Shown: positions 1 to 64,000 of the stretch, one piece after another | How positions within the stretch are numbered: the first letter of the stretch is position 1 | Layout: each line of letters opens with the position of its first letter | DNA from: Ruminococcus sp. | GTDB lineage: Bacteria > Bacillota > Clostridia > Oscillospirales > Ruminococcaceae | Reading direction: 5' to 3' | DNA: 64,000 nucleotides | Assembly: GCA_017542475.1 (NCBI GenBank) | Contig: JAFXXD010000041.1 | Span: 1 to 64,000, forward strand | Notes under the pieces: model-generated | Seen by the model: the letters and a program-made list of their open reading frames with translations, nothing else | Databases searched by the model: none | Told to the model about the DNA's origin: nothing | Position numbers and translations under genes: made by a program

Positions 1-51
1 CCCTTCGCAAACAATCCAGTGAATTGTTTGCGAACATATTGACTGACGTAT

Positions 52-77
52 TGTAGGGGCGCATTCCGTGCGCCCGC
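52..77. repeat. Family A palindrome (TGTAGGG element)
   Basis: Begins TGTAGGGGCG and closes with the complementary GCGCCC after a short loop. It is one of about 19 such elements in the window, which keep the TGTAGGG lead and a self-complementary stem while the stem sequence changes. Confidence 0.7.
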
Positions 78-111
78 CTAATTACAAGCATAAAAACGGC
101 ATTGTAACACC

Positions 112-327
112 GCGCGGAATAATTCCGCGGGCATACCAATTATGAAACGGCAGAAGGGGAGGCTCTCTCTTGCAGAGCCTCCCCTCTTCAAAAACAGTCC
201 ACTGGACTGTTTTGGAATTCATCCCCTTGCAGAGCGCCCTTCGGATGCGGGGCTCTGCCCCACGCCCTGCCAAAGGCTCTGCCTTTGGAATCCGCCAAGG
301 AGCACAGCCCCTTGGAACCCGATGTTC
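112..327. repeat. Family B hairpin-mosaic repeat
   Basis: A chain of short perfect or near-perfect hairpins: gaggctctctcttgcagagcctc, aacagtccactggactgtt, ggggctctgcccc, ccaaaggctctgcctttgg and ccaagg..ccttgg. The same modules in the same order recur near 47.3 kb, in reverse order near 42.2 kb, and partly near 17.5 and 43.7 kb. With the family A copy it fills the gene-free first 398 bases; no open frame here looks coding. Confidence 0.65.
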
Positions 328-398
328 GCGCTGTAATTCATTCGGAACGGAAGAGCATTCCGCGCGGATGAGATATGTATAATTCAAAGGAGCAAAAT

Positions 399-2513
399 GT
401 GAAAAGTATTACCGATAATATAAAATCTATCGTCATCGTCGCTGTCGTTGTGCTGCTCGGTACGTTCGCGTCGATGAGACTGATGAAAATTCAGGTCGTC
501 GGGAGCGAGGATATCGTCACGCCCAAGAACTACGGCAGAGACGCCCTCACCTACACGCGCGAGATAACTCCCACGCGCGGCGAGATACTCGACTATAACG
601 GCAACGTCCTCGTCGAGAACACCACCCGCTGTGACCTCGTCCTGCAAAAGGCTTTCTTCCCAGAGGATATCGCCGAGGGCAACAGCTGTCTGCTCGAAAT
701 ATACAACGCCCTGCTCGAACGCGGATACGTCTTCGAGGACACGCTCCCTATCACAAGAAGTGCGCCCTATACCTACACCGAGGACGACGTGGCAGAGGTC
801 GTGGAATCGCTCAACCTCAACGTCTATGCCACCGCCGACAACTGCATAGACAAGCTCATCTCCGACTACATGATAGACGAGAGCTATACCGAAGACGATA
901 AGCGTATCATCGCGGGTATGCGCTATACCATGATGGACAAGGACTTCTCCTACAGCCTCGACCTTGTGCTCGCCAAGGACGTTGACCACCAGACCGTCGT
1001 CGATATGAAGGAGCTCGGCAACTTCTGCCGCGGTATCGAGGCTGTCGATTCCGCCGAGCGTAAAATTGTCCGCGGAGATATCCTCCCGCACGAGATAGGC
1101 GTTATCGGTCCTATCTACGCCGAGGAGTACGACGACCTCAAGGACAAGGGCTACGCGATGAACGATCAGGTCGGCAAGAGCGGCATTGAGCTCGCTATGG
1201 AGAAGGAGCTCCGCGGAAAGGCGGGCACCGAGGAGGTAACCGTCGTGGACGGCGCTATCGTCGATGTCAAGACCAAGGAGGAGACCGTCCCCGGCGAGAG
1301 CGTGAAGCTCACCATCGACGGAGCGTACCAGCTAAAGCTCCAGAACATACTCGACAACTTCCTCAAAAACCGTCCCTACTATAACGGCAACAAGGTCAAC
1401 AAGGGAGCGCTCGTCGTGCTCGACGCCAAAACAGGCGCGGTGCGCGGTATGGCTACCGCTCCGACCTACAACCTAAAGGATATCGCCGAGAACTACGACG
1501 CTCTGCTGAAGGCAGAGAATTCCCCGATGTTCAACCGCTGTACGTGGGGTCAGTACCTCCCCGGCTCGACGTTCAAGACCGTCACCGCTACGGCAGGTCT
1601 GAACGAGGGCGTCATCACGGGAAACAGCACCTTCACCTGCCTGCAGAACTATGAGTTCTACGGCGGAAAATTCGGGTGTACGGGCTACCACGGAGCTATC
1701 TCCGTAAGACGCGCTATCGAGGTCTCCTGCAACATCTTCTTCTACGAGACCTCGCGAAACCTCGGCATCGACAACATCACCAAGTACGCCAAGCTGTACG
1801 GGCTCGGAAGCAGTACGGGCATTGAAACAGGCGACGCGTCGGGCTTCCTCTGTAACCCCGAGACCTTCGCCGAGCGCGGTCAGGAGTGGTATATCGGCTA
1901 CGTTATACAGGCGGGTATCGGTAACCAGGACTGCGGCTTCACGCCGTTACAGCTCGCAAATCTCGCCGCTACCATCGGCAACCGCGGCGTGCGCTATCAG
2001 CCCTACCTCGTGGACAGCCTCTACACCTATGGCTCGAACGAGCTCGTAAAGAAGACCAAGCCCACAGTTGCGGACAAGATAGACCTCAACTACGACTACG
2101 TTTACGACTACATCATCGGCGGTATGCAGGACGCGGCAAGGAACTGTCCCGTGCCCTATGAGCTCACAGACCTCGGGTTCTCCGTTGCTATCAAGACGGG
2201 TACTCCGCAGACCGATATGAACGATAAGAACAAGCAGAACTCCGTATTCATCGGCTTTGCTCCCGCCGATGACCCCGAGATAGCCTTCGCGGGCGTTATC
2301 GAGGGCGGCGAATACTCGAAGTATATGATTCGCGACATCATCCTCGCCTATCAGCAGTGCTACGGGCTCAACGGTGTCACGCCCACGGCGGAGCTCCTCG
2401 CAGAGGTGCGCAACGGCACTACGGAGGCGGCTAATGCAACTGCCACGACAAGCAGCAATACTACGGTCACTACTACGACCACAACTACAACTACTACAGC
2501 TGCTGCACAGTAA
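399..2513 (+). CDS. Class B penicillin-binding protein (peptidoglycan DD-transpeptidase)
   Basis: Membrane-anchored transpeptidase that cross-links peptidoglycan outside the membrane. One N-terminal membrane segment (about residues 9-27) is followed by the class B dimerisation region and a C-terminal transpeptidase domain with all three catalytic motifs: STFK (Ser390), SCN (Ser443-Asn445) and KTGT (Lys599). The GTG at 399 is chosen because AAAGGAG lies six bases upstream; an in-frame ATG at 375 has only a weak site and would add eight residues. The last ~25 residues are a Thr-rich tail unusual for the family but like the linkers of secreted proteins in this window. Monocistronic, with a terminator right after it. 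Family level is certain; whether it is the elongation or division type is not. Confidence 0.92.
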   Translation: MKSITDNIKSIVIVAVVVLLGTFASMRLMKIQVVGSEDIVTPKNYGRDALTYTREITPTRGEILDYNGNVLVENTTRCDLVLQKAFFPEDIAEGNSCLLEIYNALLERGYVFEDTLPITRSAPYTYTEDDVAEVVESLNLNVYATADNCIDKLISDYMIDESYTEDDKRIIAGMRYTMMDKDFSYSLDLVLAKDVDHQTVVDMKELGNFCRGIEAVDSAERKIVRGDILPHEIGVIGPIYAEEYDDLKDKGYAMNDQVGKSGIELAMEKELRGKAGTEEVTVVDGAIVDVKTKEETVPGESVKLTIDGAYQLKLQNILDNFLKNRPYYNGNKVNKGALVVLDAKTGAVRGMATAPTYNLKDIAENYDALLKAENSPMFNRCTWGQYLPGSTFKTVTATAGLNEGVITGNSTFTCLQNYEFYGGKFGCTGYHGAISVRRAIEVSCNIFFYETSRNLGIDNITKYAKLYGLGSSTGIETGDASGFLCNPETFAERGQEWYIGYVIQAGIGNQDCGFTPLQLANLAATIGNRGVRYQPYLVDSLYTYGSNELVKKTKPTVADKIDLNYDYVYDYIIGGMQDAARNCPVPYELTDLGFSVAIKTGTPQTDMNDKNKQNSVFIGFAPADDPEIAFAGVIEGGEYSKYMIRDIILAYQQCYGLNGVTPTAELLAEVRNGTTEAANATATTSSNTTVTTTTTTTTTTAAAQ

Positions 2514-2518
2514 AAAAC

Positions 2519-2549
2519 AAGACCGTTACCCTTCGTAGGTAACGGTCTT
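2519..2549. terminator. Bidirectional terminator between convergent genes
   Basis: Stem AAGACCGTTACC / GGTAACGGTCTT with A-rich and T-rich flanks, placed between the ends of the PBP gene and the convergent dockerin-esterase gene. Confidence 0.8.
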
Positions 2550-2553
2550 TCTG

Positions 2554-4068
2554 TTACTTGCTGAGGTATTCGGGCAGCGACTTTGTTCCGCCTGTCGAGA
2601 GGTACGAATAGTAAGCGAGTATCGCGGACGCGTCCTTTGCGTCAACGAGTGTGTCGCCGTTGACGTTTGCGGCTGCCTTCTGCTCGTCGGACAAGCCCGA
2701 ATCCGTGCCCGTCGAGGACTTCGCATATGCCGCAAGTATGAACGATGCGTCCTTTGCGTCTATAGCGCCGTCGTTGTTGGGGTCGCCGAGCTGTATGGTC
2801 TTCACGGGCGGAGTGGTGGTAGTTGCTGTAGTCGTAGTGGCAGCTTCCGTAGTTGTGACTGTAGTTGTAGTAGTGGCGATTGAGGTCGTAGTAGTTGTCG
2901 TTGTCGTTGTTGTGGAAGCAGTGGTCGTGGTGGTCGTAGTGGTCGGAACAGTAGTAGTTGTAGTAGTGGTGGTCGTCGTTGTGGTCTCCTCGGGAGCGGT
3001 GGTATCAGCTACCTTCTTATATGTCGCGTAGGCAACGGCGGGATAGCTCGACTTGTCCGCGAGCTTTTCGTAGGTCTGCACGATGAGGTCGCCGCCATTG
3101 TCCTTGGTGCCTATGGTGTCGATGACCTTTGCCGCTATCGCTACGTGTCCCGCCTGCGTGGGGTGGAAGTCCATATGCGCGCGGTCTTCCTGCATTTTCG
3201 TGAAGTACCAGCTGTACTTCGCGCCCGAATCGTCGAGTGAGGTGAAGTCGGTATAGACATCGGCTATGAGCGCATCGCCGAGGTCAGCCGCCATAAGCTG
3301 GTCGCGGTAGGAATTGAGCACGGCGTCCGAAACGCTTTTGAGGTTGCTCATAACCGTATTCGCATTACCCGTGTATGTTGCGGCGTAGTAATCAGCGTCA
3401 AACTGGAGCGGGTCGTACAGCGTCTGATAAACTATCTTTACATCGGGATTCAGCGCCTTGATATCGGCGCTTATCTTCTGCATATTGGGGATAATACGCT
3501 TCTGTATCACGCAGTCGTACTTGTTGGTGTCCTTCTCGGCGAGATTTGCACGGAGCTTCTGGAATATCGGTCCCATTTTGATAGGATTCGCCACCGCATA
3601 AGCCTTTACCGCGTCAACGTCCACGAGGCGGGTGATGTCGTCAAACGACGGGTCATCTGGGATATCAGCCTTGGTATAGCCCTCCTTCAAGCCGCCGATA
3701 TTCGCGCATATGTTGAGCAGGTAGCTCGACGCGTAATGTATCATATCATTGCCGCCGATAGACACGATGACGCAGTCCGCGTCCTTTATCGAGGCGGACA
3801 GCTCTGCTGACGGGGATTCAAGCTTGCTGATAAGGTCGGCGGTCTCGTCGCCCGACTGAGCAAAGTTGTCGGTCTTTGCGCCGTAGTAGCTGCCCACGAG
3901 CTCGCCGTAGCTGTGCTCGCTCTCAGTGAGTCCGTAGCCTGAAGAGATGCTGTCTCCGAGGACTGTGATGTTCCTGATATCGTCAGCGGCGGTAGTAACG
4001 CCTGAAAGCGGGAGCGCAGCTGATATGGTCATTACCGCGGATACGACCGCGGAAATAATTTTTTTCAT
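2554..4068 (-). CDS. Secreted SGNH/GDSL hydrolase with C-terminal dockerin
   Basis: Probable carbohydrate esterase (for example deacetylation of plant polysaccharide) delivered to a cellulosome. Order: signal peptide (residues 1-28); SGNH domain with GDS block (Ser40), the SIGGND block and the final DFHPTQAGH catalytic Asp-His block; a ~65-residue linker almost wholly Thr; and a type I dockerin with two calcium-binding repeats (DPNNDGAIDAKDAS and NVNGDTLVDAKDAS). The dockerin carries the same DAKDAS recognition segment as the dockerin protein at 56.2 kb, but differs from that of the GH5 cellulase at 15.1 kb. ATG with AGGAGG upstream; a good promoter lies 50-75 bases further up. The substrate cannot be read from the sequence. 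Confidence 0.9.
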   Translation of the reverse strand: MKKIISAVVSAVMTISAALPLSGVTTAADDIRNITVLGDSISSGYGLTESEHSYGELVGSYYGAKTDNFAQSGDETADLISKLESPSAELSASIKDADCVIVSIGGNDMIHYASSYLLNICANIGGLKEGYTKADIPDDPSFDDITRLVDVDAVKAYAVANPIKMGPIFQKLRANLAEKDTNKYDCVIQKRIIPNMQKISADIKALNPDVKIVYQTLYDPLQFDADYYAATYTGNANTVMSNLKSVSDAVLNSYRDQLMAADLGDALIADVYTDFTSLDDSGAKYSWYFTKMQEDRAHMDFHPTQAGHVAIAAKVIDTIGTKDNGGDLIVQTYEKLADKSSYPAVAYATYKKVADTTAPEETTTTTTTTTTTTVPTTTTTTTTASTTTTTTTTTTSIATTTTTVTTTEAATTTTATTTTPPVKTIQLGDPNNDGAIDAKDASFILAAYAKSSTGTDSGLSDEQKAAANVNGDTLVDAKDASAILAYYSYLSTGGTKSLPEYLSK

Positions 4069-4115
4069 TTTTATACCTCCTGATGGTGATGGCGGAGCAG
4101 GTCCGCTGTATTAAA

Positions 4116-4144
4116 ATTATATACTAAATGCGCGTATAAGTCAA
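4116..4144 (-). promoter_or_regulatory. Sigma-A promoter of the dockerin esterase gene
   Basis: On the minus strand TTGACT, 17-bp spacer, TATAAT, about 48 bases before the ATG at 4068. Confidence 0.75.
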
Positions 4145-4203
4145 GACTGCCCGACAGGAAAATGCTTCCGCTGCTTGTCCCGTCCGACGGTGTCGGCTTC
4201 TTG

Positions 4204-4740
4204 TTATATCCCGAGTATCCGCGCGGCTTTGAGCAGGACTATCTGCGTCTTGCCGTCGGGGATAGTGCCGTTCATCACCATCTCCACCGCTTCCGCGAGC
4301 GGCATCTTTACCACGTCGAGGAATTCGTCGGCGTCGAGCGACTGCTTCTCGTAGGAGAGCCCGCGTGCGAGGTACATATGCGTTATCTCGGTGTTGTATG
4401 CGGGAGTGGGGTACATCTCGCCCATATATGTGTATTCGGCGCAGGTGCAGCCCGTCTCCTCGAGGAGCTCGCGCCTGCCGCATTCTGCGTGGTCCTCGCC
4501 CTTTTCGAGCTTGCCCGCGGGAGCCTCGAGCGTCACCGCGCGGAAGGGATAGCGGAACTGCTTCACGAGCAGCACCTCATTATTCTCATTCACGGGCAGC
4601 ACGCAGACTCCGCCGTGGTGGAGCAGGCAGTCGCGGATAGCCGTATTGCCGTTTTCGAGCTCTACCGTGTCGTGCGTTATCGTGAATATCTTGCCCTCGA
4701 ACACGGTCTCGCTGCTGAGTGTTTTTTCTTCAAGATGCAT
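4204..4740 (-). CDS. NUDIX hydrolase, ADP-ribose pyrophosphatase type
   Basis: Cytoplasmic hydrolase of nucleoside diphosphate-X compounds, most likely ADP-ribose. A complete Nudix box is present (G-x5-E-x7-REL-x-EE-x-G, seen as GKLEKGE..RRELLEETG), preceded by the APAGKLEKGE context typical of ADP-ribose pyrophosphatases. 178 residues is normal for the family. It starts 9 bases after the end of the upstream YfhO-like gene, so the two are probably cotranscribed. A putative ADP-ribosyltransferase is encoded at 20.1 kb, but no link can be shown. Confidence 0.9.
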   Translation of the reverse strand: MHLEEKTLSSETVFEGKIFTITHDTVELENGNTAIRDCLLHHGGVCVLPVNENNEVLLVKQFRYPFRAVTLEAPAGKLEKGEDHAECGRRELLEETGCTCAEYTYMGEMYPTPAYNTEITHMYLARGLSYEKQSLDADEFLDVVKMPLAEAVEMVMNGTIPDGKTQIVLLKAARILGI

Positions 4741-4749
4741 ATGATTACC

Positions 4750-7281
4750 TCATTTCGTATTTTTGCCGTCCCTGATGAAGCTGCGGGTGTAGACCTCGGA
4801 GGCTGTCACCTTCTGGAGCGGTTCGTAGTCGTAATAGTGGCGGAGGCGCGATTCTCCGCGGCGTCTGCGGTCAAGCGGACGCATTATCATCAGGTATGCG
4901 GCGAGTATCAGCACCGAGCCGAGCGAGATGAACGCTCCCGTGCGCAGACCAGGGGTGCGGTAGCGGAAGACGATGTCATTAGTTCCCGCGTCAGCCTTTA
5001 CCGCCATAAAGCCGTAGGACACCTTCTCCACGTCAGCGGGCTCGCCGTTGACCTCGGCTGTCCAGCCCTCGCTGTATGGCACGCTGAAAAATACCAGCCG
5101 CGGCTCGCCAAGTGTTATCTCGGAGGTGAAGCCGTGCGAGTCACAGGTGAAGGAGTCGGCGCAGCTGCGCTGCTTCTCGCGGCAGAAGCGCTCGTAGTCG
5201 GACTTGTTGAGCTTCACCGCCTGTTCGGTCGGGAGCTTCTCAATAATGCCGCCGTACCTGTCTATCTGCTCGTCGCTGAGGACGAGAGCCTTCATCAGCA
5301 GCTTCTCCCTTGCGGCGTCGGACATATCCTCTGCCTCGGATTCGGGCACGTAGCTGTCGTAGGTGAAGCCCATCGGGACATACAGCTTGTTCTCGTAGAC
5401 CTCGAAGCCGCCCTTTGTCCCGACGTACTCGAAGCCGACCAGATACCTCGTGATATCGACCTTAGATGCTTCAAGCTCGAATTTCTTGTCCCTGCTCTCG
5501 GACGAGGACGGCTGCGGGCTTACTCCCGCCTGCATATCCTCGTATGAACAGCCCTCCTGCACCTCGCGGTAGAAATACTTCACGGAGAAGAGCCCGCGGA
5601 GGGTATAGTGCGATATATCGGCGCGTGAGGCAACGTCTCTCTGCACGCCTATGCTGTCGTAGAACTCCATTATCGAAGTGCTGACAACGCTCTGGAAGCA
5701 CCGCATACTCGGCAGTCCCCACAGCATGGGGTAGTTGTCGCAGTTTTCGGAGATGTCCGCGCGGAAGAAGTTGTCCTCGGACACGCTCTCGTACACGTTT
5801 TCTTTGCCGTTTATCGCGGTGTCGATGTACTCGCGGGCACCCTTGGGAGTGACGGCTCCGTATACGACTACCGCAAGTATGCACATTATGCTCGCGAGCG
5901 CGGTGCTCACTACCGACAGCCAGCCGAAGGTCTGACCGCGTCTGCGGCGTCTGAGCAGATATGCCGCGTATACGAGGAATATCACGGCTATCGCGAGCTG
6001 TACGCAGAAGTAGGCGAAGTCGTAGGGAAGAGTGAAGAAGCTGAGCTTGTCGCCGCTCTTCTCGGGAATGAGCGATATCGCTCCGAAGCAGGCGAGTGCC
6101 AGTGCCGAAAGCTTTATCGCGGGTGCGAAGTCTGCCCTTTCGTCGTCGAGCGCGAGAGCCGTCATCATCGCGAGTACGAGTATCGGCATAAAGAAACAGC
6201 GTGCGTAGTAGGAGGCATTGAAGGTGTAGAACATACTGTTGAGTATCGGCACGAACGCGCATACAGCGCAGAATACCGACACCCTCACAGCCCAGTGCTT
6301 CCTATGGGCGCGGAGGAAGGTTATCACGCCGAGCATACCGAACAGCGGGAAGTAGCCTCCCACCGACGACCACTTCGCCTGCTCGCTCTTGAAGAGGTTT
6401 GGGCGGGCGGGAGCGTCCGACGGCATAAAGAAGGTCTGTATCACGCGGATAACGCGCGAGGGCTCGCGGAAGAGCACCCAGTCGATGCCGTAGAGGTGCT
6501 CGCTGACACGGTAGTTGCCGAGTATCGCCAGCGCCGACGGCAGCAGCACGATACAGGCTATGCACGTACCGATGAAAGCCTCGAAAAGCAGACCGAAGAA
6601 GCGGCTCCACGAGGCGCGGAAGTCCTTGCAGGGCAGGCGCATAAAGAAGTACATTATCAGGAACACGACCTCACCCGCAAAGAAGTAGTAGTTGAGCGCC
6701 GCCATCACCGCGACTATGACCGCGAACCAGCCTCGGCGGCGGTTGTTGATGTTCTCCTCAAGGGCTATCAGCATCAGCGGGAACAGGGCGGTGACGTCCT
6801 GAAAGTGGTTGAAGAAGAGGTTGAACACCTGAAAGCCAGAGAATGCGTACAGCATAGCTCCGACGAGAGCGGCTTCCTTGCCGCGGACGAAGCGCCGTAT
6901 ATAGGCGTAGGCGGTCAGCGAGGCGAGCCCGTGCTTCAGCGCGAGCAGAAACGGTATCGAGTATGCGACCGCCGCCCGCGGGAGTATCGTCGTCAGCCAG
7001 AAGAACGGGCTTGCCGCGAGGTAGAACGAGTAGGAGGTCAGCCAGTCCGAGCCGAGGTCGGTGAACCAGTTCCAGCCGAGCTGTCCCGAGCGCACCGCGT
7101 CGTTGGAGAGGCTGTAGAACGGTATCTGCTGGGCGTTGAAGTCGCCGTAGTAGATGAAGTAGCCGCGCTCGCATATCATCACGGGCAGCAGCGACAGCAG
7201 CAGCGTGAAGAAGCCGAGCAGGAAGGCTGTCAGGTATTTTTCCTTTGTGTATTGGGTGTATCTGAGTTCGTGAGTTTTCAT
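4750..7281 (-). CDS. YfhO-family polytopic membrane protein (putative glycosyltransferase-like)
   Basis: Large integral membrane protein (843 residues) with about a dozen hydrophobic segments in the first ~480 residues, then an extracytoplasmic region ending in FFSVPYSEGWTAEVNG, the conserved YfhO segment, and a last membrane helix near the C-terminus. YfhO proteins are GT-C-like and are linked to sugar modification of lipoteichoic or other wall polymers in Bacillus; the substrate here is unknown. The ATG at 7281 is chosen because CGGAGGACAGG precedes it; a longer in-frame reading has no ribosome site and would run through the promoter. First gene of a two-gene unit with the NUDIX hydrolase. 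Confidence 0.85.
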   Translation of the reverse strand: MKTHELRYTQYTKEKYLTAFLLGFFTLLLSLLPVMICERGYFIYYGDFNAQQIPFYSLSNDAVRSGQLGWNWFTDLGSDWLTSYSFYLAASPFFWLTTILPRAAVAYSIPFLLALKHGLASLTAYAYIRRFVRGKEAALVGAMLYAFSGFQVFNLFFNHFQDVTALFPLMLIALEENINNRRRGWFAVIVAVMAALNYYFFAGEVVFLIMYFFMRLPCKDFRASWSRFFGLLFEAFIGTCIACIVLLPSALAILGNYRVSEHLYGIDWVLFREPSRVIRVIQTFFMPSDAPARPNLFKSEQAKWSSVGGYFPLFGMLGVITFLRAHRKHWAVRVSVFCAVCAFVPILNSMFYTFNASYYARCFFMPILVLAMMTALALDDERADFAPAIKLSALALACFGAISLIPEKSGDKLSFFTLPYDFAYFCVQLAIAVIFLVYAAYLLRRRRRGQTFGWLSVVSTALASIMCILAVVVYGAVTPKGAREYIDTAINGKENVYESVSEDNFFRADISENCDNYPMLWGLPSMRCFQSVVSTSIMEFYDSIGVQRDVASRADISHYTLRGLFSVKYFYREVQEGCSYEDMQAGVSPQPSSSESRDKKFELEASKVDITRYLVGFEYVGTKGGFEVYENKLYVPMGFTYDSYVPESEAEDMSDAAREKLLMKALVLSDEQIDRYGGIIEKLPTEQAVKLNKSDYERFCREKQRSCADSFTCDSHGFTSEITLGEPRLVFFSVPYSEGWTAEVNGEPADVEKVSYGFMAVKADAGTNDIVFRYRTPGLRTGAFISLGSVLILAAYLMIMRPLDRRRRGESRLRHYYDYEPLQKVTASEVYTRSFIRDGKNTK

Positions 7282-7312
7282 TCCTGTCCTCCGAATTATT
7301 GGCAATACACCT

Positions 7313-7341
7313 ATTATATCACAAAGCCGCCTGTTAATCAA
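7313..7341 (-). promoter_or_regulatory. Sigma-A promoter of the YfhO-NUDIX unit
   Basis: Minus strand TTGATT, 17-bp spacer, TATAAT, about 32 bases ahead of the ATG at 7281. Its position supports the shorter start. Confidence 0.75.
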
Positions 7342-7352
7342 GCACCCGTTTT

Positions 7353-7472
7353 GAGCCTTTAGCCGTTAGCCATTAGCCTTTAGCTGAAAGTACCGCCTTC
7401 GGCGATGTATCAGAATATGTGAGCGAAGCGAACACATAAAGCTAATGGCTAAAGGCTAAAAGCTAATGGCTC
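7353..7472. repeat. Family C inverted-repeat element (full copy)
   Basis: Ends in imperfect inverted repeats built from 'agccattagcctttagc' and its complement, around a core with hairpins CCGCCttcGGCG and GTGAGCGAAGCGAACAC. The copy at 62.87 kb has the same plan and a related core; a fragment lies at 39.14 kb. It looks like a small non-autonomous element, but no matching transposase is present. Confidence 0.6.
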
Positions 7473-7552
7473 ATACCATTGTAACAGCGGCAAGCTTCTC
7501 CGCATACTATACATCGGCAGGAGCGTCCTGCCAATAAAAAGGAGGGACTATA

Positions 7553-8419
7553 ATGGCGACATTCTATAATCAGGCTACGCTTTCCTACAATGGAAACGTG
7601 ACTGTTTCAAATATCACAGCAGGCGAGATACTCGACACCGTATCTGCCGCGAAAACCGCCCTGACCGACACCTATACGCAGGGCTCGGATAAGGCTTTTG
7701 CGATAAGCATACTCAACACGGGACAGACCGACCTCACGGGGCTTACCGTCACCGACGACCTCGGCGCGTACAGCTTCGGCGACCCCGCGCAGGAGCTCGT
7801 CCCGCTGACCTATACCGAGGGCTCTGTAAAGCTCTTCGTAAACGGTGTATTGCAGGCGGCTCCGACCGTGGCTTCCGCTCAGCCGCTCACCTTCACGGGC
7901 ATTTCGATCCCAGCGGGCGGCAGCGCTATAATAATGTATGAGGCTGAGGTCAACCAGTACGCGCCCTTCGGAGCTGACGCGGGCATTACCAATACCGCTG
8001 AGGTAACGGGTGCGGGCGGAAGCGTGCTTGCTTCGGCTTCCGCGACCATCACTCCCGAGGAGGGGGCAGAGCTCGCGATATCGAAGTCGCTCTCGCCCGT
8101 GACTGTCTCGGGCGGCGGAGAGGTGACCTACACCTTCGTTATCCAGAACAGCGGCAGCACAGCAGTCGAGACGACCGACAATGTTGTATTCACCGACGTA
8201 TTCGAGCCCGCGCTCGATATCTCGTCCGTGACCTACAACGGCACGGCGTGGGCAGCGGGTACGAACTACACCTACGACGAGGCTACGGGACAGTTCACAG
8301 TTCCCGCAGGACAGATAACCGTTCCTGCGGCGACCTATTCGCAGTCGAGTGAGGGCGGCGCGTGGAGCGTCCAGCCCGGCACGAGCACGATAGTCATTAC
8401 AGGTAATATCATAAGCTGA
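7553..8419 (+). CDS. DUF11-like repeat protein of unknown function
   Basis: 288 residues with two beta-rich segments resembling DUF11 (conserved-repeat) domains: residues about 40-150 with 'DKAFAISILNTGQTDLTGLTVTDD' character and about 170-285 starting ISKSLSPVTVSGGGEVTYTF. Such domains are common in surface-exposed proteins, yet no signal peptide, lipobox or membrane segment is visible: the protein starts directly MATFYNQATLSYNG. The ATG has an excellent AAGGAGGG site. It stands alone, followed by a strong terminator. Location and role are unknown. Confidence 0.75.
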   Translation: MATFYNQATLSYNGNVTVSNITAGEILDTVSAAKTALTDTYTQGSDKAFAISILNTGQTDLTGLTVTDDLGAYSFGDPAQELVPLTYTEGSVKLFVNGVLQAAPTVASAQPLTFTGISIPAGGSAIIMYEAEVNQYAPFGADAGITNTAEVTGAGGSVLASASATITPEEGAELAISKSLSPVTVSGGGEVTYTFVIQNSGSTAVETTDNVVFTDVFEPALDISSVTYNGTAWAAGTNYTYDEATGQFTVPAGQITVPAATYSQSSEGGAWSVQPGTSTIVITGNIIS

Positions 8420-8426
8420 CCTGTTC

Positions 8427-8464
8427 TTCCCCGAGCGGTATTGTGCCGTTCGGGGAATTTTTTT
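8427..8464 (+). terminator. Terminator of the DUF11-like gene
   Basis: Stem TTCCCCGAGCGG / CCGTTCGGGGAA followed by seven T's. Confidence 0.8.
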
Positions 8465-8465
8465 C

Positions 8466-8494
8466 TTGAAAGAGGCGTGAAAATGTGGTATACT
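8466..8494 (+). promoter_or_regulatory. Sigma-A promoter of the P-loop kinase gene
   Basis: TTGAAA, 17-bp spacer, TATACT, placed directly after the terminator of the previous gene and 29 bases before the ATG at 8523. Confidence 0.7.
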
Positions 8495-8522
8495 TATTAG
8501 AAAGTGGAGAAAGGAGCGGGAA

Positions 8523-9128
8523 ATGGTGAGAAAGATTCTTTTTATCGGTGGGTCGCCGTGCAGTGGGAAAAGCACCGTTGCCGAACGGCTCTCGCAGGAG
8601 TACGGCGCGCATTATTTCAAGGTAGACGATCTACTGGGCGAGCTCATAAAAGTCTCGGCGGACAGGGGCTGTCCAGTGTGCGCGAGCATTTCGGCTATGT
8701 CTCCCGATGAGATATGGCTGAGAGAGCCGCAGATTCAGTGCGATGAGGAATTCTTCATCTACGACGAGCTCTCGGAGGCTGTATTCGAGCGGCTTTGCGG
8801 CATTTCCGCCGACTTCATCGTTACCGAAGGAGCGGCTTTCACCCCGCGGATAATGGCAAAACGCGGTATAACAAACTACATCGCCATTGTCCCAACACCC
8901 GATTTTCAGGTGTCCCGCTACAGGGAGCGCGAATGGGTGAAGTTCGTGCTTGAAGGCTGCTCGGACAAGCAGAGGGCTTTTGACAATTGGATGAAACGCG
9001 ATATCCTCTTCGCCGAACAGGTAAAGGCGGAATGTGAAGAGCTCGGCTTCCCGTGCATAGTCAACGACGGCACAAGAAGTCGTGACGAGATATTTCGTAT
9101 AGTACAGGAGTTTTTTCAGCTCCGATAA
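8523..9128 (+). CDS. Small P-loop nucleotide kinase-like protein
   Basis: 201 residues. Walker A motif GGSPCSGKST (residues 9-18) is followed by YFKVDDLLGE, in the place where adenylate kinase, shikimate kinase and chloramphenicol phosphotransferase-like enzymes bind their acceptor. A Walker B-like strand DFIVTEGAAF follows at ~98-107. It probably phosphorylates a small molecule; the acceptor is not identifiable. Own promoter, start at ATG 8523 behind GGAG. It ends just before the sigI promoter and is not part of that operon. Confidence 0.75.
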   Translation: MVRKILFIGGSPCSGKSTVAERLSQEYGAHYFKVDDLLGELIKVSADRGCPVCASISAMSPDEIWLREPQIQCDEEFFIYDELSEAVFERLCGISADFIVTEGAAFTPRIMAKRGITNYIAIVPTPDFQVSRYREREWVKFVLEGCSDKQRAFDNWMKRDILFAEQVKAECEELGFPCIVNDGTRSRDEIFRIVQEFFQLR

Positions 9129-9160
9129 TCGCGAATTAGAAAAAATCGCGGGAATCTCTG

Positions 9161-9210
9161 AAAAAATTTCTGAAACTACCCCGCTTTTGAAAAATACCGT
9201 GCGTAAACTA
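9161..9210 (+). promoter_or_regulatory. Putative SigI-type promoter of sigI-rsgI
   Basis: A-tract AAAAAATTT, then ACCCCGCTTTTG (9178-9189), then CGTAAACTAT (9202-9211). The same three blocks with the same 24-base offset between ACCCC and CGTA occur at 11071-11121 ahead of the repeat-protein gene. The ACCCC -35 and CGTA -10 elements agree with known SigI-dependent promoters in Bacillus and Clostridium; no sigma-A-like hexamers fit. Autoregulation is therefore likely. Confidence 0.72.
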
Positions 9211-9234
9211 TATTAAGATACGGGGGTGATCTGA

Positions 9235-9957
9235 ATGGATCCGGATACACATCAAATCATAACCCAAGTCTATCAGGCAAAAAAGGACAACGCCGCCACT
9301 GACGAGCTTATCGCGGCGTATATGCCGTTCATCAAGGCTGAGACAGCCAAGTTCCTCAACAGACCGCCCGAGCAGAGCGACGACGAGCTGAGTATCGCCA
9401 TGTTCGCCTTCTACGAGGCTATACGTACATATTCGCGGCTTCGCGGCGCGTTTCTCAAATTCGCCGCCATGAAGATAAAGAACCGCTTGATAGATCACTA
9501 CCGCAAGGAAAAAAGAAACAGGATAACGGTCTCGCTCGACGAGGAGTCCGAAGACCGTCCCGATCTGATAGATACAATCAAAGACGAGCACGACAGCTTC
9601 GGGGAGAATGAGATACGCGAGGCGACACAGCAGGAAATAGCCGAGCTCTCCGCGCAGATGACCGATTTCGGAGTCTCCATGCAGGATATCGCCGATAACT
9701 CTCCCAAGCAGAGGCGCACGCTCGAATGCTGCCAGAGGGCAGTTTATTACGCACGCCATAATCCCGAGATACTCGAGGATTTTCTCCGCACCAAGCGAGT
9801 CCCCATTGCCAAGCTCGCAGAGGGAGCGGAGGTCGAGCGCAAGACGCTCGAAAGACACAGACGCTACCTCGTGGCGGTGCTCCTCATATGCACCAACGGC
9901 TACGAGATACTGCGCGGACACATAATGCAGGTACTGAAAGGAGGGGGAGATGTATGA
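9235..9957 (+). CDS. sigI: RNA polymerase sigma-I factor
   Basis: Alternative sigma factor of the SigI group, which in clostridial cellulosome producers directs genes for polysaccharide degradation or envelope stress. 240 residues: sigma-2 region about 20-105 (AAYMPFIKAETAKFLNR... IRTYSRLRGAFLKFAAMKIKNRLIDHYRK), a charged linker (EESEDRPDLID), and the SigI-specific DNA-binding C-terminal region about 140-235 (QMTDFGVSMQDIADNSPKQ; AKLAEGAEVERKTLERHRRYLVAVLL). ATG at 9235 follows GGGGGTGAT. Its stop overlaps the rsgI start (ATGA), so the two are translationally coupled. The promoter looks SigI-dependent. Confidence 0.9.
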   Translation: MDPDTHQIITQVYQAKKDNAATDELIAAYMPFIKAETAKFLNRPPEQSDDELSIAMFAFYEAIRTYSRLRGAFLKFAAMKIKNRLIDHYRKEKRNRITVSLDEESEDRPDLIDTIKDEHDSFGENEIREATQQEIAELSAQMTDFGVSMQDIADNSPKQRRTLECCQRAVYYARHNPEILEDFLRTKRVPIAKLAEGAEVERKTLERHRRYLVAVLLICTNGYEILRGHIMQVLKGGGDV

Positions 9958-10973
9958 AATATCTGGTAATGGAATGTCATAACGGATATGCTGTCCTTAT
10001 GGACGAGGAATCGCGCTTCGTGAATGCGGCGAATCTGCACTACGAGGTCGGACAGACTGTCACCGAGCCGATACTGCTCGATACCGAGGACAAGTCCAAA
10101 ACAGGCGGCAGACGCATAATTATGCGTGCTGTAAAGGTAGCGGCAACTGCGGCTTGCCTGACAGTCGTAACTGTCGCGGGATTCAGCTTCTTCGGCAAGG
10201 ACAAGGCTCAGCCCGTTCCCCATTCAGTCGTATTCGTTTCCGCCGCCGCCGAGATAGAAATGGAGCTCGACGACACTGGCAGCGTTGTAAGGCTGAAGAG
10301 CCGTTCCGAACGCGGAAACGAGATAATAGACAAGTACATCGAATCCCACGGCACTACCTCCGACAAGACTGATACCGCGAACGCTTTGCTTGAGACACAG
10401 CTCGAAAACGGCTATATTTCTACAGGAGACACGGTGGATGTTCTCGTCCCCGCCGATGATGAAAGCTATAAAGAGTACAAGTCAGAGCTCGAGGATAAGG
10501 CTTCCAAGCTCGATATCAACGTCAACATCAAGAAAAAAGATAATTCCCATCCCCACCATGAACCGCCGACTCCGCCCGCAGTGACCGACAAGAACGGTCC
10601 TGCGAGAGAGACGGCGACAGCACCGACTGCTCCCGCACCTCCCGTTACTGCTCCCGTTGCGGCTGTCAAGCCCGACGAGAAGGTGACAGCTCCCGTAGCC
10701 GAGCAGCCGACAGCTCCCGAGGTGCCGACGCCTCCCGTCACACCTGACGAGGGCATACATCCCACCGAGCCCGTCGGACACGAGCAGCACGAGCACCCGA
10801 CGCCTCCCAATACGGAGGGCAGAGGCATTGCAGGTCACGGACCTGCGGCTCTTCCCGCTCCCGAAGCTCCTACAGCTCCGGAGGTTCCCGAGGCACCGCT
10901 CCCGCACGAGGAGACAGAAACTCCCGCAGAGCTGTCCGCAGACGAGCTCCCGCAGGACGCGGCTGAACAATGA
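9954..10973 (+). CDS. rsgI: RsgI-like transmembrane anti-sigma-I factor
   Basis: Holds SigI inactive until an outside signal arrives. 339 residues: cytoplasmic RsgI N-terminal domain (1-45, YLVMECHNGYAVLMDEES...), one membrane helix (about 60-78), a short extracytoplasmic domain (about 85-195) and a long Pro/Thr/Ala/Glu-rich tail (about 200-339) with no recognisable carbohydrate-binding module. In characterised RsgI proteins the segment just outside the membrane reads like NPSIEL and self-cleaves at Asn-Pro; here the aligned segment is AAEIEM (Ala98-Ala99), so the cleavage dyad appears lost. ATG at 9954 overlaps the sigI stop and has GGAGGGGGAG upstream. The identity rests on context and domain order; the C-terminal half is unique. 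Confidence 0.82.
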   Translation: MKYLVMECHNGYAVLMDEESRFVNAANLHYEVGQTVTEPILLDTEDKSKTGGRRIIMRAVKVAATAACLTVVTVAGFSFFGKDKAQPVPHSVVFVSAAAEIEMELDDTGSVVRLKSRSERGNEIIDKYIESHGTTSDKTDTANALLETQLENGYISTGDTVDVLVPADDESYKEYKSELEDKASKLDINVNIKKKDNSHPHHEPPTPPAVTDKNGPARETATAPTAPAPPVTAPVAAVKPDEKVTAPVAEQPTAPEVPTPPVTPDEGIHPTEPVGHEQHEHPTPPNTEGRGIAGHGPAALPAPEAPTAPEVPEAPLPHEETETPAELSADELPQDAAEQ

Positions 10974-11002
10974 CATAACCGATTCTCTATAAACCACCAC
11001 CG

Positions 11003-11040
11003 AAAGGCTGCCAAAGGGTATCGTACCCACGGCAGCCTTT
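11003..11040 (+). terminator. Terminator of sigI-rsgI
   Basis: Stem AAAGGCTGCC / GGCAGCCTTT with an inner AGGGTA/TACCCA hairpin, followed by CAGTGTTTTT. It separates rsgI from the next gene, which has its own promoter. Confidence 0.75.
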
Positions 11041-11070
11041 CAGTGTTTTTAATGATTTTCGATTTTTTTC

Positions 11071-11120
11071 AAAAAATTTTTTGAGTTACCCCGCTTTTGG
11101 GAAAAACGCTCCGTAAACTA
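11071..11120 (+). promoter_or_regulatory. Putative SigI-type promoter of the repeat-protein gene
   Basis: A-tract AAAAAATTTT, ACCCCGCTTTTG (11088-11099) and CGTAAACTA (11112-11120): near-identical in sequence and spacing to the sigI promoter at 9161-9210. Confidence 0.72.
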
Positions 11121-11185
11121 TTAACAGAAGCTCGAAAAGAGTTGATATCCGAAAACGGAAAATTTATTAAAAAGGAGTAATCATT

Positions 11186-11956
11186 ATGAGAAGCAAGAAG
11201 TCAATCATCGCTGCTATCGCAGCAGTATCGATCATCACCACAGCAACAGGCGTGACATCGTTCGCTGCTATCAACAACGCAGAAGAGAAGGCTGCTGAGA
11301 CAGTCGAGGTCACCACTGAGGTAACTACCGAGGCTGAGACTGAGGCAGAGGCTGAGGTTACTGAGGACGAGGCGACTCCTGCTGCTGAGGCAGAGGTAGC
11401 TGCTCCCGCTGAGGAGGCTGAGAAGCCCGCTAAGCCCGAGAAGCCCGAACTCGTAAAGCCCGAGGACAAGGAAGAGGGCGAAGAGGCTGAGAAGCCCGAG
11501 CCGAAGAAGCACATCGGCAAGCACGAGATCGTAGAGAAGATCAACGACACATTCGACATCGACGCTAAGGATTTCAAGGACGCTGACGCTAAGGCTTCAT
11601 GGTTCGAATTCATCAAGGAGGGTCTTGAGCCCAAGGCTCCCGAGAAGCCCGCTAAGCTCGAAGAGGCTGAGAAGCCCGTTCCGCCTGTAGCTCCCGAGAA
11701 GGACGAGAAGGTCAAGCCTGAGGCACCTGTAGCTCCCGAGAAGCCCGCTAAGCTCGAAGAGGCTGAGAAGCCCGTTCCGCCCGTAGCTCCCGAGAAGCCC
11801 GCTGAGCCCGCTGACAAGCCCGTTCCGCCTGTAGCTCCCGAGAAGGACGAGAAGGTCAAGCCCGAGGCTCCCAAGGGACCCAAGGCTCACGAGAAGGCTG
11901 TTGTTGAAGAGGCAACAGAGGCTGTTGAAGAGGCAGCAGAGACAGCAGCTGAATGA
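11186..11956 (+). CDS. Secreted Pro/Glu/Lys-rich repeat protein, probable SigI target
   Basis: 256 residues. Signal peptide 1-27 (MRSKKSIIAAIAA... TSFAA). An acidic Thr/Glu/Ala stretch follows, then KP-rich segments, a short possibly folded, charged stretch (about 110-150: HIGKHEIVEKINDTFDIDAKDF), then repeats of VAPEKPAKLEEAEKPVPP and VAPEKDEKVKPEAP type up to ~235, and a Glu/Ala tail. No sortase motif, dockerin or membrane anchor. The composition resembles the outer tail of the neighbouring RsgI. Codon use is strongly biased to GCT, GAG and AAG, suggesting high expression. AAAGGAG precedes the ATG. No known function; the shared promoter makes it the best candidate target of this SigI. Confidence 0.8.
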   Translation: MRSKKSIIAAIAAVSIITTATGVTSFAAINNAEEKAAETVEVTTEVTTEAETEAEAEVTEDEATPAAEAEVAAPAEEAEKPAKPEKPELVKPEDKEEGEEAEKPEPKKHIGKHEIVEKINDTFDIDAKDFKDADAKASWFEFIKEGLEPKAPEKPAKLEEAEKPVPPVAPEKDEKVKPEAPVAPEKPAKLEEAEKPVPPVAPEKPAEPADKPVPPVAPEKDEKVKPEAPKGPKAHEKAVVEEATEAVEEAAETAAE

Positions 11957-11999
11957 TCCCCACTCTTTCCTGAAAAGATATTGATGAATAGAAACATAG

Positions 12000-12033
12000 A
12001 AAAGGCAGTCCCGTGAGGACTGCCTTTTGTTTT
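12000..12033 (+). terminator. Terminator of the repeat-protein gene
   Basis: Stem AAAAGGCAGTCC / GGACTGCCTTTT with loop CGTGA, then TGTTTTTG. Confidence 0.8.
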
Positions 12034-12091
12034 TGTATATCAGCTTCGATAAAGCTACGGGCGAACAGATTGTGCCGCTGCAAGAAATCAA

Positions 12092-12160
12092 TGTAGGGAC
12101 GCGCATTGCGCGTCCGCAAATTCTCCGTATGTCCGCGGACGACCGATGGTCGTCCCTACA
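12092..12160. repeat. Two facing family A palindromes
   Basis: One copy at 12092-12117 (TGTAGGGACGCGCATTGCGCG...) and an inverted copy at 12135-12160 ending CGTCCCTACA. The second overlaps the end of the HAD gene: read leftward, its TGTAGGG supplies that gene's TAG stop codon. Confidence 0.7.
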
Positions 12161-12791
12161 CAGCAAGTTTTTTCAGAAGTGCGGGAAGGTCGCTGAAGCG
12201 CTCCAGCTCGGGGACCTCCTGTTCTATCGTGCCGAAGCCGTAGGCGGCGTGTATGAAGTCGAAGCCCGCCTGCATCGTGGCGTCGTAGTCGCCCTGTATA
12301 TCGCCTATGTAGTAGGCTTTGTCGAGAGCGTTGCGCTCCGCGAGCAGTGCGATGTTCTCGCCCTTGCCCTTGAGGTTGTTGCCGTAGCATTCGATGTCGG
12401 TGAAGTATTTCCCGAAGCCGTAGTATTCGAGGAAAGCCTCGATGTAGCCGCTCTGGCAGTTGCTGACGATGAAGAGTGGATAGTCCCTGCGCAGAGCCCT
12501 GAACGTCTTTTCAAGGTCGGGGTAGAGCACTCCGCCGTGCTCGCGGAGGTATTCGTTCTCGTGGTCGCAGCAGAGCGTCAGCAGGTGCATACGCTCGGCT
12601 TTCGGGAGATCGGCGAAGATGATGTCGGCTATTCTGTCCATAGTCAGACCCATCACGGACATCACGTCCTCACGCGTAATATCGGGGCGGTCATAGCCGA
12701 GTTCGCGCAGCTTTTCCGTCCACGACGCTGCCACGCCCGCGGAGGAGTCCCACAGCGTGCCGTCCATATCGAATATCAGTCCTGTTTTCAT
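12156..12791 (-). CDS. HAD-superfamily phosphatase
   Basis: Cytoplasmic phosphatase of the phosphoglycolate phosphatase/beta-phosphoglucomutase-like HAD group, 211 residues. Motif I FDMDGTLWDS (nucleophile Asp8), motif II VSNCQSGY, motif IV YIGDIQGDYDATMQAG. The start overlaps the stop of the dehydrogenase gene by four bases, so the two are coupled. The natural substrate may be made by, or be related to, that enzyme (a polyol phosphate), but this is inference. The TAG stop lies inside a repeat element. Confidence 0.85.
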   Translation of the reverse strand: MKTGLIFDMDGTLWDSSAGVAASWTEKLRELGYDRPDITREDVMSVMGLTMDRIADIIFADLPKAERMHLLTLCCDHENEYLREHGGVLYPDLEKTFRALRRDYPLFIVSNCQSGYIEAFLEYYGFGKYFTDIECYGNNLKGKGENIALLAERNALDKAYYIGDIQGDYDATMQAGFDFIHAAYGFGTIEQEVPELERFSDLPALLKKLAV

Positions 12792-13852
12792 TTGCCCTCC
12801 GTCATTCTGGCGTATATCTCGCCGAGCTGTACGCGGTCGTGCTTTACGTCGTCAAGGATGGTTATCCTGCCTGTTCTTACTGTGCGTGCCTTCTCCCACA
12901 TATCAGCGAACATATCCTCGGTTATGCCGTAGGCGTGAGGGTCGATGACGAGCTTGTGGTTCGCGAAGAAGGCGAGTATGCCGCTCGGGTCCTGTCCTTG
13001 GAATATGCACGCGGGTATTGTGCCGAGAGCGACTGCCAGTCCGTGCGATATCTTTATCTCGGGGTAGTACTCCTCGATTGCGTGCGCGAAGAGGTGCTCG
13101 CTGCCGCTGCACGGTCTCGACGAGCCCGCTATCTCCATTGCAAGTCCGCCCATAACGAGAGCGCGGGAGAGTATGCGTATGAACACGCGGCTCTTCATAT
13201 CCTGCTCGTCGCAGTGGTAGACGGAGTCGTAGCTCATACGGCTGAGGGCGTAGGCGAAGTCGTCTACCTGCGTGCCCGTCTTTGCGGCTGAGAGCTTCCA
13301 GTCGTAAAGGGCGGTGTGCTTGGCGATGGTGTCGCCTATGCCCGAGAGCGTCTGCGTCTCGGGGGCGTTGATTATCATATTCGTATCGACTATGATAGCC
13401 GTCGGTATCTTGCACTCTATCGTCTTTCGCACCGAGCCCTCTGTTTCGAGGACTGCGAACGGCGAGGCGAGTGAGTCGTTGCTGAGCGAGGTCGGCATAC
13501 AGATGTAGACTGCCTTGCTGATGTGAGCCGCGTACTTCGCGGTATCGAGCACTCTGCCGCCGCCTATGCCGATGATTATCTTTATATCCTCTATGCAGAC
13601 CTTCTTGGCTATGGCAACGGCTTCATCGAAGCTCGCGCTGCCCATGGCGTATATCTCGGCTCCGCCGAAATCGCGGCTGATGTCGGTTATCTTGTCCTTG
13701 TATATGCCGATGAGGAACTCCTCGGATACGACGAGTGCCTTCTGACCGATTATCTCGGGAATATAGCGGCTGATTATCTCGTCGGAGCGGAAGAACGCGT
13801 CCTCCTCGACTGCGAGACATATCGGCAGATTGAAACGTGTGTGCTGGTTCAT
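12788..13852 (-). CDS. Glycerol-1-phosphate dehydrogenase-like (AraM/EgsA family)
   Basis: Reduces dihydroxyacetone phosphate with NAD(P)H in the family's characterised members. 354 residues: nucleotide-binding loop GIGGGRVLDTAKYAA, the family signature PTSLSNDSLASP, and metal ligands expected in GIGDTIAKH, SEHLFAHAIE and ISHGLAVALG. AGGAGG precedes the ATG and a sigma-A promoter lies 36-64 bases upstream. Bacterial AraM proteins make glycerol-1-phosphate for unusual archaeal-type lipids together with a PcrB-type prenyltransferase; no such gene is in the window. General polyol dehydrogenase is the alternative. Confidence 0.8.
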   Translation of the reverse strand: MNQHTRFNLPICLAVEEDAFFRSDEIISRYIPEIIGQKALVVSEEFLIGIYKDKITDISRDFGGAEIYAMGSASFDEAVAIAKKVCIEDIKIIIGIGGGRVLDTAKYAAHISKAVYICMPTSLSNDSLASPFAVLETEGSVRKTIECKIPTAIIVDTNMIINAPETQTLSGIGDTIAKHTALYDWKLSAAKTGTQVDDFAYALSRMSYDSVYHCDEQDMKSRVFIRILSRALVMGGLAMEIAGSSRPCSGSEHLFAHAIEEYYPEIKISHGLAVALGTIPACIFQGQDPSGILAFFANHKLVIDPHAYGITEDMFADMWEKARTVRTGRITILDDVKHDRVQLGEIYARMTEGK

Positions 13853-13887
13853 ACGAGCACCTCCTGATGTTATTATGTGCTGATTTG

Positions 13888-13916
13888 ATTATACTATAAT
13901 TCACTGCGAAATGCAA
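13888..13916 (-). promoter_or_regulatory. Sigma-A promoter of the dehydrogenase-phosphatase pair
   Basis: Minus strand TTGCAT, 17-bp spacer, TATAAT, ~36 bases before the ATG at 13852. Confidence 0.7.
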
Positions 13917-13944
13917 CTATAAAAACGGGACGTCCACTGCATAA

Positions 13945-13974
13945 AAAAGCGGCAGGGGAGCTCCCTGCCGCTTT
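13945..13974 (-). terminator. Terminator of the GNAT gene
   Basis: Read leftward: stem AAAGCGGCAGGGAG / CTCCCCTGCCGCTTT followed by a T-run. Confidence 0.75.
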
Positions 13975-13978
13975 GCTG

Positions 13979-14635
13979 TTATCCGTTAATTACAGAATGA
14001 CTGTGTATGTAGAACTCCTCCTGACTCGGCTGCCAGCCCTTGACCTTCGGCGGGAACTGAGCGTCAAAGCGCTCGAACTCCTCGGGGTCATCGCAGGGGT
14101 GGTCGGAGTCGCTCGGGTGGTAGAACCACTTCCGTCCGTCGAGCGCACCATCTGCGAGCTCCTTTACGAGCAGAGCCGCGGGGAAGATGTCGTCCTCGAA
14201 GCAGACGTTGTACTTCTTGCAGCTCCTGTAGCCGCGTGCAACGTAGTTGTCGGGATTGCCGAAGTTGATGACGACGTCGTAGCCCAGCTCACGCGCGATA
14301 GGGAAGGTGTGCCCGAGCAGAGCCTTGCCTATGCCCATACGCTGATACTCGGGGACAACGCACAGCGGTCCCATAGTGAGCACCTGTTTCTCGCTGCCGT
14401 TTTCGTCGATGAGCCTGCTTTTCGCGTACATAACGCAGCCGACTATCCTCCCGCCTGCCTCGGCAACGAAGTCGAGCTCGGGTACGAAGTCCTGATGCTG
14501 TCTCAGCACGTGTATGAAGTAGTGCTCGTCGCAGCCGGGGCGGTTCTGGTTCCAGAAAGCCTCGCGTGCGGCGTTTTCGGTGTTGTGGTAGTCATTTACT
14601 GTTTCTCTGCGGATGATGAAGTCATTATTATTCAT
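13979..14635 (-). CDS. GNAT-family N-acetyltransferase
   Basis: Cytoplasmic acyl-CoA-dependent acetyltransferase, 218 residues. The N-terminal IIRRETVNDYHNTENAAREAFW segment is typical of a clostridial GNAT subgroup; the acetyl-CoA-binding motif is LCVVPEYQRMGIGKAL (Q/R-x-x-G-x-G/A). ATG at 14635 is chosen for the AGGAGG site; an in-frame reading upstream to 14746 (GTG) adds 37 non-conserved residues and its AAAGGAG site sits too close. That leaves a leader of ~140 bases between promoter and start. Acceptor unknown. Confidence 0.85.
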   Translation of the reverse strand: MNNNDFIIRRETVNDYHNTENAAREAFWNQNRPGCDEHYFIHVLRQHQDFVPELDFVAEAGGRIVGCVMYAKSRLIDENGSEKQVLTMGPLCVVPEYQRMGIGKALLGHTFPIARELGYDVVINFGNPDNYVARGYRSCKKYNVCFEDDIFPAALLVKELADGALDGRKWFYHPSDSDHPCDDPEEFERFDAQFPPKVKGWQPSQEEFYIHSHSVING

Positions 14636-14785
14636 TGTTTTTCCTCCTGAATATGGTTGACAAGACACGGGAGGCTTGTGTGGGATAGTATTCGCAAACC
14701 TTCCGTTTACGCTGCTATCTCCGTTTTCGTAGTATTTTTCAAACACTTTCTCCTTTGAGATATTGCGGCTTTTGCCGCTGCCGAC

Positions 14786-14814
14786 ATTATAGCACCGATC
14801 AACGTTTTTGTCAA
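14786..14814 (-). promoter_or_regulatory. Sigma-A promoter of the GNAT gene
   Basis: Minus strand TTGACA, 17-bp spacer, TATAAT: near-consensus. The leader begins with a GCGGCAAAAGCCGC hairpin and contains a second ribosome-binding site with a very short out-of-frame reading. Confidence 0.75.
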
Positions 14815-14833
14815 GGGACGCGGATACATCGGT

Positions 14834-14860
14834 GCGGGCGGCGGGACGCCGCCACTACAG
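14834..14860. repeat. Degenerate family A palindrome
   Basis: GCGGGCGGCGGGACGCCGCC followed by ACTACA: an inverted copy with a decayed TGTAGGG end. Confidence 0.5.
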
Positions 14861-15020
14861 TTTTAGCTCAAGCAAAAAGATAATACAATTGATTTATTCA
14901 CGATTAGTAAATTATTATGTAGCAATATCCACTGAAACAGCTTCCTCCCTTTGGCTATTTTGACTAAAAGACTTTTGAAAAGTTCTACGCGTGATAGATG
15001 TGCAAATTCACCGAATCCGC
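14861..15020. other. AT-rich intergenic stretch, nothing recognised
   Basis: Part of the ~490-base gap between the GNAT and cellulase genes. It is AT-rich, with no convincing coding frame, ribosome site or strong hairpin. It may hold upstream regulatory sites for the cellulase. Confidence 0.4.
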
Positions 15021-15049
15021 TTGACTTCCTTTGGGCAATATGTTAGAAT
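15021..15049 (+). promoter_or_regulatory. Sigma-A promoter of the GH5 cellulase gene
   Basis: TTGACT, 17-bp spacer, TAGAAT, giving a ~75-base leader that contains a GGCGG...CCGCC hairpin. Confidence 0.7.
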
Positions 15050-15129
15050 CAAGATAGGCAAAAAGCCAAGGCGGTTTCCTGCACTGTGCCGCCGAATGGG
15101 AAATTTTACATTTTAATGGGAGGGTATTT

Positions 15130-17355
15130 ATGCTAAAAAACAAATTTATTTCAAAGGCAGTGAGCACTGTCGCTTCAGTCGCTATGGTGTTCACCTCGAT
15201 CCCGTCCATCAATGTTATGGACAAGGCTGTTGCCGCTGATACGATGACAGCTTTCGAGATCACCGAGAACATGAAGGTCGGCTGGAACCTCGGTAACACT
15301 CTCGATGCAAAGGCAAGCAACAAGCAGGGCGACCTTGAATCAGCAGGTCTCGAGACCGAGACTTCCTGGGGCTGCCCCAAGGCTACTCAGGAACTCTTTG
15401 ACGCTCTCAAGGCTAAGGGATTCAACACTGTCCGCGTTCCTACAACTTGGTTCCAGCACCTCGACGCCGACAACAACATCGACCCCGAGTGGATGGCTCG
15501 TGTCAAGGAAGTTGTTGACTACGGTATCAATAACGATATGTACATCATCCTTAATGTTCACCATGAGAACTGGGTGAACAGAAGCGATTTCGCTAACGCT
15601 TACAACGAGATTCAGCCCAAGCTCATGAAGATATGGACTCAGATCGCTACAGAGTTCAAGGACTACGACCAGCACCTCATCTTTGAGTGCATGAACGAGC
15701 CCCGAGCTGTCGGTACAGAGCACGAGTGGTGGGCAGCATCGGCTGTTCCCGAGTGTGATGTCATCAACGACCTCGAGCACGATTTCGTAGACCTCATCAG
15801 AGGCATGGACGGCCCCTATGCAAAGACTCGTCTCCTTATGCTCCCCGGCTACTGCGCGAGCGCTGAGACTCAGTTCCTTGAGGCTATCGACGTTCCCGAC
15901 GATGACTTCGTTGCTATCTCGGTTCACGCTTATTCACCCTACGATTTCACTATGAATGCTGCCGTTGAGGACCACTCGGTATTTACAGGCACCAAGTATT
16001 CTCAGCAGCTTTCAGACATCCTTTCGGGTATCCGCCAGACCTTCATCGAGAAGGATATCCCCGTTGTTATCGGCGAGATGGGTACCTCAAACTTCGGCAA
16101 TACTCAGGCGCGTGTGGACTGGACAACTCAGTACTTCACTACTACTAAGAAGTACGGTATCCCCTGCTGTCTCTGGGACAACAACACCGTTGAGAACCCC
16201 AAGGACCCCGGTGAGTGCCACGGCTACATCAACCGTTCCACATATGAGTGGTATGAGGGAAGTGCTCCCGTTATCGACAAAATGATGGAGATAATGAACG
16301 ATGATTCTATCGTCTGGGGCAGCGAGGGCAAGGCTCCCACATACACACATCAGGCTCTCTCTGACGGTACTGTCTTCAGAGATGAGGCTATCGAGATAGA
16401 TGCTTCCAAGTCAAAGACCTATGAGAACACTACTCCCGGTCAGGAGATCTCGTGGAGCGAGCTCGAAGGCAAGGAAGTTGCTATCAAGTTCACAGGCACA
16501 ACTCCCGTTCTCGCATTCTCTGATGCTGAGTACGGCAACTGGACTGAGATCAAGCCCTACGCTATCGATGAGGAGAACGGCATCGCTTACTACCTCGTAA
16601 GCCAGCAGCTCCCCGCAGCTTGGAGCGACCTCTCCACAGTCAACCATATGCAGGCAAGAACCGATAAGGTTACTACTATCGAGAAGATGGTCATCCTCAA
16701 CGCTCCCGAGGTCGAGATCGACGTTCCCGTTGACAAGACCAAAAAGTACAAGATCGACTTTGCGAACGCTCCCAAGGACGAGGGCAGCCTCGTTCTCTAC
16801 TTCGAGGGCGAGCCCAATACCGATACAAACGGTGCTGTCGGCTTCAACGGCGACGGCTGGGAAGAGGAAAAGTGGTCAGGCAAGACTAATTCTCTCGGTA
16901 AGCTCACTATTGAGATAGACCGCACAAAGTTCCCCGCTGATCTCGCTTCTGCTGAGTGCCAGATCTGGTATCAGCCCGAGCTCGTTGATATGGTGAGCTA
17001 TGAGTTCTCCACACAGCAGCCCGGCACGGTTACAACCCCCGAGGAAACAACTACAACAGAGACTACAACTATCACTACTGTTACTACAGTAACTACAACA
17101 GCTGATTCAAGCGTTGCAAGCTCAACTACCGAGAGCGGCAACCTCAGCGTGACCATAAAGGGTGACGCTAACGTTGACGGCAAGTTCTCGATCGCTGACG
17201 CAGTTGCTATCCTTCAGCACATCGCTAACCGCGACAAGTACGAGCTCAAGCCGCAGGGTCTAGTTAATGCAGACGTTGACGGCGAGGCAGGCGTAACAGC
17301 TAACGATGCGCTCTTCATTCAGAAGGTTGACGCAGGTGCTGCTTCACTTTCTTAA
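15130..17355 (+). CDS. Secreted GH5 endoglucanase with C-terminal dockerin
   Basis: Cellulosomal endo-beta-1,4-glucanase, 741 residues. Signal peptide about 1-35; GH5 catalytic domain about 40-390 with WNLGNTLDA at the N-terminal strand, acid/base Glu190 in MNEPRAV and nucleophile Glu316 in IGEMGTSN. Two beta-rich segments follow (about 400-520 and 530-620, the latter with KKYKIDFANAPKDEGSLVLYF); they sit where cellulose-binding modules occur but I cannot assign a family. Then a Thr-rich linker and a dockerin with two calcium loops (DANVDGKFSIADAVAIL and DVDGEAGVTANDALFI). This dockerin differs from the DAKDAS type of the two other dockerin proteins here. Codon use (GCT, ATC, TTC, AAG) suggests high expression. 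Start has GGGAGGG upstream. Confidence 0.93.
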   Translation: MLKNKFISKAVSTVASVAMVFTSIPSINVMDKAVAADTMTAFEITENMKVGWNLGNTLDAKASNKQGDLESAGLETETSWGCPKATQELFDALKAKGFNTVRVPTTWFQHLDADNNIDPEWMARVKEVVDYGINNDMYIILNVHHENWVNRSDFANAYNEIQPKLMKIWTQIATEFKDYDQHLIFECMNEPRAVGTEHEWWAASAVPECDVINDLEHDFVDLIRGMDGPYAKTRLLMLPGYCASAETQFLEAIDVPDDDFVAISVHAYSPYDFTMNAAVEDHSVFTGTKYSQQLSDILSGIRQTFIEKDIPVVIGEMGTSNFGNTQARVDWTTQYFTTTKKYGIPCCLWDNNTVENPKDPGECHGYINRSTYEWYEGSAPVIDKMMEIMNDDSIVWGSEGKAPTYTHQALSDGTVFRDEAIEIDASKSKTYENTTPGQEISWSELEGKEVAIKFTGTTPVLAFSDAEYGNWTEIKPYAIDEENGIAYYLVSQQLPAAWSDLSTVNHMQARTDKVTTIEKMVILNAPEVEIDVPVDKTKKYKIDFANAPKDEGSLVLYFEGEPNTDTNGAVGFNGDGWEEEKWSGKTNSLGKLTIEIDRTKFPADLASAECQIWYQPELVDMVSYEFSTQQPGTVTTPEETTTTETTTITTVTTVTTTADSSVASSTTESGNLSVTIKGDANVDGKFSIADAVAILQHIANRDKYELKPQGLVNADVDGEAGVTANDALFIQKVDAGAASLS

Positions 17356-17391
17356 GTTAATCAATACAAATCCTTCGCTCTAACATATTTT

Positions 17392-17421
17392 ATGCCGCAC
17401 CTTACGGTGCGGCATTTTTTT
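17392..17421 (+). terminator. Terminator of the GH5 gene
   Basis: Stem ATGCCGCACC / GGTGCGGCAT with loop TTAC, then seven T's. Confidence 0.85.
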
Positions 17422-17440
17422 GCTCTGAGCTGTATGAAAA

Positions 17441-17468
17441 CGGGACGTCGAGGACGCCGTCCCCTACA
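17441..17468. repeat. Family A palindrome, inverted copy
   Basis: CGGGACGTCGAGGACG then CCGTCCCCTACA, ending in the reverse of TGTAGGG. Confidence 0.65.
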
Positions 17469-17490
17469 GAATATGCGGAAAGCTTTTGTC

Positions 17491-17717
17491 ATTGCTGCCC
17501 GCCGAAAGCAGACTATGAGTTCTGTACAAAGTGAGCGAGCGTGTGAGCGGGTTCGTAGTTAGGGGGGGCGGGGAGTGCGCTCCCCGACAGGGTCTGGGGC
17601 GGCGCCCCGGCGGATTCCAAAGGCAGGCTCAACGAGCCCGTCCCCTCTGTCGCTTCGCGACATCTCCCCGCACTGCGGGGAGTCACCTTTGGCGGGTCAA
17701 GGGCAGAGCCCTTGCTT
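17491..17717. repeat. Family B hairpin-mosaic repeat
   Basis: Opens with the same ~20 bases ('attgctgcccgccgaaagca') as the copy at 43673. Hairpin modules include GGGGAGTGCGCTCCCC, GGGGCGGCGCCCC, CTGTCGCTTCGCGACA, CTCCCCGCACTGCGGGGAG and AAGGGCAGAGCCCTT. The gap 17356-17779 contains only this, the terminator, one family A copy and the next promoter. Confidence 0.65.
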
Positions 17718-17720
17718 TGG

Positions 17721-17749
17721 TTGACAAAGTTAAACGTATATGGTATAAT
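17721..17749 (+). promoter_or_regulatory. Sigma-A promoter of the lipoprotein esterase gene
   Basis: TTGACA, 17-bp spacer, TATAAT: full consensus at both hexamers, immediately after the family B repeat. Confidence 0.8.
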
Positions 17750-17779
17750 ATATAAAAATTCAAACAAAGGAGGCGCGAA

Positions 17780-19327
17780 ATGAGAAAAATAATCGCGCTG
17801 CTGATGTCGCTGACCGTTATTGCGGGTGTGACTGCGTGCAGCGATAAGTCCTCCGAGAGCAGCCCGAGCGAGAGCACGACGCAGCAGGTCACGACCGAAG
17901 CCGAGCATACAACGGCTCTCGTCAACAGGATGAACGCGGAAGAGCTCGGGAGCGTGAAAAAGCACGCTCTGACCCTACTCGACGAGCCCGAGGATACCGC
18001 TCACACCGTGGCTGTCGAGAAGGATATGATAGCAATTGACGACGCGCTTGCCAAGTACAAGGGATACCTCGAGGACGGCACGCTGACGGAGGAGGAGTAC
18101 AACAAGTGCGTTGAATACACGGAGGAGCAGCGTGCAAATGGCGAAGAAACCGTCATTGATGCGGTGTATGTGCTCATTGACGGCTGCTACTATACGGGAC
18201 TTGTCCCGCCATTCGACTATGACGGAGGCGAGCTTGAATTCTCCGAGGCTATCTATGTGGGTGACTCCGATGGCGGGGACGAGGACGGCTATAAGTCCGA
18301 GTATTACACAGTTCCCGACGCCGAGGCTTACTTCGAGCACTACCGCAAGCAGCTTGAGAAAGAGGGAAACAATGCAGCCGAGGTCGATAGCAAGGTCAGG
18401 CAGTCGCGGCTCGTCTTCGACGCGATAATGAACAAGACCTATGAGGAGCTCCCCGAGGGCACGGTCAATTTCGATGATCCGAACAGCGTCGCGCAGTATT
18501 TCGGCGACCCCTTCGCCGACTACAGGAGCGTGTGGGAATACGACCGCGCCGAGGTCGAGGCGATAAAGGACAGCGTCGAGGAGTACGAGTTCTACGACAG
18601 CGAGCTTGATCGGACCTTCCTTGTACACGTTATTCTTCCGCCCAATTATAAAAAGAACTATACCTACCCGATGGTATTCCTCACCGACGGAGTGTGGCGC
18701 TTCGGCAATACTCCCGCGCTCCGCAGGGCTATGGAGGACGGCGAGGCGGCGGAGGTCATACTCGCGACACTTGCCTTCGATTACAAGACCGACAGCACCG
18801 ACCTCAGCACACGCTATTCCACCCTCGTCATCGAGCGTGACGGGCTGCTCGATTTTGTGACCGACAACGTTATGCCCTACCTTTGCGAGCAGTACAATAT
18901 CGACAATGAGCTGTCCACGCTCTTCGGACACTCCGACGGCGGCGTGTTCGCACACAATGCGCTGTTCAAGTCCGATAAATATGAGAATCAGCCGTTCGGC
19001 AAGTACATCATCGGAAGTCCGTCGTTCTGGGGACTGTACGATGACGACTTCGACCTCGACGTGCAAGGCTGTCTCAATGACTACGGCTACTTTGACAGGA
19101 ACGAGAAGCTCGGCAAGGCTGTGTTCCTGTGCGGCGGCTCGCTGGAGGACCCCGACTACGAGGAGCAGTACCGCGGGCACGACACCACGCTTGAGGGACT
19201 GGAAAAGCTATACGAAAGGCTTCAGCTCCACGATGCGTACGTCACCTACAAGCTTTATGAATCCCACCACTACCAGTACATACCCGAGATGCTCCTTGAA
19301 TACCTCAGGGAGACATATCCCGCCTGA
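17780..19327 (+). CDS. Lipoprotein esterase of the esterase D / enterochelin-esterase family
   Basis: Surface-anchored alpha/beta hydrolase, 515 residues. Signal peptide with lipobox GVTAC (Cys20), a Ser/Thr-rich spacer, an N-terminal acidic region without known domain (about 50-250), then the esterase domain (about 270-510): strand and oxyanion region VHVILPPNYKKNYTYPMVFLTD, nucleophile Ser385 in FGHSDGGVF, and the probable catalytic His in SHHYQYIPEML. This family includes feruloyl and acetyl-xylan esterases (CE1-like), so a role in plant fibre breakdown is plausible; the substrate is not shown. AAAGGAGG precedes the ATG. The next gene follows after 14 bases. Confidence 0.85.
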   Translation: MRKIIALLMSLTVIAGVTACSDKSSESSPSESTTQQVTTEAEHTTALVNRMNAEELGSVKKHALTLLDEPEDTAHTVAVEKDMIAIDDALAKYKGYLEDGTLTEEEYNKCVEYTEEQRANGEETVIDAVYVLIDGCYYTGLVPPFDYDGGELEFSEAIYVGDSDGGDEDGYKSEYYTVPDAEAYFEHYRKQLEKEGNNAAEVDSKVRQSRLVFDAIMNKTYEELPEGTVNFDDPNSVAQYFGDPFADYRSVWEYDRAEVEAIKDSVEEYEFYDSELDRTFLVHVILPPNYKKNYTYPMVFLTDGVWRFGNTPALRRAMEDGEAAEVILATLAFDYKTDSTDLSTRYSTLVIERDGLLDFVTDNVMPYLCEQYNIDNELSTLFGHSDGGVFAHNALFKSDKYENQPFGKYIIGSPSFWGLYDDDFDLDVQGCLNDYGYFDRNEKLGKAVFLCGGSLEDPDYEEQYRGHDTTLEGLEKLYERLQLHDAYVTYKLYESHHYQYIPEMLLEYLRETYPA

Positions 19328-19341
19328 TAAGGAGAATAACT

Positions 19342-20025
19342 ATGGATGATCTCAGAGACACACAGCAGTCAGCGGGAGCGCCTGCTGACACAAAAAGGGG
19401 CTATGCTCCCGACGCCGCAAAGGAAGCGGTATTCAGCGCAGACGATGTATACTTTATGGGCAAGCTCCCCTCGGGGAGCGAGGACTCGATGTTCGTGAGC
19501 CTGCTCAAGGCGATAGGCGGCGCTCTCGTCGGAGCTCTCCCGGGTATGATACTGTGGATAATCATTGGCAGATTCGGCTTCTTAGCGCCTCTGTGCGGCG
19601 GCATACTCGCCCTCGGAACGGTCGCGGGCTACGTCTTTATGAGCAAGGACGGCGAGCTCCCGCAGATATACGGGATAGTCACCTGCGCGGTGATAATCGT
19701 CGTGTCGATATTCCTCGCCGAGAAGGTCGTATGGTGCTGGAGAATGGCGGATATGTTCCCGCAGATAATGAACGAGGTCAAGGATACGCTGTATCTGTTC
19801 GGAGAAGTGGGCGGCGTTTCGCAGGAAACGGTGGACGAGATAGTTGACGAGAACCTGCGTGAGGGGCTTGGCTTCTCCGAGTGCACGTTCAGCAACTTCT
19901 TCTTCAATTTCAGCAGGTCGCTGAGATACTTCGGCGTGACGGGAAGGTACTACTTCAATCTGGTGCTCAGCTACGCCGTAGCGGGAGCGGGCGCGTTCTG
20001 GATGTACAGAAAAGCTACAAGATGA
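19342..20025 (+). CDS. Membrane protein of unknown function
   Basis: 227 residues. Soluble N-terminus (1-50), then three closely spaced hydrophobic helices (about 51-120: KAIGGALVGALPGMILWIII; LCGGILALGTVAGYVF; IYGIVTCAVIIVVSIFLAE), a soluble segment of ~80 residues and a final helix (205-222). Not recognised. It lies 14 bases after the esterase gene with AAGGAGAATA upstream, so the two are cotranscribed. Confidence 0.7.
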   Translation: MDDLRDTQQSAGAPADTKRGYAPDAAKEAVFSADDVYFMGKLPSGSEDSMFVSLLKAIGGALVGALPGMILWIIIGRFGFLAPLCGGILALGTVAGYVFMSKDGELPQIYGIVTCAVIIVVSIFLAEKVVWCWRMADMFPQIMNEVKDTLYLFGEVGGVSQETVDEIVDENLREGLGFSECTFSNFFFNFSRSLRYFGVTGRYYFNLVLSYAVAGAGAFWMYRKATR

Positions 20026-20030
20026 CATAG

Positions 20031-20061
20031 AAAAAGCCGTGTCGGGGGACGCGGCTTTTTT
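20031..20061. terminator. Bidirectional terminator between convergent genes
   Basis: Stem AAAAAGCCGTGTC / GACGCGGCTTTTT between the ends of the membrane-protein gene (+) and the putative ADP-ribosyltransferase gene (-). Confidence 0.8.
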
Positions 20062-20064
20062 GTA

Positions 20065-20835
20065 TTATTCCGTAAACAGGCGGTGCAGTCGGAGCAGATA
20101 CGCTCTCTTCCAGCGGGAGTAGAGCTCCTCGTCTGCGGGGGAGGGGAGCGCTCCTGCGTTCAGCGCCGCAAGCACCCGCTGACCTGCCTGCCCGCCGCCG
20201 TGCGGGAGCTCCGTCTCCGCGGCAGTACAGGGCTGTATGCCGTTTGTGGTTACTGTGCACGAGCAGCGCGGCGGCTCGCCTGCGGAGTCGAGTATGCCGC
20301 GCTCGTCGTCGGTGACGGGGACTTCGGCTATATCCAGCCGCAGGAAGGGCGGGAGCAGCACCTCCGCCTCTTCGGGCTTGGCATAGAAGTCGAGAGCCGC
20401 GGCGACGTCAATGCAGGGCGTGCCCTTCGGGAGCGTGAACCTCATCAGCGCGATACCGAGCCTGTCGCGGTATTCGCTCAGGAAGCCAGCCGTCGAAGTC
20501 GAGGTGAGCGAGAGCGTCGCTCCCGCCGCCTTGCAGAGGGCATAGTCAGACCAGCGCTCCACGCGGAAGGTGCGGAGCTCCTTCTCGGCGGTGCATCTGC
20601 GGAACGCCGAAAACAGCCCCGCGAACAGCTCCGTGAGCCTGTCCGTATCCGCGAGTATGGCGGGATTCAGACGCTTTCCCTCTGCGGCACGCGCACGCTC
20701 GGCAGCAGTACCCGCGAAGAAGAGCGAGTTCAGCACGACGTAAGCCTTGGGGTCGCTGTGAAACGGGTCAGTGCCCGATACATCGCCTATATAGTACCGC
20801 AGAGCGGCTTTTTCGCGCGGGGTGAGCTCAGCCAT
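20065..20835 (-). CDS. Putative mono-ADP-ribosyltransferase (R-S-E type)
   Basis: 256 residues, not a recognised named protein, but the landmarks of the R-S-E ADP-ribosyltransferase fold appear in order: an N-terminal helical segment ending AYVVLNSLFF, a strand with Arg91 (LRTFRVERW), the STS motif (Ser112-Thr-Ser114 in LTSTSTAGF), and an E-x-E motif followed by the characteristic V-L-L-P-P (EEAEVLLPP, Glu156 and Glu158). No signal peptide or partner domain, so it would act inside the cell or leave by an unrecognised route. ATG at 20835 is chosen for TTAGGAGG upstream. It follows the Pro/Thr-rich gene on the same strand after a terminator. Function is inferred from motifs only. Confidence 0.62.
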   Translation of the reverse strand: MAELTPREKAALRYYIGDVSGTDPFHSDPKAYVVLNSLFFAGTAAERARAAEGKRLNPAILADTDRLTELFAGLFSAFRRCTAEKELRTFRVERWSDYALCKAAGATLSLTSTSTAGFLSEYRDRLGIALMRFTLPKGTPCIDVAAALDFYAKPEEAEVLLPPFLRLDIAEVPVTDDERGILDSAGEPPRCSCTVTTNGIQPCTAAETELPHGGGQAGQRVLAALNAGALPSPADEELYSRWKRAYLLRLHRLFTE

Positions 20836-20854
20836 AATGCCTCCTAAAAATGAA

Positions 20855-20882
20855 GCCGACCGAAGAAGCGCCTTCGGTCGGC
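20855..20882 (-). terminator. Terminator of the Pro/Thr-rich protein gene
   Basis: Near-perfect stem GCCGACCGAAG / CTTCGGTCGGC, followed leftward by TTCATTTTT. The start codon of the next gene lies ~20 bases beyond, so some readthrough may feed it. Confidence 0.7.
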
Positions 20883-20888
20883 TCGATT

Positions 20889-21518
20889 TTACCATGTTTC
20901 TGCGCCGCCGCCCTGATTGGGGTCGGGAGTTACTACGGGGTCGGGAGTTACCACTGGGTCTGGAGTAACTACAGGGTCGGGAGTAACTACAGGGTCTGAA
21001 GTCCCGCCCTGATTGGGATTTGTGGGCTCAACTACGTTCGGATCTATGGGCTCGACTACGTTCGGGTCAGTCGGATTTGTCAGATTCGGGTCGAGGTTCG
21101 GGTCAATGGTGGGGTCGCCCGTTTCCACGGCAGTAGTCACTGTTTCGGTATATCCCGGCATACCGCCTGTGGGGATACGTCCGTTCCACAGGAAGCCCGA
21201 GCCTGTTGTCAGCGTGATAGTGAAGCTTGTGCGCGGTCTTGATACCGTTGACTTCACTGTAGTGGTAGCCTTGGTCGTCGAAGCCGCCGATACCGTCGTC
21301 TCGACTGTGGGGATACCGCTCTGTACGGTCTGCTGACCGTCGTCCTTTGCCATATTCTCACGTCCGATGTTGGTCATTATCTTCTCGGACGGGGTGATCG
21401 GGAAGATTATAAAAAATGCGAGGATAAGCAGAGTCATCACCACGAAGCTTCCGCACGAGAGCACGGTTATCTTCGTGGACTTTTTCAGGCTGTCGAAAAA
21501 TCCTGTAATTTTGCTCAT
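20889..21518 (-). CDS. Membrane-anchored protein with Thr-rich stalk and DPVVTP repeats
   Basis: 209 residues: cytoplasmic 1-18, one membrane helix (about 19-40, LSCGSFVVMTLLILAFFIIF), then an outside region that is Thr-rich (70-130) and ends in tandem repeats NVVEPIDP/DPNVVEPT and four copies of DPVVTP. The latter are encoded by an 18-bp tandem DNA repeat at about 20922-20996. No catalytic domain. Probably a surface or wall-spanning protein; function unknown. Repeat number could vary by slippage. Confidence 0.75.
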   Translation of the reverse strand: MSKITGFFDSLKKSTKITVLSCGSFVVMTLLILAFFIIFPITPSEKIMTNIGRENMAKDDGQQTVQSGIPTVETTVSAASTTKATTTVKSTVSRPRTSFTITLTTGSGFLWNGRIPTGGMPGYTETVTTAVETGDPTIDPNLDPNLTNPTDPNVVEPIDPNVVEPTNPNQGGTSDPVVTPDPVVTPDPVVTPDPVVTPDPNQGGGAETW

Positions 21519-21566
21519 TTATTTAACACACTCCAAAAATGTCTGAGGTTGATTTGCGTACATATT

Positions 21567-21595
21567 ATTTTATCTCATACAGGGGAAAAAGTCAA
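21567..21595 (-). promoter_or_regulatory. Sigma-A promoter of the DPVVTP-repeat protein gene
   Basis: Minus strand TTGACT, 17-bp spacer, TAAAAT. Confidence 0.65.
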
Positions 21596-21647
21596 TAGGC
21601 AAAAGTGATAAAACGGCGAAACTTGTCGGGGAAAGTCAGCCGCTCCT

Positions 21648-22478
21648 TCATTTCAGGCAGTCTATCAGGTCGCCGAGGCAGAGCTCGAAGCAGCTGCCGT
21701 ACCACACCTCGTCGGCGTGCGGGAGGGTAGCTGTTATGCAGTCCGAGGTGAAGCGCACCGCCAGTTCGACAGCCTCGCCGAGGTCCTTCCCGAGGGTAAC
21801 TGCTCCCGTGAACACGCTCGCGAAGATGTCGCCCGTGCCGTGGAGCTGCCTGTCGATGTGGCGGCAGAAGGAGCCTGTGAATTCGCCGCTTACGGAGTTG
21901 TAGGCGAGAGCTCCGTGCTCGCCGCCGCGGCGCACGCCCGTGAGTACGGGGTATCTGCACCCGAGCTCCGCGAGACGGCGGAGGATATCCCTCGATGCAG
22001 CCTCGTCGGCGTCCTCATTGTACGGTATATCGAGCAGGAGCGAAGCCTCCGTCATATTCGGTATGATGTAGTCAGCCTTCGCGCACAGCCTGCGCATACC
22101 GCTGACGAGCTCGTCCGTGAAGCCCGCGTAAAGCCTGCCCGCGTCGCCCATTACGGGGTCTACCACGATGAAGTTGTCGTCCCTGCCGAAGGCGTCGAAG
22201 AAGTCGGAGACTATCTGCACCTGTGCGGGAGAGCCGAGGTAGCCAGTATATATCGCGTCAAAGCCGAGCCCGAGCTTCTGCCAGTGGGCGGCTATCTGCG
22301 GGATATCGCCCGTGAGGTCGCGGAAGGTGTAGCCCTCGAAGCCGCCTGTGTGCGTCGAGAGCACGGCTGTGGGTATGACCGCGGTCTCTATGCCCATTGC
22401 CGATATAACGGGCAGGGCGACGGTCAGCGAGCACTTGCCGAAGCACGAGATGTCCTGTATTGTAACTGCTCTTTTCAT
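21648..22478 (-). CDS. Pyridoxal/pyridoxamine kinase (PdxK/PdxY type)
   Basis: Phosphorylates B6 vitamers in the pyridoxal phosphate salvage pathway; cytoplasmic ribokinase-fold enzyme, 276 residues. N-terminal QDISCFGKCSLTVALPVISAMG matches the family opening, HTGGFEGYTF and FDAIYTGYLGSPAQ follow, DPVMGDAGRLY lies in the middle, and GTGDIFASVF is the C-terminal ATP/anion-hole motif with the catalytic Asp. The ATG at 22478 (AAGGAAAG upstream) starts at the conserved N-terminus and lies just downstream of a good promoter. Single gene. Confidence 0.88.
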   Translation of the reverse strand: MKRAVTIQDISCFGKCSLTVALPVISAMGIETAVIPTAVLSTHTGGFEGYTFRDLTGDIPQIAAHWQKLGLGFDAIYTGYLGSPAQVQIVSDFFDAFGRDDNFIVVDPVMGDAGRLYAGFTDELVSGMRRLCAKADYIIPNMTEASLLLDIPYNEDADEAASRDILRRLAELGCRYPVLTGVRRGGEHGALAYNSVSGEFTGSFCRHIDRQLHGTGDIFASVFTGAVTLGKDLGEAVELAVRFTSDCITATLPHADEVWYGSCFELCLGDLIDCLK

Positions 22479-22509
22479 ATCTATCTTTCCTTGCAACAGT
22501 GATACATCT

Positions 22510-22538
22510 ATTTTACTGCATAATCCCGCCATTGTCAA
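22510..22538 (-). promoter_or_regulatory. Sigma-A promoter of the pyridoxal kinase gene
   Basis: Minus strand TTGACA, 17-bp spacer, TAAAAT, ~32 bases before the start; excludes longer readings of the gene. Confidence 0.7.
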
Positions 22539-22619
22539 GGGTCGGGGAGCTCGCCTGCGAGCCGATGCGGACAATATGTCGATAAAATTTATATATACTG
22601 ACAAATTTGCGGAAACCTA

Positions 22620-22648
22620 TTGCAAATAGTCGTAAAAAATGGCATAAT
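22620..22648 (+). promoter_or_regulatory. Probable sigma-A promoter of guaA
   Basis: TTGCAA, 17-bp spacer, CATAAT. No purine riboswitch is recognisable in the short leader. Confidence 0.5.
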
Positions 22649-22708
22649 TAGAGTATTACAAAGGAAGTGTGGGGACATTGCCGTCCCGATCGCGAAAAAG
22701 GAGGAACT

Positions 22709-24259
22709 ATGGCTAACCAGCTTTGTATCGTGCTGGATTTCGGCGGACAGTACAACCAGCTCATCGCGCGAAGAGTGCGTGAGTGCGGCGTTTACTGCGA
22801 AATTCTCAGCTACACCACACCTATTGAGAAGATAAGAGAGCTTGCTCCCGATGGTATCATCTTCACGGGCGGTCCGAACAGCGTCTACGATGAGACCTCG
22901 CCCCATATATCGGCGGAGATATTCAGCCTCGGCATACCGATTCTCGGTATCTGCTACGGCTGCCAGCTCATGGCATATACGCTCGGCGGCACTGTTGAGA
23001 GCTGCGAGAAGAGCGAATACGGAAAAATTGAGATAAATCAGACGGGCGGTGCGCTCTTCGGCGGCGTTCCCGAGAAGAGCGTCGTGTGGATGAGCCACAC
23101 CGACTTCGTCAGCAAGCTCCCCGAGGGCTTCGCCGTGAAGGCTACCTCCGCGGACTGTCCCTGTGCGGCGTTTGAATTTCCCGAGAAGAAGCTCTACGCG
23201 GTACAGTTCCACCCCGAGGTGACGCACAGCGAGTTCGGCAAGGAGATACTCCACAACTTCCTCTACGAGGTCTGCGGCTTCACGGGCGACTGGGTAATGG
23301 ACGACTTCATCGAGTCCACAGTGGCTAAGCTCCGCGAGCAGATAGGCGACAAGAAGGTCATTCTCGGACTTTCGGGCGGAGTTGACTCCTCCGTAGCAGC
23401 AGGACTTCTCTCCCGCGCGGTCGGCAAGCAGCTCACCTGCGTATTCGTCGATCAGGGACTTATGAGAAAAGACGAGGGCGACTTCGTCGAGGAGACCTTC
23501 ACCCGTCTCTTTGATATGAATTTTGTCCGTGTCAACTGCAAGGAGCAGTTCCTCACGGCACTAAAGGGTGTTACCGACCCCGAGCAGAAGCGCAAGATAA
23601 TCGGCACCGAATTCTACAACGTGTTCTGGAGCAAGATACGCGAGCAGGGAGCCGACGGCTTCTTCGCGCAGGGCACAATTTACCCCGACCGCATAGAATC
23701 GGGCAAGGGCAACAAGGCGGGTCAGGGCAGCACAGCGGTCATCAAGACCCACCACAATATGGTAAAAATGCCCGATGATATCAAGTTCGCGGGCACGATA
23801 GAACCTCTTGCTGACCTCTTCAAGGACGAGGTCCGCGCAGTTGGCGAGAAGCTCGGAATCCCGCGCGAGCTCGTGTGGAGACAGCCGTTCCCGGGTCCCG
23901 GTCTCGGCGTGCGTATCCTCGGCGAGATAACCGAGGAGAAGATAAAGGTGCTGCAGGAGGCTGATGCTGTCTTCCGCGACGAGATAGACAAGAGCGGCAT
24001 TGCGGGCGAGCTCAAGCAGTTCTTCGCGGTGCTCCCCGACGTGCGCACTGTCGGAGTTATGGGCGACCACCGCACCTACGACCACCTCATCGCTATCCGC
24101 GCTGTCACCACCGACGACTTTATGACTGCCGACTGGGCGCGTATCCCCTACGACGTCCTCGCGCGCGTGTCGAACCGTATCTGCAACGAGGTAGAGCACG
24201 TAAACCGCGTAGTCTACGATATAACCTCAAAGCCGCCCGGAACTGTGGAGTGGCTCTGA
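22709..24259 (+). CDS. guaA: GMP synthase (glutamine-hydrolysing)
   Basis: Converts XMP to GMP with ATP and glutamine, the last step of guanine nucleotide synthesis. 516 residues, normal length. Class I amidotransferase domain 1-190 with [10 protein letters not shown] (nucleophile Cys) and the His-x-Glu of [12 protein letters not shown] pyrophosphatase domain with the P-loop [14 protein letters not shown] at about 220; C-terminal dimerisation domain ending [15 protein letters not shown] at 22709 follows AAAGGAGG. Single gene with a terminator. Confidence 0.97.
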
Positions 24260-24269
24260 TGAAACAAGA

Positions 24270-24298
24270 AAAGCTGACCTGCGGGTCGGCTTTTTATT
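24270..24298 (+). terminator. Terminator of guaA
   Basis: Stem AAAGCTGACC / GGGTCGGCTTT, then TTATTT. It overlaps the end of the small leftward gene, so it may serve both strands. Confidence 0.7.
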
Positions 24299-24455
24299 TG
24301 TTGAAGTACCAAAGGAAGTTATAATCATCGAAATCAATTCTATCACCATTGTCATCTATCACGTATATACCGTCAATGATGTAGGAATACTCATACTCTG
24401 CTCCAATCTGAAAACAGCCTTCTTTCGGAATATGGTGGCATTTACATTTATCCAT
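24294..24455 (-). CDS. Small acidic protein of unknown function (53 residues)
   Basis: Short gene easily missed. ATG at 24455 with AAGGAAAAG upstream, TAA at 24294. It begins MDKCKCHHIPKEGCF, so it has a CxC..H-H..C cluster that could bind a metal, followed by a Tyr/Asp/Ile-rich beta-like segment (EYEYSYIIDGIYVIDDNGD). It starts 34 bases after the AT-rich gene to its right ends, and shares its low G+C. Not recognised. Confidence 0.6.
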   Translation of the reverse strand: MDKCKCHHIPKEGCFQIGAEYEYSYIIDGIYVIDDNGDRIDFDDYNFLWYFNK

Positions 24456-24489
24456 TGTTCTTTTCCTTCAACGCCTGTGAACAGCTCTG

Positions 24490-24888
24490 TTATTTCAGTT
24501 TTGCGAAGTATTTGCCACCATTCTTTTCAGGCAAAGATAGAATGGCAAAAACAATTTTGGAGTTCCACTCGGGTATTTCACCTTTGAAATTCAACATTGC
24601 CGTACCATTATATTCATATCTATTACCGTTTTCGTCAATTATAGTGCAATCCTTACACGGTTCAATTTCACGTGGCAAAACAACTTCTAAGCTGGTTTTG
24701 TTGTGAATAAATAATTTAGTGATTTGTAGTGCTTTGTAGAATAATAAACCGTCCTTTTCGATGGCTTTTTCATCATCTTCAAGGTAACGTTGGTATATTT
24801 CGGTGAAGGTGTCATTTCCGTTTTCTGTGTAAGGGTCAAATACAGTCTCAATGTGAAAATCATTGGCTTTATGCTTTGATTTTTCCAT
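24490..24888 (-). CDS. Hypothetical protein in an AT-rich island
   Basis: 132 residues from ATG at 24888 (GGTGAT upstream). Hydrophilic, soluble, no motif recognised; contains TIIDENGNRYEYNGTAML and a C-terminal IPEWNSKIVFAILSLPEKNGG. The DNA is visibly AT-richer than its neighbours (guaA and the YegP-like gene use GC-ending codons, this one AAA, ATT, TTT), which suggests a different origin. With the 53-residue gene after it, it forms a small leftward unit, possibly acquired. Confidence 0.65.
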   Translation of the reverse strand: MEKSKHKANDFHIETVFDPYTENGNDTFTEIYQRYLEDDEKAIEKDGLLFYKALQITKLFIHNKTSLEVVLPREIEPCKDCTIIDENGNRYEYNGTAMLNFKGEIPEWNSKIVFAILSLPEKNGGKYFAKLK

Positions 24889-24915
24889 TTTTATCACCTG
24901 CCATATTCGTGAAAC

Positions 24916-24946
24916 AAAAAAGCTGACCTGCACGGTCAGCTTTTTC
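24916..24946 (-). terminator. Terminator of the YegP-like gene
   Basis: Stem AAAAAGCTGACC / GGTCAGCTTTTT; near twin of the guaA terminator at 24270 and of the one at 37428. Confidence 0.75.
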
Positions 24947-24957
24947 TTTATGTCAAC

Positions 24958-25335
24958 TTATGCCTCAGCCTCAACAACGGGAGAATCTGCCGCATTCTTG
25001 CGAACGCTCTCGATACCGTTCTTTGCGCTGTCCTTCTTGACATAGCCTTCGCTTACCGCGAGGATATCGCCTGCCGCATTCTTGAGGCGGAAGCGGAACT
25101 CGCCAGCCTTATCGGAATAGAGCTCGAACTTCGCGCCCTTCTCTTCCTTGAAGCCCTCGACTGTCTGATCCTCGACCGCAGCCTTGGGAGCAGAAGCGGT
25201 GATGTCAGCGATAACAGCCTTAGCGCTGTCGATATCGTTGAATATCTTGCTGCCCGCAGCAACTATCTCGCCGTTTCCTGCCTTCAGGCTGAAGCTGAAG
25301 CCCTTACCTGATTCCTTGATTACAAATTTTCCCAT
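24958..25335 (-). CDS. YegP/DUF1508-family protein, duplicated
   Basis: 125 residues made of two DUF1508 units in tandem (GKFVIKESGKGFSFSLKAGNGEIVAAG... and GAKFELYSDKAGEFRFRLKNAAGDILAVSEGY), each with the strand pattern F-x-F-x-LKA-x-NG-x-I-x-AxSEGY. The family is small and cytoplasmic; its biochemical role is not established. ATG with AAAGGTG upstream; good sigma-A promoter. Abundant GCA/GCC/AAG codons suggest good expression. Confidence 0.85.
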   Translation of the reverse strand: MGKFVIKESGKGFSFSLKAGNGEIVAAGSKIFNDIDSAKAVIADITASAPKAAVEDQTVEGFKEEKGAKFELYSDKAGEFRFRLKNAAGDILAVSEGYVKKDSAKNGIESVRKNAADSPVVEAEA

Positions 25336-25391
25336 GTTGATTCAACACCTTTCTGATAGTTTGTGGGTAATTGTTATACAATTATGACTTT

Positions 25392-25420
25392 AGTATACCT
25401 TTTTTTGAAGAAAAAGTCAA
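25392..25420 (-). promoter_or_regulatory. Sigma-A promoter of the YegP-like gene
   Basis: Minus strand TTGACT, 17-bp spacer, TATACT. Confidence 0.75.
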
Positions 25421-25465
25421 TAGAAAACCAAAAAATATATTTTTAGTATGTGCTAACAAGTTTGA

Positions 25466-25494
25466 TTGACATTATATTGTCAATGTGATATAAT
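25466..25494 (+). promoter_or_regulatory. Consensus sigma-A promoter of the structured RNA
   Basis: TTGACA, 17-bp spacer, TATAAT. TTGACA...TGTCAA also forms a short inverted repeat over the -35 region. Transcription should begin near 25501. Confidence 0.8.
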
Positions 25495-25500
25495 GTAGTT

Positions 25501-25645
25501 GTCGGACAGTGGGATTCATTCCGCTGTCGGTCACCCAGCAATGTTTGTTTTCGGGCAGCAGGGCGCGGAGCTCTGTTATCGGAGAGCGGCTTATATCGTA
25601 ATAATAAGCTATTTCTGCCCGCTCATTCTCCGAGCGGGCTTTTTT
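25501..25645 (+). ncRNA. Structured RNA or attenuator leader ahead of the lipase gene
   Basis: From the predicted start, the RNA can form: a 10-bp hairpin 25505-25528 (GACAGTGGGA / TTCCGCTGTC); a stem CGGGCAG (25552-25558) with CTGCCCG (25615-25621) enclosing hairpins GCTCT/AGAGC (25570-25587) and GCTTAT/ATAAGC (25589-25609), i.e. a three-way junction; and a terminator CCCGCTC/GAGCGGG (25618-25638) followed by six T's. The closing stem and terminator share the bases CCCG, so they exclude each other. I find none of the signature sequences of T-boxes or common riboswitches. It may be a free small RNA or an attenuator for the lipase gene, which starts 8 bases after the T-run. Confidence 0.6.
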
Positions 25646-25652
25646 GGTGACT

Positions 25653-26471
25653 ATGATGGATTGCAGGACTAAATACCCGATACTGCTCGTGCACGGTATG
25701 GGCTTCCGCGACGAGCCGATATGCTACTGGGGACGTATCCCCAAGGTGCTGAGAGCTCACGGAGCAGAGGTATTCTTCGGCGGTCAGGAGGCTAACGCTT
25801 CTGTCGAGCGCAACGCGGAGCTCCTTGTCAAGCGGCTGGAGCGCGTCCTCGCGGAGACGGGAGCGGAGAAGGTCAACGTCATTGCTCATTCCAAGGGCGG
25901 AATGGAGACGCGCTATCTCATCTCGACTCTGAAGCAGGGCGGGCGGATAGCCTCGCTGACGACGATAAGCACTCCGCACAACGGCTCGGCGGCTATGGAC
26001 AAGCTGATGAAGCTCCGCCCGATAATGAAGCTCGTAGGCGTGGGCACGGACGTTTTCAAGCTCATCGGCGGCGACAAAAAGCCCGACACCTACCGCTGCT
26101 TCGAGCAGCTCACGACGGGCTATATGAAGCGATTCAACGCTGCCAATCCCGACGACACGCGGGTGCACTACCGAAGCTGTGCCTTTCTGATGAAGCACTG
26201 GTACAGCGACATTATCATGGCTGTGCCGTATATCGGAGTGCTGCTGCTCAACGGCAGGAGCGACGGCTTCCTCACGCCGAGCGAGGTCACACACGGCGAG
26301 CACCGCGGCACATTCACGGGAACGGGCTATCGCGGGATGTCCCATTGCGACGAGGCAGACCTGCGGCGTATGAGGTGCGGAGTGACGAACCTCGATACGG
26401 GTGAAAAATTCCGCGACATAACGGATATGTATATCAGGCTTGTATCGGAGCTGAAAGAGAAGGGCTTGTAA
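25653..26471 (+). CDS. Alpha/beta hydrolase, triacylglycerol lipase-like
   Basis: 272 residues. The lipase start pattern YPILLVHGMGFRD (oxyanion HG) is followed by nucleophile motif AHSKGGMETRYL (A-H-S-x-G), then STPHNGSAAMD, a hallmark of PGAP1/lipase-type hydrolases, with Asp and His expected in SDGFLTPSEV and MSHCDEADL. No signal peptide, so probably cytoplasmic despite similarity to secreted lipases. The start among ATG 25653, ATG 25656 and an upstream TTG is uncertain since the ribosome site is weak (GGTGA). Located right behind the terminator of the structured RNA. Confidence 0.82.
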   Translation: MMDCRTKYPILLVHGMGFRDEPICYWGRIPKVLRAHGAEVFFGGQEANASVERNAELLVKRLERVLAETGAEKVNVIAHSKGGMETRYLISTLKQGGRIASLTTISTPHNGSAAMDKLMKLRPIMKLVGVGTDVFKLIGGDKKPDTYRCFEQLTTGYMKRFNAANPDDTRVHYRSCAFLMKHWYSDIIMAVPYIGVLLLNGRSDGFLTPSEVTHGEHRGTFTGTGYRGMSHCDEADLRRMRCGVTNLDTGEKFRDITDMYIRLVSELKEKGL

Positions 26472-26478
26472 CCAACCG

Positions 26479-26610
26479 TGTAGGGGCGGCGTCCCGCCGC
26501 CCGCAAATCACGGACATAGTATGAAATAACATCGTGTAGGGGGGCGATGCCTACATCGCCCCGTATTCGGAAGAACCTTTTGCGGGCTGATGTGGGCATC
26601 AGCCCCTACA
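26479..26610. repeat. Cluster of three family A palindromes
   Basis: Copies at 26479-26504 (GGCGGCG/CGCCGCC stem), 26535-26563 (GGGCGATG/CATCGCCC) and inverted 26582-26610 (GCTGATG/CATCAGC ending CCCTACA). Each has a different but self-complementary stem. Confidence 0.7.
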
Positions 26611-26631
26611 AAAGCGGAAAGGGGAGAGAGA

Positions 26632-26880
26632 ATGGAGGAAAAGCGAATAGCGGTCGCGGCTATCGTCATCGACGAGCAGTCGGTGGCTGTGGAGGTCAAC
26701 AACGTTCTCCACGAGTACAACGACATCATCATCGGGCGTATGGGTCTGCCGTATAAGGAGCGCGGCATATCACTGATATCGGTGGCTCTCGACGCTTCAC
26801 CCGACAGGATAAGCAGTCTCACGGGCAGGCTCGGACAGATAGACGGCGTGTCCGTAAAGGCAGCGATTTCAAAGAAATAG
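26632..26880 (+). CDS. TM1266-type iron-only hydrogenase system regulator
   Basis: 82-residue protein with the ACT-like fold signature of the TM1266 family, found next to [FeFe]-hydrogenase maturation genes: RIAVAAIVIDEQSVAVEVNNVLHEYNDIIIGRMGLPYKERGI, then SLISVALDASPDRISSLTGRLGQIDGVSVK. Its exact job is unproven; it is thought to control hydrogenase gene expression or assembly. ATG at 26632 follows GGGGAGAGAG. Upstream of a flavin-binding protein gene and hydG. Confidence 0.88.
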   Translation: MEEKRIAVAAIVIDEQSVAVEVNNVLHEYNDIIIGRMGLPYKERGISLISVALDASPDRISSLTGRLGQIDGVSVKAAISKK

Positions 26881-26903
26881 AGCTCAGAAATCAGAGCTCA
26901 TAA

Positions 26904-26928
26904 TGTAGGGGCGAGTTCCGCTCGCCCG
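26904..26928. repeat. Family A palindrome inside the hydrogenase-maturation cluster
   Basis: TGTAGGGGCGAG/CTCGCCC stem, 24 bases after the TM1266-like gene. Being between cotranscribed genes, it would form a hairpin in the mRNA. Confidence 0.65.
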
Positions 26929-26961
26929 TCTGAATATAAAAAGAAGAGTGAGGTGTGGAAT

Positions 26962-27429
26962 GTGAGAAGAAATGACAGAGAGATAACCGACAGCTCGGCT
27001 ATTGAAGCCTTCATCGCGGGTGAGCAGATAATTCGCGTCGCGTTTTATGACGGCGGCGACATCTACATTGTCCCCGTGAATTACGGCTATATCGCCGAGA
27101 ACGGGGAATACCGCTTCTTTTTCCACGGCGCAAGGGCTGGCAGGAAGTACGAGCTCGCAAAGAGCTCACCGACGGTAGGCTTTGAGATAGACGGCAGATA
27201 CAAGGTGCTGGAAAGTGAGACTGCCTGCGGATTTTCTGCGCAGTTTCAGAGCGCCATCGGCACAGGCAGACTTCGCCTCATCGAGGACGCCGACGAAAAG
27301 GCGGCGGCTCTTGACTGCGTGATGAAGCAGGTCACGGGCAGGAGCGGCTGGACTTACAGCGGCAGTGAGCTCGAAGCTGTGGCTGTGTTTGAATTAACGG
27401 CAGATAAAATGTCCTGTAAGGCAAAATAA
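26962..27429 (+). CDS. Pyridoxamine 5'-phosphate oxidase-like flavin-binding protein
   Basis: 155 residues of the split-barrel flavin-binding type (NimA-like): RRNDREITDSSAIEAFI at the start, VAFYDGGDIYIVPVNYGYI and YRFFFHGARAGRKYELAKSSPTVGFEID in the centre. Probably an oxidoreductase or flavin carrier, unlikely to be a true PdxH. The GTG at 26962 is chosen: GTGAGGTG lies six bases upstream and homologues begin M-R-R-x-D-R-E; a GTG at 26953 would overlap that ribosome site. It sits 15 bases before hydG. Confidence 0.82.
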   Translation: MRRNDREITDSSAIEAFIAGEQIIRVAFYDGGDIYIVPVNYGYIAENGEYRFFFHGARAGRKYELAKSSPTVGFEIDGRYKVLESETACGFSAQFQSAIGTGRLRLIEDADEKAAALDCVMKQVTGRSGWTYSGSELEAVAVFELTADKMSCKAK

Positions 27430-27444
27430 ATAGGAGGAATAAAT

Positions 27445-28893
27445 ATGTACGACGTAAAGTCAATGAATGCAGACGATTTCATCAACCATGAGGAGATACT
27501 CGAGTCCCTCGAGTACGCGGAGCAGAACAAGCACAACCGCGAGCTCATCGAGCAGATCCTCGAAAAGGCTAAGCCGAAAAAGACGGGCAGGGGAGTCGAG
27601 TGCGCGGGTCTTTCCCACCGCGAGGCAAGCGTGCTGCTCGCGTGCGATATCCCCGAGATGAACGAGAAGATATACGAGCTCGCCCGCGAGATAAAGCAGG
27701 CTTTCTACGGCGACCGCATCGTTATGTTCGCACCGCTGTACCTCTCGAACTACTGCGTGAACAAGTGCGTGTACTGTCCCTATCATATGCAGAACAAGGA
27801 GATACCCCGCAAGAAGCTCACACAGGACGAGGTGCGCGACGAGGTCATCGCATTACAGGATATGGGTCACAAGAGACTGGCTATCGAGTCGGGCGAGGAC
27901 CCCGTAAACAACCCCATTGAGTACATCCTTGAATGTATCAACACCATCTACTCAATCAAGCACAAGAACGGAGCTATCCGCCGCGTAAATGTCAACATTG
28001 CGGCTACGACCGTCGAGAACTACCGCAAACTCAAGGAAGCAGGCATTGGCACTTATATACTCTTCCAGGAGACCTACCACCGCGAGAGCTACGAGGTGCT
28101 CCACCCCGCAGGACCCAAGCACAACTACTGCTACCACACCGAGGCTATGGACAGAGCCATGGAGGGCGGTATCGACGACGTGGGTCTCGGAGTTCTCTTC
28201 GGTCTTGACAAGTACAGATACGAGTTCGCGGGACTTCTTATGCACGCCGAGCACCTTGAAGCTGTACACGGCGTAGGTCCGCACACTATCAGCGTTCCCC
28301 GCCTGAGAAGAGCCTCCGACATCGACCCCGATGTTTTCGACAACGGTATCGACGACGACACCTTCGCCAAGATAGTTGCCTGCATACGTATCGCAGTGCC
28401 GTACACGGGTATGATAATCTCCACCCGCGAGAGCGAGGAGTGCCGCGCAAAGGTCATCGGTCTCGGCGTATCGCAGATATCGGGCGGCTCGAGAACGTCT
28501 GTCGGCGGCTATGCGGGCTACTCGTCCGAGGACAGACCCCACGACACCGAGCAGTTCGACGTATCAGACCAGCGCACGCTCGATGAGGTGGTGAAGTGGC
28601 TGATGGATATGGGCTATATCCCGTCGTTCTGCACTGCCTGCTACCGCGAGGGACGTACAGGCGACCGCTTTATGGCGCTGTGCAAGGTGGGACAGATACA
28701 GAACTGCTGCCACCCGAATGCTCTTCTGACATTGCAGGAGTATTTACAGGACTACGCTTCGCCCGAGACAAAGAAGGTCGGCGAGGCTCTCATCGACCGC
28801 GAGATACAGAACGTTCCCGACCCGAAGCGCCGCGAGAAGGCTCTCGACTACCTCAGCAGGATAAGGAACGGCGAGCGCGATTTCCGCTTTTAA
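27445..28893 (+). CDS. hydG: [FeFe]-hydrogenase H-cluster maturase HydG
   Basis: Radical SAM tyrosine lyase that supplies the CO and CN ligands of the hydrogenase H-cluster. 482 residues. SAM cluster motif CVNKCVYC (C-x3-C-x2-C), then the TIM-barrel, and the C-terminal cluster cysteines in FCTACYREGRTGDRF...CKVGQ, characteristic of HydG and ThiH. AGGAGG precedes the ATG. hydE, hydF and the hydrogenase itself are not in the window. Terminator directly downstream. Confidence 0.96.
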   Translation: MYDVKSMNADDFINHEEILESLEYAEQNKHNRELIEQILEKAKPKKTGRGVECAGLSHREASVLLACDIPEMNEKIYELAREIKQAFYGDRIVMFAPLYLSNYCVNKCVYCPYHMQNKEIPRKKLTQDEVRDEVIALQDMGHKRLAIESGEDPVNNPIEYILECINTIYSIKHKNGAIRRVNVNIAATTVENYRKLKEAGIGTYILFQETYHRESYEVLHPAGPKHNYCYHTEAMDRAMEGGIDDVGLGVLFGLDKYRYEFAGLLMHAEHLEAVHGVGPHTISVPRLRRASDIDPDVFDNGIDDDTFAKIVACIRIAVPYTGMIISTRESEECRAKVIGLGVSQISGGSRTSVGGYAGYSSEDRPHDTEQFDVSDQRTLDEVVKWLMDMGYIPSFCTACYREGRTGDRFMALCKVGQIQNCCHPNALLTLQEYLQDYASPETKKVGEALIDREIQNVPDPKRREKALDYLSRIRNGERDFRF

Positions 28894-28916
28894 AGAACTC
28901 AGAGCTCAGAACTCAG

Positions 28917-28944
28917 AAGGACGCACCTCGGTGCGTCCTTTTTT
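28917..28944 (+). terminator. Terminator of hydG
   Basis: Stem AAGGACGCACC / GGTGCGTCCTT, then a T-run. Confidence 0.8.
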
Positions 28945-28954
28945 AGAAAAAAAA

Positions 28955-28985
28955 CAGGGCATTGCCGATGCTTGGCAATGCCCTG
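28955..28985 (-). terminator. Terminator of the metallophosphoesterase gene
   Basis: Read leftward: stem CAGGGCATTGCC / GGCAATGCCCTG followed by eight T's. Confidence 0.8.
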
Positions 28986-29025
28986 TTCTGATATCTGTAT
29001 ACGGAGGGGACTGCCCTCGGCGTAT

Positions 29026-29877
29026 TTATTCTATGTCGATGATCGACAGCTCGGGACGGTTGAAGATACGCGGTACCGTTATCATATTGAGATTCCGCGC
29101 GAGTCCGCGGCTGACTATCTGAGTAGTGCCGCCATCGGTGCGCTGTCCTGTCGTGAATTCGGGGAATATGCCTTGGTCGGGAGCATACAGTCCCTGCTCG
29201 AGCACGTATGGCAGTCTCCACTGTCCGCCGTGAGCGTGTCCCGACAGCACAAGGTCAAAGCTCTTCCCGCCGTGATTAGCGCTCTCAAAGGTGATATCAC
29301 GGAGCTCCTGCGGCTCGTGCGCGAGGAGGATATTATACGCGTCGGGAGATATCGCCTCATAGCACCTTCCGATTTGAGAACCGTTCCCGTCGAATGTGCC
29401 GACGTTGACTATGCCGTGTACGCGCACCTTCTGCCCGTTCACCGTTATATCGGTGTATTCTCCGTGCAGGACGGGTATGCCGAGCTCATCGACAGCAGAG
29501 TAGAAGTCCTCTTTGTCCTTGCGGCGCTGCTCGTGATTGCCCGCAGCATAGGCGCAGGGGTACTTCTCCGCCGCGAGCCTCATCAGCGTGAGGGCGTTTT
29601 TCGTGCCCTTGGCTCTGCTGTCTATCATATCACCGCCGAAGAGCACCATATCGGGCTCGGCAGCCTCGATAGCGTCCCACAGCCCCGACTGGTCGTGCCC
29701 GCCGTAGAAGCTGTTATGCAGGTCTGAGATGAACACGATACGTATCGGTTCGCTTATTCTGCCGGAGCTGACGGTATAGTACACGGGCTTCATCGAGAAG
29801 CCCCACCAGTCGAGCGCGAGCACGACTGCCGCCGCTACCGTAAATATGATTATTTTTCGTTTACGCTTTTTGTTCAT
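29026..29877 (-). CDS. Membrane-anchored metallophosphoesterase (YkuE/YaeI-like)
   Basis: 283 residues. N-terminal membrane anchor (about 8-27), then a calcineurin-type domain facing outside with all metal motifs: SDLHN (D-x-H), GGDMID (GD), GNHE, AHEP and GHAHGGQ. Members act on phospholipid or UDP-sugar-lipid phosphoesters in the envelope. Its start overlaps the end of the GGDEF gene by 17 bases, so the two form one unit and this gene is translated after the cyclic-di-GMP gene. Confidence 0.87.
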   Translation of the reverse strand: MNKKRKRKIIIFTVAAAVVLALDWWGFSMKPVYYTVSSGRISEPIRIVFISDLHNSFYGGHDQSGLWDAIEAAEPDMVLFGGDMIDSRAKGTKNALTLMRLAAEKYPCAYAAGNHEQRRKDKEDFYSAVDELGIPVLHGEYTDITVNGQKVRVHGIVNVGTFDGNGSQIGRCYEAISPDAYNILLAHEPQELRDITFESANHGGKSFDLVLSGHAHGGQWRLPYVLEQGLYAPDQGIFPEFTTGQRTDGGTTQIVSRGLARNLNMITVPRIFNRPELSIIDIE

Positions 29878-31798
29878 TTCTCATTGCTTTTCTTGCCATT
29901 TTTTCCTCGTACATCTGCTTGTCGGCAGTTGCGACGAGCTCCTCAAGGTCGAGGTCGGGGGTGAGCGGGTTCAGGTAGAAGCCGATACTTGCCTCCACCT
30001 TATACGGCTTGCCCGAGCTGTCGTTGTAGTTTTGCAGGTAGTCCGTCACGCTTCTCTTGAAGCCCTCGCAGTATTTCTCCGCGCTGCTCTCGGAGGTCAG
30101 CACGGCAATGCAGAACTCGTCTCCGCCGAATCTCGCGCAGAGCTCTCCGCGCACGGCGCTGCTCAGCAGGGCGTGACCGAGGGTTATTATCGCATTATCG
30201 CCCTCGTTGTGACCGAAGGTGTCGTTGATGTGCTTCAGACCGTCGAGGTCTGCGAACACGAGCGCTATCTGCATCGCATTTGAAGCCTTATCCGAAACGA
30301 GCAGCTTCTCCGTCTCCTCATAGAAGCCGCGGCGGTTGAGCAGACCCGTCATAAAGTCGTGGAGCGATGATACGCGCAGCTTTTCGTTCACGGCGATGAG
30401 CTGGGCGTTTATGTACTGGATATGCATCCTGCTGTGGAAGGTACCGATCGAGGAATTCAGGGCGTTCATAAGTGTGTGCATTTTCTCGTATTCGTCAAAG
30501 TCTATACGCGGCTGAAACGCGCAGTATCCGAGCACCATGCCAAGGAAATGCAGACAGCAGATGATTATCGGCTCGGGACGCCTTGTAATGGTCGGATAAT
30601 CGGGAAGCAGCTCGCTGAGCTCCACCTTGCACGGCGGCTGCTCGACCCAGTGATATCGCTGGGAGAGCACATCTATCACGTCGGTGAAGGGCGAATCGGA
30701 ATTATGGTGTCCGCCGAAATCCGGCGGCTCGACCACATCGGTATTAAGCGCGAATACACAGGTGCTGAACTGGAACTTGTTCATCAGCATCTCGGGGAGC
30801 ATCTTCAGCTCGGTAGCCTTTGATACCGACGACTGTATATCGCACATCATCAGCTGACGGAACGCCGACTGCTTGAAGCGTTCGTGTACAGCCCGCATTG
30901 CGTCGTTGACATTGTGCTTGTCCATTTTCATACAGCCGCACGACTGCGAAAGCATCACGTGGAAATCGACTGTTCCTCCGCTGCACTCCTCGCCGCGTCC
31001 GATGCGGATGACCGTATCTATAAGGCGTCTGCCCATCTCGTCGTAGTTCTGACGGCAGGTCGTCAGGTGCGGCAGGTGATATTCTGCCTGAAGCGTGCCG
31101 TCAAAGCCCGTGATTATGCAGTCCTCGGGGACTCTGAAGCCAAGGCGCTGTATGTAGTTGCTCGCCAGAACAGCCATCGTGTCATTAGCGCATATTATAG
31201 CCTCGGGGACAGAGCGGTGCTCGGTCACGAACCACCTGTTGAGCAGATCTGTAGTCGGGCCCTCCCAGAAGCAGCCGTAGCCGACATTGTCCTCGTCGAA
31301 TTCGATACCGTTCGCCTCAAGCGCGCGTCTGAACGCCTCCACTCTTTCGTCCGAGAACTCGTTGCCTTCTATGCCCGCTATCATATACAGTCTGCGGGCG
31401 CCGTGAGTCTCAATGACGTGGCGGCAGATACGCTCGAAGGTATCCGCGTATGAGAACGACAGGTTGATACAGCCCTCGATCTCCTTGTCGATGGAGATGA
31501 CGGGCACGCCGTTTGACTTCGCAGTATCTATTATGCTCGCTACGACCTTCTTGTCGTAGATGAAGTTTGACATTATCACGAGCGCCGAGAGCTTATTATA
31601 CGGTATGAGCTTGTATACGGCTCCCTCACCCTTGTAGTTGGAGTTGTCGTCCTCGTAGAGGTCGGTGCAGGCATTGAATATGAGGAGCCTGTAGCCGCTC
31701 GAAACGGCATATTTATTGAGAGATTTTATAAAATGAAAGCGGTCCTCGTCCTGAATGGTCGAGAGACACACGCCTATGAGCTTGGGACAGCGTTCCAC
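29861..31798 (-). CDS. LacI-like ligand-binding sensor fused to a GGDEF diguanylate cyclase
   Basis: 645 residues. Residues 1-290 are the periplasmic-binding-protein-like core of LacI repressors (IGVCLSTIQDEDRFHFIKSL... RLYMIAGIEGNEFSDERVEAFRRAL... EAIICANDTMAV... IITGFDG) but with no helix-turn-helix and no signal peptide: a cytoplasmic sugar-sensor domain. Then a middle region without assignment (about 300-470) and a GGDEF domain ending the protein, with intact active site GGDEF at 558-562. The RxxD inhibitory site normally nine residues upstream is absent (VRGE). It should make cyclic di-GMP in response to a small ligand. GTG start at 31798 behind AGGTGA; sigma-A promoter upstream. Coupled to a phosphoesterase gene. 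Confidence 0.87.
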   Translation of the reverse strand: MERCPKLIGVCLSTIQDEDRFHFIKSLNKYAVSSGYRLLIFNACTDLYEDDNSNYKGEGAVYKLIPYNKLSALVIMSNFIYDKKVVASIIDTAKSNGVPVISIDKEIEGCINLSFSYADTFERICRHVIETHGARRLYMIAGIEGNEFSDERVEAFRRALEANGIEFDEDNVGYGCFWEGPTTDLLNRWFVTEHRSVPEAIICANDTMAVLASNYIQRLGFRVPEDCIITGFDGTLQAEYHLPHLTTCRQNYDEMGRRLIDTVIRIGRGEECSGGTVDFHVMLSQSCGCMKMDKHNVNDAMRAVHERFKQSAFRQLMMCDIQSSVSKATELKMLPEMLMNKFQFSTCVFALNTDVVEPPDFGGHHNSDSPFTDVIDVLSQRYHWVEQPPCKVELSELLPDYPTITRRPEPIIICCLHFLGMVLGYCAFQPRIDFDEYEKMHTLMNALNSSIGTFHSRMHIQYINAQLIAVNEKLRVSSLHDFMTGLLNRRGFYEETEKLLVSDKASNAMQIALVFADLDGLKHINDTFGHNEGDNAIITLGHALLSSAVRGELCARFGGDEFCIAVLTSESSAEKYCEGFKRSVTDYLQNYNDSSGKPYKVEASIGFYLNPLTPDLDLEELVATADKQMYEEKMARKAMRNEQKA

Positions 31799-31850
31799 TG
31801 ATTCACCTGCTTTCAGATGATATACAAAATATCATTTTTCACATATAGTC

Positions 31851-31879
31851 AGTATAGCACAAAAATATGAATAAATCAA
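31851..31879 (-). promoter_or_regulatory. Sigma-A promoter of the GGDEF-phosphoesterase unit
   Basis: Minus strand TTGATT, 17-bp spacer, TATACT. A downstream AT-rich dyad (GATATTTTGTATATC) lies between promoter and start. Confidence 0.72.
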
Positions 31880-32052
31880 GAATTTTTGGTGCTTATGCGT
31901 CAAAAGCCATATTTTTTAGCAAAATGCTGAAATAACAGCGTGTAAATCCGTCATTATACCTATCACACCGACAGCAGCGGAAATAATTACCAGTGTTTAT
32001 AATGTCCCGCAGCGGCAATACTGATATCAAAAGCTGTACGGGGAGAGTTGTT

Positions 32053-32826
32053 ATGGCATTCAACAAGGTAGTCATATCGGGGATAAACACATCAGAGCTG
32101 ACAGTGCTCAGGGAGGCTGAGAAAATGGCGCTCCTGCGCGAGATCCGCGAGACGGGCAGCAAGGAGGCGAAGGATAAGCTCATCAAGGGCAACCTCCGCC
32201 TCGTGCTCAGCGTGATACAGCGCTTCACGGGCAGAGGAGAGGACATCGATGACCTCTTCCAGATAGGCGTGATAGGGCTGATAAAGGCGATAAACAACTT
32301 CGACCTCACCAAGGAGGTGCGCTTCTCGACCTACTGCGTGCCGATGATAACGGGCGAGCTCCGCCGCCATCTGCGCGATTGCAGTCAGATAAAGGTGAGC
32401 CGTTCCCTCCGCGACCTCGCATACAAGGCGATACAGGCGAAGGAGCGGCTTATGCTGAAGAACCAGTGCGAACCCACGATCGAGCAGATAGCGGCTGAAA
32501 TAGGCGAAAAGCGTGCGGACGTGGTCATCGCCCTCGAAAGCATAAGCGACCCGATATCCCTCTATGAGCCCGTGTACTCCGACTCCGACGACACGATGTA
32601 CATTATGGACCAGATAGGCGACAAAAACAGCGTCGAGAGCTGGATGGACGAGCTCTCCATACGCGACGCGATAAAGCAGCTCGGCGAGCGTGAGAGGAAT
32701 ATACTGTATCTGCGATTCCTCAAGGGCAGGACGCAGGTGGAGGTCGCCGCCGAGATAGGCATATCGCAGGCGCAGGTATCGCGGCTCGAAAAGGGCGCTA
32801 TCAGCCGTATCAAGAACAGTGTGTAG
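32053..32826 (+). CDS. sigG: Sporulation sigma factor G
   Basis: 257 residues, colinear with SigG of spore formers: start NKVVISGINTSELTVLREAE, region 2 IKGNLRLVLSVIQRFTGRGEDIDDLFQIGVIGLIKAINNFD, region 2.4 RFSTYCVPMITGELRRHLRD, region 4.2 TQVEVAAEIGISQAQVSRLEK. SigG runs late forespore genes. The usual partners spoIIGA and sigE are not next to it. ATG at 32053 with GGGAGAG upstream. The TAG stop lies within a family A repeat (TGTAGGGG). Confidence 0.93.
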   Translation: MAFNKVVISGINTSELTVLREAEKMALLREIRETGSKEAKDKLIKGNLRLVLSVIQRFTGRGEDIDDLFQIGVIGLIKAINNFDLTKEVRFSTYCVPMITGELRRHLRDCSQIKVSRSLRDLAYKAIQAKERLMLKNQCEPTIEQIAAEIGEKRADVVIALESISDPISLYEPVYSDSDDTMYIMDQIGDKNSVESWMDELSIRDAIKQLGERERNILYLRFLKGRTQVEVAAEIGISQAQVSRLEKGAISRIKNSV

Positions 32827-32947
32827 GGGCGGCGTTTCGCCGCCCGTAAATTAATGTATGAACCAAATAAAAATGTAGGGGCGACGCCCACGTCGCTCCG
32901 CCGTACATTCACTGTACAGACGGCTGATGCGGGCATCAGCCCCTACA
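32822..32947. repeat. Cluster of three family A palindromes after sigG
   Basis: Copies at 32822-32846, 32874-32901 and inverted 32922-32947. The first overlaps the end of sigG and supplies its stop codon. The rest of the gap to 33020 shows no coding frame. Confidence 0.7.
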
Positions 32948-33020
32948 TATGCTTTTTCATTCGGTTATGTCACGGGCGGCTGAACGCCAACTGTCAGCAG
33001 TGTCCTGACTTCAAAAATAC

Positions 33021-33049
33021 TTGATTATTTCCTGCTTTTATTGTATAAT
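33021..33049 (+). promoter_or_regulatory. Sigma-A promoter of the sugar ABC/GH105 operon
   Basis: TTGATT, 17-bp spacer, TATAAT, ~33 bases before the first gene. Confidence 0.75.
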
Positions 33050-33081
33050 ATGTATATCATTATATTCTTAGGAGCTGGACT

Positions 33082-34392
33082 ATGAAAAAGCTTTTTATAC
33101 ATCTTGCGGCATTAGGCTGCATAACAGCTCTCTCGGCGTGCGGGAGCACGGGCTCCGCGAAGTACACGCCTCCCGACGGAAGCCTCGACAAGTGCGGGCT
33201 CCGATTCTCGTGGTGGGGCGGCGACGACCGCCACGAAGCCACTCTCGCCGCTATCGACCTGTGGCAGCAGAAGCACCCCGACATCACCATTACGCCCGAA
33301 TACGGCGGCTGGGACGGCTGGACGGAAAAGGTCAGCTCGCAGATAAGCGGCGGGACTGCTCCCGACATCATGCAGATAAACTACGACTGGCTCGTGTCGC
33401 TCTCGCCTGAAGGCGACGGCTTCTACGACCTCGGGCTGCTCACGGACAGACTCGACCTCTCCGTCTTCGACGACGAGGTGCTCTCGTTCGGACGAATGAA
33501 CGGCAGACTCAACGCGGTGACGGTCTCGGTCAGCGGGCGCGGGTTGTTCTACAACTCCGACACCTTCCGCAAATGCGGCGTCTCCTATCCGCAGACGTGG
33601 TCGGAGCTCCTTGCGCTCGGCGACAAGATGAGCGCGGAGGGCTGCTATCCGCTCGACCTCGACATACAGTCGGGCGGTACGGCGTGGTATCTCGCTGTCG
33701 TGTATGTTCAGCAGCAGACGGGCAGGCAGTTCGTCACTATGGACGGCGAGCTCGGCTTCACGGAGGACGACATACGCGCGGCTCTCGACTTCTACAAGCA
33801 GCTCGAGGACGCGCACGTCACGCGGACTGTCAGGGAGCGTATCGACGAGGACGGCAATGCCGCTCTGTATCAGTCGCCGTCGTTCATAGACGGGCGGGTC
33901 GGCGGCGTGCTCGAATGGGGCAGCTCCGTCGGCAAGTACGATATGGTGCTTCCCGCGGGCACTCTTGAAGCGGGAGCCTTTCTGCGCGGAGATGACGGCA
34001 AATCGGGCGGCTGGATGATAAAGCCGTCGGTGATGTACGCGATATCCAAGGACACCGAATACCCCGACGAGGCGGCGGCGTTTATGGACTTCATCTTGAG
34101 CGACCCCGAATGTGCGGCGGTGCTCGGTACTACACGCGGCATACCCGCTTCATCGCGGGCGGAGGAGGCTCTCGAGGCGGGCGGACTGCTCAGCGGTCTC
34201 GCATACGACAGCGACGAGCTGCTCTCGGAGCTCGACGTGGTGACGATAAGCCCGTATATGGAGCTCCCGCGTATGAAGGAGCTCTGCAATACCGCGATAG
34301 AGAAGGTCTCCTACGGAAAGGCTGACACCTCGCAGGCGGCGAAGGAGCTGTATACCTCTGCGGAGGAATACTTGAAGAAGGTCAGAAAATGA
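33082..34392 (+). CDS. Sugar ABC transporter substrate-binding lipoprotein
   Basis: 436 residues, family 1 extracellular solute-binding protein. Lipobox LSAC (Cys20); GLRFSWWGGDDRHEATLAAIDLWQQKHPDI is the typical opening for carbohydrate binders, GTAPDIMQINYDWL follows. First gene of a four-gene operon with overlapping reading frames; the GH105 at the end suggests unsaturated rhamnogalacturonan or glycosaminoglycan-like disaccharides as ligand, by inference. Confidence 0.92.
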   Translation: MKKLFIHLAALGCITALSACGSTGSAKYTPPDGSLDKCGLRFSWWGGDDRHEATLAAIDLWQQKHPDITITPEYGGWDGWTEKVSSQISGGTAPDIMQINYDWLVSLSPEGDGFYDLGLLTDRLDLSVFDDEVLSFGRMNGRLNAVTVSVSGRGLFYNSDTFRKCGVSYPQTWSELLALGDKMSAEGCYPLDLDIQSGGTAWYLAVVYVQQQTGRQFVTMDGELGFTEDDIRAALDFYKQLEDAHVTRTVRERIDEDGNAALYQSPSFIDGRVGGVLEWGSSVGKYDMVLPAGTLEAGAFLRGDDGKSGGWMIKPSVMYAISKDTEYPDEAAAFMDFILSDPECAAVLGTTRGIPASSRAEEALEAGGLLSGLAYDSDELLSELDVVTISPYMELPRMKELCNTAIEKVSYGKADTSQAAKELYTSAEEYLKKVRK

Positions 34393-35282
34393 AGAAACGA
34401 AGCTACCGCAATCCTGTCGGCGTCGGGAAGTATACGGGTCTGTGGCTGATAATGCCGTTCATTATCGGCTTTGCGGCGTTTACCCTGTATCCGTTCGCGG
34501 CGTCGTTCGTGCTCGGGCTCACCGACAGCGACGGCGTACATACTGCCCGATTCATCGGCGCGGACAACTTCACGGATATGCTCGCGAGCAGTGAGCTCCG
34601 CGGAGCCGTGTGGACTACGCTGAAATACACGCTGATACTTGTCCCGCTGAAGCTCGCGGTATCTCTGCTGGCGGCGGTGCTGCTCAACTCGGAGATAAAG
34701 GGCATAGGCGTCTACCGCACGATATTCTATGTGCCGTCGATACTCGGCTCGAGCCTTGCGATAGTCATAATGTGGCAGTTCCTGTTCACATCGGGCGGAC
34801 TTGCGGACCAGCTGATGGGGCTCGTCGGACTGCCGTCCGTCGGCTGGTACGGCAGCAGTACGGGCGCGATGGCGATGATCGTACTGCTGAGGCTGTGGGA
34901 GTTCGGCTCGGCGATGATACTCTTCCTCAACGCGCTGAGGGATATCCCCGCCGAATACTACGAAGCCGCCCGCGTCGACGGCTGCGGACGTGTACGCGCG
35001 TTCTTCCGCATAACTCTGCCGCTCCTCGGACGGGTCATCTTCCTCAACCTCGTCTTGCAGACCATTGCCGCCATGCAGGAGTTCAGTGCTCCGTATATGA
35101 TAACGGGCGGCGGTCCGATGAAGAGCACCTACACGATAGGAATGCTCATCTACGACGAGATGTTCCGCTACCACAACGCAGGCTACGCCAATGCCGTATC
35201 ATGGGCGTTCTTCGTCCTTGTGACGGGCGTTGTGCTGGTGCTGTTCGCGGTCACGCGCAGGAGAAGGGAGGAGGACGTATGA
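34389..35282 (+). CDS. Sugar ABC transporter permease (MalF/LplB-like)
   Basis: 297 residues, six predicted helices; the inner-membrane-component EAA loop is EYYEAARVDGCGRVRAFFRITLPLL. ATG overlaps the TGA of the binding-protein gene (ATGA). Works with the next gene; no ATPase gene is in the operon, so a shared MsmK-type ATPase encoded elsewhere is expected. Confidence 0.93.
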   Translation: MKKRSYRNPVGVGKYTGLWLIMPFIIGFAAFTLYPFAASFVLGLTDSDGVHTARFIGADNFTDMLASSELRGAVWTTLKYTLILVPLKLAVSLLAAVLLNSEIKGIGVYRTIFYVPSILGSSLAIVIMWQFLFTSGGLADQLMGLVGLPSVGWYGSSTGAMAMIVLLRLWEFGSAMILFLNALRDIPAEYYEAARVDGCGRVRAFFRITLPLLGRVIFLNLVLQTIAAMQEFSAPYMITGGGPMKSTYTIGMLIYDEMFRYHNAGYANAVSWAFFVLVTGVVLVLFAVTRRRREEDV

Positions 35283-36106
35283 AAAAGCTCCCGCTGTATA
35301 TCCTGCTGACCGCAGGCGCGATTGCGATGATATACCCCCTCCTGTGGCTCATCGGAGCGAGCTTCAAGTCCAACGACGAGATATTTTCGTCGGCGTGGTT
35401 CGTGCCGCAGAGCCTCGACCTCTCGGTCTATGCCCGCGCGTGGCGGACGGTCACTCCGCACACAATGGGCCACTACTTCGTCAACACCTTCCTCATAATC
35501 ATACCCAAGACCGTTTTCACTGTGGTGTCGTCGGTGCTCGTTGCCTACGGCTTTGCACGGTTCGATTTCCCGCTGAAAAGGCTGTTTTTTGCGCTGCTTA
35601 TGGGTTCGATGTTCATGCCTGCCATAGTCACGGTAATGCCGCTCTATATGCTCTGGAGCAGGCTCGGTCTGCACGACACCTATGTCCCGCTTACTCTGCC
35701 CGCGCTCTTTGCTGCTGAGGGAGCCTTCGTATTTATGCTCGTGCAGTTCTTCCGCGGAGTTCCGCGCGAATTCGACGAGGCGGCGCGTATCGACGGCTGC
35801 GGAAGCCTGCGGCTGCTCGTGTACATACTCGTGCCGTGCATACGTCCCGTTATCGTGTCGATAACCGTGTTCACCTTCCTGTGGACGATGAACGACTTCC
35901 TCACGCCGCTCATTATGATAAGCTCCGTGGAGAAGTACCCGCTCTCGCTGATACTGCGGCTCTCCGCGGACAGCACGGGCGACGGCTACGAGCAGAGGAA
36001 GATAATCGCGATGTCCGTTATCGGACTCATACCCTCGGTGGCGGTATTCGCTGCCGCACAGAAGAAATTTATCAGCGGTATCACCGCAGGAGGCTTGTCG
36101 GGATGA
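35279..36106 (+). CDS. Sugar ABC transporter permease (MalG/LplC-like)
   Basis: 275 residues, six helices, EAA loop EFDEAARIDGCGSLRLLVYILVP. Start ATG at 35279 overlaps the stop of the first permease (ATGA) and has GGGAGGAGG upstream. Ends in another ATGA overlap with the GH105 gene. Confidence 0.93.
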   Translation: MKKLPLYILLTAGAIAMIYPLLWLIGASFKSNDEIFSSAWFVPQSLDLSVYARAWRTVTPHTMGHYFVNTFLIIIPKTVFTVVSSVLVAYGFARFDFPLKRLFFALLMGSMFMPAIVTVMPLYMLWSRLGLHDTYVPLTLPALFAAEGAFVFMLVQFFRGVPREFDEAARIDGCGSLRLLVYILVPCIRPVIVSITVFTFLWTMNDFLTPLIMISSVEKYPLSLILRLSADSTGDGYEQRKIIAMSVIGLIPSVAVFAAAQKKFISGITAGGLSG

Positions 36107-37230
36107 ACGATATGACAAAAATTACAGACACTGCCCGAAGCTACATAGACAAGCTCATACTCACCTCAGACCCGCTGCGTCCGCGCTGGAACAGGGAGAA
36201 CTTCATCTTCCGCAAGGAGCCGCGCTGGAACTATATGGACAGCTGTATCATACGCGCTCTGCTGATGTCCGCGGACAGCCGTCCCGAGCTTCTCGGCTAT
36301 GCGGTGCGGTTCGTCAGCAGCTACGTAACGCCCGAGGGAGATATCCCCACCGTTGAGGTCAGCGACTACAACCTCGACAGCATCTGCGGAGGACGCAACC
36401 TCCTCGACCTGTACGACAGGACGGGCGACGAGCGCTATCTCAGAGCGGCGGAGCTCCTGCGCGGGCAGCTCGCCGAGCAGCCGCGCCTCTCCTGCGGCAG
36501 CTTCTGGCATAAGGCTATCTATCCGCGTCAGATATGGCTCGACGGCGCGTATATGGCGCTCCCGTTCCTTGCGGCTTACGGGAAGGCGAGGGGAGAGGCA
36601 GCCGCAGTCGAGGACGTCCTCGCGCAGCTGGAAAATATCCGCACTCTTATGCGCGATGGCGAAACAGGGCTGTACTACCACGGCTACTGCGAGAGCCGCG
36701 ATACGATATGGGCAGACAGCGAAACGGGCCTGTCGCCGAATATATGGCTCCGCGCGAACGGCTGGCTTTGCGCGGGACTTGCCGATATACTGGAGATAAC
36801 GGGCGACAGCGGCTGTGCGGAAATGCTCGCGGAGCTGCTGGATTCGCTGAGAGCCTGTCTGACAGAGGATGGTATGCTCTTACAGCTGCCCGTCCTGCCA
36901 GAGCTCGGCGGGAACTATCCCGAGACGAGCGGCACGCTCTTGTTCGCCTATGCGGCGATGAAGGCGCACAGGCTCGGAGCCGTGTCCGCAGAGGTCGCCG
37001 AAGACGGCAGGCGTGCTCTCACGGCTGTGACCGAGCGGTACATCACCTACGACGGAGATGTGCCCGTGCTGCGGAATATCTGCCTTATGGCGGGACTCGG
37101 CGGCACCGAGAAGCGTGACGGCTCGGCGGAGTATTACCTCAGCGAGCGCGTCGTCGAGAACGACGCCAAGGGCATTGCGCCCTATCTTATGGCGGCGGCG
37201 GAATCCGCCCGTTTAATACGTAATTCATAA
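36103..37230 (+). CDS. GH105 unsaturated glucuronyl/galacturonyl hydrolase
   Basis: Removes the 4,5-unsaturated uronic acid left by polysaccharide lyases, typically from rhamnogalacturonan disaccharides. 375 residues, alpha6/alpha6 barrel, no signal peptide: acts in the cytoplasm after uptake by the transporter encoded upstream. Key landmarks: PRWNYMDSCIIRAL, SCGSFWHKAIYPRQIWLDGAYMALPFLA (catalytic Asp in LDG) and SPNIWLRANGWLCAGL. ATG at 36103 overlaps the permease stop; AGGAGG is upstream. A second ATG at 36112 is possible. Confidence 0.9.
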   Translation: MNDMTKITDTARSYIDKLILTSDPLRPRWNRENFIFRKEPRWNYMDSCIIRALLMSADSRPELLGYAVRFVSSYVTPEGDIPTVEVSDYNLDSICGGRNLLDLYDRTGDERYLRAAELLRGQLAEQPRLSCGSFWHKAIYPRQIWLDGAYMALPFLAAYGKARGEAAAVEDVLAQLENIRTLMRDGETGLYYHGYCESRDTIWADSETGLSPNIWLRANGWLCAGLADILEITGDSGCAEMLAELLDSLRACLTEDGMLLQLPVLPELGGNYPETSGTLLFAYAAMKAHRLGAVSAEVAEDGRRALTAVTERYITYDGDVPVLRNICLMAGLGGTEKRDGSAEYYLSERVVENDAKGIAPYLMAAAESARLIRNS

Positions 37231-37261
37231 TGCGTAATGCGTAATTATAATTCGGAATTAT

Positions 37262-37389
37262 TGTAGGGGACGGCGTCCTCGACGTCCCGTCGATTCCCAA
37301 ACGTATTTGCGGCAGCCGTCTGTAGGGACGACCATTGGTCGTCCGTGGATATGTGAAAAACTGGCGGACGCGCAATGCGCGTCCCTACA
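37262..37389. repeat. Cluster of three family A palindromes
   Basis: Copies at 37262-37289, 37321-37345 (GACGACC/GGTCGTC) and inverted 37364-37389 (GACGCGC/GCGCGTC). The copies at 12092 and 12135 carry the same two stem types. Confidence 0.7.
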
Positions 37390-37427
37390 TCTGGTTGCCG
37401 TGGGTTTGGCGGTAAAACCACGGGCGC

Positions 37428-37457
37428 AAAAAAGCTGACCCGATCGGGTCAGCTTTT
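37428..37457 (-). terminator. Terminator of the SPFH-NfeD pair
   Basis: Perfect stem AAAAGCTGACCCG / CGGGTCAGCTTTT; leftward it is followed by a T-run. Confidence 0.8.
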
Positions 37458-37476
37458 GTAGTTGTAGGGAGATGTG

Positions 37477-38472
37477 TTACTGCTTCTTGTCGGACTCGGC
37501 AATGCCCTTCAGACCTGCCGCAAGTCCTGCGAGACCCTGTATCTCGCTCGGGATGATTATCTTTGTAGCCTTGCCGTCGGCAGCCTTTGCGAATGCCTCA
37601 AGCGACTTGAGCTGTATTACCTTCTCGTTCGGCGATGCGTTGTTGAGCTTTACAAGGCTGTCAGCGACTGCCTGCTGTACGAGCTCGATAGCCTGCGCCT
37701 CACCTGTAGCCTCAAGCACCTTCTGCTCTCTTACGGCGTCCGCACGGAGTATCATTGCCTGCTTCTCAGCCTCGGCTTCGAGTATCTGAGCTTCCTTCTT
37801 AGCCTGTGCGCGGAGTATCTGAGACTCCTTTTCACCCTCGGCTACGAGTATCTGCGACTTCTTGTCACCCTCTGCCTGGAGTATCTTCTCACGGCGCTCA
37901 CGCTCAGCCTTCATCTGCTTCTCCATGGCGTCCTGGATCTCGCGCGGAGGAATGATGTTCTTGAGCTCAACGCGCTCAACCTTGATTCCCCAGCGGTCTG
38001 TAGCCTGATCAAGGATAGCGGTGATGTTGGTGTTGATGGTATCACGCGAGGTGAGGGTCGAGTCGAGCTCGAGCTCACCGATGATGTTACGGAGCGTTGT
38101 AGCCGAGAGGTTCTCGATAGCGGCGAGAGGTCTCTCAACGCCGTAGATGTACTGCTTTGCGTTCGTTACCTTGTAGAATACGACCGTGTCTATCTGCATT
38201 GTAACGTTATCCTTCGTGATAACGGGCTGAGGCTTGAAGTCAACGACCTTCTCCTTGAGGGATACCTTGCCCGCGATGCGGTCGATGAACTGGAACAGGA
38301 AGTGTATGCCTGTCTCCCACTCGCACTTGAACGAGCCGAAGCGCTCGATTACGAAAACGTGTGCCTGCGGTACTATTCTGAAGCATCTGATGAACATAAA
38401 GAATAGGAATAAGATGACCAGTAATATGATGATGCCGAAAAATCCGAAAATCGCGTCAGTGTTGAAATCCAT
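37477..38472 (-). CDS. SPFH-domain membrane protease-associated protein (QmcA/stomatin-like)
   Basis: 331 residues. N-terminal helix (about 9-30), SPFH/band 7 domain (about 30-200: IVPQAHVFVIERFGSFKCEWETGIHFLFQFID; VKLKEKVVDF-type strand VSLKEKVVDFKPQPVITKDN), then a long Ala/Glu coiled coil with repeats A-E-x-E-K-x-x-Q-I-L (about 200-275). These proteins form cage-like assemblies in functional microdomains. Cotranscribed with the NfeD gene, its usual partner. Confidence 0.9.
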   Translation of the reverse strand: MDFNTDAIFGFFGIIILLVILFLFFMFIRCFRIVPQAHVFVIERFGSFKCEWETGIHFLFQFIDRIAGKVSLKEKVVDFKPQPVITKDNVTMQIDTVVFYKVTNAKQYIYGVERPLAAIENLSATTLRNIIGELELDSTLTSRDTINTNITAILDQATDRWGIKVERVELKNIIPPREIQDAMEKQMKAERERREKILQAEGDKKSQILVAEGEKESQILRAQAKKEAQILEAEAEKQAMILRADAVREQKVLEATGEAQAIELVQQAVADSLVKLNNASPNEKVIQLKSLEAFAKAADGKATKIIIPSEIQGLAGLAAGLKGIAESDKKQ

Positions 38473-38487
38473 AATAGTTTCCTCCTG

Positions 38488-38922
38488 TTAATCCTTTGGT
38501 TTTACTGTGAGCTTTGCGCCGTTCACGGCGGTGACTGTCACGACGGTGTCGTTCGGGATGACGGAGCCGTCGGCGGAGACAGCGCTCCAGTCCACGCCCT
38601 CTACCCTGACGCGTCCCTTGCCGCTGTCAGCGTTGATCTCCTCGATGACCCGTGCAGTCCGCCCTATCTCAAGCTCGGAATTCGTGGGTATATAGCCCCT
38701 TTTCTTCCTTTTCCTGATGATGAAGGGCATTGTCAGGGCGAGGAATATCGCCGAGGTACCGATAAAGATACCTATCTGACCGATAATGGGTATATCGAAG
38801 AAGAAGACGAGTATCATCGTCACGAGAGCTCCTGCGGCAAACCATACAGATACGAGCTGTACCGTCGCGACCTCTGCGATGACGAAGGCTATGACGAGGA
38901 TAGCCCAGATAATAACGTCCAT
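38488..38922 (-). CDS. NfeD-family membrane protein
   Basis: 144 residues: two or three helices in residues 1-70 (WAILVIAFVIAEVATVQLVSVWFAAGAL; IPIIGQIGIFIGTSAIFLAL) and a C-terminal OB-fold (GRTARVIEEINADSGKGRVRVEGVDWSAVS). Short NfeD form that pairs with SPFH proteins. First gene of the pair; the SPFH gene follows after 15 bases. Confidence 0.9.
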   Translation of the reverse strand: MDVIIWAILVIAFVIAEVATVQLVSVWFAAGALVTMILVFFFDIPIIGQIGIFIGTSAIFLALTMPFIIRKRKKRGYIPTNSELEIGRTARVIEEINADSGKGRVRVEGVDWSAVSADGSVIPNDTVVTVTAVNGAKLTVKPKD

Positions 38923-38962
38923 AGAATTCCCCCTTTCGTGGGTATTCGTCCCTACGCTTCAT

Positions 38963-38991
38963 ATTGTATCATATTTTTCTCCGCATTGCAA
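38963..38991 (-). promoter_or_regulatory. Sigma-A promoter of the NfeD-SPFH pair
   Basis: Minus strand TTGCAA, 17-bp spacer, TACAAT. Between here and the next rightward promoter (39240) lie AT-rich DNA and a family C fragment only. Confidence 0.65.
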
Positions 38992-39141
38992 TATGTTTTT
39001 TATTAATAATTTCGCAGAATGAACAAAAATCAACAAAAAGCGTATCACAGGCGGAAACAGGCTGAAAATTGTACTGCTCGACAGGGCAGTTTTCAACAAT
39101 CACCTGTTACGAAAATGTATTTTTGTTCATATTTGGGGTTT

Positions 39142-39184
39142 AAGCCGTTAGCTTTTAGCCGTTAGCTGTCAGCTCGCGGTGTCT
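39142..39184. repeat. Family C fragment
   Basis: AAGCCGTTAGCTTTTAGCCG followed by TTAGCTGTCAGCTCGCGGTGTC: equals the right end of the element at 62869-62985 in reverse orientation. The other end is missing. Confidence 0.5.
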
Positions 39185-39239
39185 GCGCTGCCGTTTTTGC
39201 GGCATAGTTAAACAAAACGTGAACTTTTCTCCGCGAGTG

Positions 39240-39268
39240 TTGCATTATCAAAAGTTTTATGATATAAT
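39240..39268 (+). promoter_or_regulatory. Sigma-A promoter and hairpin leader of the EAL gene
   Basis: TTGCAT, 17-bp spacer, TATAAT. The ~90-base leader contains CGGTGAGC/GCTCACCG and CCCGC/GCGGG hairpins just before the AAAGGAG site. It does not match a cyclic-di-GMP riboswitch. Confidence 0.65.
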
Positions 39269-39363
39269 AATGATGAATTAGTATCGTTTATGTCCGTTTT
39301 TACTACGGTGAGCTGCTCACCGAGACAGCAGCCCCCGCGCTTTTGCGGGATAAAGGAGCGCTT

Positions 39364-42102
39364 ATGAGTATTTTTGACCTTTCAAAAAAACCTCCTGAGC
39401 TGAGCCACGACTGGGAGGTATTCCAGCAGTTCGTAGGCAATATAGGCGCGTTTACCTACATCGCAAAGGAGAAGTCAGCATATCTCGACGAGTCCGCGTG
39501 CCGTATGCTCGCGTGCACGAGCACCAAGCTCAACGAGTTCGAGTTCTTCAACCTCCTCGAGAAGATATCGAAGTCGCCCGTCGAGGGACAGAAGCACATC
39601 TACCGCTTCACCAACAACAATACGACCAAGTTCATCAAGATGAATATATACGAGAGCAGCGACGAGTGGCTCGGCTTCGTGCAGGACTTCTCGCGCCAGT
39701 TCTCGGAGGACAGCGAGAGCAGCAGCTTCATCGAGTACGACCCCGTTATGCGTCTGCCCTCTTATCCGTCGTTCTCGCAGAAGATAAAAAAGCTCCTGCC
39801 CGACGTCAGGAACTGCTGTCTCGCCACGCTGTATCTCAACGGCATAGAGAAGCTCGGCTCGTTCCTGACCGTTGACAGCACCAACAGCTGTATCGCGTCG
39901 GTGGCGGAGACGCTGAAAAGCTTCGCGAACGAGAACATCATCATCGGTGCGAAGTCGAACTATGAGATATTTGCGTTCTTTATGAACTGCGACAAGATGC
40001 AGATATACAACGCCCTCAACAGTATGGACGAGGCTGTGCAGAACTGCATACTCACCGACGACTTCGGCGAGATAATCGACATCTCCGACAAGAGCCGCCT
40101 CAGCCTGTCGATAGGCTGCTCGTCGTACCCCGACGAGGCTTCGGATTTCAATATGCTCGTCAACTACTCCGAGTTCGCGCTGTATGAGGCACGCGCCGAC
40201 CGCAGACACGTCATCAACTGGTTCTCGGAGGAGAACTACGTCCGCGAGAAGGACTCCTACAAGAACGCACAGCTCCTGACGCGTATCGTTATGGACAATA
40301 TGCTGATGTACTACGTGCAGCCGATAGTCGAGACGACAACGGGCGAGATAGTCGCGTATGAGGCTCTGATGCGCACGGTCGGCGACATAAAGATGGAACC
40401 CAAGCAGATACTCTCGATAGCCTCGAGTCAGAACAATCTCTATTCGATAGAGAAGCTCACCTTCTTCAACACGCTGAAGCTCATCAGCGAAAATCAGCAG
40501 GTCTTCGCGAACAAGAAGCTCTTCATCAACTCGATGTCGGAGTATATGCTCAGCGAGGACGACTTCAACGAGCTCTACCTCACGTTCGGCGAGCTCCTTG
40601 AAAAGACCGTTATCGAGATAGTCGAGGACAGCGACGCCACCGCCGAGGGTATCGAGACTCTCCGCAAGCGCCTCGCGTTCACGCACTCGCAGCTCGCTAT
40701 CGACGACTACGGCACGGGCTACTCGAACCTCACGAATCTGCTCAAATACAAGCCCGACTACGTCAAGATAGACCGCTCGCTCATAGCGGATATCCACAAC
40801 GACCTCAAGAAGCAGCAGCTCGTTACGCAGATAATCGAGTTCTGCCGCGATAATCAGCTCCAGTCGCTCGCCGAGGGAGTCGAGACAGCGCAGGAGCTCA
40901 AGACCGTTATCCGTCTCGGAGTTGACCTCGTGCAGGGCTATTACACGTCCAAGCCGAAGCCGCTCTTCCTCGACAGCATAGCCAAGGACGTCAAGGACGA
41001 GATAATCAAGACCAACCTCGAAACGCGTCCGAACGGCACAAGGAAGATATACGCCGCACGAAACGATACGGAGATAGACCTGCTGAAGCTCGCGCTCGAT
41101 AAGTACACGGATATCCACATCTATCAGAGCAAGCTCACCCTTGTCGGCGACCCCGACAAGCAGGTCAAGATGAACATCGCCGTTATGGACAACCACAGCT
41201 GCGAGCTCACGCTCAAAAACGTGAATATTGTCAGCGGCAACAGCAAGCCGACTATCACTGTCGGCGAGTACGCACGCCTCGTGCTGATAGCGTCCAAGAC
41301 AAATAAGCTCGGATATTCTGGCATTTACGTGCCTATGGGCTCGCAGTTCGAGCTCACGGGCAAGGGCTCGCTCACCATTGACTGCTACGCCTCCGAGGGT
41401 ATCGGTATCGGCAACGACTACGACCACGGCTACGGCGATATCACCGTCGATATGCAGGGCACGCTCGAAATTATCTGCAACGGTATGGAGACGGTCTGCA
41501 TAGGCGGCGGCTACAACGACGAAGAGTCCGAGATAAAGCTGCTCTCGGGCAAGACAAAGCTGTATATGTACAGCCATAACGGTCTCGGCATAGGAAGCTA
41601 CAACGGCGATGCCAACATCGAGATAGATGAGAAGTGCGACCTTGACATCACGGTCTCGGGCATCAAGGTCACGGGTATCGGAAGCTGCAAGGGCATTGCC
41701 ACGATATCCTGTGCGGGCGACATCAATATGTTCTGCACGGGAGCTCAGGCGGTAGGTATCGGTGTGCTCGAGGAGGGCGAGGGCAGTATCCTCGTCCGCA
41801 AGGGACGTATCAACATCAAGATGCGCTCGGCTAAGCACTCATGTATCGGCGCTATCGACGGCGACGTCAACACCAAGATAATGAACGCCGAGATAATCAT
41901 CGACTCCGAGGGCGACTATGCCACGGGCATAGGCGACCCGCTCGGAAGCGGCAACGTCTTCATTATGGATTCGGCTGTAACGATGAATATGCTCTGCGGC
42001 AACCCGAACGATATCTGCTCGGGCAGCGGCGATGTGCAGATACAGAACTCGACCATCAATTCCGTTGTCAATAACCGCAAGGTGCAGCACGGGAGCAATT
42101 AG
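39364..42102 (+). CDS. EAL phosphodiesterase with degenerate GGDEF and C-terminal beta-helix-like domain
   Basis: 912 residues, no signal peptide or membrane helix. Residues 1-120: PAS-like region. About 130-300: GGDEF-like fold whose active site is lost (SNYEIFAFF where GGDEF should be). About 310-550: EAL domain with intact catalytic landmarks: YEALMR (Glu333), VIEIVED, DDYGTGYSN (Asp447-448), VKIDRSLI, AEGVET. About 590-912: repeats of a short unit built on I/V-G-I-G (GIGIGNDYDHGYG, CIGGGYNDE, GLGIGSYNGD, GIGSCKG, GIGVLEEGEG, CIGAIDGD, GIGDPLGSG), alternating with beta strands, as in right-handed beta-helix carbohydrate-binding repeats. It should degrade cyclic di-GMP; the C-terminal part may sense or bind something. 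AAAGGAG before ATG 39364. Confidence 0.87.
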   Translation: MSIFDLSKKPPELSHDWEVFQQFVGNIGAFTYIAKEKSAYLDESACRMLACTSTKLNEFEFFNLLEKISKSPVEGQKHIYRFTNNNTTKFIKMNIYESSDEWLGFVQDFSRQFSEDSESSSFIEYDPVMRLPSYPSFSQKIKKLLPDVRNCCLATLYLNGIEKLGSFLTVDSTNSCIASVAETLKSFANENIIIGAKSNYEIFAFFMNCDKMQIYNALNSMDEAVQNCILTDDFGEIIDISDKSRLSLSIGCSSYPDEASDFNMLVNYSEFALYEARADRRHVINWFSEENYVREKDSYKNAQLLTRIVMDNMLMYYVQPIVETTTGEIVAYEALMRTVGDIKMEPKQILSIASSQNNLYSIEKLTFFNTLKLISENQQVFANKKLFINSMSEYMLSEDDFNELYLTFGELLEKTVIEIVEDSDATAEGIETLRKRLAFTHSQLAIDDYGTGYSNLTNLLKYKPDYVKIDRSLIADIHNDLKKQQLVTQIIEFCRDNQLQSLAEGVETAQELKTVIRLGVDLVQGYYTSKPKPLFLDSIAKDVKDEIIKTNLETRPNGTRKIYAARNDTEIDLLKLALDKYTDIHIYQSKLTLVGDPDKQVKMNIAVMDNHSCELTLKNVNIVSGNSKPTITVGEYARLVLIASKTNKLGYSGIYVPMGSQFELTGKGSLTIDCYASEGIGIGNDYDHGYGDITVDMQGTLEIICNGMETVCIGGGYNDEESEIKLLSGKTKLYMYSHNGLGIGSYNGDANIEIDEKCDLDITVSGIKVTGIGSCKGIATISCAGDINMFCTGAQAVGIGVLEEGEGSILVRKGRINIKMRSAKHSCIGAIDGDVNTKIMNAEIIIDSEGDYATGIGDPLGSGNVFIMDSAVTMNMLCGNPNDICSGSGDVQIQNSTINSVVNNRKVQHGSN

Positions 42103-42164
42103 CGCAGAGGGACTATAAATCGCGGCGATAAACTTCCGTTCCGTATATTTTCCGCGCGAAACCG

Positions 42165-42395
42165 AAAGTTTCGCTCAAGCCTTTTCAAAGGCTTGCAGAG
42201 TCGAGGGACAGCGTCCCTCGTCGCCGTTCGCAGTTTTTAAAGAACGGCGAAACAAAACGAAGGCGCCTCGCAAGGGGTGAATCGCAAAACAATCCTGTGA
42301 ATTGTTTTGCGAGAGGGGACGCCTTGTAAGAGAAGGCGTCCCCTTCTGCCGCTCCATAATTCTTGCCTGCGGAGTTATCTCCGCACGAGAGTGGT
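42165..42395. repeat. Family B hairpin-mosaic repeat, reverse orientation
   Basis: Hairpins GAGGGACAGCGTCCCTC, CGCCGTTCG..CGAACGGCG-like pairs, CGCAAAACAATCC..TTGTTTTGCG, GGGGACGCCTTGTAAGAGAAGG and the GCGGAGTTATCTCCGC unit. The last two appear in opposite order and orientation in the 47.3-kb copy. It fills the gap between the EAL gene and ychF. Confidence 0.6.
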
Positions 42396-42439
42396 ATGGA
42401 CGACGAAAAAACAAAACAGAAAGTAAGGTAAATCAAATT

Positions 42440-43534
42440 ATGAAGCTTGGTATGGTAGGTCTGCCCAACGTGGGCAAAAGCACCCTTTTCAACGCGCTGA
42501 CAAATGCAGGCGCTGAGTCAGCAAACTATCCGTTCTGCACTATCGAGAAAAACGTCGGTATCGTTTCGGTCCCCGACGAAAGGCTCGATAAGCTCGCAGA
42601 GATGTACGAGCCCGATAAGTTCACGCCCGCTACGCTCGAATTCGTGGACATCGCGGGACTCGTGAAGGGCGCTTCCAAGGGTGAGGGCCTCGGCAACAAG
42701 TTCCTTGCCGATATCCGCGAGGTGGACGCTATCGTCCACGTTGTACGCTGCTTCGAGGACGGCAATATCGTCCACGTTGACGGCAGCATAAACCCGCTCC
42801 GCGACATCGAGACCATCAACCTCGAGCTCATTTTCTCCGACATCGAAATGGTTGACCGCCGTATCGACCGCGCTATGAAAGCCGCCAAGGGCGACAAGAA
42901 GTACCTCGCCGAGGTGGACTTCCTCAAACGCCTGAAGGCTCACCTCGAGGAGGGCAAGTCCGCACGCGGCTTCGACTTCACCGACGAGGAGCGCGAGCTC
43001 ATCAAGTCAACGCCGCTGCTCTCGGCAAAGCCCGTAATTTATGCGGCTAACCTCAGCGAGGACGACTTCGCCAACAACATCGAGACGAACGAAAACTATC
43101 AGCAGGTACGTAAATTAGCCGAGGAGGAGCACTCAGCGGTGCTGCCGATATGTGCGCAGACAGAGGCTGAGATAGCCGAAATGGACGAGGACGACAAGAA
43201 GATGTTCCTCGCAGAGCTCGGACTGGAGGTCTCGGGTCTGAACCGTATCATCAAGGAGGGCTACGCACTGCTCGGACTTATCTCCTACCTAACCGCAGGC
43301 AAGCCCGAGGTACGCGCGTGGACTATCAGGAAGGGCACGAAGGCTCCGCAGGCGGCAGGCAAGATACATACCGACTTCGAGAAGGGCTTCATCCGTGCGG
43401 AGGTCATCTCCTTCGACGACCTGATGGCTTGCGGCTCGATGGCGGCGGCTAAGGAAAAGGGACTTGTCCGTCTTGAGGGCAAGGAGTACGTTATGCAGGA
43501 CGGCGACATCGTGCTGTTCCGCTTCAACGTGTAA
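42440..43534 (+). CDS. ychF: Redox-regulated ATPase YchF (Obg-like ATPase)
   Basis: Universally conserved P-loop ATPase that associates with ribosomes. 364 residues. G1 GLPNVGKST, G3 DIAGLVKGASKGEGLGNKF, the altered G4 NLSED region, and the C-terminal TGS domain ending KGLVRLEGKEYVMQDGDIVLFRFNV. The ATG at 42440 begins at the conserved MKLGMVGLPN; its ribosome site (AAGGTA) is weak. Single gene behind a family B repeat. Confidence 0.95.
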   Translation: MKLGMVGLPNVGKSTLFNALTNAGAESANYPFCTIEKNVGIVSVPDERLDKLAEMYEPDKFTPATLEFVDIAGLVKGASKGEGLGNKFLADIREVDAIVHVVRCFEDGNIVHVDGSINPLRDIETINLELIFSDIEMVDRRIDRAMKAAKGDKKYLAEVDFLKRLKAHLEEGKSARGFDFTDEERELIKSTPLLSAKPVIYAANLSEDDFANNIETNENYQQVRKLAEEEHSAVLPICAQTEAEIAEMDEDDKKMFLAELGLEVSGLNRIIKEGYALLGLISYLTAGKPEVRAWTIRKGTKAPQAAGKIHTDFEKGFIRAEVISFDDLMACGSMAAAKEKGLVRLEGKEYVMQDGDIVLFRFNV

Positions 43535-43547
43535 AATTTGATATTGG

Positions 43548-43576
43548 GGGGACGCTTTTTTGGCGTCCCTTTTTGT
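43548..43576 (+). terminator. Terminator of ychF
   Basis: Stem GGGACGC / GCGTCCC around a T-rich loop, followed by TTTTTG. Confidence 0.7.
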
Positions 43577-43584
43577 TTTTTAGT

Positions 43585-43670
43585 GGGACGTCGAGGACGC
43601 CGTCCCCTACAAATGGCAGCCGCGGGTTTATTTGTTAATTAGCGGGACGCCGAGGGCGGCGTCCCCTACA
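43585..43670. repeat. Two family A palindromes, inverted
   Basis: 43585-43611 and 43642-43670, both ending CGTCCCCTACA. Confidence 0.65.
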
Positions 43671-43672
43671 TA

Positions 43673-43844
43673 TTGCTGCCCGCCGAAAGCAGACTGTGCC
43701 TTTTGCAGAGACTGAGCGAGCAAAGCGAGCGAGTTCGTAGTCGGGGGTTCGGGGGACAATGTCCCCCGACGGGTCAAGGGCGGAGCCCTTGCGGATTGTC
43801 AAGGCAGAGCCTCTGCCAGGGTGTGGGACGGAGTCCCACAAAAG
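43673..43844. repeat. Family B hairpin-mosaic repeat
   Basis: Opens like the copy at 17491; hairpins GAGCGAGCAAAGCGAGCGAG, GGGGGACAATGTCCCCC, CAAGGGCGGAGCCCTTG, GGCAGAGCCTCTGCC, GTGGGACGGAGTCCCAC. The gap 43535-43989 otherwise holds a terminator, two family A copies and the next promoter. Confidence 0.65.
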
Positions 43845-43893
43845 TTAACAGAAAAAATATGGCTCACGCGGGAGATTTTTCACATCTAATGTC

Positions 43894-43922
43894 TTGTAAT
43901 CTGACAGCATAAATGTTATAAT
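43894..43922 (+). promoter_or_regulatory. Sigma-A promoter of the rlmB unit
   Basis: TTGTAA, 17-bp spacer, TATAAT. The leader has a strong AAAGGAG site near 43954 with no start codon at proper distance, followed by a GGACGCCTGACGTCC hairpin. Confidence 0.7.
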
Positions 43923-43989
43923 GTAAAGTGACCGTATTTTCGGTCGAAAGAACAAAAGGAGAAGGACGCCTGACGTCCGATAAAGATAT

Positions 43990-44751
43990 ATGGAAAACAA
44001 GAATTTCACCGAGGAGAGCGGCTCCGAGATAATATGCGGCCGCAATCCCGTTACAGAGGCGCTCAAATCGGGCGCTAACCTCGATACGATATACATAAGC
44101 GGCGAAGGCGGCAGTCTTAACGTTATCCGCCGCCTTGCAAAGGAAAAGGGCGTTGTCGTGAAGGACGCGCTCGATGCAAAGCTTACGAAGCTCTCGGGCG
44201 GCGCTTCTCATCAGGGAGTTGTCGCCATCGGAGCGTGCGCGGAGTACGTCACGCTCGACGATATCCTCGCTGTCTCCGAGAAGAAGGGCACAAAGCCCTT
44301 CATCATCATCTGCGATGATATAGAAGACCCCCACAACCTCGGCGCTATTATCCGTACAGCCGAAACTTCGGGCGCTGACGGCATTGTTATCCCCAAGCGC
44401 AGGAGCGTGGGGCTCAATGCCACCGTGTACAAGACCTCGGCAGGCGCGGCAAGCTACGTCCCCGTGGCGAGAGTCTCCAACCTCGCCTCCGCTATCGACG
44501 AGCTCAAGGAGCGCGGCGTGTGGATATACGGCACGGACGCCTCGGGCTCGGACTACACAGCCACCGATTTCACGGGGAGCTGCGGGCTCGTCATCGGCTC
44601 GGAGGGCTTCGGTATCAGCAAGCTCATCGCCAAGAAATGCGATTTCATGGTAAAGCTGCCGATGCTTGGCAGGATAAATTCGCTCAATGCCTCTGTCGCG
44701 GCGGGTATCTTTATGTATGAGGTGCTCCGTCAGCGCGGCTTCAAAGCATAA
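43990..44751 (+). CDS. rlmB: SpoU-family 23S rRNA 2'-O-methyltransferase (RlmB type)
   Basis: Methylates a ribose 2'-OH in 23S rRNA (G2251 in characterised RlmB). 253 residues: N-terminal substrate domain (IICGRNPVTEALKSGANLDTIYIS), then the knotted SPOUT domain with motif 1 NLGAIIRTAETSGADGIVIP, motif 2 GLVIGSEGFGIS and motif 3 LPMLGRINSLNASVAAGIFMYE. An in-frame stop directly upstream fixes the ATG at 43990. Eleven bases separate it from the next gene. Confidence 0.92.
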   Translation: MENKNFTEESGSEIICGRNPVTEALKSGANLDTIYISGEGGSLNVIRRLAKEKGVVVKDALDAKLTKLSGGASHQGVVAIGACAEYVTLDDILAVSEKKGTKPFIIICDDIEDPHNLGAIIRTAETSGADGIVIPKRRSVGLNATVYKTSAGAASYVPVARVSNLASAIDELKERGVWIYGTDASGSDYTATDFTGSCGLVIGSEGFGISKLIAKKCDFMVKLPMLGRINSLNASVAAGIFMYEVLRQRGFKA

Positions 44752-44761
44752 GGAGGACATT

Positions 44762-47281
44762 ATGCCCGATAATAAGATATCACTGGAAAATATACTCGAC
44801 GAGTATTCTCCCGATACAGAACAGGCGGAGGCTCCTCATATAGAGCGCGTTGATGCGCAGAAGGTCATCAACTCGACAATTCCCGACCCGATAAAGGAGA
44901 CTCCCGCTCCCAAGCCGCCGACGGTCTCGCACGAGAGGCGTGAGCTCTTCGACGAGCCCGCCGATAAGAAGCCGTCCGCGGACGAATACAAGCCCGAGAC
45001 GATATCCCGCAAGAAGACGGGATTCGCGGGAAATGAGGGACTTGAGGACGTAAAGACCGAAGCTCCCGTAAACTCCTACGCCGCGGACGACGATACTCCG
45101 CCGGCTAACGGCACTCCGCTGATAAGACGTATGGCTGACTCCACAAGAGCCCGCGAGGTCGAGCGGGCGGGCAAGAAGAAAAAACGCTCCCGCAAGAACA
45201 AGACGGGCTACACCTACTCGAAGGAGTCGCCCGAGGGCGAGTATATGTACACTCCGCCCGAATTCAAGAAGAAAAAGCGCACCCGCCGCGAGATACTCGA
45301 GGAGTTCAATTCTCCCGAGGGCAAGAAGTTCGTGACGGATATCGTTCCCTCGCCCGATGCGGTCGAGGCCGCAAAGCCTGTTGTGCCCGCTCCGAGGGCG
45401 GAGGTCACGAGCCTCAACCTCAGCGAGACACAGGAGATAGACGCCTCGCAGCTCGACGTGCACATCACGCAGAACGCCGAGGAAATATCGCGTATGAAGG
45501 CGAGAGCCGAGCGCACCAAGCGCATCGTTGACTTCAACTACTACGGCGATGTTCAGGATGTGGGACGCGACATCTACGAGCTCAGGACCATCATCTCCAC
45601 GAGGACGATAGTGCTCGGACTGACGGCTTTCCTCAGCCTGTATATCACGCTGTGCAGCCGTTTCGGCTTCCCGATAGTGAGCTTCCTCAGCATAAACCAC
45701 ATCAGGACGTTCCTGCTCGCGCACCTTCTGCTCGGACTTATCGCGATGTTCTATTCGCTGCCCGTCATCACAAAGGGCGTGAAGAACCTCTTCACCCTCA
45801 AGCCCGACAGCGACTCTATGACGGCAATGACCACGCTCGTCTGCTTCGTTGCCCTGCTTACCGCGTTCCTGCGGCAGGATATGGCTCAGCAGGAGACGAT
45901 ACACATATATATGCCCGTAGCGATACTGGCTATGCTGTTCAACTCGGTGGGCAAGCTGCTGATAATCAGGCGCGCGCACCGCAACTTCAAGTTCGTGTCG
46001 CAGAATTTCGAGCGCCACGCGGTCGTATACGTCCGCGACGAGGAACGCGCCGAGCGCCTTACCCGCGGCACTCTCGGGGACTTCCCGATACTCGCCGCAA
46101 TGCGCCGTACCGACTTCCTCACGGACTTCCTGCGCTATTCCTACTCCGCCGACATCACCGACGCGTTCTGCCGAAAGGCTGTTCCGCTGTGTCTGGCGTT
46201 CTCGGCGATAGTTTCCGTGTTCCTGACCTTCTTCAGGACAGGCTCGCTGTTCACGGCAGATTCGCTCGCGTTCGGCTTCTCGATATTCAGTATGCTGATA
46301 TGCGCGTGCTCGTGTATATCACTGCCGTTCGTTACGAATATACCGCTCGACAACATCTCGAACACCACCCTCCGCAACAAGGGCGTGCTGCTCGGATATC
46401 AGAGCGTTGACGACCTCTACGACGCGAACTCGCTTCTCGTGGAGAGCAGCCTGCTCTTCCCCGAGAACACCGTCAGACTGGGCGGTATCAAGGTCTTCTC
46501 CAACACCAAGATAGACGAGGCGCTGCTCGACGCTGCAAGCCTCACCCACTACTCGGGAAGCGTGCTCCAGCAGCTGTTTGCCGACGTTATTTCGGGCAGG
46601 GAGACTTTGCTCTACCCGATAGAGAACTTTTCCGCGGAGGATACGGGGCTTTGTGGCTGGATAAACAACCGAAGGATACTCCTCGGCAGCCGCGAGCTTA
46701 TGGAGTCCCACAACATCGAGGGACTTCCCACCCGCACACAGGAGGGCGAGGTCTCGAAGGGACACGAGCCGCTGTATCTGTCCATATCGGGCAACCTTGC
46801 GGCGCTGTTCGTGGTGGATATCGTCCCCGACAGAAACATACGCAAGTGGTCCGAGAAGCTCATCAAGAAGAAGATATGCCTCATCGTCAAGAGCACAGAC
46901 CACTTCATCACCGAGGACTCCATCGCCTCCTACTACAATATCCCCAAGGATATGATACGCGTTATCCCGAAGAAGCTGTATGAGGACTTCGACGCCGAGA
47001 CAAAGCGCGTTGTCCGCATGAGCGCGTCGATGGCGTGCACAGGCAGGTTTTCCTCGTTCGCGCAGCTTATCCTCGGAATAAAGGTGGTACATTCGTCGGC
47101 TACGCTCGGACTCATTTTTCAGACGGCGTCGATACTGCTCGGACTTGTTCTGTGTATGATGCTGATACTGTCGAAGGCGTTCGAGTCGAACTACCTGTAT
47201 ATGTCGGCAACGGCGATGGTCGTGTATAACCTCATCGTCGCGGGCATTACATATCTGGCGGTGAACAGGAAGAAGCTTTGA
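44762..47281 (+). CDS. P-type-ATPase-like membrane protein lacking catalytic motifs
   Basis: 839 residues. The first ~280 are hydrophilic and charged (cytoplasmic, probably disordered). Membrane helices follow at about 285-395 and 465-535. From ~540 the layout follows the P1B-type ATPase pattern after the metal-binding helix: NTTLRNKGVLLGYQSVDDLYDANSLLVESSLLFPEN, then AASLTHYSGSVLQQLF, CGWINNRRILLGSRELM, AALFVVDIVPDRNIRKWSEKLIKKKICLI, and two helices at the end. But the phosphorylation motif DKTGT is replaced by VESSLLF (about 560-566), no TGE actuator motif is visible, and the GDGxND motif is missing. It cannot pump by the normal mechanism. Cotranscribed with rlmB; AGGAGG before ATG 44762. 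Function unknown. Confidence 0.7.
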   Translation: MPDNKISLENILDEYSPDTEQAEAPHIERVDAQKVINSTIPDPIKETPAPKPPTVSHERRELFDEPADKKPSADEYKPETISRKKTGFAGNEGLEDVKTEAPVNSYAADDDTPPANGTPLIRRMADSTRAREVERAGKKKKRSRKNKTGYTYSKESPEGEYMYTPPEFKKKKRTRREILEEFNSPEGKKFVTDIVPSPDAVEAAKPVVPAPRAEVTSLNLSETQEIDASQLDVHITQNAEEISRMKARAERTKRIVDFNYYGDVQDVGRDIYELRTIISTRTIVLGLTAFLSLYITLCSRFGFPIVSFLSINHIRTFLLAHLLLGLIAMFYSLPVITKGVKNLFTLKPDSDSMTAMTTLVCFVALLTAFLRQDMAQQETIHIYMPVAILAMLFNSVGKLLIIRRAHRNFKFVSQNFERHAVVYVRDEERAERLTRGTLGDFPILAAMRRTDFLTDFLRYSYSADITDAFCRKAVPLCLAFSAIVSVFLTFFRTGSLFTADSLAFGFSIFSMLICACSCISLPFVTNIPLDNISNTTLRNKGVLLGYQSVDDLYDANSLLVESSLLFPENTVRLGGIKVFSNTKIDEALLDAASLTHYSGSVLQQLFADVISGRETLLYPIENFSAEDTGLCGWINNRRILLGSRELMESHNIEGLPTRTQEGEVSKGHEPLYLSISGNLAALFVVDIVPDRNIRKWSEKLIKKKICLIVKSTDHFITEDSIASYYNIPKDMIRVIPKKLYEDFDAETKRVVRMSASMACTGRFSSFAQLILGIKVVHSSATLGLIFQTASILLGLVLCMMLILSKAFESNYLYMSATAMVVYNLIVAGITYLAVNRKKL

Positions 47282-47294
47282 TTTGCGTAAAGCT

Positions 47295-47515
47295 ATGCGC
47301 GGAGTAACTCCGCGGACAAGAATTCCGAAATCGTTACAAGGGGACGCCTTCACTTGCAAGGCGTCCCCTCTCAAAGAACAGTCCACTGGACTGTTTTTTG
47401 ATTCACCCCTTGTGAAGCGCTTTGTGGAATGTGGGGCGCTGCCCCACACCCTGCCAAAGGCTCTGCCTTTGGAATCCGCCAAGGGGCATAGCCCCTTGGA
47501 ACCCAACTTCGCGCT
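47295..47515. repeat. Family B hairpin-mosaic repeat
   Basis: Hairpins GCGCGGAGTAACTCCGCG, GGGGACGCCTTC..AAGGCGTCCCC, AACAGTCCACTGGACTGTT, GTGGGGCGCTGCCCCAC, CCAAAGGCTCTGCCTTTGG, CCAAGGGGCATAGCCCCTTGG: closely matches 112-327 over most of its length. Confidence 0.7.
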
Positions 47516-47569
47516 GAAAAGAAATAAAACGGCAGTTTTTCGCCGCGCAACAAGTAAAGGAGCGACATT

Positions 47570-49015
47570 ATGTCCGAGAAATACAGAAACGGACGGCCTG
47601 TCCATAACGAAGACAACGAGAACACCCGCACTACGGTGATACCGCCCGAGGCACGTCAGCAGTACCGCGAGCAGTATCAGCAGCCGTATCAACAGCCACA
47701 GTCTCAGCCACAGTCTCAGCAATACTACCAACAACCGCAAGGGCAGCCTCAGCAGCAACAATATCAACAGCAATACTATCAGGGACAGCCACAGCAGCAG
47801 TATTACCAACAGCCGCAGGGGCAGCCGTACCAGTCACAGCCGCAGTACAGCCAGCAACAGCCGCAGCAATACTACCAACAGCCGCAGGGACAGCCCTATC
47901 AGCAGCCGTATCAGGGACAACCGCAGCAGCAGTATTATCAGCAGCAGTCCGCGCACCGCAGCGAGGCTCCAGCGCCGCAGAAGCGGCGTCCCGCACCTCA
48001 GCAGAGCCGTCCCGCGCCTGCACCGACCAAGCAGAAAAAGAAGAAAAAGCGTAAGGGCTCGGGCATATGGAGGTTCTTCAAGCGCCTGTTCTACGTGCTC
48101 CTGATACTTTTCATATTGCTGTTCGGAGTTTACTCCTGCACCGCGATAAGCCTTATACGCAAGCTCGACTACGTCCCTACGGGCGACCGCGAGCGCACCT
48201 CGGGAGCTATCTCCCGCAGCTACGTCACGAGCGTGCTCCTCATCGGCACGGACGGGCGCTCACTCGACGAGCGCGGACGCTCCGACACGATGATGCTCGT
48301 CTCGATAAACAGCGCTACGAACGAGGTCAACACCACCTCGTTTATGCGCGACTGCTACGTCGAGATACCGAATTACGGCTGGGACAAGCTCAACGCCGCC
48401 TATTCCTACGGCGGGCCCGAGCTGCTTATGGACACGATAGAGCACAACTTCGGCGTGCGTATCGACGACTATGTTTGCATCAACTTCCTCTCGTTCGCGA
48501 GCATAGTTGATTCCGTCGGCGGCATAGACGTTGACCTCTCCGATGCCGAGGCAGAGGAGATAAACGTTATACTGCAAGCCGAGGTCAACGAGATAATGGG
48601 CGACGAGCGGACGTCCGACCTGCTGAAGAGCGGCGGAAAGAAGGTCCATCTCGTGGGCAAGCAGGCACTCGCCTACGCCCGTATCCGCCACATCGGAAAC
48701 GCCGACTTCGAGCGCACTGAGCGTCAGCGCCGCGTGGTAGACCTCGTGATGAACAAGCTGAAAACGTTCAACCCGATAATGCTCAAGAACCTCTCGACCA
48801 AGGTGCTCCCCGATGTTACGACGAATATGGACACCGCGGAGCTCTACCTGCTCTCACTGCGCGGACCGATGATACTCGGCTACGACCGCGTACCGCTCCA
48901 GATACCCGCCGAGGGCACGTACTACGGCGAGAGCACCCCGAGCGGCGACGCTCTGATAGTGGACTTCGACAGCAACTACGAGACGATAAAGGATACCGTA
49001 TATTCCAAGGATTGA
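47570..49015 (+). CDS. LytR-CpsA-Psr (LCP) family wall polymer ligase
   Basis: Attaches teichoic acid or capsule-like polymers to peptidoglycan on the outer face of the membrane. 481 residues. A cytoplasmic N-terminus of ~165 residues is dominated by Gln/Pro/Tyr repeats (QQYYQQPQGQPYQ), a Lys-rich stretch KQKKKKKRKGSG, a membrane helix (about 168-190), and the LCP domain: SVLLIGTDGRSLDERGRSDTMMLVSIN, TSFMRDCYVEIP, KLNAAYSYGGPELL, and YARIRHIGNADFERTERQRRV. The Gln-rich N-terminus, encoded by near-repetitive DNA at 47660-47955, is unusual in length. AAAGGAG precedes the ATG. Confidence 0.93.
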   Translation: MSEKYRNGRPVHNEDNENTRTTVIPPEARQQYREQYQQPYQQPQSQPQSQQYYQQPQGQPQQQQYQQQYYQGQPQQQYYQQPQGQPYQSQPQYSQQQPQQYYQQPQGQPYQQPYQGQPQQQYYQQQSAHRSEAPAPQKRRPAPQQSRPAPAPTKQKKKKKRKGSGIWRFFKRLFYVLLILFILLFGVYSCTAISLIRKLDYVPTGDRERTSGAISRSYVTSVLLIGTDGRSLDERGRSDTMMLVSINSATNEVNTTSFMRDCYVEIPNYGWDKLNAAYSYGGPELLMDTIEHNFGVRIDDYVCINFLSFASIVDSVGGIDVDLSDAEAEEINVILQAEVNEIMGDERTSDLLKSGGKKVHLVGKQALAYARIRHIGNADFERTERQRRVVDLVMNKLKTFNPIMLKNLSTKVLPDVTTNMDTAELYLLSLRGPMILGYDRVPLQIPAEGTYYGESTPSGDALIVDFDSNYETIKDTVYSKD

Positions 49016-49075
49016 TTCACGGCGCAAAAAAATGCCATTTATATCAAAAAAGTGGTATCTATTTGGTAATGAAAG

Positions 49076-49084
49076 TGCTATACT
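49076..49084 (+). promoter_or_regulatory. Extended -10 promoter of the cytoplasmic GH5 gene
   Basis: TGCTATACT (extended -10) without a clear -35 hexamer; 29 bases before the ATG. Confidence 0.45.
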
Positions 49085-49112
49085 AAAGAAAATAACAACG
49101 GAGGTACCGCTT

Positions 49113-50066
49113 ATGCTGAAGGATAAAGGCTTTTACAAGGGTATAAATTTCGGAGGCTGGCTTTCGCAGTGCAGCTACGAAAAGGAGCATCTCAACAGCT
49201 TCATCACCGAGGCGGACTTCGCTGCCGTTTCAAAATGGGGCATTGACCACGTCCGCGTGCCGTTTGACTACAACATCATCGAGCGCGGCTGCGGAGACTA
49301 CATAGATGAGGGTTTTGCGTATCTCGACTTTGCGTATGAGATGTGCCGCAAGTACGGGCTGAACCTGCTGCTCGACCTCCACAAGACCGCGGGCTTCTCG
49401 TTCGACTACTACGCCGAGAGCGAGAGCGGCTTCTTCGAGAGCGAAAAGTATCAGGAGCGCTTCATACAGCTGTGGGAGGAGCTCGCCAAGAGGTACGGAA
49501 AGTACCACGAGAACGTCGCGTTCGAGCTGCTCAACGAGGTGACCGACAAGTCCTACATCGACAGCTGGAACGACATCGTCCGCCGCTGCATACCGAGGAT
49601 AAGGAAGTTCGCTCCCGATACGCTGATACTCGTCGGAAGCTACCACAACAACGCAGCTGACACGGTGCAGTTCCTCGACTCTCCGTTCGACGGCAATATC
49701 GTGTACAATATGCACTGCTACGAGCCGCTGAAATTCACGCATCAGGGCGCCTACTGGACGACCGACATCGTCCCCGAGGAGCGCATTGCCTTCGAGGACA
49801 GCGGCTGCACAGCCGAATACTTCGAGAAGCTCTTCTCCACGGCGATAGCCAAGGCTGAGAAGCACGGCGCGGAGCTCTACTGCGGCGAATACGGCGTTAT
49901 CGACGTTGTTCCCGCCGAGGACGCGGTAAAGTGGTACCGCACGATCAATTCCGTCTTTGAGAAGCACGGTATCGGCAGAGCTGCGTGGTCGTACAAGAAA
50001 ATGGACTTCGGCTTGACTGACAGCCGTCTCGACGGCGTTCGCAGCGAGCTGCTGAAGCTGATATAA
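49113..50066 (+). CDS. Cytoplasmic GH5-family glycoside hydrolase
   Basis: 317 residues, whole protein is the GH5 barrel: GINFGGWLSQ at the first strand, VRVPFDYN, LLLDLHKTAG, acid/base Glu in FELLNEVTDKSY, YNMHCYEPLKFTHQG, nucleophile Glu in LYCGEYGV and WSYKKMDFGL at the last strand. No signal peptide, linker or dockerin, so it should act on oligosaccharides taken up by the cell (beta-glucan or mannan type), unlike the cellulosomal GH5 at 15.1 kb. GGAGG before ATG 49113. Exact specificity not deducible. Confidence 0.88.
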   Translation: MLKDKGFYKGINFGGWLSQCSYEKEHLNSFITEADFAAVSKWGIDHVRVPFDYNIIERGCGDYIDEGFAYLDFAYEMCRKYGLNLLLDLHKTAGFSFDYYAESESGFFESEKYQERFIQLWEELAKRYGKYHENVAFELLNEVTDKSYIDSWNDIVRRCIPRIRKFAPDTLILVGSYHNNAADTVQFLDSPFDGNIVYNMHCYEPLKFTHQGAYWTTDIVPEERIAFEDSGCTAEYFEKLFSTAIAKAEKHGAELYCGEYGVIDVVPAEDAVKWYRTINSVFEKHGIGRAAWSYKKMDFGLTDSRLDGVRSELLKLI

Positions 50067-50072
50067 TAACGC

Positions 50073-50100
50073 AAAGGACAGGCATTGCCTGTCCTTTTTG
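50073..50100 (+). terminator. Terminator of the cytoplasmic GH5 gene
   Basis: Stem AAAGGACAGGCA / TGCCTGTCCTTT, then TTGTTTTT. Confidence 0.8.
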
Positions 50101-50132
50101 TTTTTGGAGGCGGCTCTTCCATAATTACGGCA

Positions 50133-50161
50133 TTGACATTTGAAGCGAGGCGTTGTATAAT
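50133..50161 (+). promoter_or_regulatory. Upstream sigma-A promoter (P1) of the surface operon
   Basis: TTGACA, 17-bp spacer, TATAAT: full consensus, ~185 bases before the first gene. Confidence 0.7.
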
Positions 50162-50234
50162 AAATAATGTATAAGTGTTTCCTGTTCCGCACAGGGCGGG
50201 AATGCAAAATATTTGCAAATTTTGTCCGTATTCT

Positions 50235-50263
50235 TTGACTTTGCGCGAGTATGCTGATATAAT
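50235..50263 (+). promoter_or_regulatory. Downstream sigma-A promoter (P2) of the surface operon
   Basis: TTGACT, 17-bp spacer, TATAAT. Two strong tandem promoters serve the same operon. Confidence 0.7.
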
Positions 50264-50287
50264 CATATATGGACTATAATAACGGTC

Positions 50288-50333
50288 GCCGCTTCCGACA
50301 AAAGCGGCAGGCTGAGGGGAAACACCCCGAGCC
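50288..50333 (+). other. Two-hairpin leader of the surface operon
   Basis: GCCGCTT/AAGCGGC (50288-50308) directly followed by GGCTGAGGGG/ACCCCGAGCC (50310-50333), then ACAGGAG. The hairpins end right before the ribosome site. They do not match a riboswitch class I know. Confidence 0.5.
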
Positions 50334-50347
50334 ACAGGAGAGAAAAT

Positions 50348-52570
50348 ATGAAAAAACACAACAAGACGCTTGTATGCGCTTTTGCGGCGGCTCTTGCCGT
50401 GCTTGCCGCAGCTCCCGCAGCAGCTCACGCCGCGGAGGGAGACCCTATTGCGACTGCTCCCGTGACAACGACCGCAGCGGCTGCGGTGACTACCACGACG
50501 ACATCAGCGGTAACAACTACTGCGACTTCTTCCGCAGCGACCACGACGACAGCAGCGGCAGCAACGACTGCGACGGCTTCGGCAGCTGCCACTGCTTCCG
50601 CCTCGTCAACGTCCGAGGTGACGACCTCTGCAACTACTGCGGCAACCACTGCCGCTGAGACTACGAGCTCCGAAACTACGACAGCCATTACCTATACCAC
50701 AGGCTGGCAGACCGAGAGCGCGGGGAAGATATTCTACTGCGGCGAAGACGGCAAGAACGTCACGGGAGAGCAGGAGATAGACGGCGATGTCTACCTCTTC
50801 GCGAAGAACGGCGTGCTCAAGACGGGCTGGCGCACGGTCGGCGGAAAGCGCCGCTACTATGACCGCAAGACGGGCAAGCCCGTATACGGCTGGCTCGAAT
50901 ACTGCGGCAGGAAATACTACCTCACCAAGGAGGACGGCAAGATCACGGGGCTTTTCACCGATAAGGACGGAAAGCAGTACCGCTTCTCCGATACGGGTGC
51001 GCTCATTGCCGAGGCGGGCTTCTTCAAGGAGGGCGACAGCTTCTTCTACGGCAAGGACGACGGCACGCTCGCTACGGGCAAGACCGAGATAGAAGGCTTC
51101 CCGTACATATTCGATGAGGACGGCAAGGAGCTCACGGGCTGGCAGGAGATAGACGGCAAGTCCTATTACTACTACCCCGAGACAGGCAAGGCTGCCGAGG
51201 GGCTTTCCAAGATCGAGGATAAATTCTACTTCTTCACCGCCGAGGACGGCATGATCACGGGCGTTATCGAGATAGGCGGAGTTCCGCACGTTTTCGGTGA
51301 AGACGGCGTTATGAAGCTGGGCAGAGTGTCTGTTACAGGCAAGGGCAAATACTACTTCTACGACGATTCGAGCTTCGCGAAGGGTCTGTGCACCATCGAC
51401 GGCAAGAACTACGTCTTCGGTGAGGACGGCGTTCTCGCGGAGGAGCTCGGGCTCACCACCGTTGACGGCGACACCTACTACCACGACGAGAACGGTATCG
51501 CGATAAACGGCAGACAGAAGGTAAACGGCGACTTCTACTACTTCGGCGATGACTACAAGATGTTCAAGGGTATGATAACGCTCGACGGCAAGACCTACTA
51601 CTTCGGCACGGACGGCAAGCGTGCGACGGGTCTGATAGACTACAGGGGCGATACCTACTACTTCGACGAGGAGACCGCCGAGATGAAGACGGGACGCCTC
51701 AAGATAGACGGCGAGAAGTATTACTTCGCCGAGAACGGCAGAATGACGAAGTCGAGCTGGGCTGAGATAGACGGCAAGATGTACTACTTCTGCGACGACG
51801 GCAAAATGGCTTCGGGCATCACCGAGATAGACGGCGATAAATACTGCTTCAGCTCTGAGACGGGACAGTACGTAACGGGACGCCTTATAGTTGACGGCAA
51901 GAAGTATTACTTCGGCGAGGACGGCAAGATGCAGTTCGGTATGCAGGAGATAGACGGCACGAAGTATTACTTCGGCGAGGACGGCGTTATGCACACGGGC
52001 TGGCTGGAGTACGAGGGCAATAAGTATTACTTCTACCCCGATAACGGCGCTATGGCGAGAAATGTCGTGGTCGATGACCTCAACCTCCTCAACGACGGTA
52101 CGGCTGCTCCGCTCGTGGATTCGCAGCTCCGTGCGAAGGAGATACTCAAGACCTCGGGTACTACGGCTCACGGCATATACACCTATGTCTGCAACAACAA
52201 GAAGTACCAGTATATGGAGAATACAAGGTCTCTTGAAAACATACAGAACGTCGGCTGGTCGTACTTTGCGACATATATGATGGACAACCGCTACGGCGTG
52301 TGCTACTACCTTGCGGCTATCACCGATATCCTCTTCAAGCAGGCAGGATATCAGACAAGGATAGTCTACGGTACGGGCAGAGCTACGAGCGACCATTACT
52401 GGAATCAGGTGCTGATAAACGGTCAGTGGCTCAACTACGATACCACCAACGGCTTTGAGGGCGTGACGGAAGCCTACCTGAAAACGCCCAATCAGGTCAA
52501 CAGCAACGGCTACGGCAACACGGGTATCGGATATACCATCAAGGCTTACGTAATTACAAGGTATTATTAA
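50348..52570 (+). CDS. Secreted wall-binding-repeat protein with transglutaminase-like domain
   Basis: 740 residues. Signal peptide 1-28; Thr/Ala/Ser-rich region to ~115; about 20 copies of a ~20-residue choline-binding/cell-wall-binding repeat (pattern G-W-x-x-I-D-G-K-x-Y-Y-F-x-x-D-G-x-M-x-T-G; about 119-580); C-terminal transglutaminase-like cysteine protease fold (about 600-740) with the expected triad Cys652 (YGVCYYLA), His683 (SDHYWNQV) and Asp698 (LNYDTTNG). It probably binds a wall polymer by the repeats and acts on a surface peptide or amide. First gene of a five-gene operon for surface modification. Confidence 0.9.
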   Translation: MKKHNKTLVCAFAAALAVLAAAPAAAHAAEGDPIATAPVTTTAAAAVTTTTTSAVTTTATSSAATTTTAAAATTATASAAATASASSTSEVTTSATTAATTAAETTSSETTTAITYTTGWQTESAGKIFYCGEDGKNVTGEQEIDGDVYLFAKNGVLKTGWRTVGGKRRYYDRKTGKPVYGWLEYCGRKYYLTKEDGKITGLFTDKDGKQYRFSDTGALIAEAGFFKEGDSFFYGKDDGTLATGKTEIEGFPYIFDEDGKELTGWQEIDGKSYYYYPETGKAAEGLSKIEDKFYFFTAEDGMITGVIEIGGVPHVFGEDGVMKLGRVSVTGKGKYYFYDDSSFAKGLCTIDGKNYVFGEDGVLAEELGLTTVDGDTYYHDENGIAINGRQKVNGDFYYFGDDYKMFKGMITLDGKTYYFGTDGKRATGLIDYRGDTYYFDEETAEMKTGRLKIDGEKYYFAENGRMTKSSWAEIDGKMYYFCDDGKMASGITEIDGDKYCFSSETGQYVTGRLIVDGKKYYFGEDGKMQFGMQEIDGTKYYFGEDGVMHTGWLEYEGNKYYFYPDNGAMARNVVVDDLNLLNDGTAAPLVDSQLRAKEILKTSGTTAHGIYTYVCNNKKYQYMENTRSLENIQNVGWSYFATYMMDNRYGVCYYLAAITDILFKQAGYQTRIVYGTGRATSDHYWNQVLINGQWLNYDTTNGFEGVTEAYLKTPNQVNSNGYGNTGIGYTIKAYVITRYY

Positions 52571-52589
52571 TGAGAGGATAAGGATAAAT

Positions 52590-53321
52590 ATGAAGAAGGA
52601 AATAATTGCTATCGCAGCGATAGCGATAATCAGCGGAATGACACTCGCTTCGTGCGGACGCGAGGTCGATCAGGATTCAGTATCTGTGGCTCTGCCGAAG
52701 GTAACAGTTGCCTCGGACGAGAAGGCAACGACAACTACGGGCACAGGCACTACGACCACGGGCTCGAAGACCACGGCTACCACCACTTCGGGCACGGGCT
52801 CGTCAACAACGACCACCACTACCGAGACCGACGAGGAGGATAAGGATACAGAGACTACCACGACTACAGCCACAACAAAGGAAGATGATACTCCCGCTAC
52901 AGAGCCCACAGAGGCTCCCGCTGCTCAGACACTGAACAAGACCTCATTCGGCACGGGCGACCTCGGTCAGTCACTGACATCAATACTGAGCAATCCCGAT
53001 ATCCCCGAGAATGTGCCTGCCTGCATACCGAAGGGCGACGAAGGCGGCGCGGTATACAGATACAAGTACGGCTCTGACTTAGTCTTTGACTGCTATTCAA
53101 GCGGCGGAGTAAAATACATCGCAAACATATACATATACAGCTCAAGCTATTCGCTCGATAGCGGAATAACGGTCGGCTCTTCAAAGGATGACGTTACCGC
53201 TGCCTACGGCGAGCCTTCCGATGGCGGCGGCAATTATATGCTGTATTCACTCGGTGACAAGGAATTGTATTTCGGCATGAGCGGCGACTCCGTTTCCTAC
53301 ATTCAGATCAATTACATCTAA
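52590..53321 (+). CDS. Lipoprotein with Thr-rich linker, unknown function
   Basis: 243 residues. Lipobox LASC (Cys22), a long Thr/Gly/Glu linker (about 45-115), and a C-terminal soluble domain (about 120-243) containing YRYKYGSDLVFDCYSSGG, ISKS-like GSSKDDVTAAYGEPSDGGGNYMLYSLGDKELYFGMSGDSVSYIQI, a SmpA/BamE- or copper-amine-oxidase-like small beta fold in feel. No catalytic motif seen. Sits 19 bases after the transglutaminase-like gene in the same operon. Confidence 0.75.
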   Translation: MKKEIIAIAAIAIISGMTLASCGREVDQDSVSVALPKVTVASDEKATTTTGTGTTTTGSKTTATTTSGTGSSTTTTTTETDEEDKDTETTTTTATTKEDDTPATEPTEAPAAQTLNKTSFGTGDLGQSLTSILSNPDIPENVPACIPKGDEGGAVYRYKYGSDLVFDCYSSGGVKYIANIYIYSSSYSLDSGITVGSSKDDVTAAYGEPSDGGGNYMLYSLGDKELYFGMSGDSVSYIQINYI

Positions 53322-53335
53322 GGGGAGGAGCAGGC

Positions 53336-54739
53336 TTGGTATTCAGCAGTCCCGTATTCCTGTTCGTTTTCCTTACGGCGGTATACATACTATACCGCAT
53401 AATTCCCACAATGACCGCGAAGAACGTGCTGCTGCTCGTTTTCAGCATCGCGTTCTACGCCTACGGCGAGCCGAAGGCAGTAGTTCTGATGATAATATCC
53501 ATCATTATGAACTACCTGTTCGGGCTTGCTATGAAAAAAGAGAACAAAGCGCGTAAGGCGGCTCTTGCAGCCGCCGTTGCTGCGAATCTCGTAATGCTCG
53601 GCATATTCAAGTATGCGGGCTTCTCGGCGGAAACGCTCAATATGCTGCCCTTCGTGAAGCTCACCGTACCGCATATCGCCCTGCCGATAGGCATTTCGTT
53701 CTACACCTTTCAGGCGATGTCCTACGTCATAGATTCGTATAAAGACCCGCACTACATCCAGAAGAACCCGTACAAGCTCGCGCTGTACATCACGTTCTTC
53801 CCGCAGCTTATCGCAGGTCCTATCGTCAAGTATTACGACATTGCCGACCAGATAGACAACCGCAAGGGCTCGCCCGAGCAGACCGCTCAGGGCATAAGGC
53901 GCTTTATCACGGGTCTGTCGAAGAAGCTCTTCATCGCGAACACCATGGCTCTCGCGGCGGATTACGTCTACGGACTTGACACCGCCGAGCTGTCAGTGCC
54001 GCTCGCGTGGCTGGGAGCAGTATCCTACCTCTTCCAGATATACTTCGATTTCAGCGGCTACAGCGATATGGCGATAGGTCTGGGTGCGATGTTCGGCTTT
54101 AAGTTCCGCGAGAACTTCAACTACCCCTACATTTCCCAGAGTATGCAGGAGTTCTGGCGCAGGTGGCACATATCCGTGTCTACGTGGTTCAAGGAGTACC
54201 TGTACATCCCGCTCGGCGGCAACCGCAAGGGCAGGGTGAGGACGGCGCTGAACAAGCTTGCCGTGTTCTTCTGCACGGGTCTGTGGCACGGCGCAAGCCT
54301 CAACTTCATCGTATGGGGACTCATCAACGGCGGCTTTATGATGCTCGAATCCTACGGCATTCTCAAGCCCGCGAAGTGGCTGCGACCTTTCAGACACGTA
54401 TATGCGGTCGCGGTGACGATACTCGCATTCGTATTCTTCCGCGCGGACGACCTCCCGACGGCGTGCCGCTTCATCGGGCATATGTTCGTACCTGCGGGCA
54501 GCAGCGCGAAGACAGCGATGTTCCTGTCGCAGCTCTCGCCGATGTATCTGCTGATGCTGGCGGCGGCGGTGGTATTCTCCGCTCCCGTGATACCAGCTCT
54601 TGCGAAGAAGACGCAGAGCTCGAAGCGCGCGGGCGTATGCGAGGTCTGTTCATATGCGGTGACGGCTGTGCTGTTCCTGCTGTGTGCGGTGACGCTTTCA
54701 TCGGCTTCCTACAACCCGTTCATCTATTTCAGATTCTAA
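53336..54739 (+). CDS. MBOAT-family polysaccharide O-acyltransferase (AlgI/DltB-like)
   Basis: Integral membrane enzyme that passes acyl (usually acetyl) groups across the membrane for extracellular polysaccharide modification. 467 residues, about 10-12 helices; FSSPVFLFVFLTAVYILYRI opening, FFPQLIAGPIVKY, the MBOAT region EFWRRWHISVSTWFKEYLYIPLGGNRKG, and the invariant catalytic His in GLWHGASLNFIVWG. Begins with TTG at 53336 behind GGGGAGGAG. Works with the AlgJ/AlgX-like protein encoded next. Confidence 0.93.
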   Translation: MVFSSPVFLFVFLTAVYILYRIIPTMTAKNVLLLVFSIAFYAYGEPKAVVLMIISIIMNYLFGLAMKKENKARKAALAAAVAANLVMLGIFKYAGFSAETLNMLPFVKLTVPHIALPIGISFYTFQAMSYVIDSYKDPHYIQKNPYKLALYITFFPQLIAGPIVKYYDIADQIDNRKGSPEQTAQGIRRFITGLSKKLFIANTMALAADYVYGLDTAELSVPLAWLGAVSYLFQIYFDFSGYSDMAIGLGAMFGFKFRENFNYPYISQSMQEFWRRWHISVSTWFKEYLYIPLGGNRKGRVRTALNKLAVFFCTGLWHGASLNFIVWGLINGGFMMLESYGILKPAKWLRPFRHVYAVAVTILAFVFFRADDLPTACRFIGHMFVPAGSSAKTAMFLSQLSPMYLLMLAAAVVFSAPVIPALAKKTQSSKRAGVCEVCSYAVTAVLFLLCAVTLSSASYNPFIYFRF

Positions 54740-54751
54740 AGGAGGCGCACG

Positions 54752-56161
54752 ATGAAGAAAAATACACTTTACAGGCTTTATTCGGGCGCTTTCATCGGGC
54801 TGTGCCTCGTGCCGACGGTGCTGATGCCGTTCGTTAAAGGCGACGAATCAAAGGAAAAACGCGCTCTTGCGGAGCTCCCCAAGCTGAAGACGGCTGAGGG
54901 CGGGCTCAACATAAACTATTTGTCCGACCTCGGGGACTACTTCTCCGAGCACTTTGCCTTCCGTCAGCAGCTCGTAACTGCCGACGGACGCATAAAGACC
55001 GCACTGACGGCTACCTCGCCGAATACCGACGTCATCGACGGTACGGACGGCTGGCTGTACTACGCTCAGACGGTCGATGACTACCTCAACATCAACACCC
55101 TGAATGAGCGGCAGATAAGCGGCATCTGCCACGACCTGCGGCTCGTCAGTGACTACTGCGGGCAGAACGGAAAAACGTTCATATTCACGTCCGTGCCGAA
55201 CAAGAACTCGCTCTATCCCGAGCATATGCCGCTGAACTACGTCCCCGCGGACGCCGACGGCAACTACGAGCTCATCTCGGCGGGACTGGCAGGTGAGAGC
55301 TTCTACCTCGATATGAAGGCGGCTCTTGCTGACACGGGTTCGAGCATACCGCTCTACCACGCGACCGACACCCACTGGAACAACCTCGGCGCATATGCGG
55401 GACACTGCGCTATAATGGGCGCTCTCGGCAGGGACGTTTGTCCCGCCGAAAACTGGACGCTCGAGCCTAACGGGCGTCTCGGCGACCTTGCCGCGATGAT
55501 ATATCCCTCCGAGGACGCTAAAGACACGCAGGTCAACAGCGACTGCGAGTTCACCTATCAGTATCAGGGACGCTTCAAATCGTTCGACGATATCACGATA
55601 GATACCGTCTGCGAGGGCGGCGAGGGTACGCTGCTGATGTATCGCGACTCCTTCGGCGAGGCGATACTCCCGTATATGGCGGAGATGTTCGCGAGCGCCG
55701 AGTTCTCGCGCATCACGCCCTACCGCTTTGACGAGGCGGCGCTCGAAATGGGCGATACTATCATAGTCGAGCTCGTCGAGCGCAATCTCCCGAGACTGGC
55801 GGAGACAGCTCCGATAATGCCTGCTCCCGAGGTCAGTGAGGAAACTGCCTTCTTCACCCCGTCTGTCTATGGCGGCGAGGTATCCGCGTATATCGGGCGA
55901 AACGGCTCGTACACCCTTATCACGGGTGCTCTCCCCGAGAGCTTCTTCAGCGGCGATGACGCGAGTGTCTACCTGACTATAAACGGCACAACATATGAAG
56001 CCTTCCGCGCAAGCGAATACTCCGACTGCGGAAACGGCTTCTCGGTATATATCCCCGCGGATACCGAGCTCGACAGCATCGAGATATTCACTCAGTGCTC
56101 CGACGGACGCGCAGTCTCAGTCGAAGTGCCCGCGGATAAACTCATCAGAAAGGAACAGTAA
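54752..56161 (+). CDS. AlgJ/AlgX-like SGNH acetyltransferase partner (DHHW family)
   Basis: 469 residues, one N-terminal membrane anchor (about 10-28), rest outside. SGNH-like features: DGTDGWLYY, catalytic Asp-x-His in DTHWNNLGAYAGH, and the Ser-bearing MYRDSFGEAI. Likely receives acyl groups from the MBOAT protein and transfers them to a surface glycan. C-terminal ~120 residues (from about 370) are a separate beta-rich domain. AAAGGAGG precedes the ATG. The next gene begins 2 bases after its stop. Confidence 0.87.
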   Translation: MKKNTLYRLYSGAFIGLCLVPTVLMPFVKGDESKEKRALAELPKLKTAEGGLNINYLSDLGDYFSEHFAFRQQLVTADGRIKTALTATSPNTDVIDGTDGWLYYAQTVDDYLNINTLNERQISGICHDLRLVSDYCGQNGKTFIFTSVPNKNSLYPEHMPLNYVPADADGNYELISAGLAGESFYLDMKAALADTGSSIPLYHATDTHWNNLGAYAGHCAIMGALGRDVCPAENWTLEPNGRLGDLAAMIYPSEDAKDTQVNSDCEFTYQYQGRFKSFDDITIDTVCEGGEGTLLMYRDSFGEAILPYMAEMFASAEFSRITPYRFDEAALEMGDTIIVELVERNLPRLAETAPIMPAPEVSEETAFFTPSVYGGEVSAYIGRNGSYTLITGALPESFFSGDDASVYLTINGTTYEAFRASEYSDCGNGFSVYIPADTELDSIEIFTQCSDGRAVSVEVPADKLIRKEQ

Positions 56162-56163
56162 CA

Positions 56164-56880
56164 ATGATACAGAAAAAACTGCTTTCAGCTTCAATGGCAG
56201 CCGCAGTGCTGGCTGTAATGCCCGCTGTTAACGCATTTGCGGCAGAGACTCCCGTTTTCCCCGAATTCAACGAGAACGACGTGAACGGCAGAGTCATCGT
56301 CACTCTCCCCGAGGGACTGGCAGCGAAGGTGAGCATTACCTTCGATTCTCCCGAGGGCAAGGCTGAGCCGTACTATCTCACCGACCTCGCAGAGAATACG
56401 TCCGCGACCTTCGACATCGAGGGCAGGGACTACACACTGGACGACTACCGTATTTACAACCTGACCGTTGCTCCCGAGGGTGTGAGCGTTGCTCCCTATT
56501 CTGTGAGCTTTACCATTCCCGACGGCGACGAGACTCCCGACAGCTTCAAGGAGTTAAAGTATACCTTCCTTGTTGACGACATTGTTTCCGAGAAGGACTG
56601 GGATGCTTCACTCGACGGGAATGAGCATACTGTCACCTACCATATCCCTCCGTTTGCTCTCGGAGACGTGAACGAGGACGGAAAGGTAGATGCGAAGGAC
56701 GCCTCGCGCGTGCTTATGCACTATTCGGCAGTATCTACGGGAGCTGAGGGCGTACTGACCGATGCTCAGAAGAAAGCGGCGAACGTCAACGGCGACGACA
56801 AGATAGACGCCAAGGACGCCTCACGCATACTCGTTTACTATTCCGCAGCCTCAACGGGCGGAACTCCCACATGGGACTGA
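56164..56880 (+). CDS. Small secreted protein with C-terminal dockerin
   Basis: 238 residues: signal peptide 1-26 (cut after AFAA), a beta-rich domain without family assignment (about 30-165: NGRVIVTLPEGLAAKVSITFDS...), then directly a dockerin (about 170-232) with calcium loops DVNEDGKVDAKDAS and NVNGDDKIDAKDAS. No Thr linker. The recognition residues match the SGNH dockerin protein at 2.5-4.1 kb. Last gene of the five-gene surface operon, starting two bases after the AlgX-like gene, so its product may couple cellulosome components to the modified surface. Confidence 0.85.
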   Translation: MIQKKLLSASMAAAVLAVMPAVNAFAAETPVFPEFNENDVNGRVIVTLPEGLAAKVSITFDSPEGKAEPYYLTDLAENTSATFDIEGRDYTLDDYRIYNLTVAPEGVSVAPYSVSFTIPDGDETPDSFKELKYTFLVDDIVSEKDWDASLDGNEHTVTYHIPPFALGDVNEDGKVDAKDASRVLMHYSAVSTGAEGVLTDAQKKAANVNGDDKIDAKDASRILVYYSAASTGGTPTWD

Positions 56881-56895
56881 TATTTCATAAACGAC

Positions 56896-56929
56896 AAGAG
56901 CGCCACTCCAACGAGTGACGCTCTTTTTT
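56896..56929. terminator. Bidirectional terminator between convergent operons
   Basis: Stem AAGAGCGCCACTC / GAGTGACGCTCTT with loop CAAC and T-run; mirrored A-run serves the leftward operon. Confidence 0.8.
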
Positions 56930-56932
56930 GGT

Positions 56933-58774
56933 TCAGCACGCCCAGAATCTATACATACCGAAGTAGACTACCGCAAGTATCACGAGCACATTTGCCGCGA
57001 TGTTGACGCCGCAGCGGAGCTTCGCACACTTGTCCGGATTCTTGGACAGGATACCGCCGACGGAAGCCGCAGCTGCTGCCACGCAAACTGCCACGCAGAC
57101 GATATTGAGCGTTCCCGCGCCGATACCGACAGCCTTTGGGAGCCCGTAGGTCTCCTCTCTGCCCGCGTAGGCTATCATCACGACTGCCGCCGCCGCTGAC
57201 AGGAGCTTTATGAGCTGTCCCGCGGTCTGAGCCGCGCCTGCTGCCGTGAGGGTGTGTCTGCCCGCGCGGACAAGCTTCAGCTTGTACAGCAGCACGAACA
57301 CCGCGCCTATCGCTATCATAAAGTATGCCGCGAGGAGGCTTATCTCCGCGGGGTAGGCTCTGTCCCTGTCGATCTCCATAGCTCCGAGCATAAAGCCCTC
57401 GGTGCCGTCGGAGCGCTTGCTCTCGCCGAGGAGCATATTTCCGTCGAGCAGGTATACGCCGTCGCCCAAGGATTCGAGGTCGGGGTACATTTTCGCGTTT
57501 ATCGGCTGGAGATAGGACGTGAATTTCATCAGCCCCGCACGCTGAGAGCGCGATACGAGATAATAGCCGCTGAAATCGCGAGTTTCGTTATTGCCGTCGG
57601 AGTATTTCTCATAGTCAGCCTTGCCGAATATCCACTCGGGAACCTGCTGAATAACGAGGTTCGTCGATGTCTCATTCGTGAGCGTGACCAGTCCCACCTT
57701 GGACTCGCGGTCGAACAGCATATCCGAGCGGCAGGCGATAGTCGCGCCGTTGTGACCCATTGTGCGTACCTTGTACTCCGTCACATCAAAGCCGCAGCTC
57801 GACGCGGGAATGTCGGAATCACCGTAGAACAGCGAGCCCGAGAACATCTTCTCCTGCGTCTCCTTATGCTCGAAGAGGGGGGCGTCGTCGCTGACGAAAG
57901 CCTGCGCATAGGTCGCGAGGTCGCGTATCGTGCCCGCTGCCGAGCCCGCAGGGTAGAGGCCGATATAGGATATCTGACTGCCGTCCGATTTGTACTTCGG
58001 AGGTATGGCGTTGAAGGTGTAGGACCTGAGCTTGTCGCGCTGAGTACGCACCCACTCGTTGTCGCTGAAATCGGGAGCTATGGAGGTGTGCTCCATGCCG
58101 AGCTTATCAAAGATGTTTTCGCGGACGTAATCGGCATAGTCCTCGCCCGTTATGCACTCTATGACGTATGCGCCGAGAGCCGCTCCCCAGTTGGAGTAGG
58201 ACGCGACCTCGCCGGGGCGGTTGACCTGTGCGGGCTCGGTAGCCTGCAAAGCCTCCGCGAGGGGCATTATCTTGTCGTGGTCGGGGGTGGATATGGAGTA
58301 GGTCGTCTCGCACCAGCCGCCCGTGTGGTCCATAATGTTCATCATCGTTATGGGCTCATCAAAGCTGAGGTGCTGGAGGAAGCCGTCGGGGAGGTAGTCC
58401 CTGATGTCGGCGTCGAGGTCGAGCCTGCCCTGTTCCCAGAGCTGCATAGCGCTGACCCATATCATAGTCTTGGAGATGCTTCCCCACTCGAATACGGAGT
58501 CCTCGTCGCAGGGAATATGGTTCTCGCGGTCGGTCTCGCCGAAGTAGCCCTCATAGAGGATATCGTCGCCCTGAAATACTATCGCCTCGAAGCCCGCATA
58601 GTATTCGACGCCCGTCTCAAAATTGAGCTCCTCGTCGAATTTGTCCGCAATACTGCTGTATTTCACGCCCGAGGGAAGCCTCTGCTCCTCCTCAGCCGCA
58701 GCCGTCGGGGCGAGAGCTGTTCCTGCCGCAAGCAGTGCGGCTAAGCACGTCGAAGCTATTCTTTTCATTTTCAT
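56933..58774 (-). CDS. Beta-lactamase-like serine hydrolase with C-terminal membrane domain
   Basis: 613 residues. Signal peptide 1-27; class C beta-lactamase/DD-peptidase fold (about 35-400) with nucleophile motif SISK (Ser99-Lys102), YSN in SYSNWGAAL and HNG in MGHNGATI; a second small beta domain (about 405-480), then four or five membrane helices (about 485-610). Probably a D-aminopeptidase, esterase or wall/peptide hydrolase facing outside, rather than a resistance enzyme. ATG at 58774 behind AAGGAGGTG. Last gene of the GntR-ABC operon. Confidence 0.87.
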   Translation of the reverse strand: MKMKRIASTCLAALLAAGTALAPTAAAEEEQRLPSGVKYSSIADKFDEELNFETGVEYYAGFEAIVFQGDDILYEGYFGETDRENHIPCDEDSVFEWGSISKTMIWVSAMQLWEQGRLDLDADIRDYLPDGFLQHLSFDEPITMMNIMDHTGGWCETTYSISTPDHDKIMPLAEALQATEPAQVNRPGEVASYSNWGAALGAYVIECITGEDYADYVRENIFDKLGMEHTSIAPDFSDNEWVRTQRDKLRSYTFNAIPPKYKSDGSQISYIGLYPAGSAAGTIRDLATYAQAFVSDDAPLFEHKETQEKMFSGSLFYGDSDIPASSCGFDVTEYKVRTMGHNGATIACRSDMLFDRESKVGLVTLTNETSTNLVIQQVPEWIFGKADYEKYSDGNNETRDFSGYYLVSRSQRAGLMKFTSYLQPINAKMYPDLESLGDGVYLLDGNMLLGESKRSDGTEGFMLGAMEIDRDRAYPAEISLLAAYFMIAIGAVFVLLYKLKLVRAGRHTLTAAGAAQTAGQLIKLLSAAAAVVMIAYAGREETYGLPKAVGIGAGTLNIVCVAVCVAAAAASVGGILSKNPDKCAKLRCGVNIAANVLVILAVVYFGMYRFWAC

Positions 58775-58787
58775 ATACCGCACCTCC

Positions 58788-59537
58788 TTACAGCTCGCGC
58801 TCTTCGTAGTCGATGACCGAGCACGCCGCCTTGTAGAATACGTAGCCGTAGGCTCCGACTATCGCGAACGCGCACAGCAGAGCTCCGTTGTACGGTACCG
58901 ACAGCGCCGACAGGGTCGTAAACAGCACCTGCAGCGCTGCGTGGAGCGGCTTTACGCTGAGTGTCGATTCAGCGACAAAAACTACTGCCAGTCCTGCCCA
59001 AGCTGCCAATAATATCAGATAAGCCCTGAACATCGAGCCCTTTACGCCCTTTTTTCCCGTTTTGAAGAAGCCGCTAAGCACATTGGCGTTGAATATCAGC
59101 GCGACTGCGAAGAACAGGCAGAGCAACACGCTGAACAGACCGTTGTCGTTCATCTTCATACCCAGCACCTCGGACAGCGAATCGTCGAGGATAAGGCTGA
59201 CACCCAATGCATATCTTATCTTCAGTATTATGAGGGAGAGTGCTCCCACGGCGGTCAGCACCAGCATTACGAGGGCATACCTCGCGATGACTATCTGCTT
59301 TCTTGCCGCGGGAATGACAGCGTAGGTCATCTCGCCCTCGTATGTGTTGTTGAGGTCGATCATAGCCTGCGCCGCGGTGAAGGAAATTGCGAAAAGCAGA
59401 AAATACAGGAAAACAGGCGAGATAAGTCCGAGAACCAGCGACAGCACAGTCACAGCCGCGAACAGCTTCCACAGACTCAGCTTTTTCGCCCTCATGGCGA
59501 TGATGTCGAGCCTCATAAGGTCGATTATACGTTTCAT
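58788..59537 (-). CDS. ABC-2-type transporter permease
   Basis: 249 residues, six hydrophobic helices. LDIIAMRAKKLSLWKLF opening, TYAVIPAARKQIVIARY is typical of the ABC-2 exporters controlled by YtrA-like GntR regulators. Probably pairs with the next permease to form the membrane part of the exporter. Confidence 0.82.
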   Translation of the reverse strand: MKRIIDLMRLDIIAMRAKKLSLWKLFAAVTVLSLVLGLISPVFLYFLLFAISFTAAQAMIDLNNTYEGEMTYAVIPAARKQIVIARYALVMLVLTAVGALSLIILKIRYALGVSLILDDSLSEVLGMKMNDNGLFSVLLCLFFAVALIFNANVLSGFFKTGKKGVKGSMFRAYLILLAAWAGLAVVFVAESTLSVKPLHAALQVLFTTLSALSVPYNGALLCAFAIVGAYGYVFYKAACSVIDYEEREL

Positions 59538-59549
59538 TGAGCCGTCACC

Positions 59550-60275
59550 TCACATTTCCTTGTCAGCGGTCAGCTTTACCGTCAGGCGGCACATCAGCCA
59601 GCCGAACGCTGTAAATGCCGCAAAGCAGGCTGCAACGATAAGTACGACGAGCACGGGGTTCGTCGGCAGGAATTCCTGCGGGAGCGGCAGTATGCCGTAG
59701 TCGAGCGTGATGAAATAGACTATCATCAGCGCGCACATTATCACTAAGAACGGTATGCAGGCAATGATAGCTACCGTGTCGCCCTTTATCTCCTTTATCG
59801 CGTAGAAGAGGCAGATTATCGCCGTTATCATTGCAAGTCCCGCCGCCAGCAGCACGAACCAGTTGCTGTAATTGAGCCCCGTATTCTCCGTATTTGCTGT
59901 CACGCTGTCGTAGGTATGCTCCTGTATGAACGGCGGGAGAATGCCCGATTCTCCGACAGCTCGCGATATGAGCAGGCAGAGCTCGCCCAGTATGCCGCCT
60001 ATGGTCTGCGGAATGAGTATCTCCGCGAACAGCGCCTTTATCACGGATTCGCGCTTCACGGGGAGAAGTCCGTATATCTTCATAAAGTCGCCCTTGCGTA
60101 CAGCCTCTATCGGCGAGAACAGCGCCAGCGGAGCTACCATAAATCCGACAGCCGCGGGATAAGCTCCGAGCAGGCACGCCGCAAATATCACCGCGCAGAA
60201 GATGTACGCGTACTTCCCGCCTATGCCGATACAGTTGACGTAGTCGAACCGCATCATCTTCTTAATCTCGTCCAT
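59550..60275 (-). CDS. ABC-2-type transporter permease
   Basis: 241 residues, about six helices; begins KKMMRFDYVNCIG, with GDFMKIYGLLPVKRESVIKALFAEI (interaction with the ATPase expected). Overlaps the ATPase gene by 14 bases and precedes the second permease by 12. Confidence 0.82.
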   Translation of the reverse strand: MDEIKKMMRFDYVNCIGIGGKYAYIFCAVIFAACLLGAYPAAVGFMVAPLALFSPIEAVRKGDFMKIYGLLPVKRESVIKALFAEILIPQTIGGILGELCLLISRAVGESGILPPFIQEHTYDSVTANTENTGLNYSNWFVLLAAGLAMITAIICLFYAIKEIKGDTVAIIACIPFLVIMCALMIVYFITLDYGILPLPQEFLPTNPVLVVLIVAACFAAFTAFGWLMCRLTVKLTADKEM

Positions 60276-61128
60276 GTCCGTCCTCCTTTGCGATGTAGAC
60301 GAGTATCTCGTCTATGGAAGCCTTTTCCGTCTCAAGCTCCTTCGGTATCTCGCCGAGCAGGTCTGAGGATATGAGCGCGTCGAAGCCGTTTCTGTAGGCG
60401 TGGAAGCCTATGCACTTCTCCCTCAGCGACGAGGAGATGTCCTCCTCCGCGCCGCGCAGAACGAGGTACTTCTCGTGGAGCTCGTCCTTCGTGCCCGTGA
60501 ACCACACCCTGCCGCCGTGGAGGACAGTGATGTAGTCGGCGATGCGCTCAACGTCGGAGGTGATATGCGTCGAGAAGAGGACGCTCCTGTTCTCGTCGCC
60601 GATGTACTCGGAGAGTATGTCGAGGAGCTCGTCACGCGCAACGGGGTCAAGACCGCTCGTGGGCTCGTCGAGAATCATCAGCTCCGCCTTGTGCGAGAGC
60701 GCGACAGCCACCATGAGCTTCATCTTCATACCCTTGGAAAAGTCGCCGACCTTCCTGTCGTCGGGAAGCCCGAATGCCTTTATCCTGCGGAAGAATTCCT
60801 CCGAGCTCCAGTCCTTGTAGAAGGGCGCGAGCTGCTTGTCAACGTGCTTGACGGTGAGGTGGTTTGCGAGGTAGAGGCTGTCGAACACAACGCCGAGCCG
60901 CTCCTTTACCTCGACGGCGTTATCCACGCTGTCGAGCCCGAATATGCTTATCTTGCCGCTGTCCTTCTTAGCCATATTGAGTATGGAGCGGATAGTGGTG
61001 GTCTTGCCCGAGCCGTTCTGTCCCACGAAGCCCATAATATAGCCCTTCGGGAGGGAGAATGACACGTCCCTGAGAGCAAAGCCCTCGTAGCTCTTGTTCA
61101 GTCCGCTTATTTCAAGAATGTTCTCCAT
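60262..61128 (-). CDS. ABC transporter ATP-binding protein (YtrB/BcrA-like)
   Basis: 288 residues: Walker A GQNGSGKTT, Q-loop, signature FSKGMKMKL (a variant LSGGQ, usual in this export subgroup), Walker B LMILDEPTSGLD, switch His in FSTHIT. Powers the two permeases. Such operons respond to wall-active antibiotics or peptides in Bacillus and Staphylococcus. Starts 3 bases after the regulator gene's stop. Confidence 0.93.
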   Translation of the reverse strand: MENILEISGLNKSYEGFALRDVSFSLPKGYIMGFVGQNGSGKTTTIRSILNMAKKDSGKISIFGLDSVDNAVEVKERLGVVFDSLYLANHLTVKHVDKQLAPFYKDWSSEEFFRRIKAFGLPDDRKVGDFSKGMKMKLMVAVALSHKAELMILDEPTSGLDPVARDELLDILSEYIGDENRSVLFSTHITSDVERIADYITVLHGGRVWFTGTKDELHEKYLVLRGAEEDISSSLREKCIGFHAYRNGFDALISSDLLGEIPKELETEKASIDEILVYIAKEDGHGRD

Positions 61129-61131
61129 AGC

Positions 61132-61503
61132 TTATTCCTCCATATACTGTTTTATCGCGGCGATAATATCGTCGTCGGTAAGACCTGCGTTGCGTCCGTT
61201 TGTGACGACCTGCTCGATAGCCTCCTCCATCTCGCAGAGCATACGCTCGCGCAGGAGCTCGTTATTGCGCGGCGCTACGAAGTAGCCCTTACCTGCGACA
61301 GACACGATGAAGCCTTCGTTTGTGAGGTCGGTGTAGACCCTCGTTGTTGTGATGACGCTGATCTTCAGGTCACGCGCGAGCTGGCGTATCGAGGGGAGCT
61401 GTTCGTCCTCGGCGACCTTTCCCGCGAGTATCTGAGCCTTGATCTGTTCCTCTATCTGCTCGTATATCGGCAGCTCGGAACTGTTTTTGATAATTATCTT
61501 CAT
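61132..61503 (-). CDS. GntR-family (YtrA subfamily) transcriptional regulator
   Basis: 123 residues: winged helix about 10-75 (PIYEQIEEQIKAQILAGKVAEDEQLPSIRQLARDLKISVITTTRVYTDL) and a short C-terminal dimer segment, as in YtrA. Represses its own ABC operon in characterised cases. ATG at 61503 follows AGGAG; a longer reading would cover the operator. First gene of a five-gene operon. Confidence 0.92.
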   Translation of the reverse strand: MKIIIKNSSELPIYEQIEEQIKAQILAGKVAEDEQLPSIRQLARDLKISVITTTRVYTDLTNEGFIVSVAGKGYFVAPRNNELLRERMLCEMEEAIEQVVTNGRNAGLTDDDIIAAIKQYMEE

Positions 61504-61520
61504 GAAGCACTCCTGTTTAT

Positions 61521-61582
61521 ACTGTACATACGTGTATATATCTGTATATATACAGTTTAGCATATACATCTTCGTTTGTCAA
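61521..61582 (-). promoter_or_regulatory. Promoter and probable GntR operator
   Basis: Minus strand TTGACA (61577-61582), 17-bp spacer, TAAACT (61554-61559). A perfect 14-bp palindrome CTGTATATATACAG (61542-61555) touches the -10, and an imperfect one (TACATACGTGTA, near 61525-61536) follows. Placement between promoter and gene suits repression by the YtrA-like product. Confidence 0.75.
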
Positions 61583-61611
61583 TACCCGATTTGAGATTTT
61601 TTGAAAAAAAT

Positions 61612-61636
61612 AAAGGACTGCTGTATGCAGTCCTTA
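61612..61636 (-). terminator. Terminator of rpoD
   Basis: Stem TAAGGACTGC / GCAGTCCTTTA with loop ATACA, followed leftward by TATTTTTTTC. Confidence 0.8.
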
Positions 61637-61651
61637 GATTCTGAGAAACAG

Positions 61652-61717
61652 GCGGGCGAGCGGAACTCGCCCCTACAATGATTTAGACACTATGTAGGGG
61701 CGCATTCCATGCGCCCG
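61652..61717. repeat. Two family A palindromes after rpoD
   Basis: Inverted copy 61652-61677 and direct copy 61693-61717, between the rpoD stop and its terminator; both would be transcribed as hairpins in the rpoD 3' end. The second has nearly the same stem as the copy at 52. Confidence 0.7.
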
Positions 61718-61731
61718 AGTTTGATTTGTCC

Positions 61732-62814
61732 TTAGTCAAGGAAATCCTTGACCTTCTTGCTTCTGCTCGGGTGGCGGAGCTTGCGCAGCGCCTTCGCCTC
61801 TATCTGGCGGATACGCTCACGGGTAACGTCGAAGCGCTGACCCACCTCTTCGAGGGTGCGAGCCTTGCCGTCCTCAAGACCGAAGCGGAGCTTGAGCACC
61901 TTTGCCTCGCGGTCTGTGAGGGTGTTGAGCACCTCGTTGAGTTGCTCCTTCAGCAGTGTATGCGAAGCAGCCTCAGCGGGAGCGGGAGCGTCATCATCGG
62001 GGATGAAGTCGCCGAGGTGGCTGTCCTCCTCCTCACCGATAGGAGTTTCAAGGGAAACGGGGTCCTGAGCGACGCGCATTATCTCGCGAACCTTGTCCAC
62101 GGGCATATTGAGCTTCTCGGCTATCTCCTCGGGGCTGGGGTCGTGACCGTTCTCGTGGAGCAGCTGACTGGACACCTTCTTCACCTTGGTGATAGTCTCG
62201 ACCATATGTACGGGTATACGGATAGTACGTGCCTGATCGGCGATAGCACGGGTGATAGCCTGACGTATCCACCATGTGGCGTAGGTCGAGAACTTGAAGC
62301 CCTTGGTGTAGTCGAACTTTTCTACAGCCTTGATAAGACCGAGGTTGCCCTCCTGAATGAGGTCGAGGAACTGCATACCTCTGCCGACGTACTTTTTCGC
62401 GATACTGACAACGAGACGGAGGTTAGCCTCGGAAAGGCGCTTCTTCGCGTACTTGTCACCCTTAGCCATACGCTGTGCGAGCTCTATCTCCTCCTCGGTT
62501 GTGAGGAGCGGCACGCGTCCTATCTCCTTGAGGTAGATCTTAACGGGGTCGTCGATGGCGATACCCTCGGTGGAGAGCGCCATTTCGAGGTCGTCGGTGA
62601 TAGAGGAGTCCATACCAATTTTGAGGTCGGTATCGACGTTCATATCCTCGACTATCTCGATGTTGAGGGCTTCGCACCTGTCGTAGAAGTTGTTTATCTG
62701 GTCAACGTCGAAGTCAAGCTCCTCGAGAGCGTCGGTTATTTCCTTGGTGGTGAGCTTTCCGTTTGCCTGACCCTGCTCTATGAGCGAGTCAATGGTGTTC
62801 TTTTTTGAATCCAT
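61732..62814 (-). CDS. rpoD: Primary RNA polymerase sigma factor (sigma-A)
   Basis: 360 residues. Region 1.1-like N-terminus, region 1.2 [29 protein letters not shown], region 2 [60 protein letters not shown], regions 3 and 4 with the helix-turn-helix [36 protein letters not shown] precedes the ATG. Follows dnaG in the same direction, the usual macromolecular-synthesis arrangement, though ~190 bases with a repeat lie between them. Confidence 0.98.
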
Positions 62815-62868
62815 TGTGATTCCTCCTGCTTTTTGGCTTTATCTTGGGATTTGATTGACTTGGAACAG

Positions 62869-62985
62869 AGCCATTAGCCATTAGCCTTTAGCCATTAGCT
62901 AATGGTATCGCCTGACGGCGATATATTTAAAATTCGTCCGCGTCAGCGGACACCGCGAGCTAACGGCTAACAGCTAACGGCTTTA
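62869..62985. repeat. Family C inverted-repeat element between dnaG and rpoD
   Basis: Ends AGCCATTAGCCATTAGCC and its related inverse GCTAACGGCTAACAGCTAACG; core hairpins ATCGCCTGACGGCGAT and GTCCGCGTCAGCGGAC. Same plan as 7353-7472. Its position splits dnaG from rpoD without interrupting either. Confidence 0.6.
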
Positions 62986-63004
62986 ACCGTTTTTCTCGGC
63001 TCTA

Positions 63005-64000
63005 TCAATGCTTCTTTTTGCTGAACAGGTCGCGCAGGTCGTCGTCGGAAATATCCCCGCCGCTTCCTGTCGGAGCCCTATGCCTGCGGAGCGTTTCCGC
63101 GCAGTCGAGCATAGCCTTCTCGGTTATCGGGAACTCTCGGTTCGCTGCGGCTATGCCGCTTATCCTGCCCATTTCCTGCGGCGTGAACTCGTCGGCAATG
63201 AGCGAGAGCGTGAACCGCTCGCTCTCTTTTATCGCTTTCAGCAGAGCCGCATACACGCGCTTATTGAACGCGGTGACGAATATCTCGGGCGGAGCGGCGG
63301 CGGCTATCGTCTCGGCGTCCTCGGGACGTCTGAGCAGGTAGCATATTATCGTCTCCTCAGCCTTTGCCTCCCTGCGGAACTGCACGGCTTCGGGGTTGAC
63401 ATCGTCCCTGACGTAGGCGGCTTTTGCCTTGATATTGCGCCAGTCTTCCTTTTTGCGGCTGGCTTTTTTTATGCGTATGAGCTCGTTTATGTGGCTTTTG
63501 AGCACCTCGGTCGAGATGTCACACTTCTTCGCCGTGCGGGAAATGTACACCTCGCGCTCGAGCGGCGACTCTATGCCCGCGAGCACCTTTGAAACGCGTT
63601 TCAGCAGCTCCACCTTGCCGCCCTCGGAGTCGAGGTCGAGCCCCTCCTCACAGCGGTCGAGCATAAAGTTGTTGGCGTCGTCGGAGCCCTCAATGAGGTT
63701 GCGGAAGCGCTGAGCTCCGAACTTTTTTATGTATTCGTCGGGATCCTTCGCGCCGTCCATATGGAGTATGCGCGTCCGCAGACCGACGTCCGAGAAGTGG
63801 TTTATCGCCTTCTGAGTGGCATTCTGACCCGCTCCGTCGCTGTCGTAGGCGACCACGACCTCGTCGCAGTAGTGGCTGATGAGCCGCGCCTGGTCGGGAG
63901 TTATCGCCGTACCGAGCGTAGCCACGACGTTCTCGAAGCCCGCCTGATTCACGGCGATGACGTCCATATAGCCCTCGCAGAGAATGAGCCGCTTCTGGTC
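63005..64000 (-). CDS. dnaG: DNA primase, C-terminal part (cut by the window edge)
   Basis: Makes RNA primers for replication. The visible 331 residues run from the Toprim domain (ILCEGYMDVIAVNQAGF, ATLGTAITPDQARLI, VVAYDSDGAGQNATQKA with the metal-binding Asp-x-Asp) to the C-terminal helicase-binding region. The frame is open through position 64000, so the start and zinc-binding domain lie outside. An internal Met at 63967 is not the start. Confidence 0.95.
   Translation of the reverse strand, partial: DQKRLILCEGYMDVIAVNQAGFENVVATLGTAITPDQARLISHYCDEVVVAYDSDGAGQNATQKAINHFSDVGLRTRILHMDGAKDPDEYIKKFGAQRFRNLIEGSDDANNFMLDRCEEGLDLDSEGGKVELLKRVSKVLAGIESPLEREVYISRTAKKCDISTEVLKSHINELIRIKKASRKKEDWRNIKAKAAYVRDDVNPEAVQFRREAKAEETIICYLLRRPEDAETIAAAAPPEIFVTAFNKRVYAALLKAIKESERFTLSLIADEFTPQEMGRISGIAAANREFPITEKAMLDCAETLRRHRAPTGSGGDISDDDLRDLFSKKKH

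Follow-up and report, generated by a model that had tools for sequence, protein, structure and literature searches.

The locus raises the question of which genes an alternative sigma factor of the SigI type controls in Ruminococcus, and whether its membrane sensor RsgI and its secreted target are tied to the same structure. RsgI-type sensors are known to bind polysaccharides or to watch the cell wall. Testing what is reported by a disordered tail of such a sensor is difficult, and a two-promoter regulon with one tail-like effector gives a direct handle on the role of the tail. The analysis was carried out on a window (the whole stretch of DNA analysed, 64,000 nucleotides) from a genome of the Ruminococcus flavefaciens group; R. 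flavefaciens is described as a predominant rumen fibre degrader (PMC3573020).

Promoter analysis and genome-wide motif scan

Two SigI-type promoters were found on the forward strand, each with an A/T-rich run 5' of the motif. The promoter of sigI-rsgI (9158..9218) contained ACCCCGCTTTTG at 9178-9189 and CGTAAACTA at 9202-9210, and the promoter of the target gene (11066..11128) contained ACCCCGCTTTTG at 11088-11099 and CGTAAACTA at 11112-11120. The distance from ACCCC to CGTA was 24 bases at both promoters, confirming the identical spacing described in the initial annotation, and the 12-base spacers differed in sequence. Both sites showed a C-rich -35 and a CGWA -10 at fixed spacing, as in the SigI promoter consensus of PMC4711584. 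The -35 was followed in both window sites by a T-tract and not by an A-tract. The T-tract was present in 32/32 target sites and 28/33 sigI sites, the other sigI sites having an A-tract (3) or a mixed tract (2).

The whole-genome scan that had been proposed with the initial annotation was performed with ACCCCGCTTTTG-N12-CGTAAACTA, allowing up to 3 mismatches. Exactly 2 matches were obtained in the own genome (2.66 Mb, 94% complete), both of them the window promoters, and the reversed-motif control gave 0 matches in the same 2.66 Mb. A weight matrix trained on the sites of 59 relatives, with the window excluded, gave scores of 65.7 and 62.4 bits for the window sites; the next best score in the 449 kb scanned (the window plus 385 kb) was 7.5. 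No Rfam family reached its gathering score at positions 7000-15200.

A sigma-70-like match, TTGAAA-16-TATATT at 9187-9214, overlaps the sigI promoter, so the earlier statement that neither promoter resembles those of sigma-A is not strict for the sigI site. Together with the T-tract behind the -35, which is similar to that described for ECF promoters (PMC6056542), this match would suit promoters used by another sigma factor, for instance by an ECF factor, or by sigma-A acting at 9187-9214. Across 40 sites, however, the bases that never vary are ACCCC, CGTA and a small number of T and C, and they do not correspond to TTGAAA/TATATT. The motif also follows sigI from one genome to the next, which makes use by another sigma factor highly improbable.

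Occurrence of the motif across the genus

The genus survey covered 125 genomes, 63 with sigI and 62 without, at a motif threshold of E<=0.001. The motif was present in 63/63 genomes with sigI versus 3/62 without it, the remaining 59 of the 62 being motif-free. The three exceptions were G005, where a contig end cuts the target, G151, which is 53% complete, and G140, which is 93% complete and has its site before a Cthe_2159-like gene. At least two sites were found in 23 of the 24 sigI genomes that contributed no training sequence. The sigI site was above threshold in 57/63 genomes and was joined by an adjacent second site in 48/63; a second site above threshold was not found in G020. Seven genomes (G032, G037, G038, G043, G121, G150 and G155) had the target away from sigI and yet kept the motif, while G017 and G067 (the latter with rsgI on the contig of the target) were not counted as moved targets because they lie at contig ends. 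Among 80 named loci, which overlap the 63 genomes, the sigI site was present in 76 and one further site in 64; the second site was absent from the examined stretch in 16/80, partly through contig ends or a target lying elsewhere.

Since the motif tracks sigI across genomes and moved targets keep it, SigI control of sigI-rsgI and the adjacent secreted gene is very likely. The proposal that SigI drives its own operon and the neighbouring target gene is thus supported by phyletic co-occurrence and by the moved targets, and from these sequence comparisons we infer that SigI itself transcribes both units. The two promoters lie 1.9 kb apart, as would suit a recent local duplication that left them alike without shared regulation. 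This explanation is contradicted by the conservation of both sites among sigI orthologues down to approximately 56% identity, including loci with divergent orientation or a distant target, and its probability is negligible.

One or two further sites were found in 14/63 sigI genomes (15 sites, two of them in G068). The description of the regulon as self-contained therefore holds for the own genome with its two sites, but not for these 14. Six of the 15 further sites precede LTD-CotH or Cthe_2159-type proteins, namely LTD-CotH-dockerin proteins in G048 (Pfam-tested) and in G044, G125 and G010 (by likeness), and Cthe_2159-dockerin proteins in G011 (tested) and G042 (by likeness). A further site near the 3' end of a gene that we take to be uvrC-like was found in G035, G063, G120, G124 and G162, the site in G050 was inside a gene, and the site at G129 had no clear gene in view; the sites at the uvrC-like gene, in G050 and in G129 are possibly chance matches. 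In rumen Ruminococcus, the regulon of SigI seems to extend barely beyond the sigI-rsgI operon and the gene of a single secreted, disordered protein.

Features of sigI and rsgI

The sigI gene (9235..9957, forward strand) encodes an alternative sigma factor of 240 aa, recognised by its matches to TIGR02895 and 8i24. The ten best NCBIfam matches of the product were SigI models. The score against TIGR02895 was 166.3 bits, under the 185-bit cut-off, and the remaining SigI models were also below theirs, so the protein was filed as a divergent SigI. The product aligned to Clostridium thermocellum SigI6 (8i24) over residues 17-229 with an E value of 1.3e-23, showing likeness in regions 2 and SigI-C.

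The rsgI gene (9954..10973, forward strand) lies directly 3' of sigI, starting in an ATGA overlap, and encodes a putative membrane anti-sigma factor of 339 aa. RsgI was recognised behind sigI in 75/80 named loci by our own recognition rule. The window RsgI scored 17.2 bits for RsgI_N (cut-off 25) and 23.3 bits for RsgI_M (cut-off 25.3), both below, and the orthologue L157 scored 25.5 and 45.2 bits, both above. Hydropathy predicted a transmembrane stretch at aa 62-80 (10137..10193, forward strand). The start of the putative RsgI_M (SEAL-like) domain (10224..10268, forward strand) has Ala-Ala where the aligned outgroup RsgI has Asn-Pro, and the outer tail (aa 196-339; 10539..10970, forward strand) is of low complexity and rich in Pro, Ala, Glu and Thr. 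The Asn-Pro self-cleavage motif was at the expected site in 0/75 Ruminococcus RsgI (L218 has NP elsewhere), and the pattern was found in 36/40 and 16/19 RsgI of two class-wide sets. Ruminococcus RsgI, in which the motif is missing throughout the set, is a natural system for asking how RsgI can signal in its absence, a question described as unanswered for C. thermocellum RsgI8 (PMC12203970). A sequence search for a solved structure of RsgI gave none at E up to 1, and the family search found no carbohydrate-binding module on the window RsgI. Binding and inhibition of SigI by this RsgI are putative. Between rsgI and the target (11003..11040, forward strand), reading of the sequence showed a long hairpin followed by a T-rich run, a likely terminator. 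The terminator scanner, which allows loops of up to 8 bases, did not list this hairpin, whose loop is longer.

The target protein and its likeness to the RsgI tail

The target gene (11186..11956, forward strand) encodes a secreted protein of 256 aa with a signal peptide at about aa 1-27 (read by eye), and a terminator-like hairpin was found 3' of it by the scanner (12000..12028, forward strand). The mature part has a pI of 4.5 and is rich in E, A, K and P, a composition that suggests disorder. Profile searches gave no family above cut-off and no RsgI_M domain match. An aligned, conserved block of about 44 aa (aa 107-150; 11504..11635, forward strand) was found in 36 of the 125 genomes surveyed; 35 of these have sigI, and the other is G151 (53% complete).

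The likeness of the target to the RsgI tail, pointed out in the initial annotation, held across lineages. Composition likeness in 19 Clostridia sensor-target pairs, five of them hand-added (the window, G015, G464, G373 and G499), was 0.688 for cognate versus 0.593 for mismatched pairs, and 0/20,000 shuffles were as high; the excess persisted when stratified by AT proxy. The 4-mer likeness of the 19 cognate pairs gave a p of 5e-5 (stratified, 0.0006). Replication with 20 new loci yielded 3 usable pairs, too small a set, with no significant excess (p 0.33), and these were pooled into the 19-pair test. The target was more tail-like than soluble secreted neighbours in 13/14 comparisons of the first set and 5/6 of the replication set. 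Within Ruminococcus the likeness did not go beyond shared ancestry: with G015 and G089 dropped from 31, covariation of tail and target composition gave a partial r of 0.07 (p 0.22). A partial r of 0.46 (p 0.006) was obtained only with G015 and G089, disappeared without both, and was rejected. When 352 ORFs from 449 kb of the own genome were ranked by how closely they resemble the RsgI tail, the target came fourth, behind three closer ORFs.

In G464, the RsgI tail and the target share the 18-residue stretch TDYxDTDYGPxNDGVTDY, which the target contains in repeated copies, and both proteins carry RsgI_M domains. RsgI_M and PepSY domains were found by Pfam search in the SigI targets of G089 and G464, which resemble lipoproteins. 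All six genomes with a lipoprotein-type target (G089, G373, G394, G410, G464 and G499) have a target Asn-Pro stretch like that of their own RsgI. A Cu_amine_oxidN1 domain was detected in the G073 target, which the G180 target resembles.

Proposed feedback and alternative explanations

It is reasonably probable that SigI and RsgI form a unit with a minimal regulon and negative feedback through the tail-like target. RsgI would hold SigI at the membrane, and a change outside would be felt through its disordered, acidic, Pro-rich tail and lead to the release of SigI. Freed SigI would transcribe sigI-rsgI and the gene of the secreted, disordered, acidic protein. This tail-like target would most likely enter the same outer layer as the tail (wall or attached polysaccharide) and fill the sites or gaps that the tail reports, closing the loop, so that RsgI may monitor the structure that its target helps build. 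Sequence and comparison are taken to establish that both promoters exist and are tied to sigI, that the target has an N-terminal secretion signal, that RsgI is without Asn-Pro, and that tail and target are alike across lineages. The stimulus, the protease that would start release without self-cleavage, and the feedback are presumed parts of the proposal.

The rank of 4 and not 1 in the own genome, the lack of covariation beyond ancestry in the genus and the non-significant replication set would also be expected if SigI control were real and the target merely an envelope or matrix protein, its tail likeness being the secreted-disordered style of the genome with no role in feedback. This explanation is rather doubtful, given that the AT-stratified permutation was still significant, that the target surpassed its soluble secreted neighbours, and that sensor and target of G464 have the 18-residue stretch and RsgI_M in common. 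The target could instead act as a decoy, with secreted copies of the outer part of the sensor binding RsgI or a partner and so stabilising or titrating the sensor. The Asn-Pro stretch of the six lipoprotein-type targets agrees with a decoy, but no RsgI_M match was obtained with the Ruminococcus target and the G073 and G180 targets are of another kind, and a decoy is considered unlikely.

A wider proposal, made tentatively and at less than an even chance, is that sensor mimicry is general in single-copy Clostridia SigI systems. The chief target would copy the outer part of the sensor (RsgI_M and/or tail repeats) in secreted form or anchored by lipid, so that output protein and sensor would compete for one and the same structure or build it; Ruminococcus, without self-cleavage and target RsgI_M, would have a tail-only version in which another cut starts signalling.

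Pel exopolysaccharide was also considered as the sensed structure and was rejected, the PelG exporter being found in 0/21 genomes, own included. PMC7112168 had suggested the idea, as had CotH, VTC and DUF4956 genes located next to sigI in other families.

Comparison with known systems

Among the matches listed for the open-licence literature, no title dealt with a Ruminococcus version of this regulon or with an RsgI-like target. The T-tract after the -35 and the Asn-Pro motif missing from RsgI are departures from known SigI/RsgI systems. The window system resembles that of Bacillus subtilis, which serves cell-wall homeostasis, in its one sigI-rsgI pair and in a predicted single-pass RsgI with a presumably disordered outer region; for B. 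subtilis RsgI such disorder was reportedly described by Brunet and colleagues in 2022. The Bacillales SigI promoter is given as ACCCCC--AA-N15-CGAA (PMC4711584), and the membrane protease RasP is reported to have B. subtilis RsgI among its substrates (PMC7478892). B. subtilis without sigI-rsgI of its own has also served as a host for work on C. thermocellum SigI (PMC4711584). Unlike in B. subtilis, the Ruminococcus -35 is followed by T and not A, the -10 is CGTA, RsgI is without Asn-Pro, and a secreted protein of low complexity is the main target.

The cellulosome SigI/RsgI systems of C. thermocellum share the sigma family, the CGWA -10 and the membrane RsgI, and RsgI8 is likewise described as having neither a self-cleavage motif nor a distinct carbohydrate-binding domain (PMC12203970). 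In contrast to the eight or nine pairs of C. thermocellum, the window genome has one, its RsgI is without a detected carbohydrate-binding module, neither of its two sites precedes the neighbouring cellulase gene, and a T-tract stands where SigI promoters in general are proposed to have an A-tract, at the 3' end of the -35 (PMC6056542). A suite of RsgI receptors is described as used only by Acetivibrio-type cellulosome producers (PMC11557425). RsgI_M (SEAL) proteins with PepSY have their counterpart in the G089 and G464 targets, whereas the Ruminococcus target is instead a low-complexity chain with the block of about 44 aa, and its likeness to the tail hints at a self-correcting loop on the cell surface.

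The sigI-rsgI unit and its promoters

The alternative sigma factor gene sigI (9235-9957) overlapped rsgI (9954-10973), which encodes its membrane anti-sigma factor. The adjoining secreted-protein gene (11186-11956), hereafter the target, was followed by a terminator-like hairpin, and a long hairpin read by eye at 11003-11040 separated it from sigI-rsgI. The window belongs to a Ruminococcus genome. Orthologues of this sigI with 92-97% identity were mostly from genomes named Ruminococcus, R. flavefaciens YRD2003 included, and the nearest among the matches listed carried the label Anaerotruncus; more R. flavefaciens records were found at 72-82% identity. The sigI and target promoters agreed at 21/21 specified bases, with a spacer of 12 bases in each, which bore out the shared promoter claimed in the initial annotation. 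The genome-wide motif scan suggested there returned only these two sites at ≤3 mismatches, with no third match in the 2.66 Mb searched, and a matrix trained without the window scored them at 65.7 and 62.4 bits, the next best site in 449 kb scanned reaching 7.5 bits.

A DUF11/isopeptide fimbrial-like protein was encoded upstream of the unit (7553-8419). Near the unit was also a GH5 cellulase (15130-17355); it had CBM-like modules, its dockerin match fell slightly below the cut-off, and no SigI-type site preceded its gene.

Conservation of the promoter pair

The loci of 39 relatives were fetched, and a strict pattern gave 33 sigI sites and 32 second-gene sites, the window included; the motif preceded both sigI and a second, secreted gene in most of these loci. 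A sequence-only profile built on 40 such sites was run on 125 genus genomes (E≤0.001) and matched in 66, while sigI (E≤1e-9) was detected in 63, every one of which (63/63) had a motif match. The three genomes with the motif and no detected sigI were G005 (a contig end cuts the target), G151 (53% complete) and G140. The 138 matches were distributed into sigI promoters (57), same-strand downstream sites (47), divergent sites (6), sites farther along the same contig (5), sites on other contigs (20) and sites in sigI-less genomes (3). A sigI site with an adjacent second site was present in 48/63 sigI genomes, and the gene behind the second site was read in the fetched loci, a subset of those 48. 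Training sites match by construction; of the 24 sigI genomes that supplied no site to the profile, 20 had both sites adjacent, 3 had the sigI site and one elsewhere, and in G146 a divergent site was the sole match above threshold. When 80 named loci, which overlap the genus genomes, were scanned in addition, 76 had a sigI site of ≥12 bits (three lacked it and one was truncated; three of the 76 scored <18 bits) and 64 had one additional site.

Regulation in trans was best supported by targets that were distant from sigI and still carried a SigI-type site. This was the case in 7 genomes: six had the target on another contig, without sigI or rsgI in the stretch covered, and in G121 it lay on the opposite strand, 6 kb from sigI. 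The short sigI contigs of G037 and G155 place their targets at least some kb away. On these comparative grounds, the claimed SigI drive of its own operon and the adjacent gene is near certain.

The distribution of sigI was patchy, the gene being missing from 62/125 genus genomes, including 30 of 68 high-quality ones. In five genomes (loci L123, L113, L124, L125 and L129), a conserved promoter-like site was aimed at the 3' end of one gene, presumably uvrC-like; it is possibly a small RNA promoter, or a chance site next to a TATAAT.

Target proteins

The target N-terminus resembled a signal peptide, and no anchor was seen by eye. The mature protein had a pI of 4.5 and contained 24% Glu, 18% Ala, 14% Lys and 14% Pro. 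A block of ~44 aa was found in 36/125 genus genomes (35 with sigI, and G151); targets in the remaining sigI genomes were more divergent, and those of R. flavefaciens strains seemed by eye to hold a similar small region twice.

Across the class, 44 sigI loci were surveyed, with RsgI recognised by rule in 40. Strict SigI-type sites preceded 16 nearby ORFs, of which a crude hydropathy rule classed 13 as secreted-like. Target kinds varied with lineage. Those of G089, G373, G394, G410, G464 and G499 were lipoprotein-like proteins of the RsgI_M type that carried Asp-Tyr or Asp repeats. In G073 the target was a Pro-Glu-Lys protein containing Cu_amine_oxidN1, encoded on the same strand, 58 bases before sigI; the others were Cthe_2159-like proteins by likeness (G102, G218) and DUF5667 (G174). 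Third promoters in some relatives led to dockerin proteins, namely LTD-CotH (G048) and Cthe_2159 with a weak dockerin match (G011), which points towards the surface of the cell and attachment to fibre.

Locus L223 (G373) held four near-identical tandem SigI-type sites before the target, 105-115 bases apart and 1.7-2.1 kb past sigI. CotH-like genes followed sigI-rsgI-target in L223, L224, L229, L256 and L074 (Pfam-tested in L229 only). Apart from L074, as far as was visible, these loci also had DUF4956-like genes, and L223 and L229 each had a VTC-like gene; this suggests a single surface-assembly module. A Cthe_2159-like protein, labelled by likeness, adjoined sigI in L222/L262 (G102) and L220 (G105), and Met-Gly-Pro-rich repeats occurred in both the target and RsgI tail of G102.

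Sensor and tail-target likeness

In RsgI, a start resembling RsgI_N and a transmembrane stretch were followed by an RsgI_M-like domain and then by a tail rich in Pro. None of the 75 Ruminococcus RsgI recognised in the 80 loci had Asn-Pro at the self-cleavage position, which is occupied by Ala-Ala in the window. Pattern counts, not alignments, gave an Asn-Pro match in that region in 36/40 class-wide RsgI, the divergent Ruminococcus G015 being one of the four without, and in 16/19 of a second set.

The low-complexity parts of other lineages' targets resembled the cognate RsgI tail. Composition similarity was 0.696 for cognate versus 0.593 for mismatched partners in 16 pairs, with no permutation as high, and 0.688 versus 0.593 in 19 pairs, a value that 0/20,000 AT-stratified permutations equalled; these statistics include related lineages, which do not count as independent. 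The 19 pairs comprised 11 found by rule, 5 by hand (window, G015, G464, G373, G499) and 3 from a replication set, which by itself was not significant; the first of two G210 candidates was used, and one G373 candidate was left out because it was judged to be a false ORF. For 4-mers, p was 5e-5 in 19 pairs (stratified, 0.0006) and 0.0015 with one lipoprotein lineage retained (n=14). Both G464 partners carried RsgI_M (RsgI 70.6 bits, target 52.6 bits) and had an 18-residue stretch in common. Counting against the likeness, the target ranked 4 of 352 ORFs in resemblance to the tail within 449 kb of the window's own genome, and 3 of 162 among those with hydrophobic starts. The likeness proposed initially held across lineages, where mimicry is statistically supported, but within the genus it went no further than common ancestry would give, and composition covariation disappeared there once two divergent lineages were removed.

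Proposed working and comparison with known systems

SigI set free at the membrane would raise SigI-RsgI and one secreted acidic low-complexity protein, which would join the layer sampled by the RsgI tail. The tail-target likeness, which in G464 extends to a repeat, would agree with common binding to one structure or, alternatively, with the target competing directly with the sensor. Either option would close the loop, and feedback through the target is put forward as a hypothesis.

Ruminococcus SigI-type sites consisted of ACCCC, usually a T-tract, and CGTA; a T-tract was found in 32/32 target sites examined and in 28 of 33 sigI sites (3 A, 2 mixed). G073, of another family, had the Bacillales-type ACCCCC, A-tract and CGAA. 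According to PMC4711584, the Bacillales consensus is ACCCCC--AA-N15-CGAA, and cellulosome producers use a CGWA -10 with an extended -35 AAA; PMC6056542 puts forward the A-tract as a general SigI promoter trait and reports a T-tract for several ECF factors. The Ruminococcus sites differ from Bacillales (AA, CGAA) in both elements, whereas against cellulosome producers CGTA fits the CGWA -10 and the T-tract mostly replaces AAA. Ruminococcus RsgI shares the lack of Asn-Pro with C. thermocellum RsgI8, for which PMC12203970 reports it. SigI/RsgI here combines a small regulon, a T-tract promoter and a sensor-like target with the absence of a self-cleavage motif.
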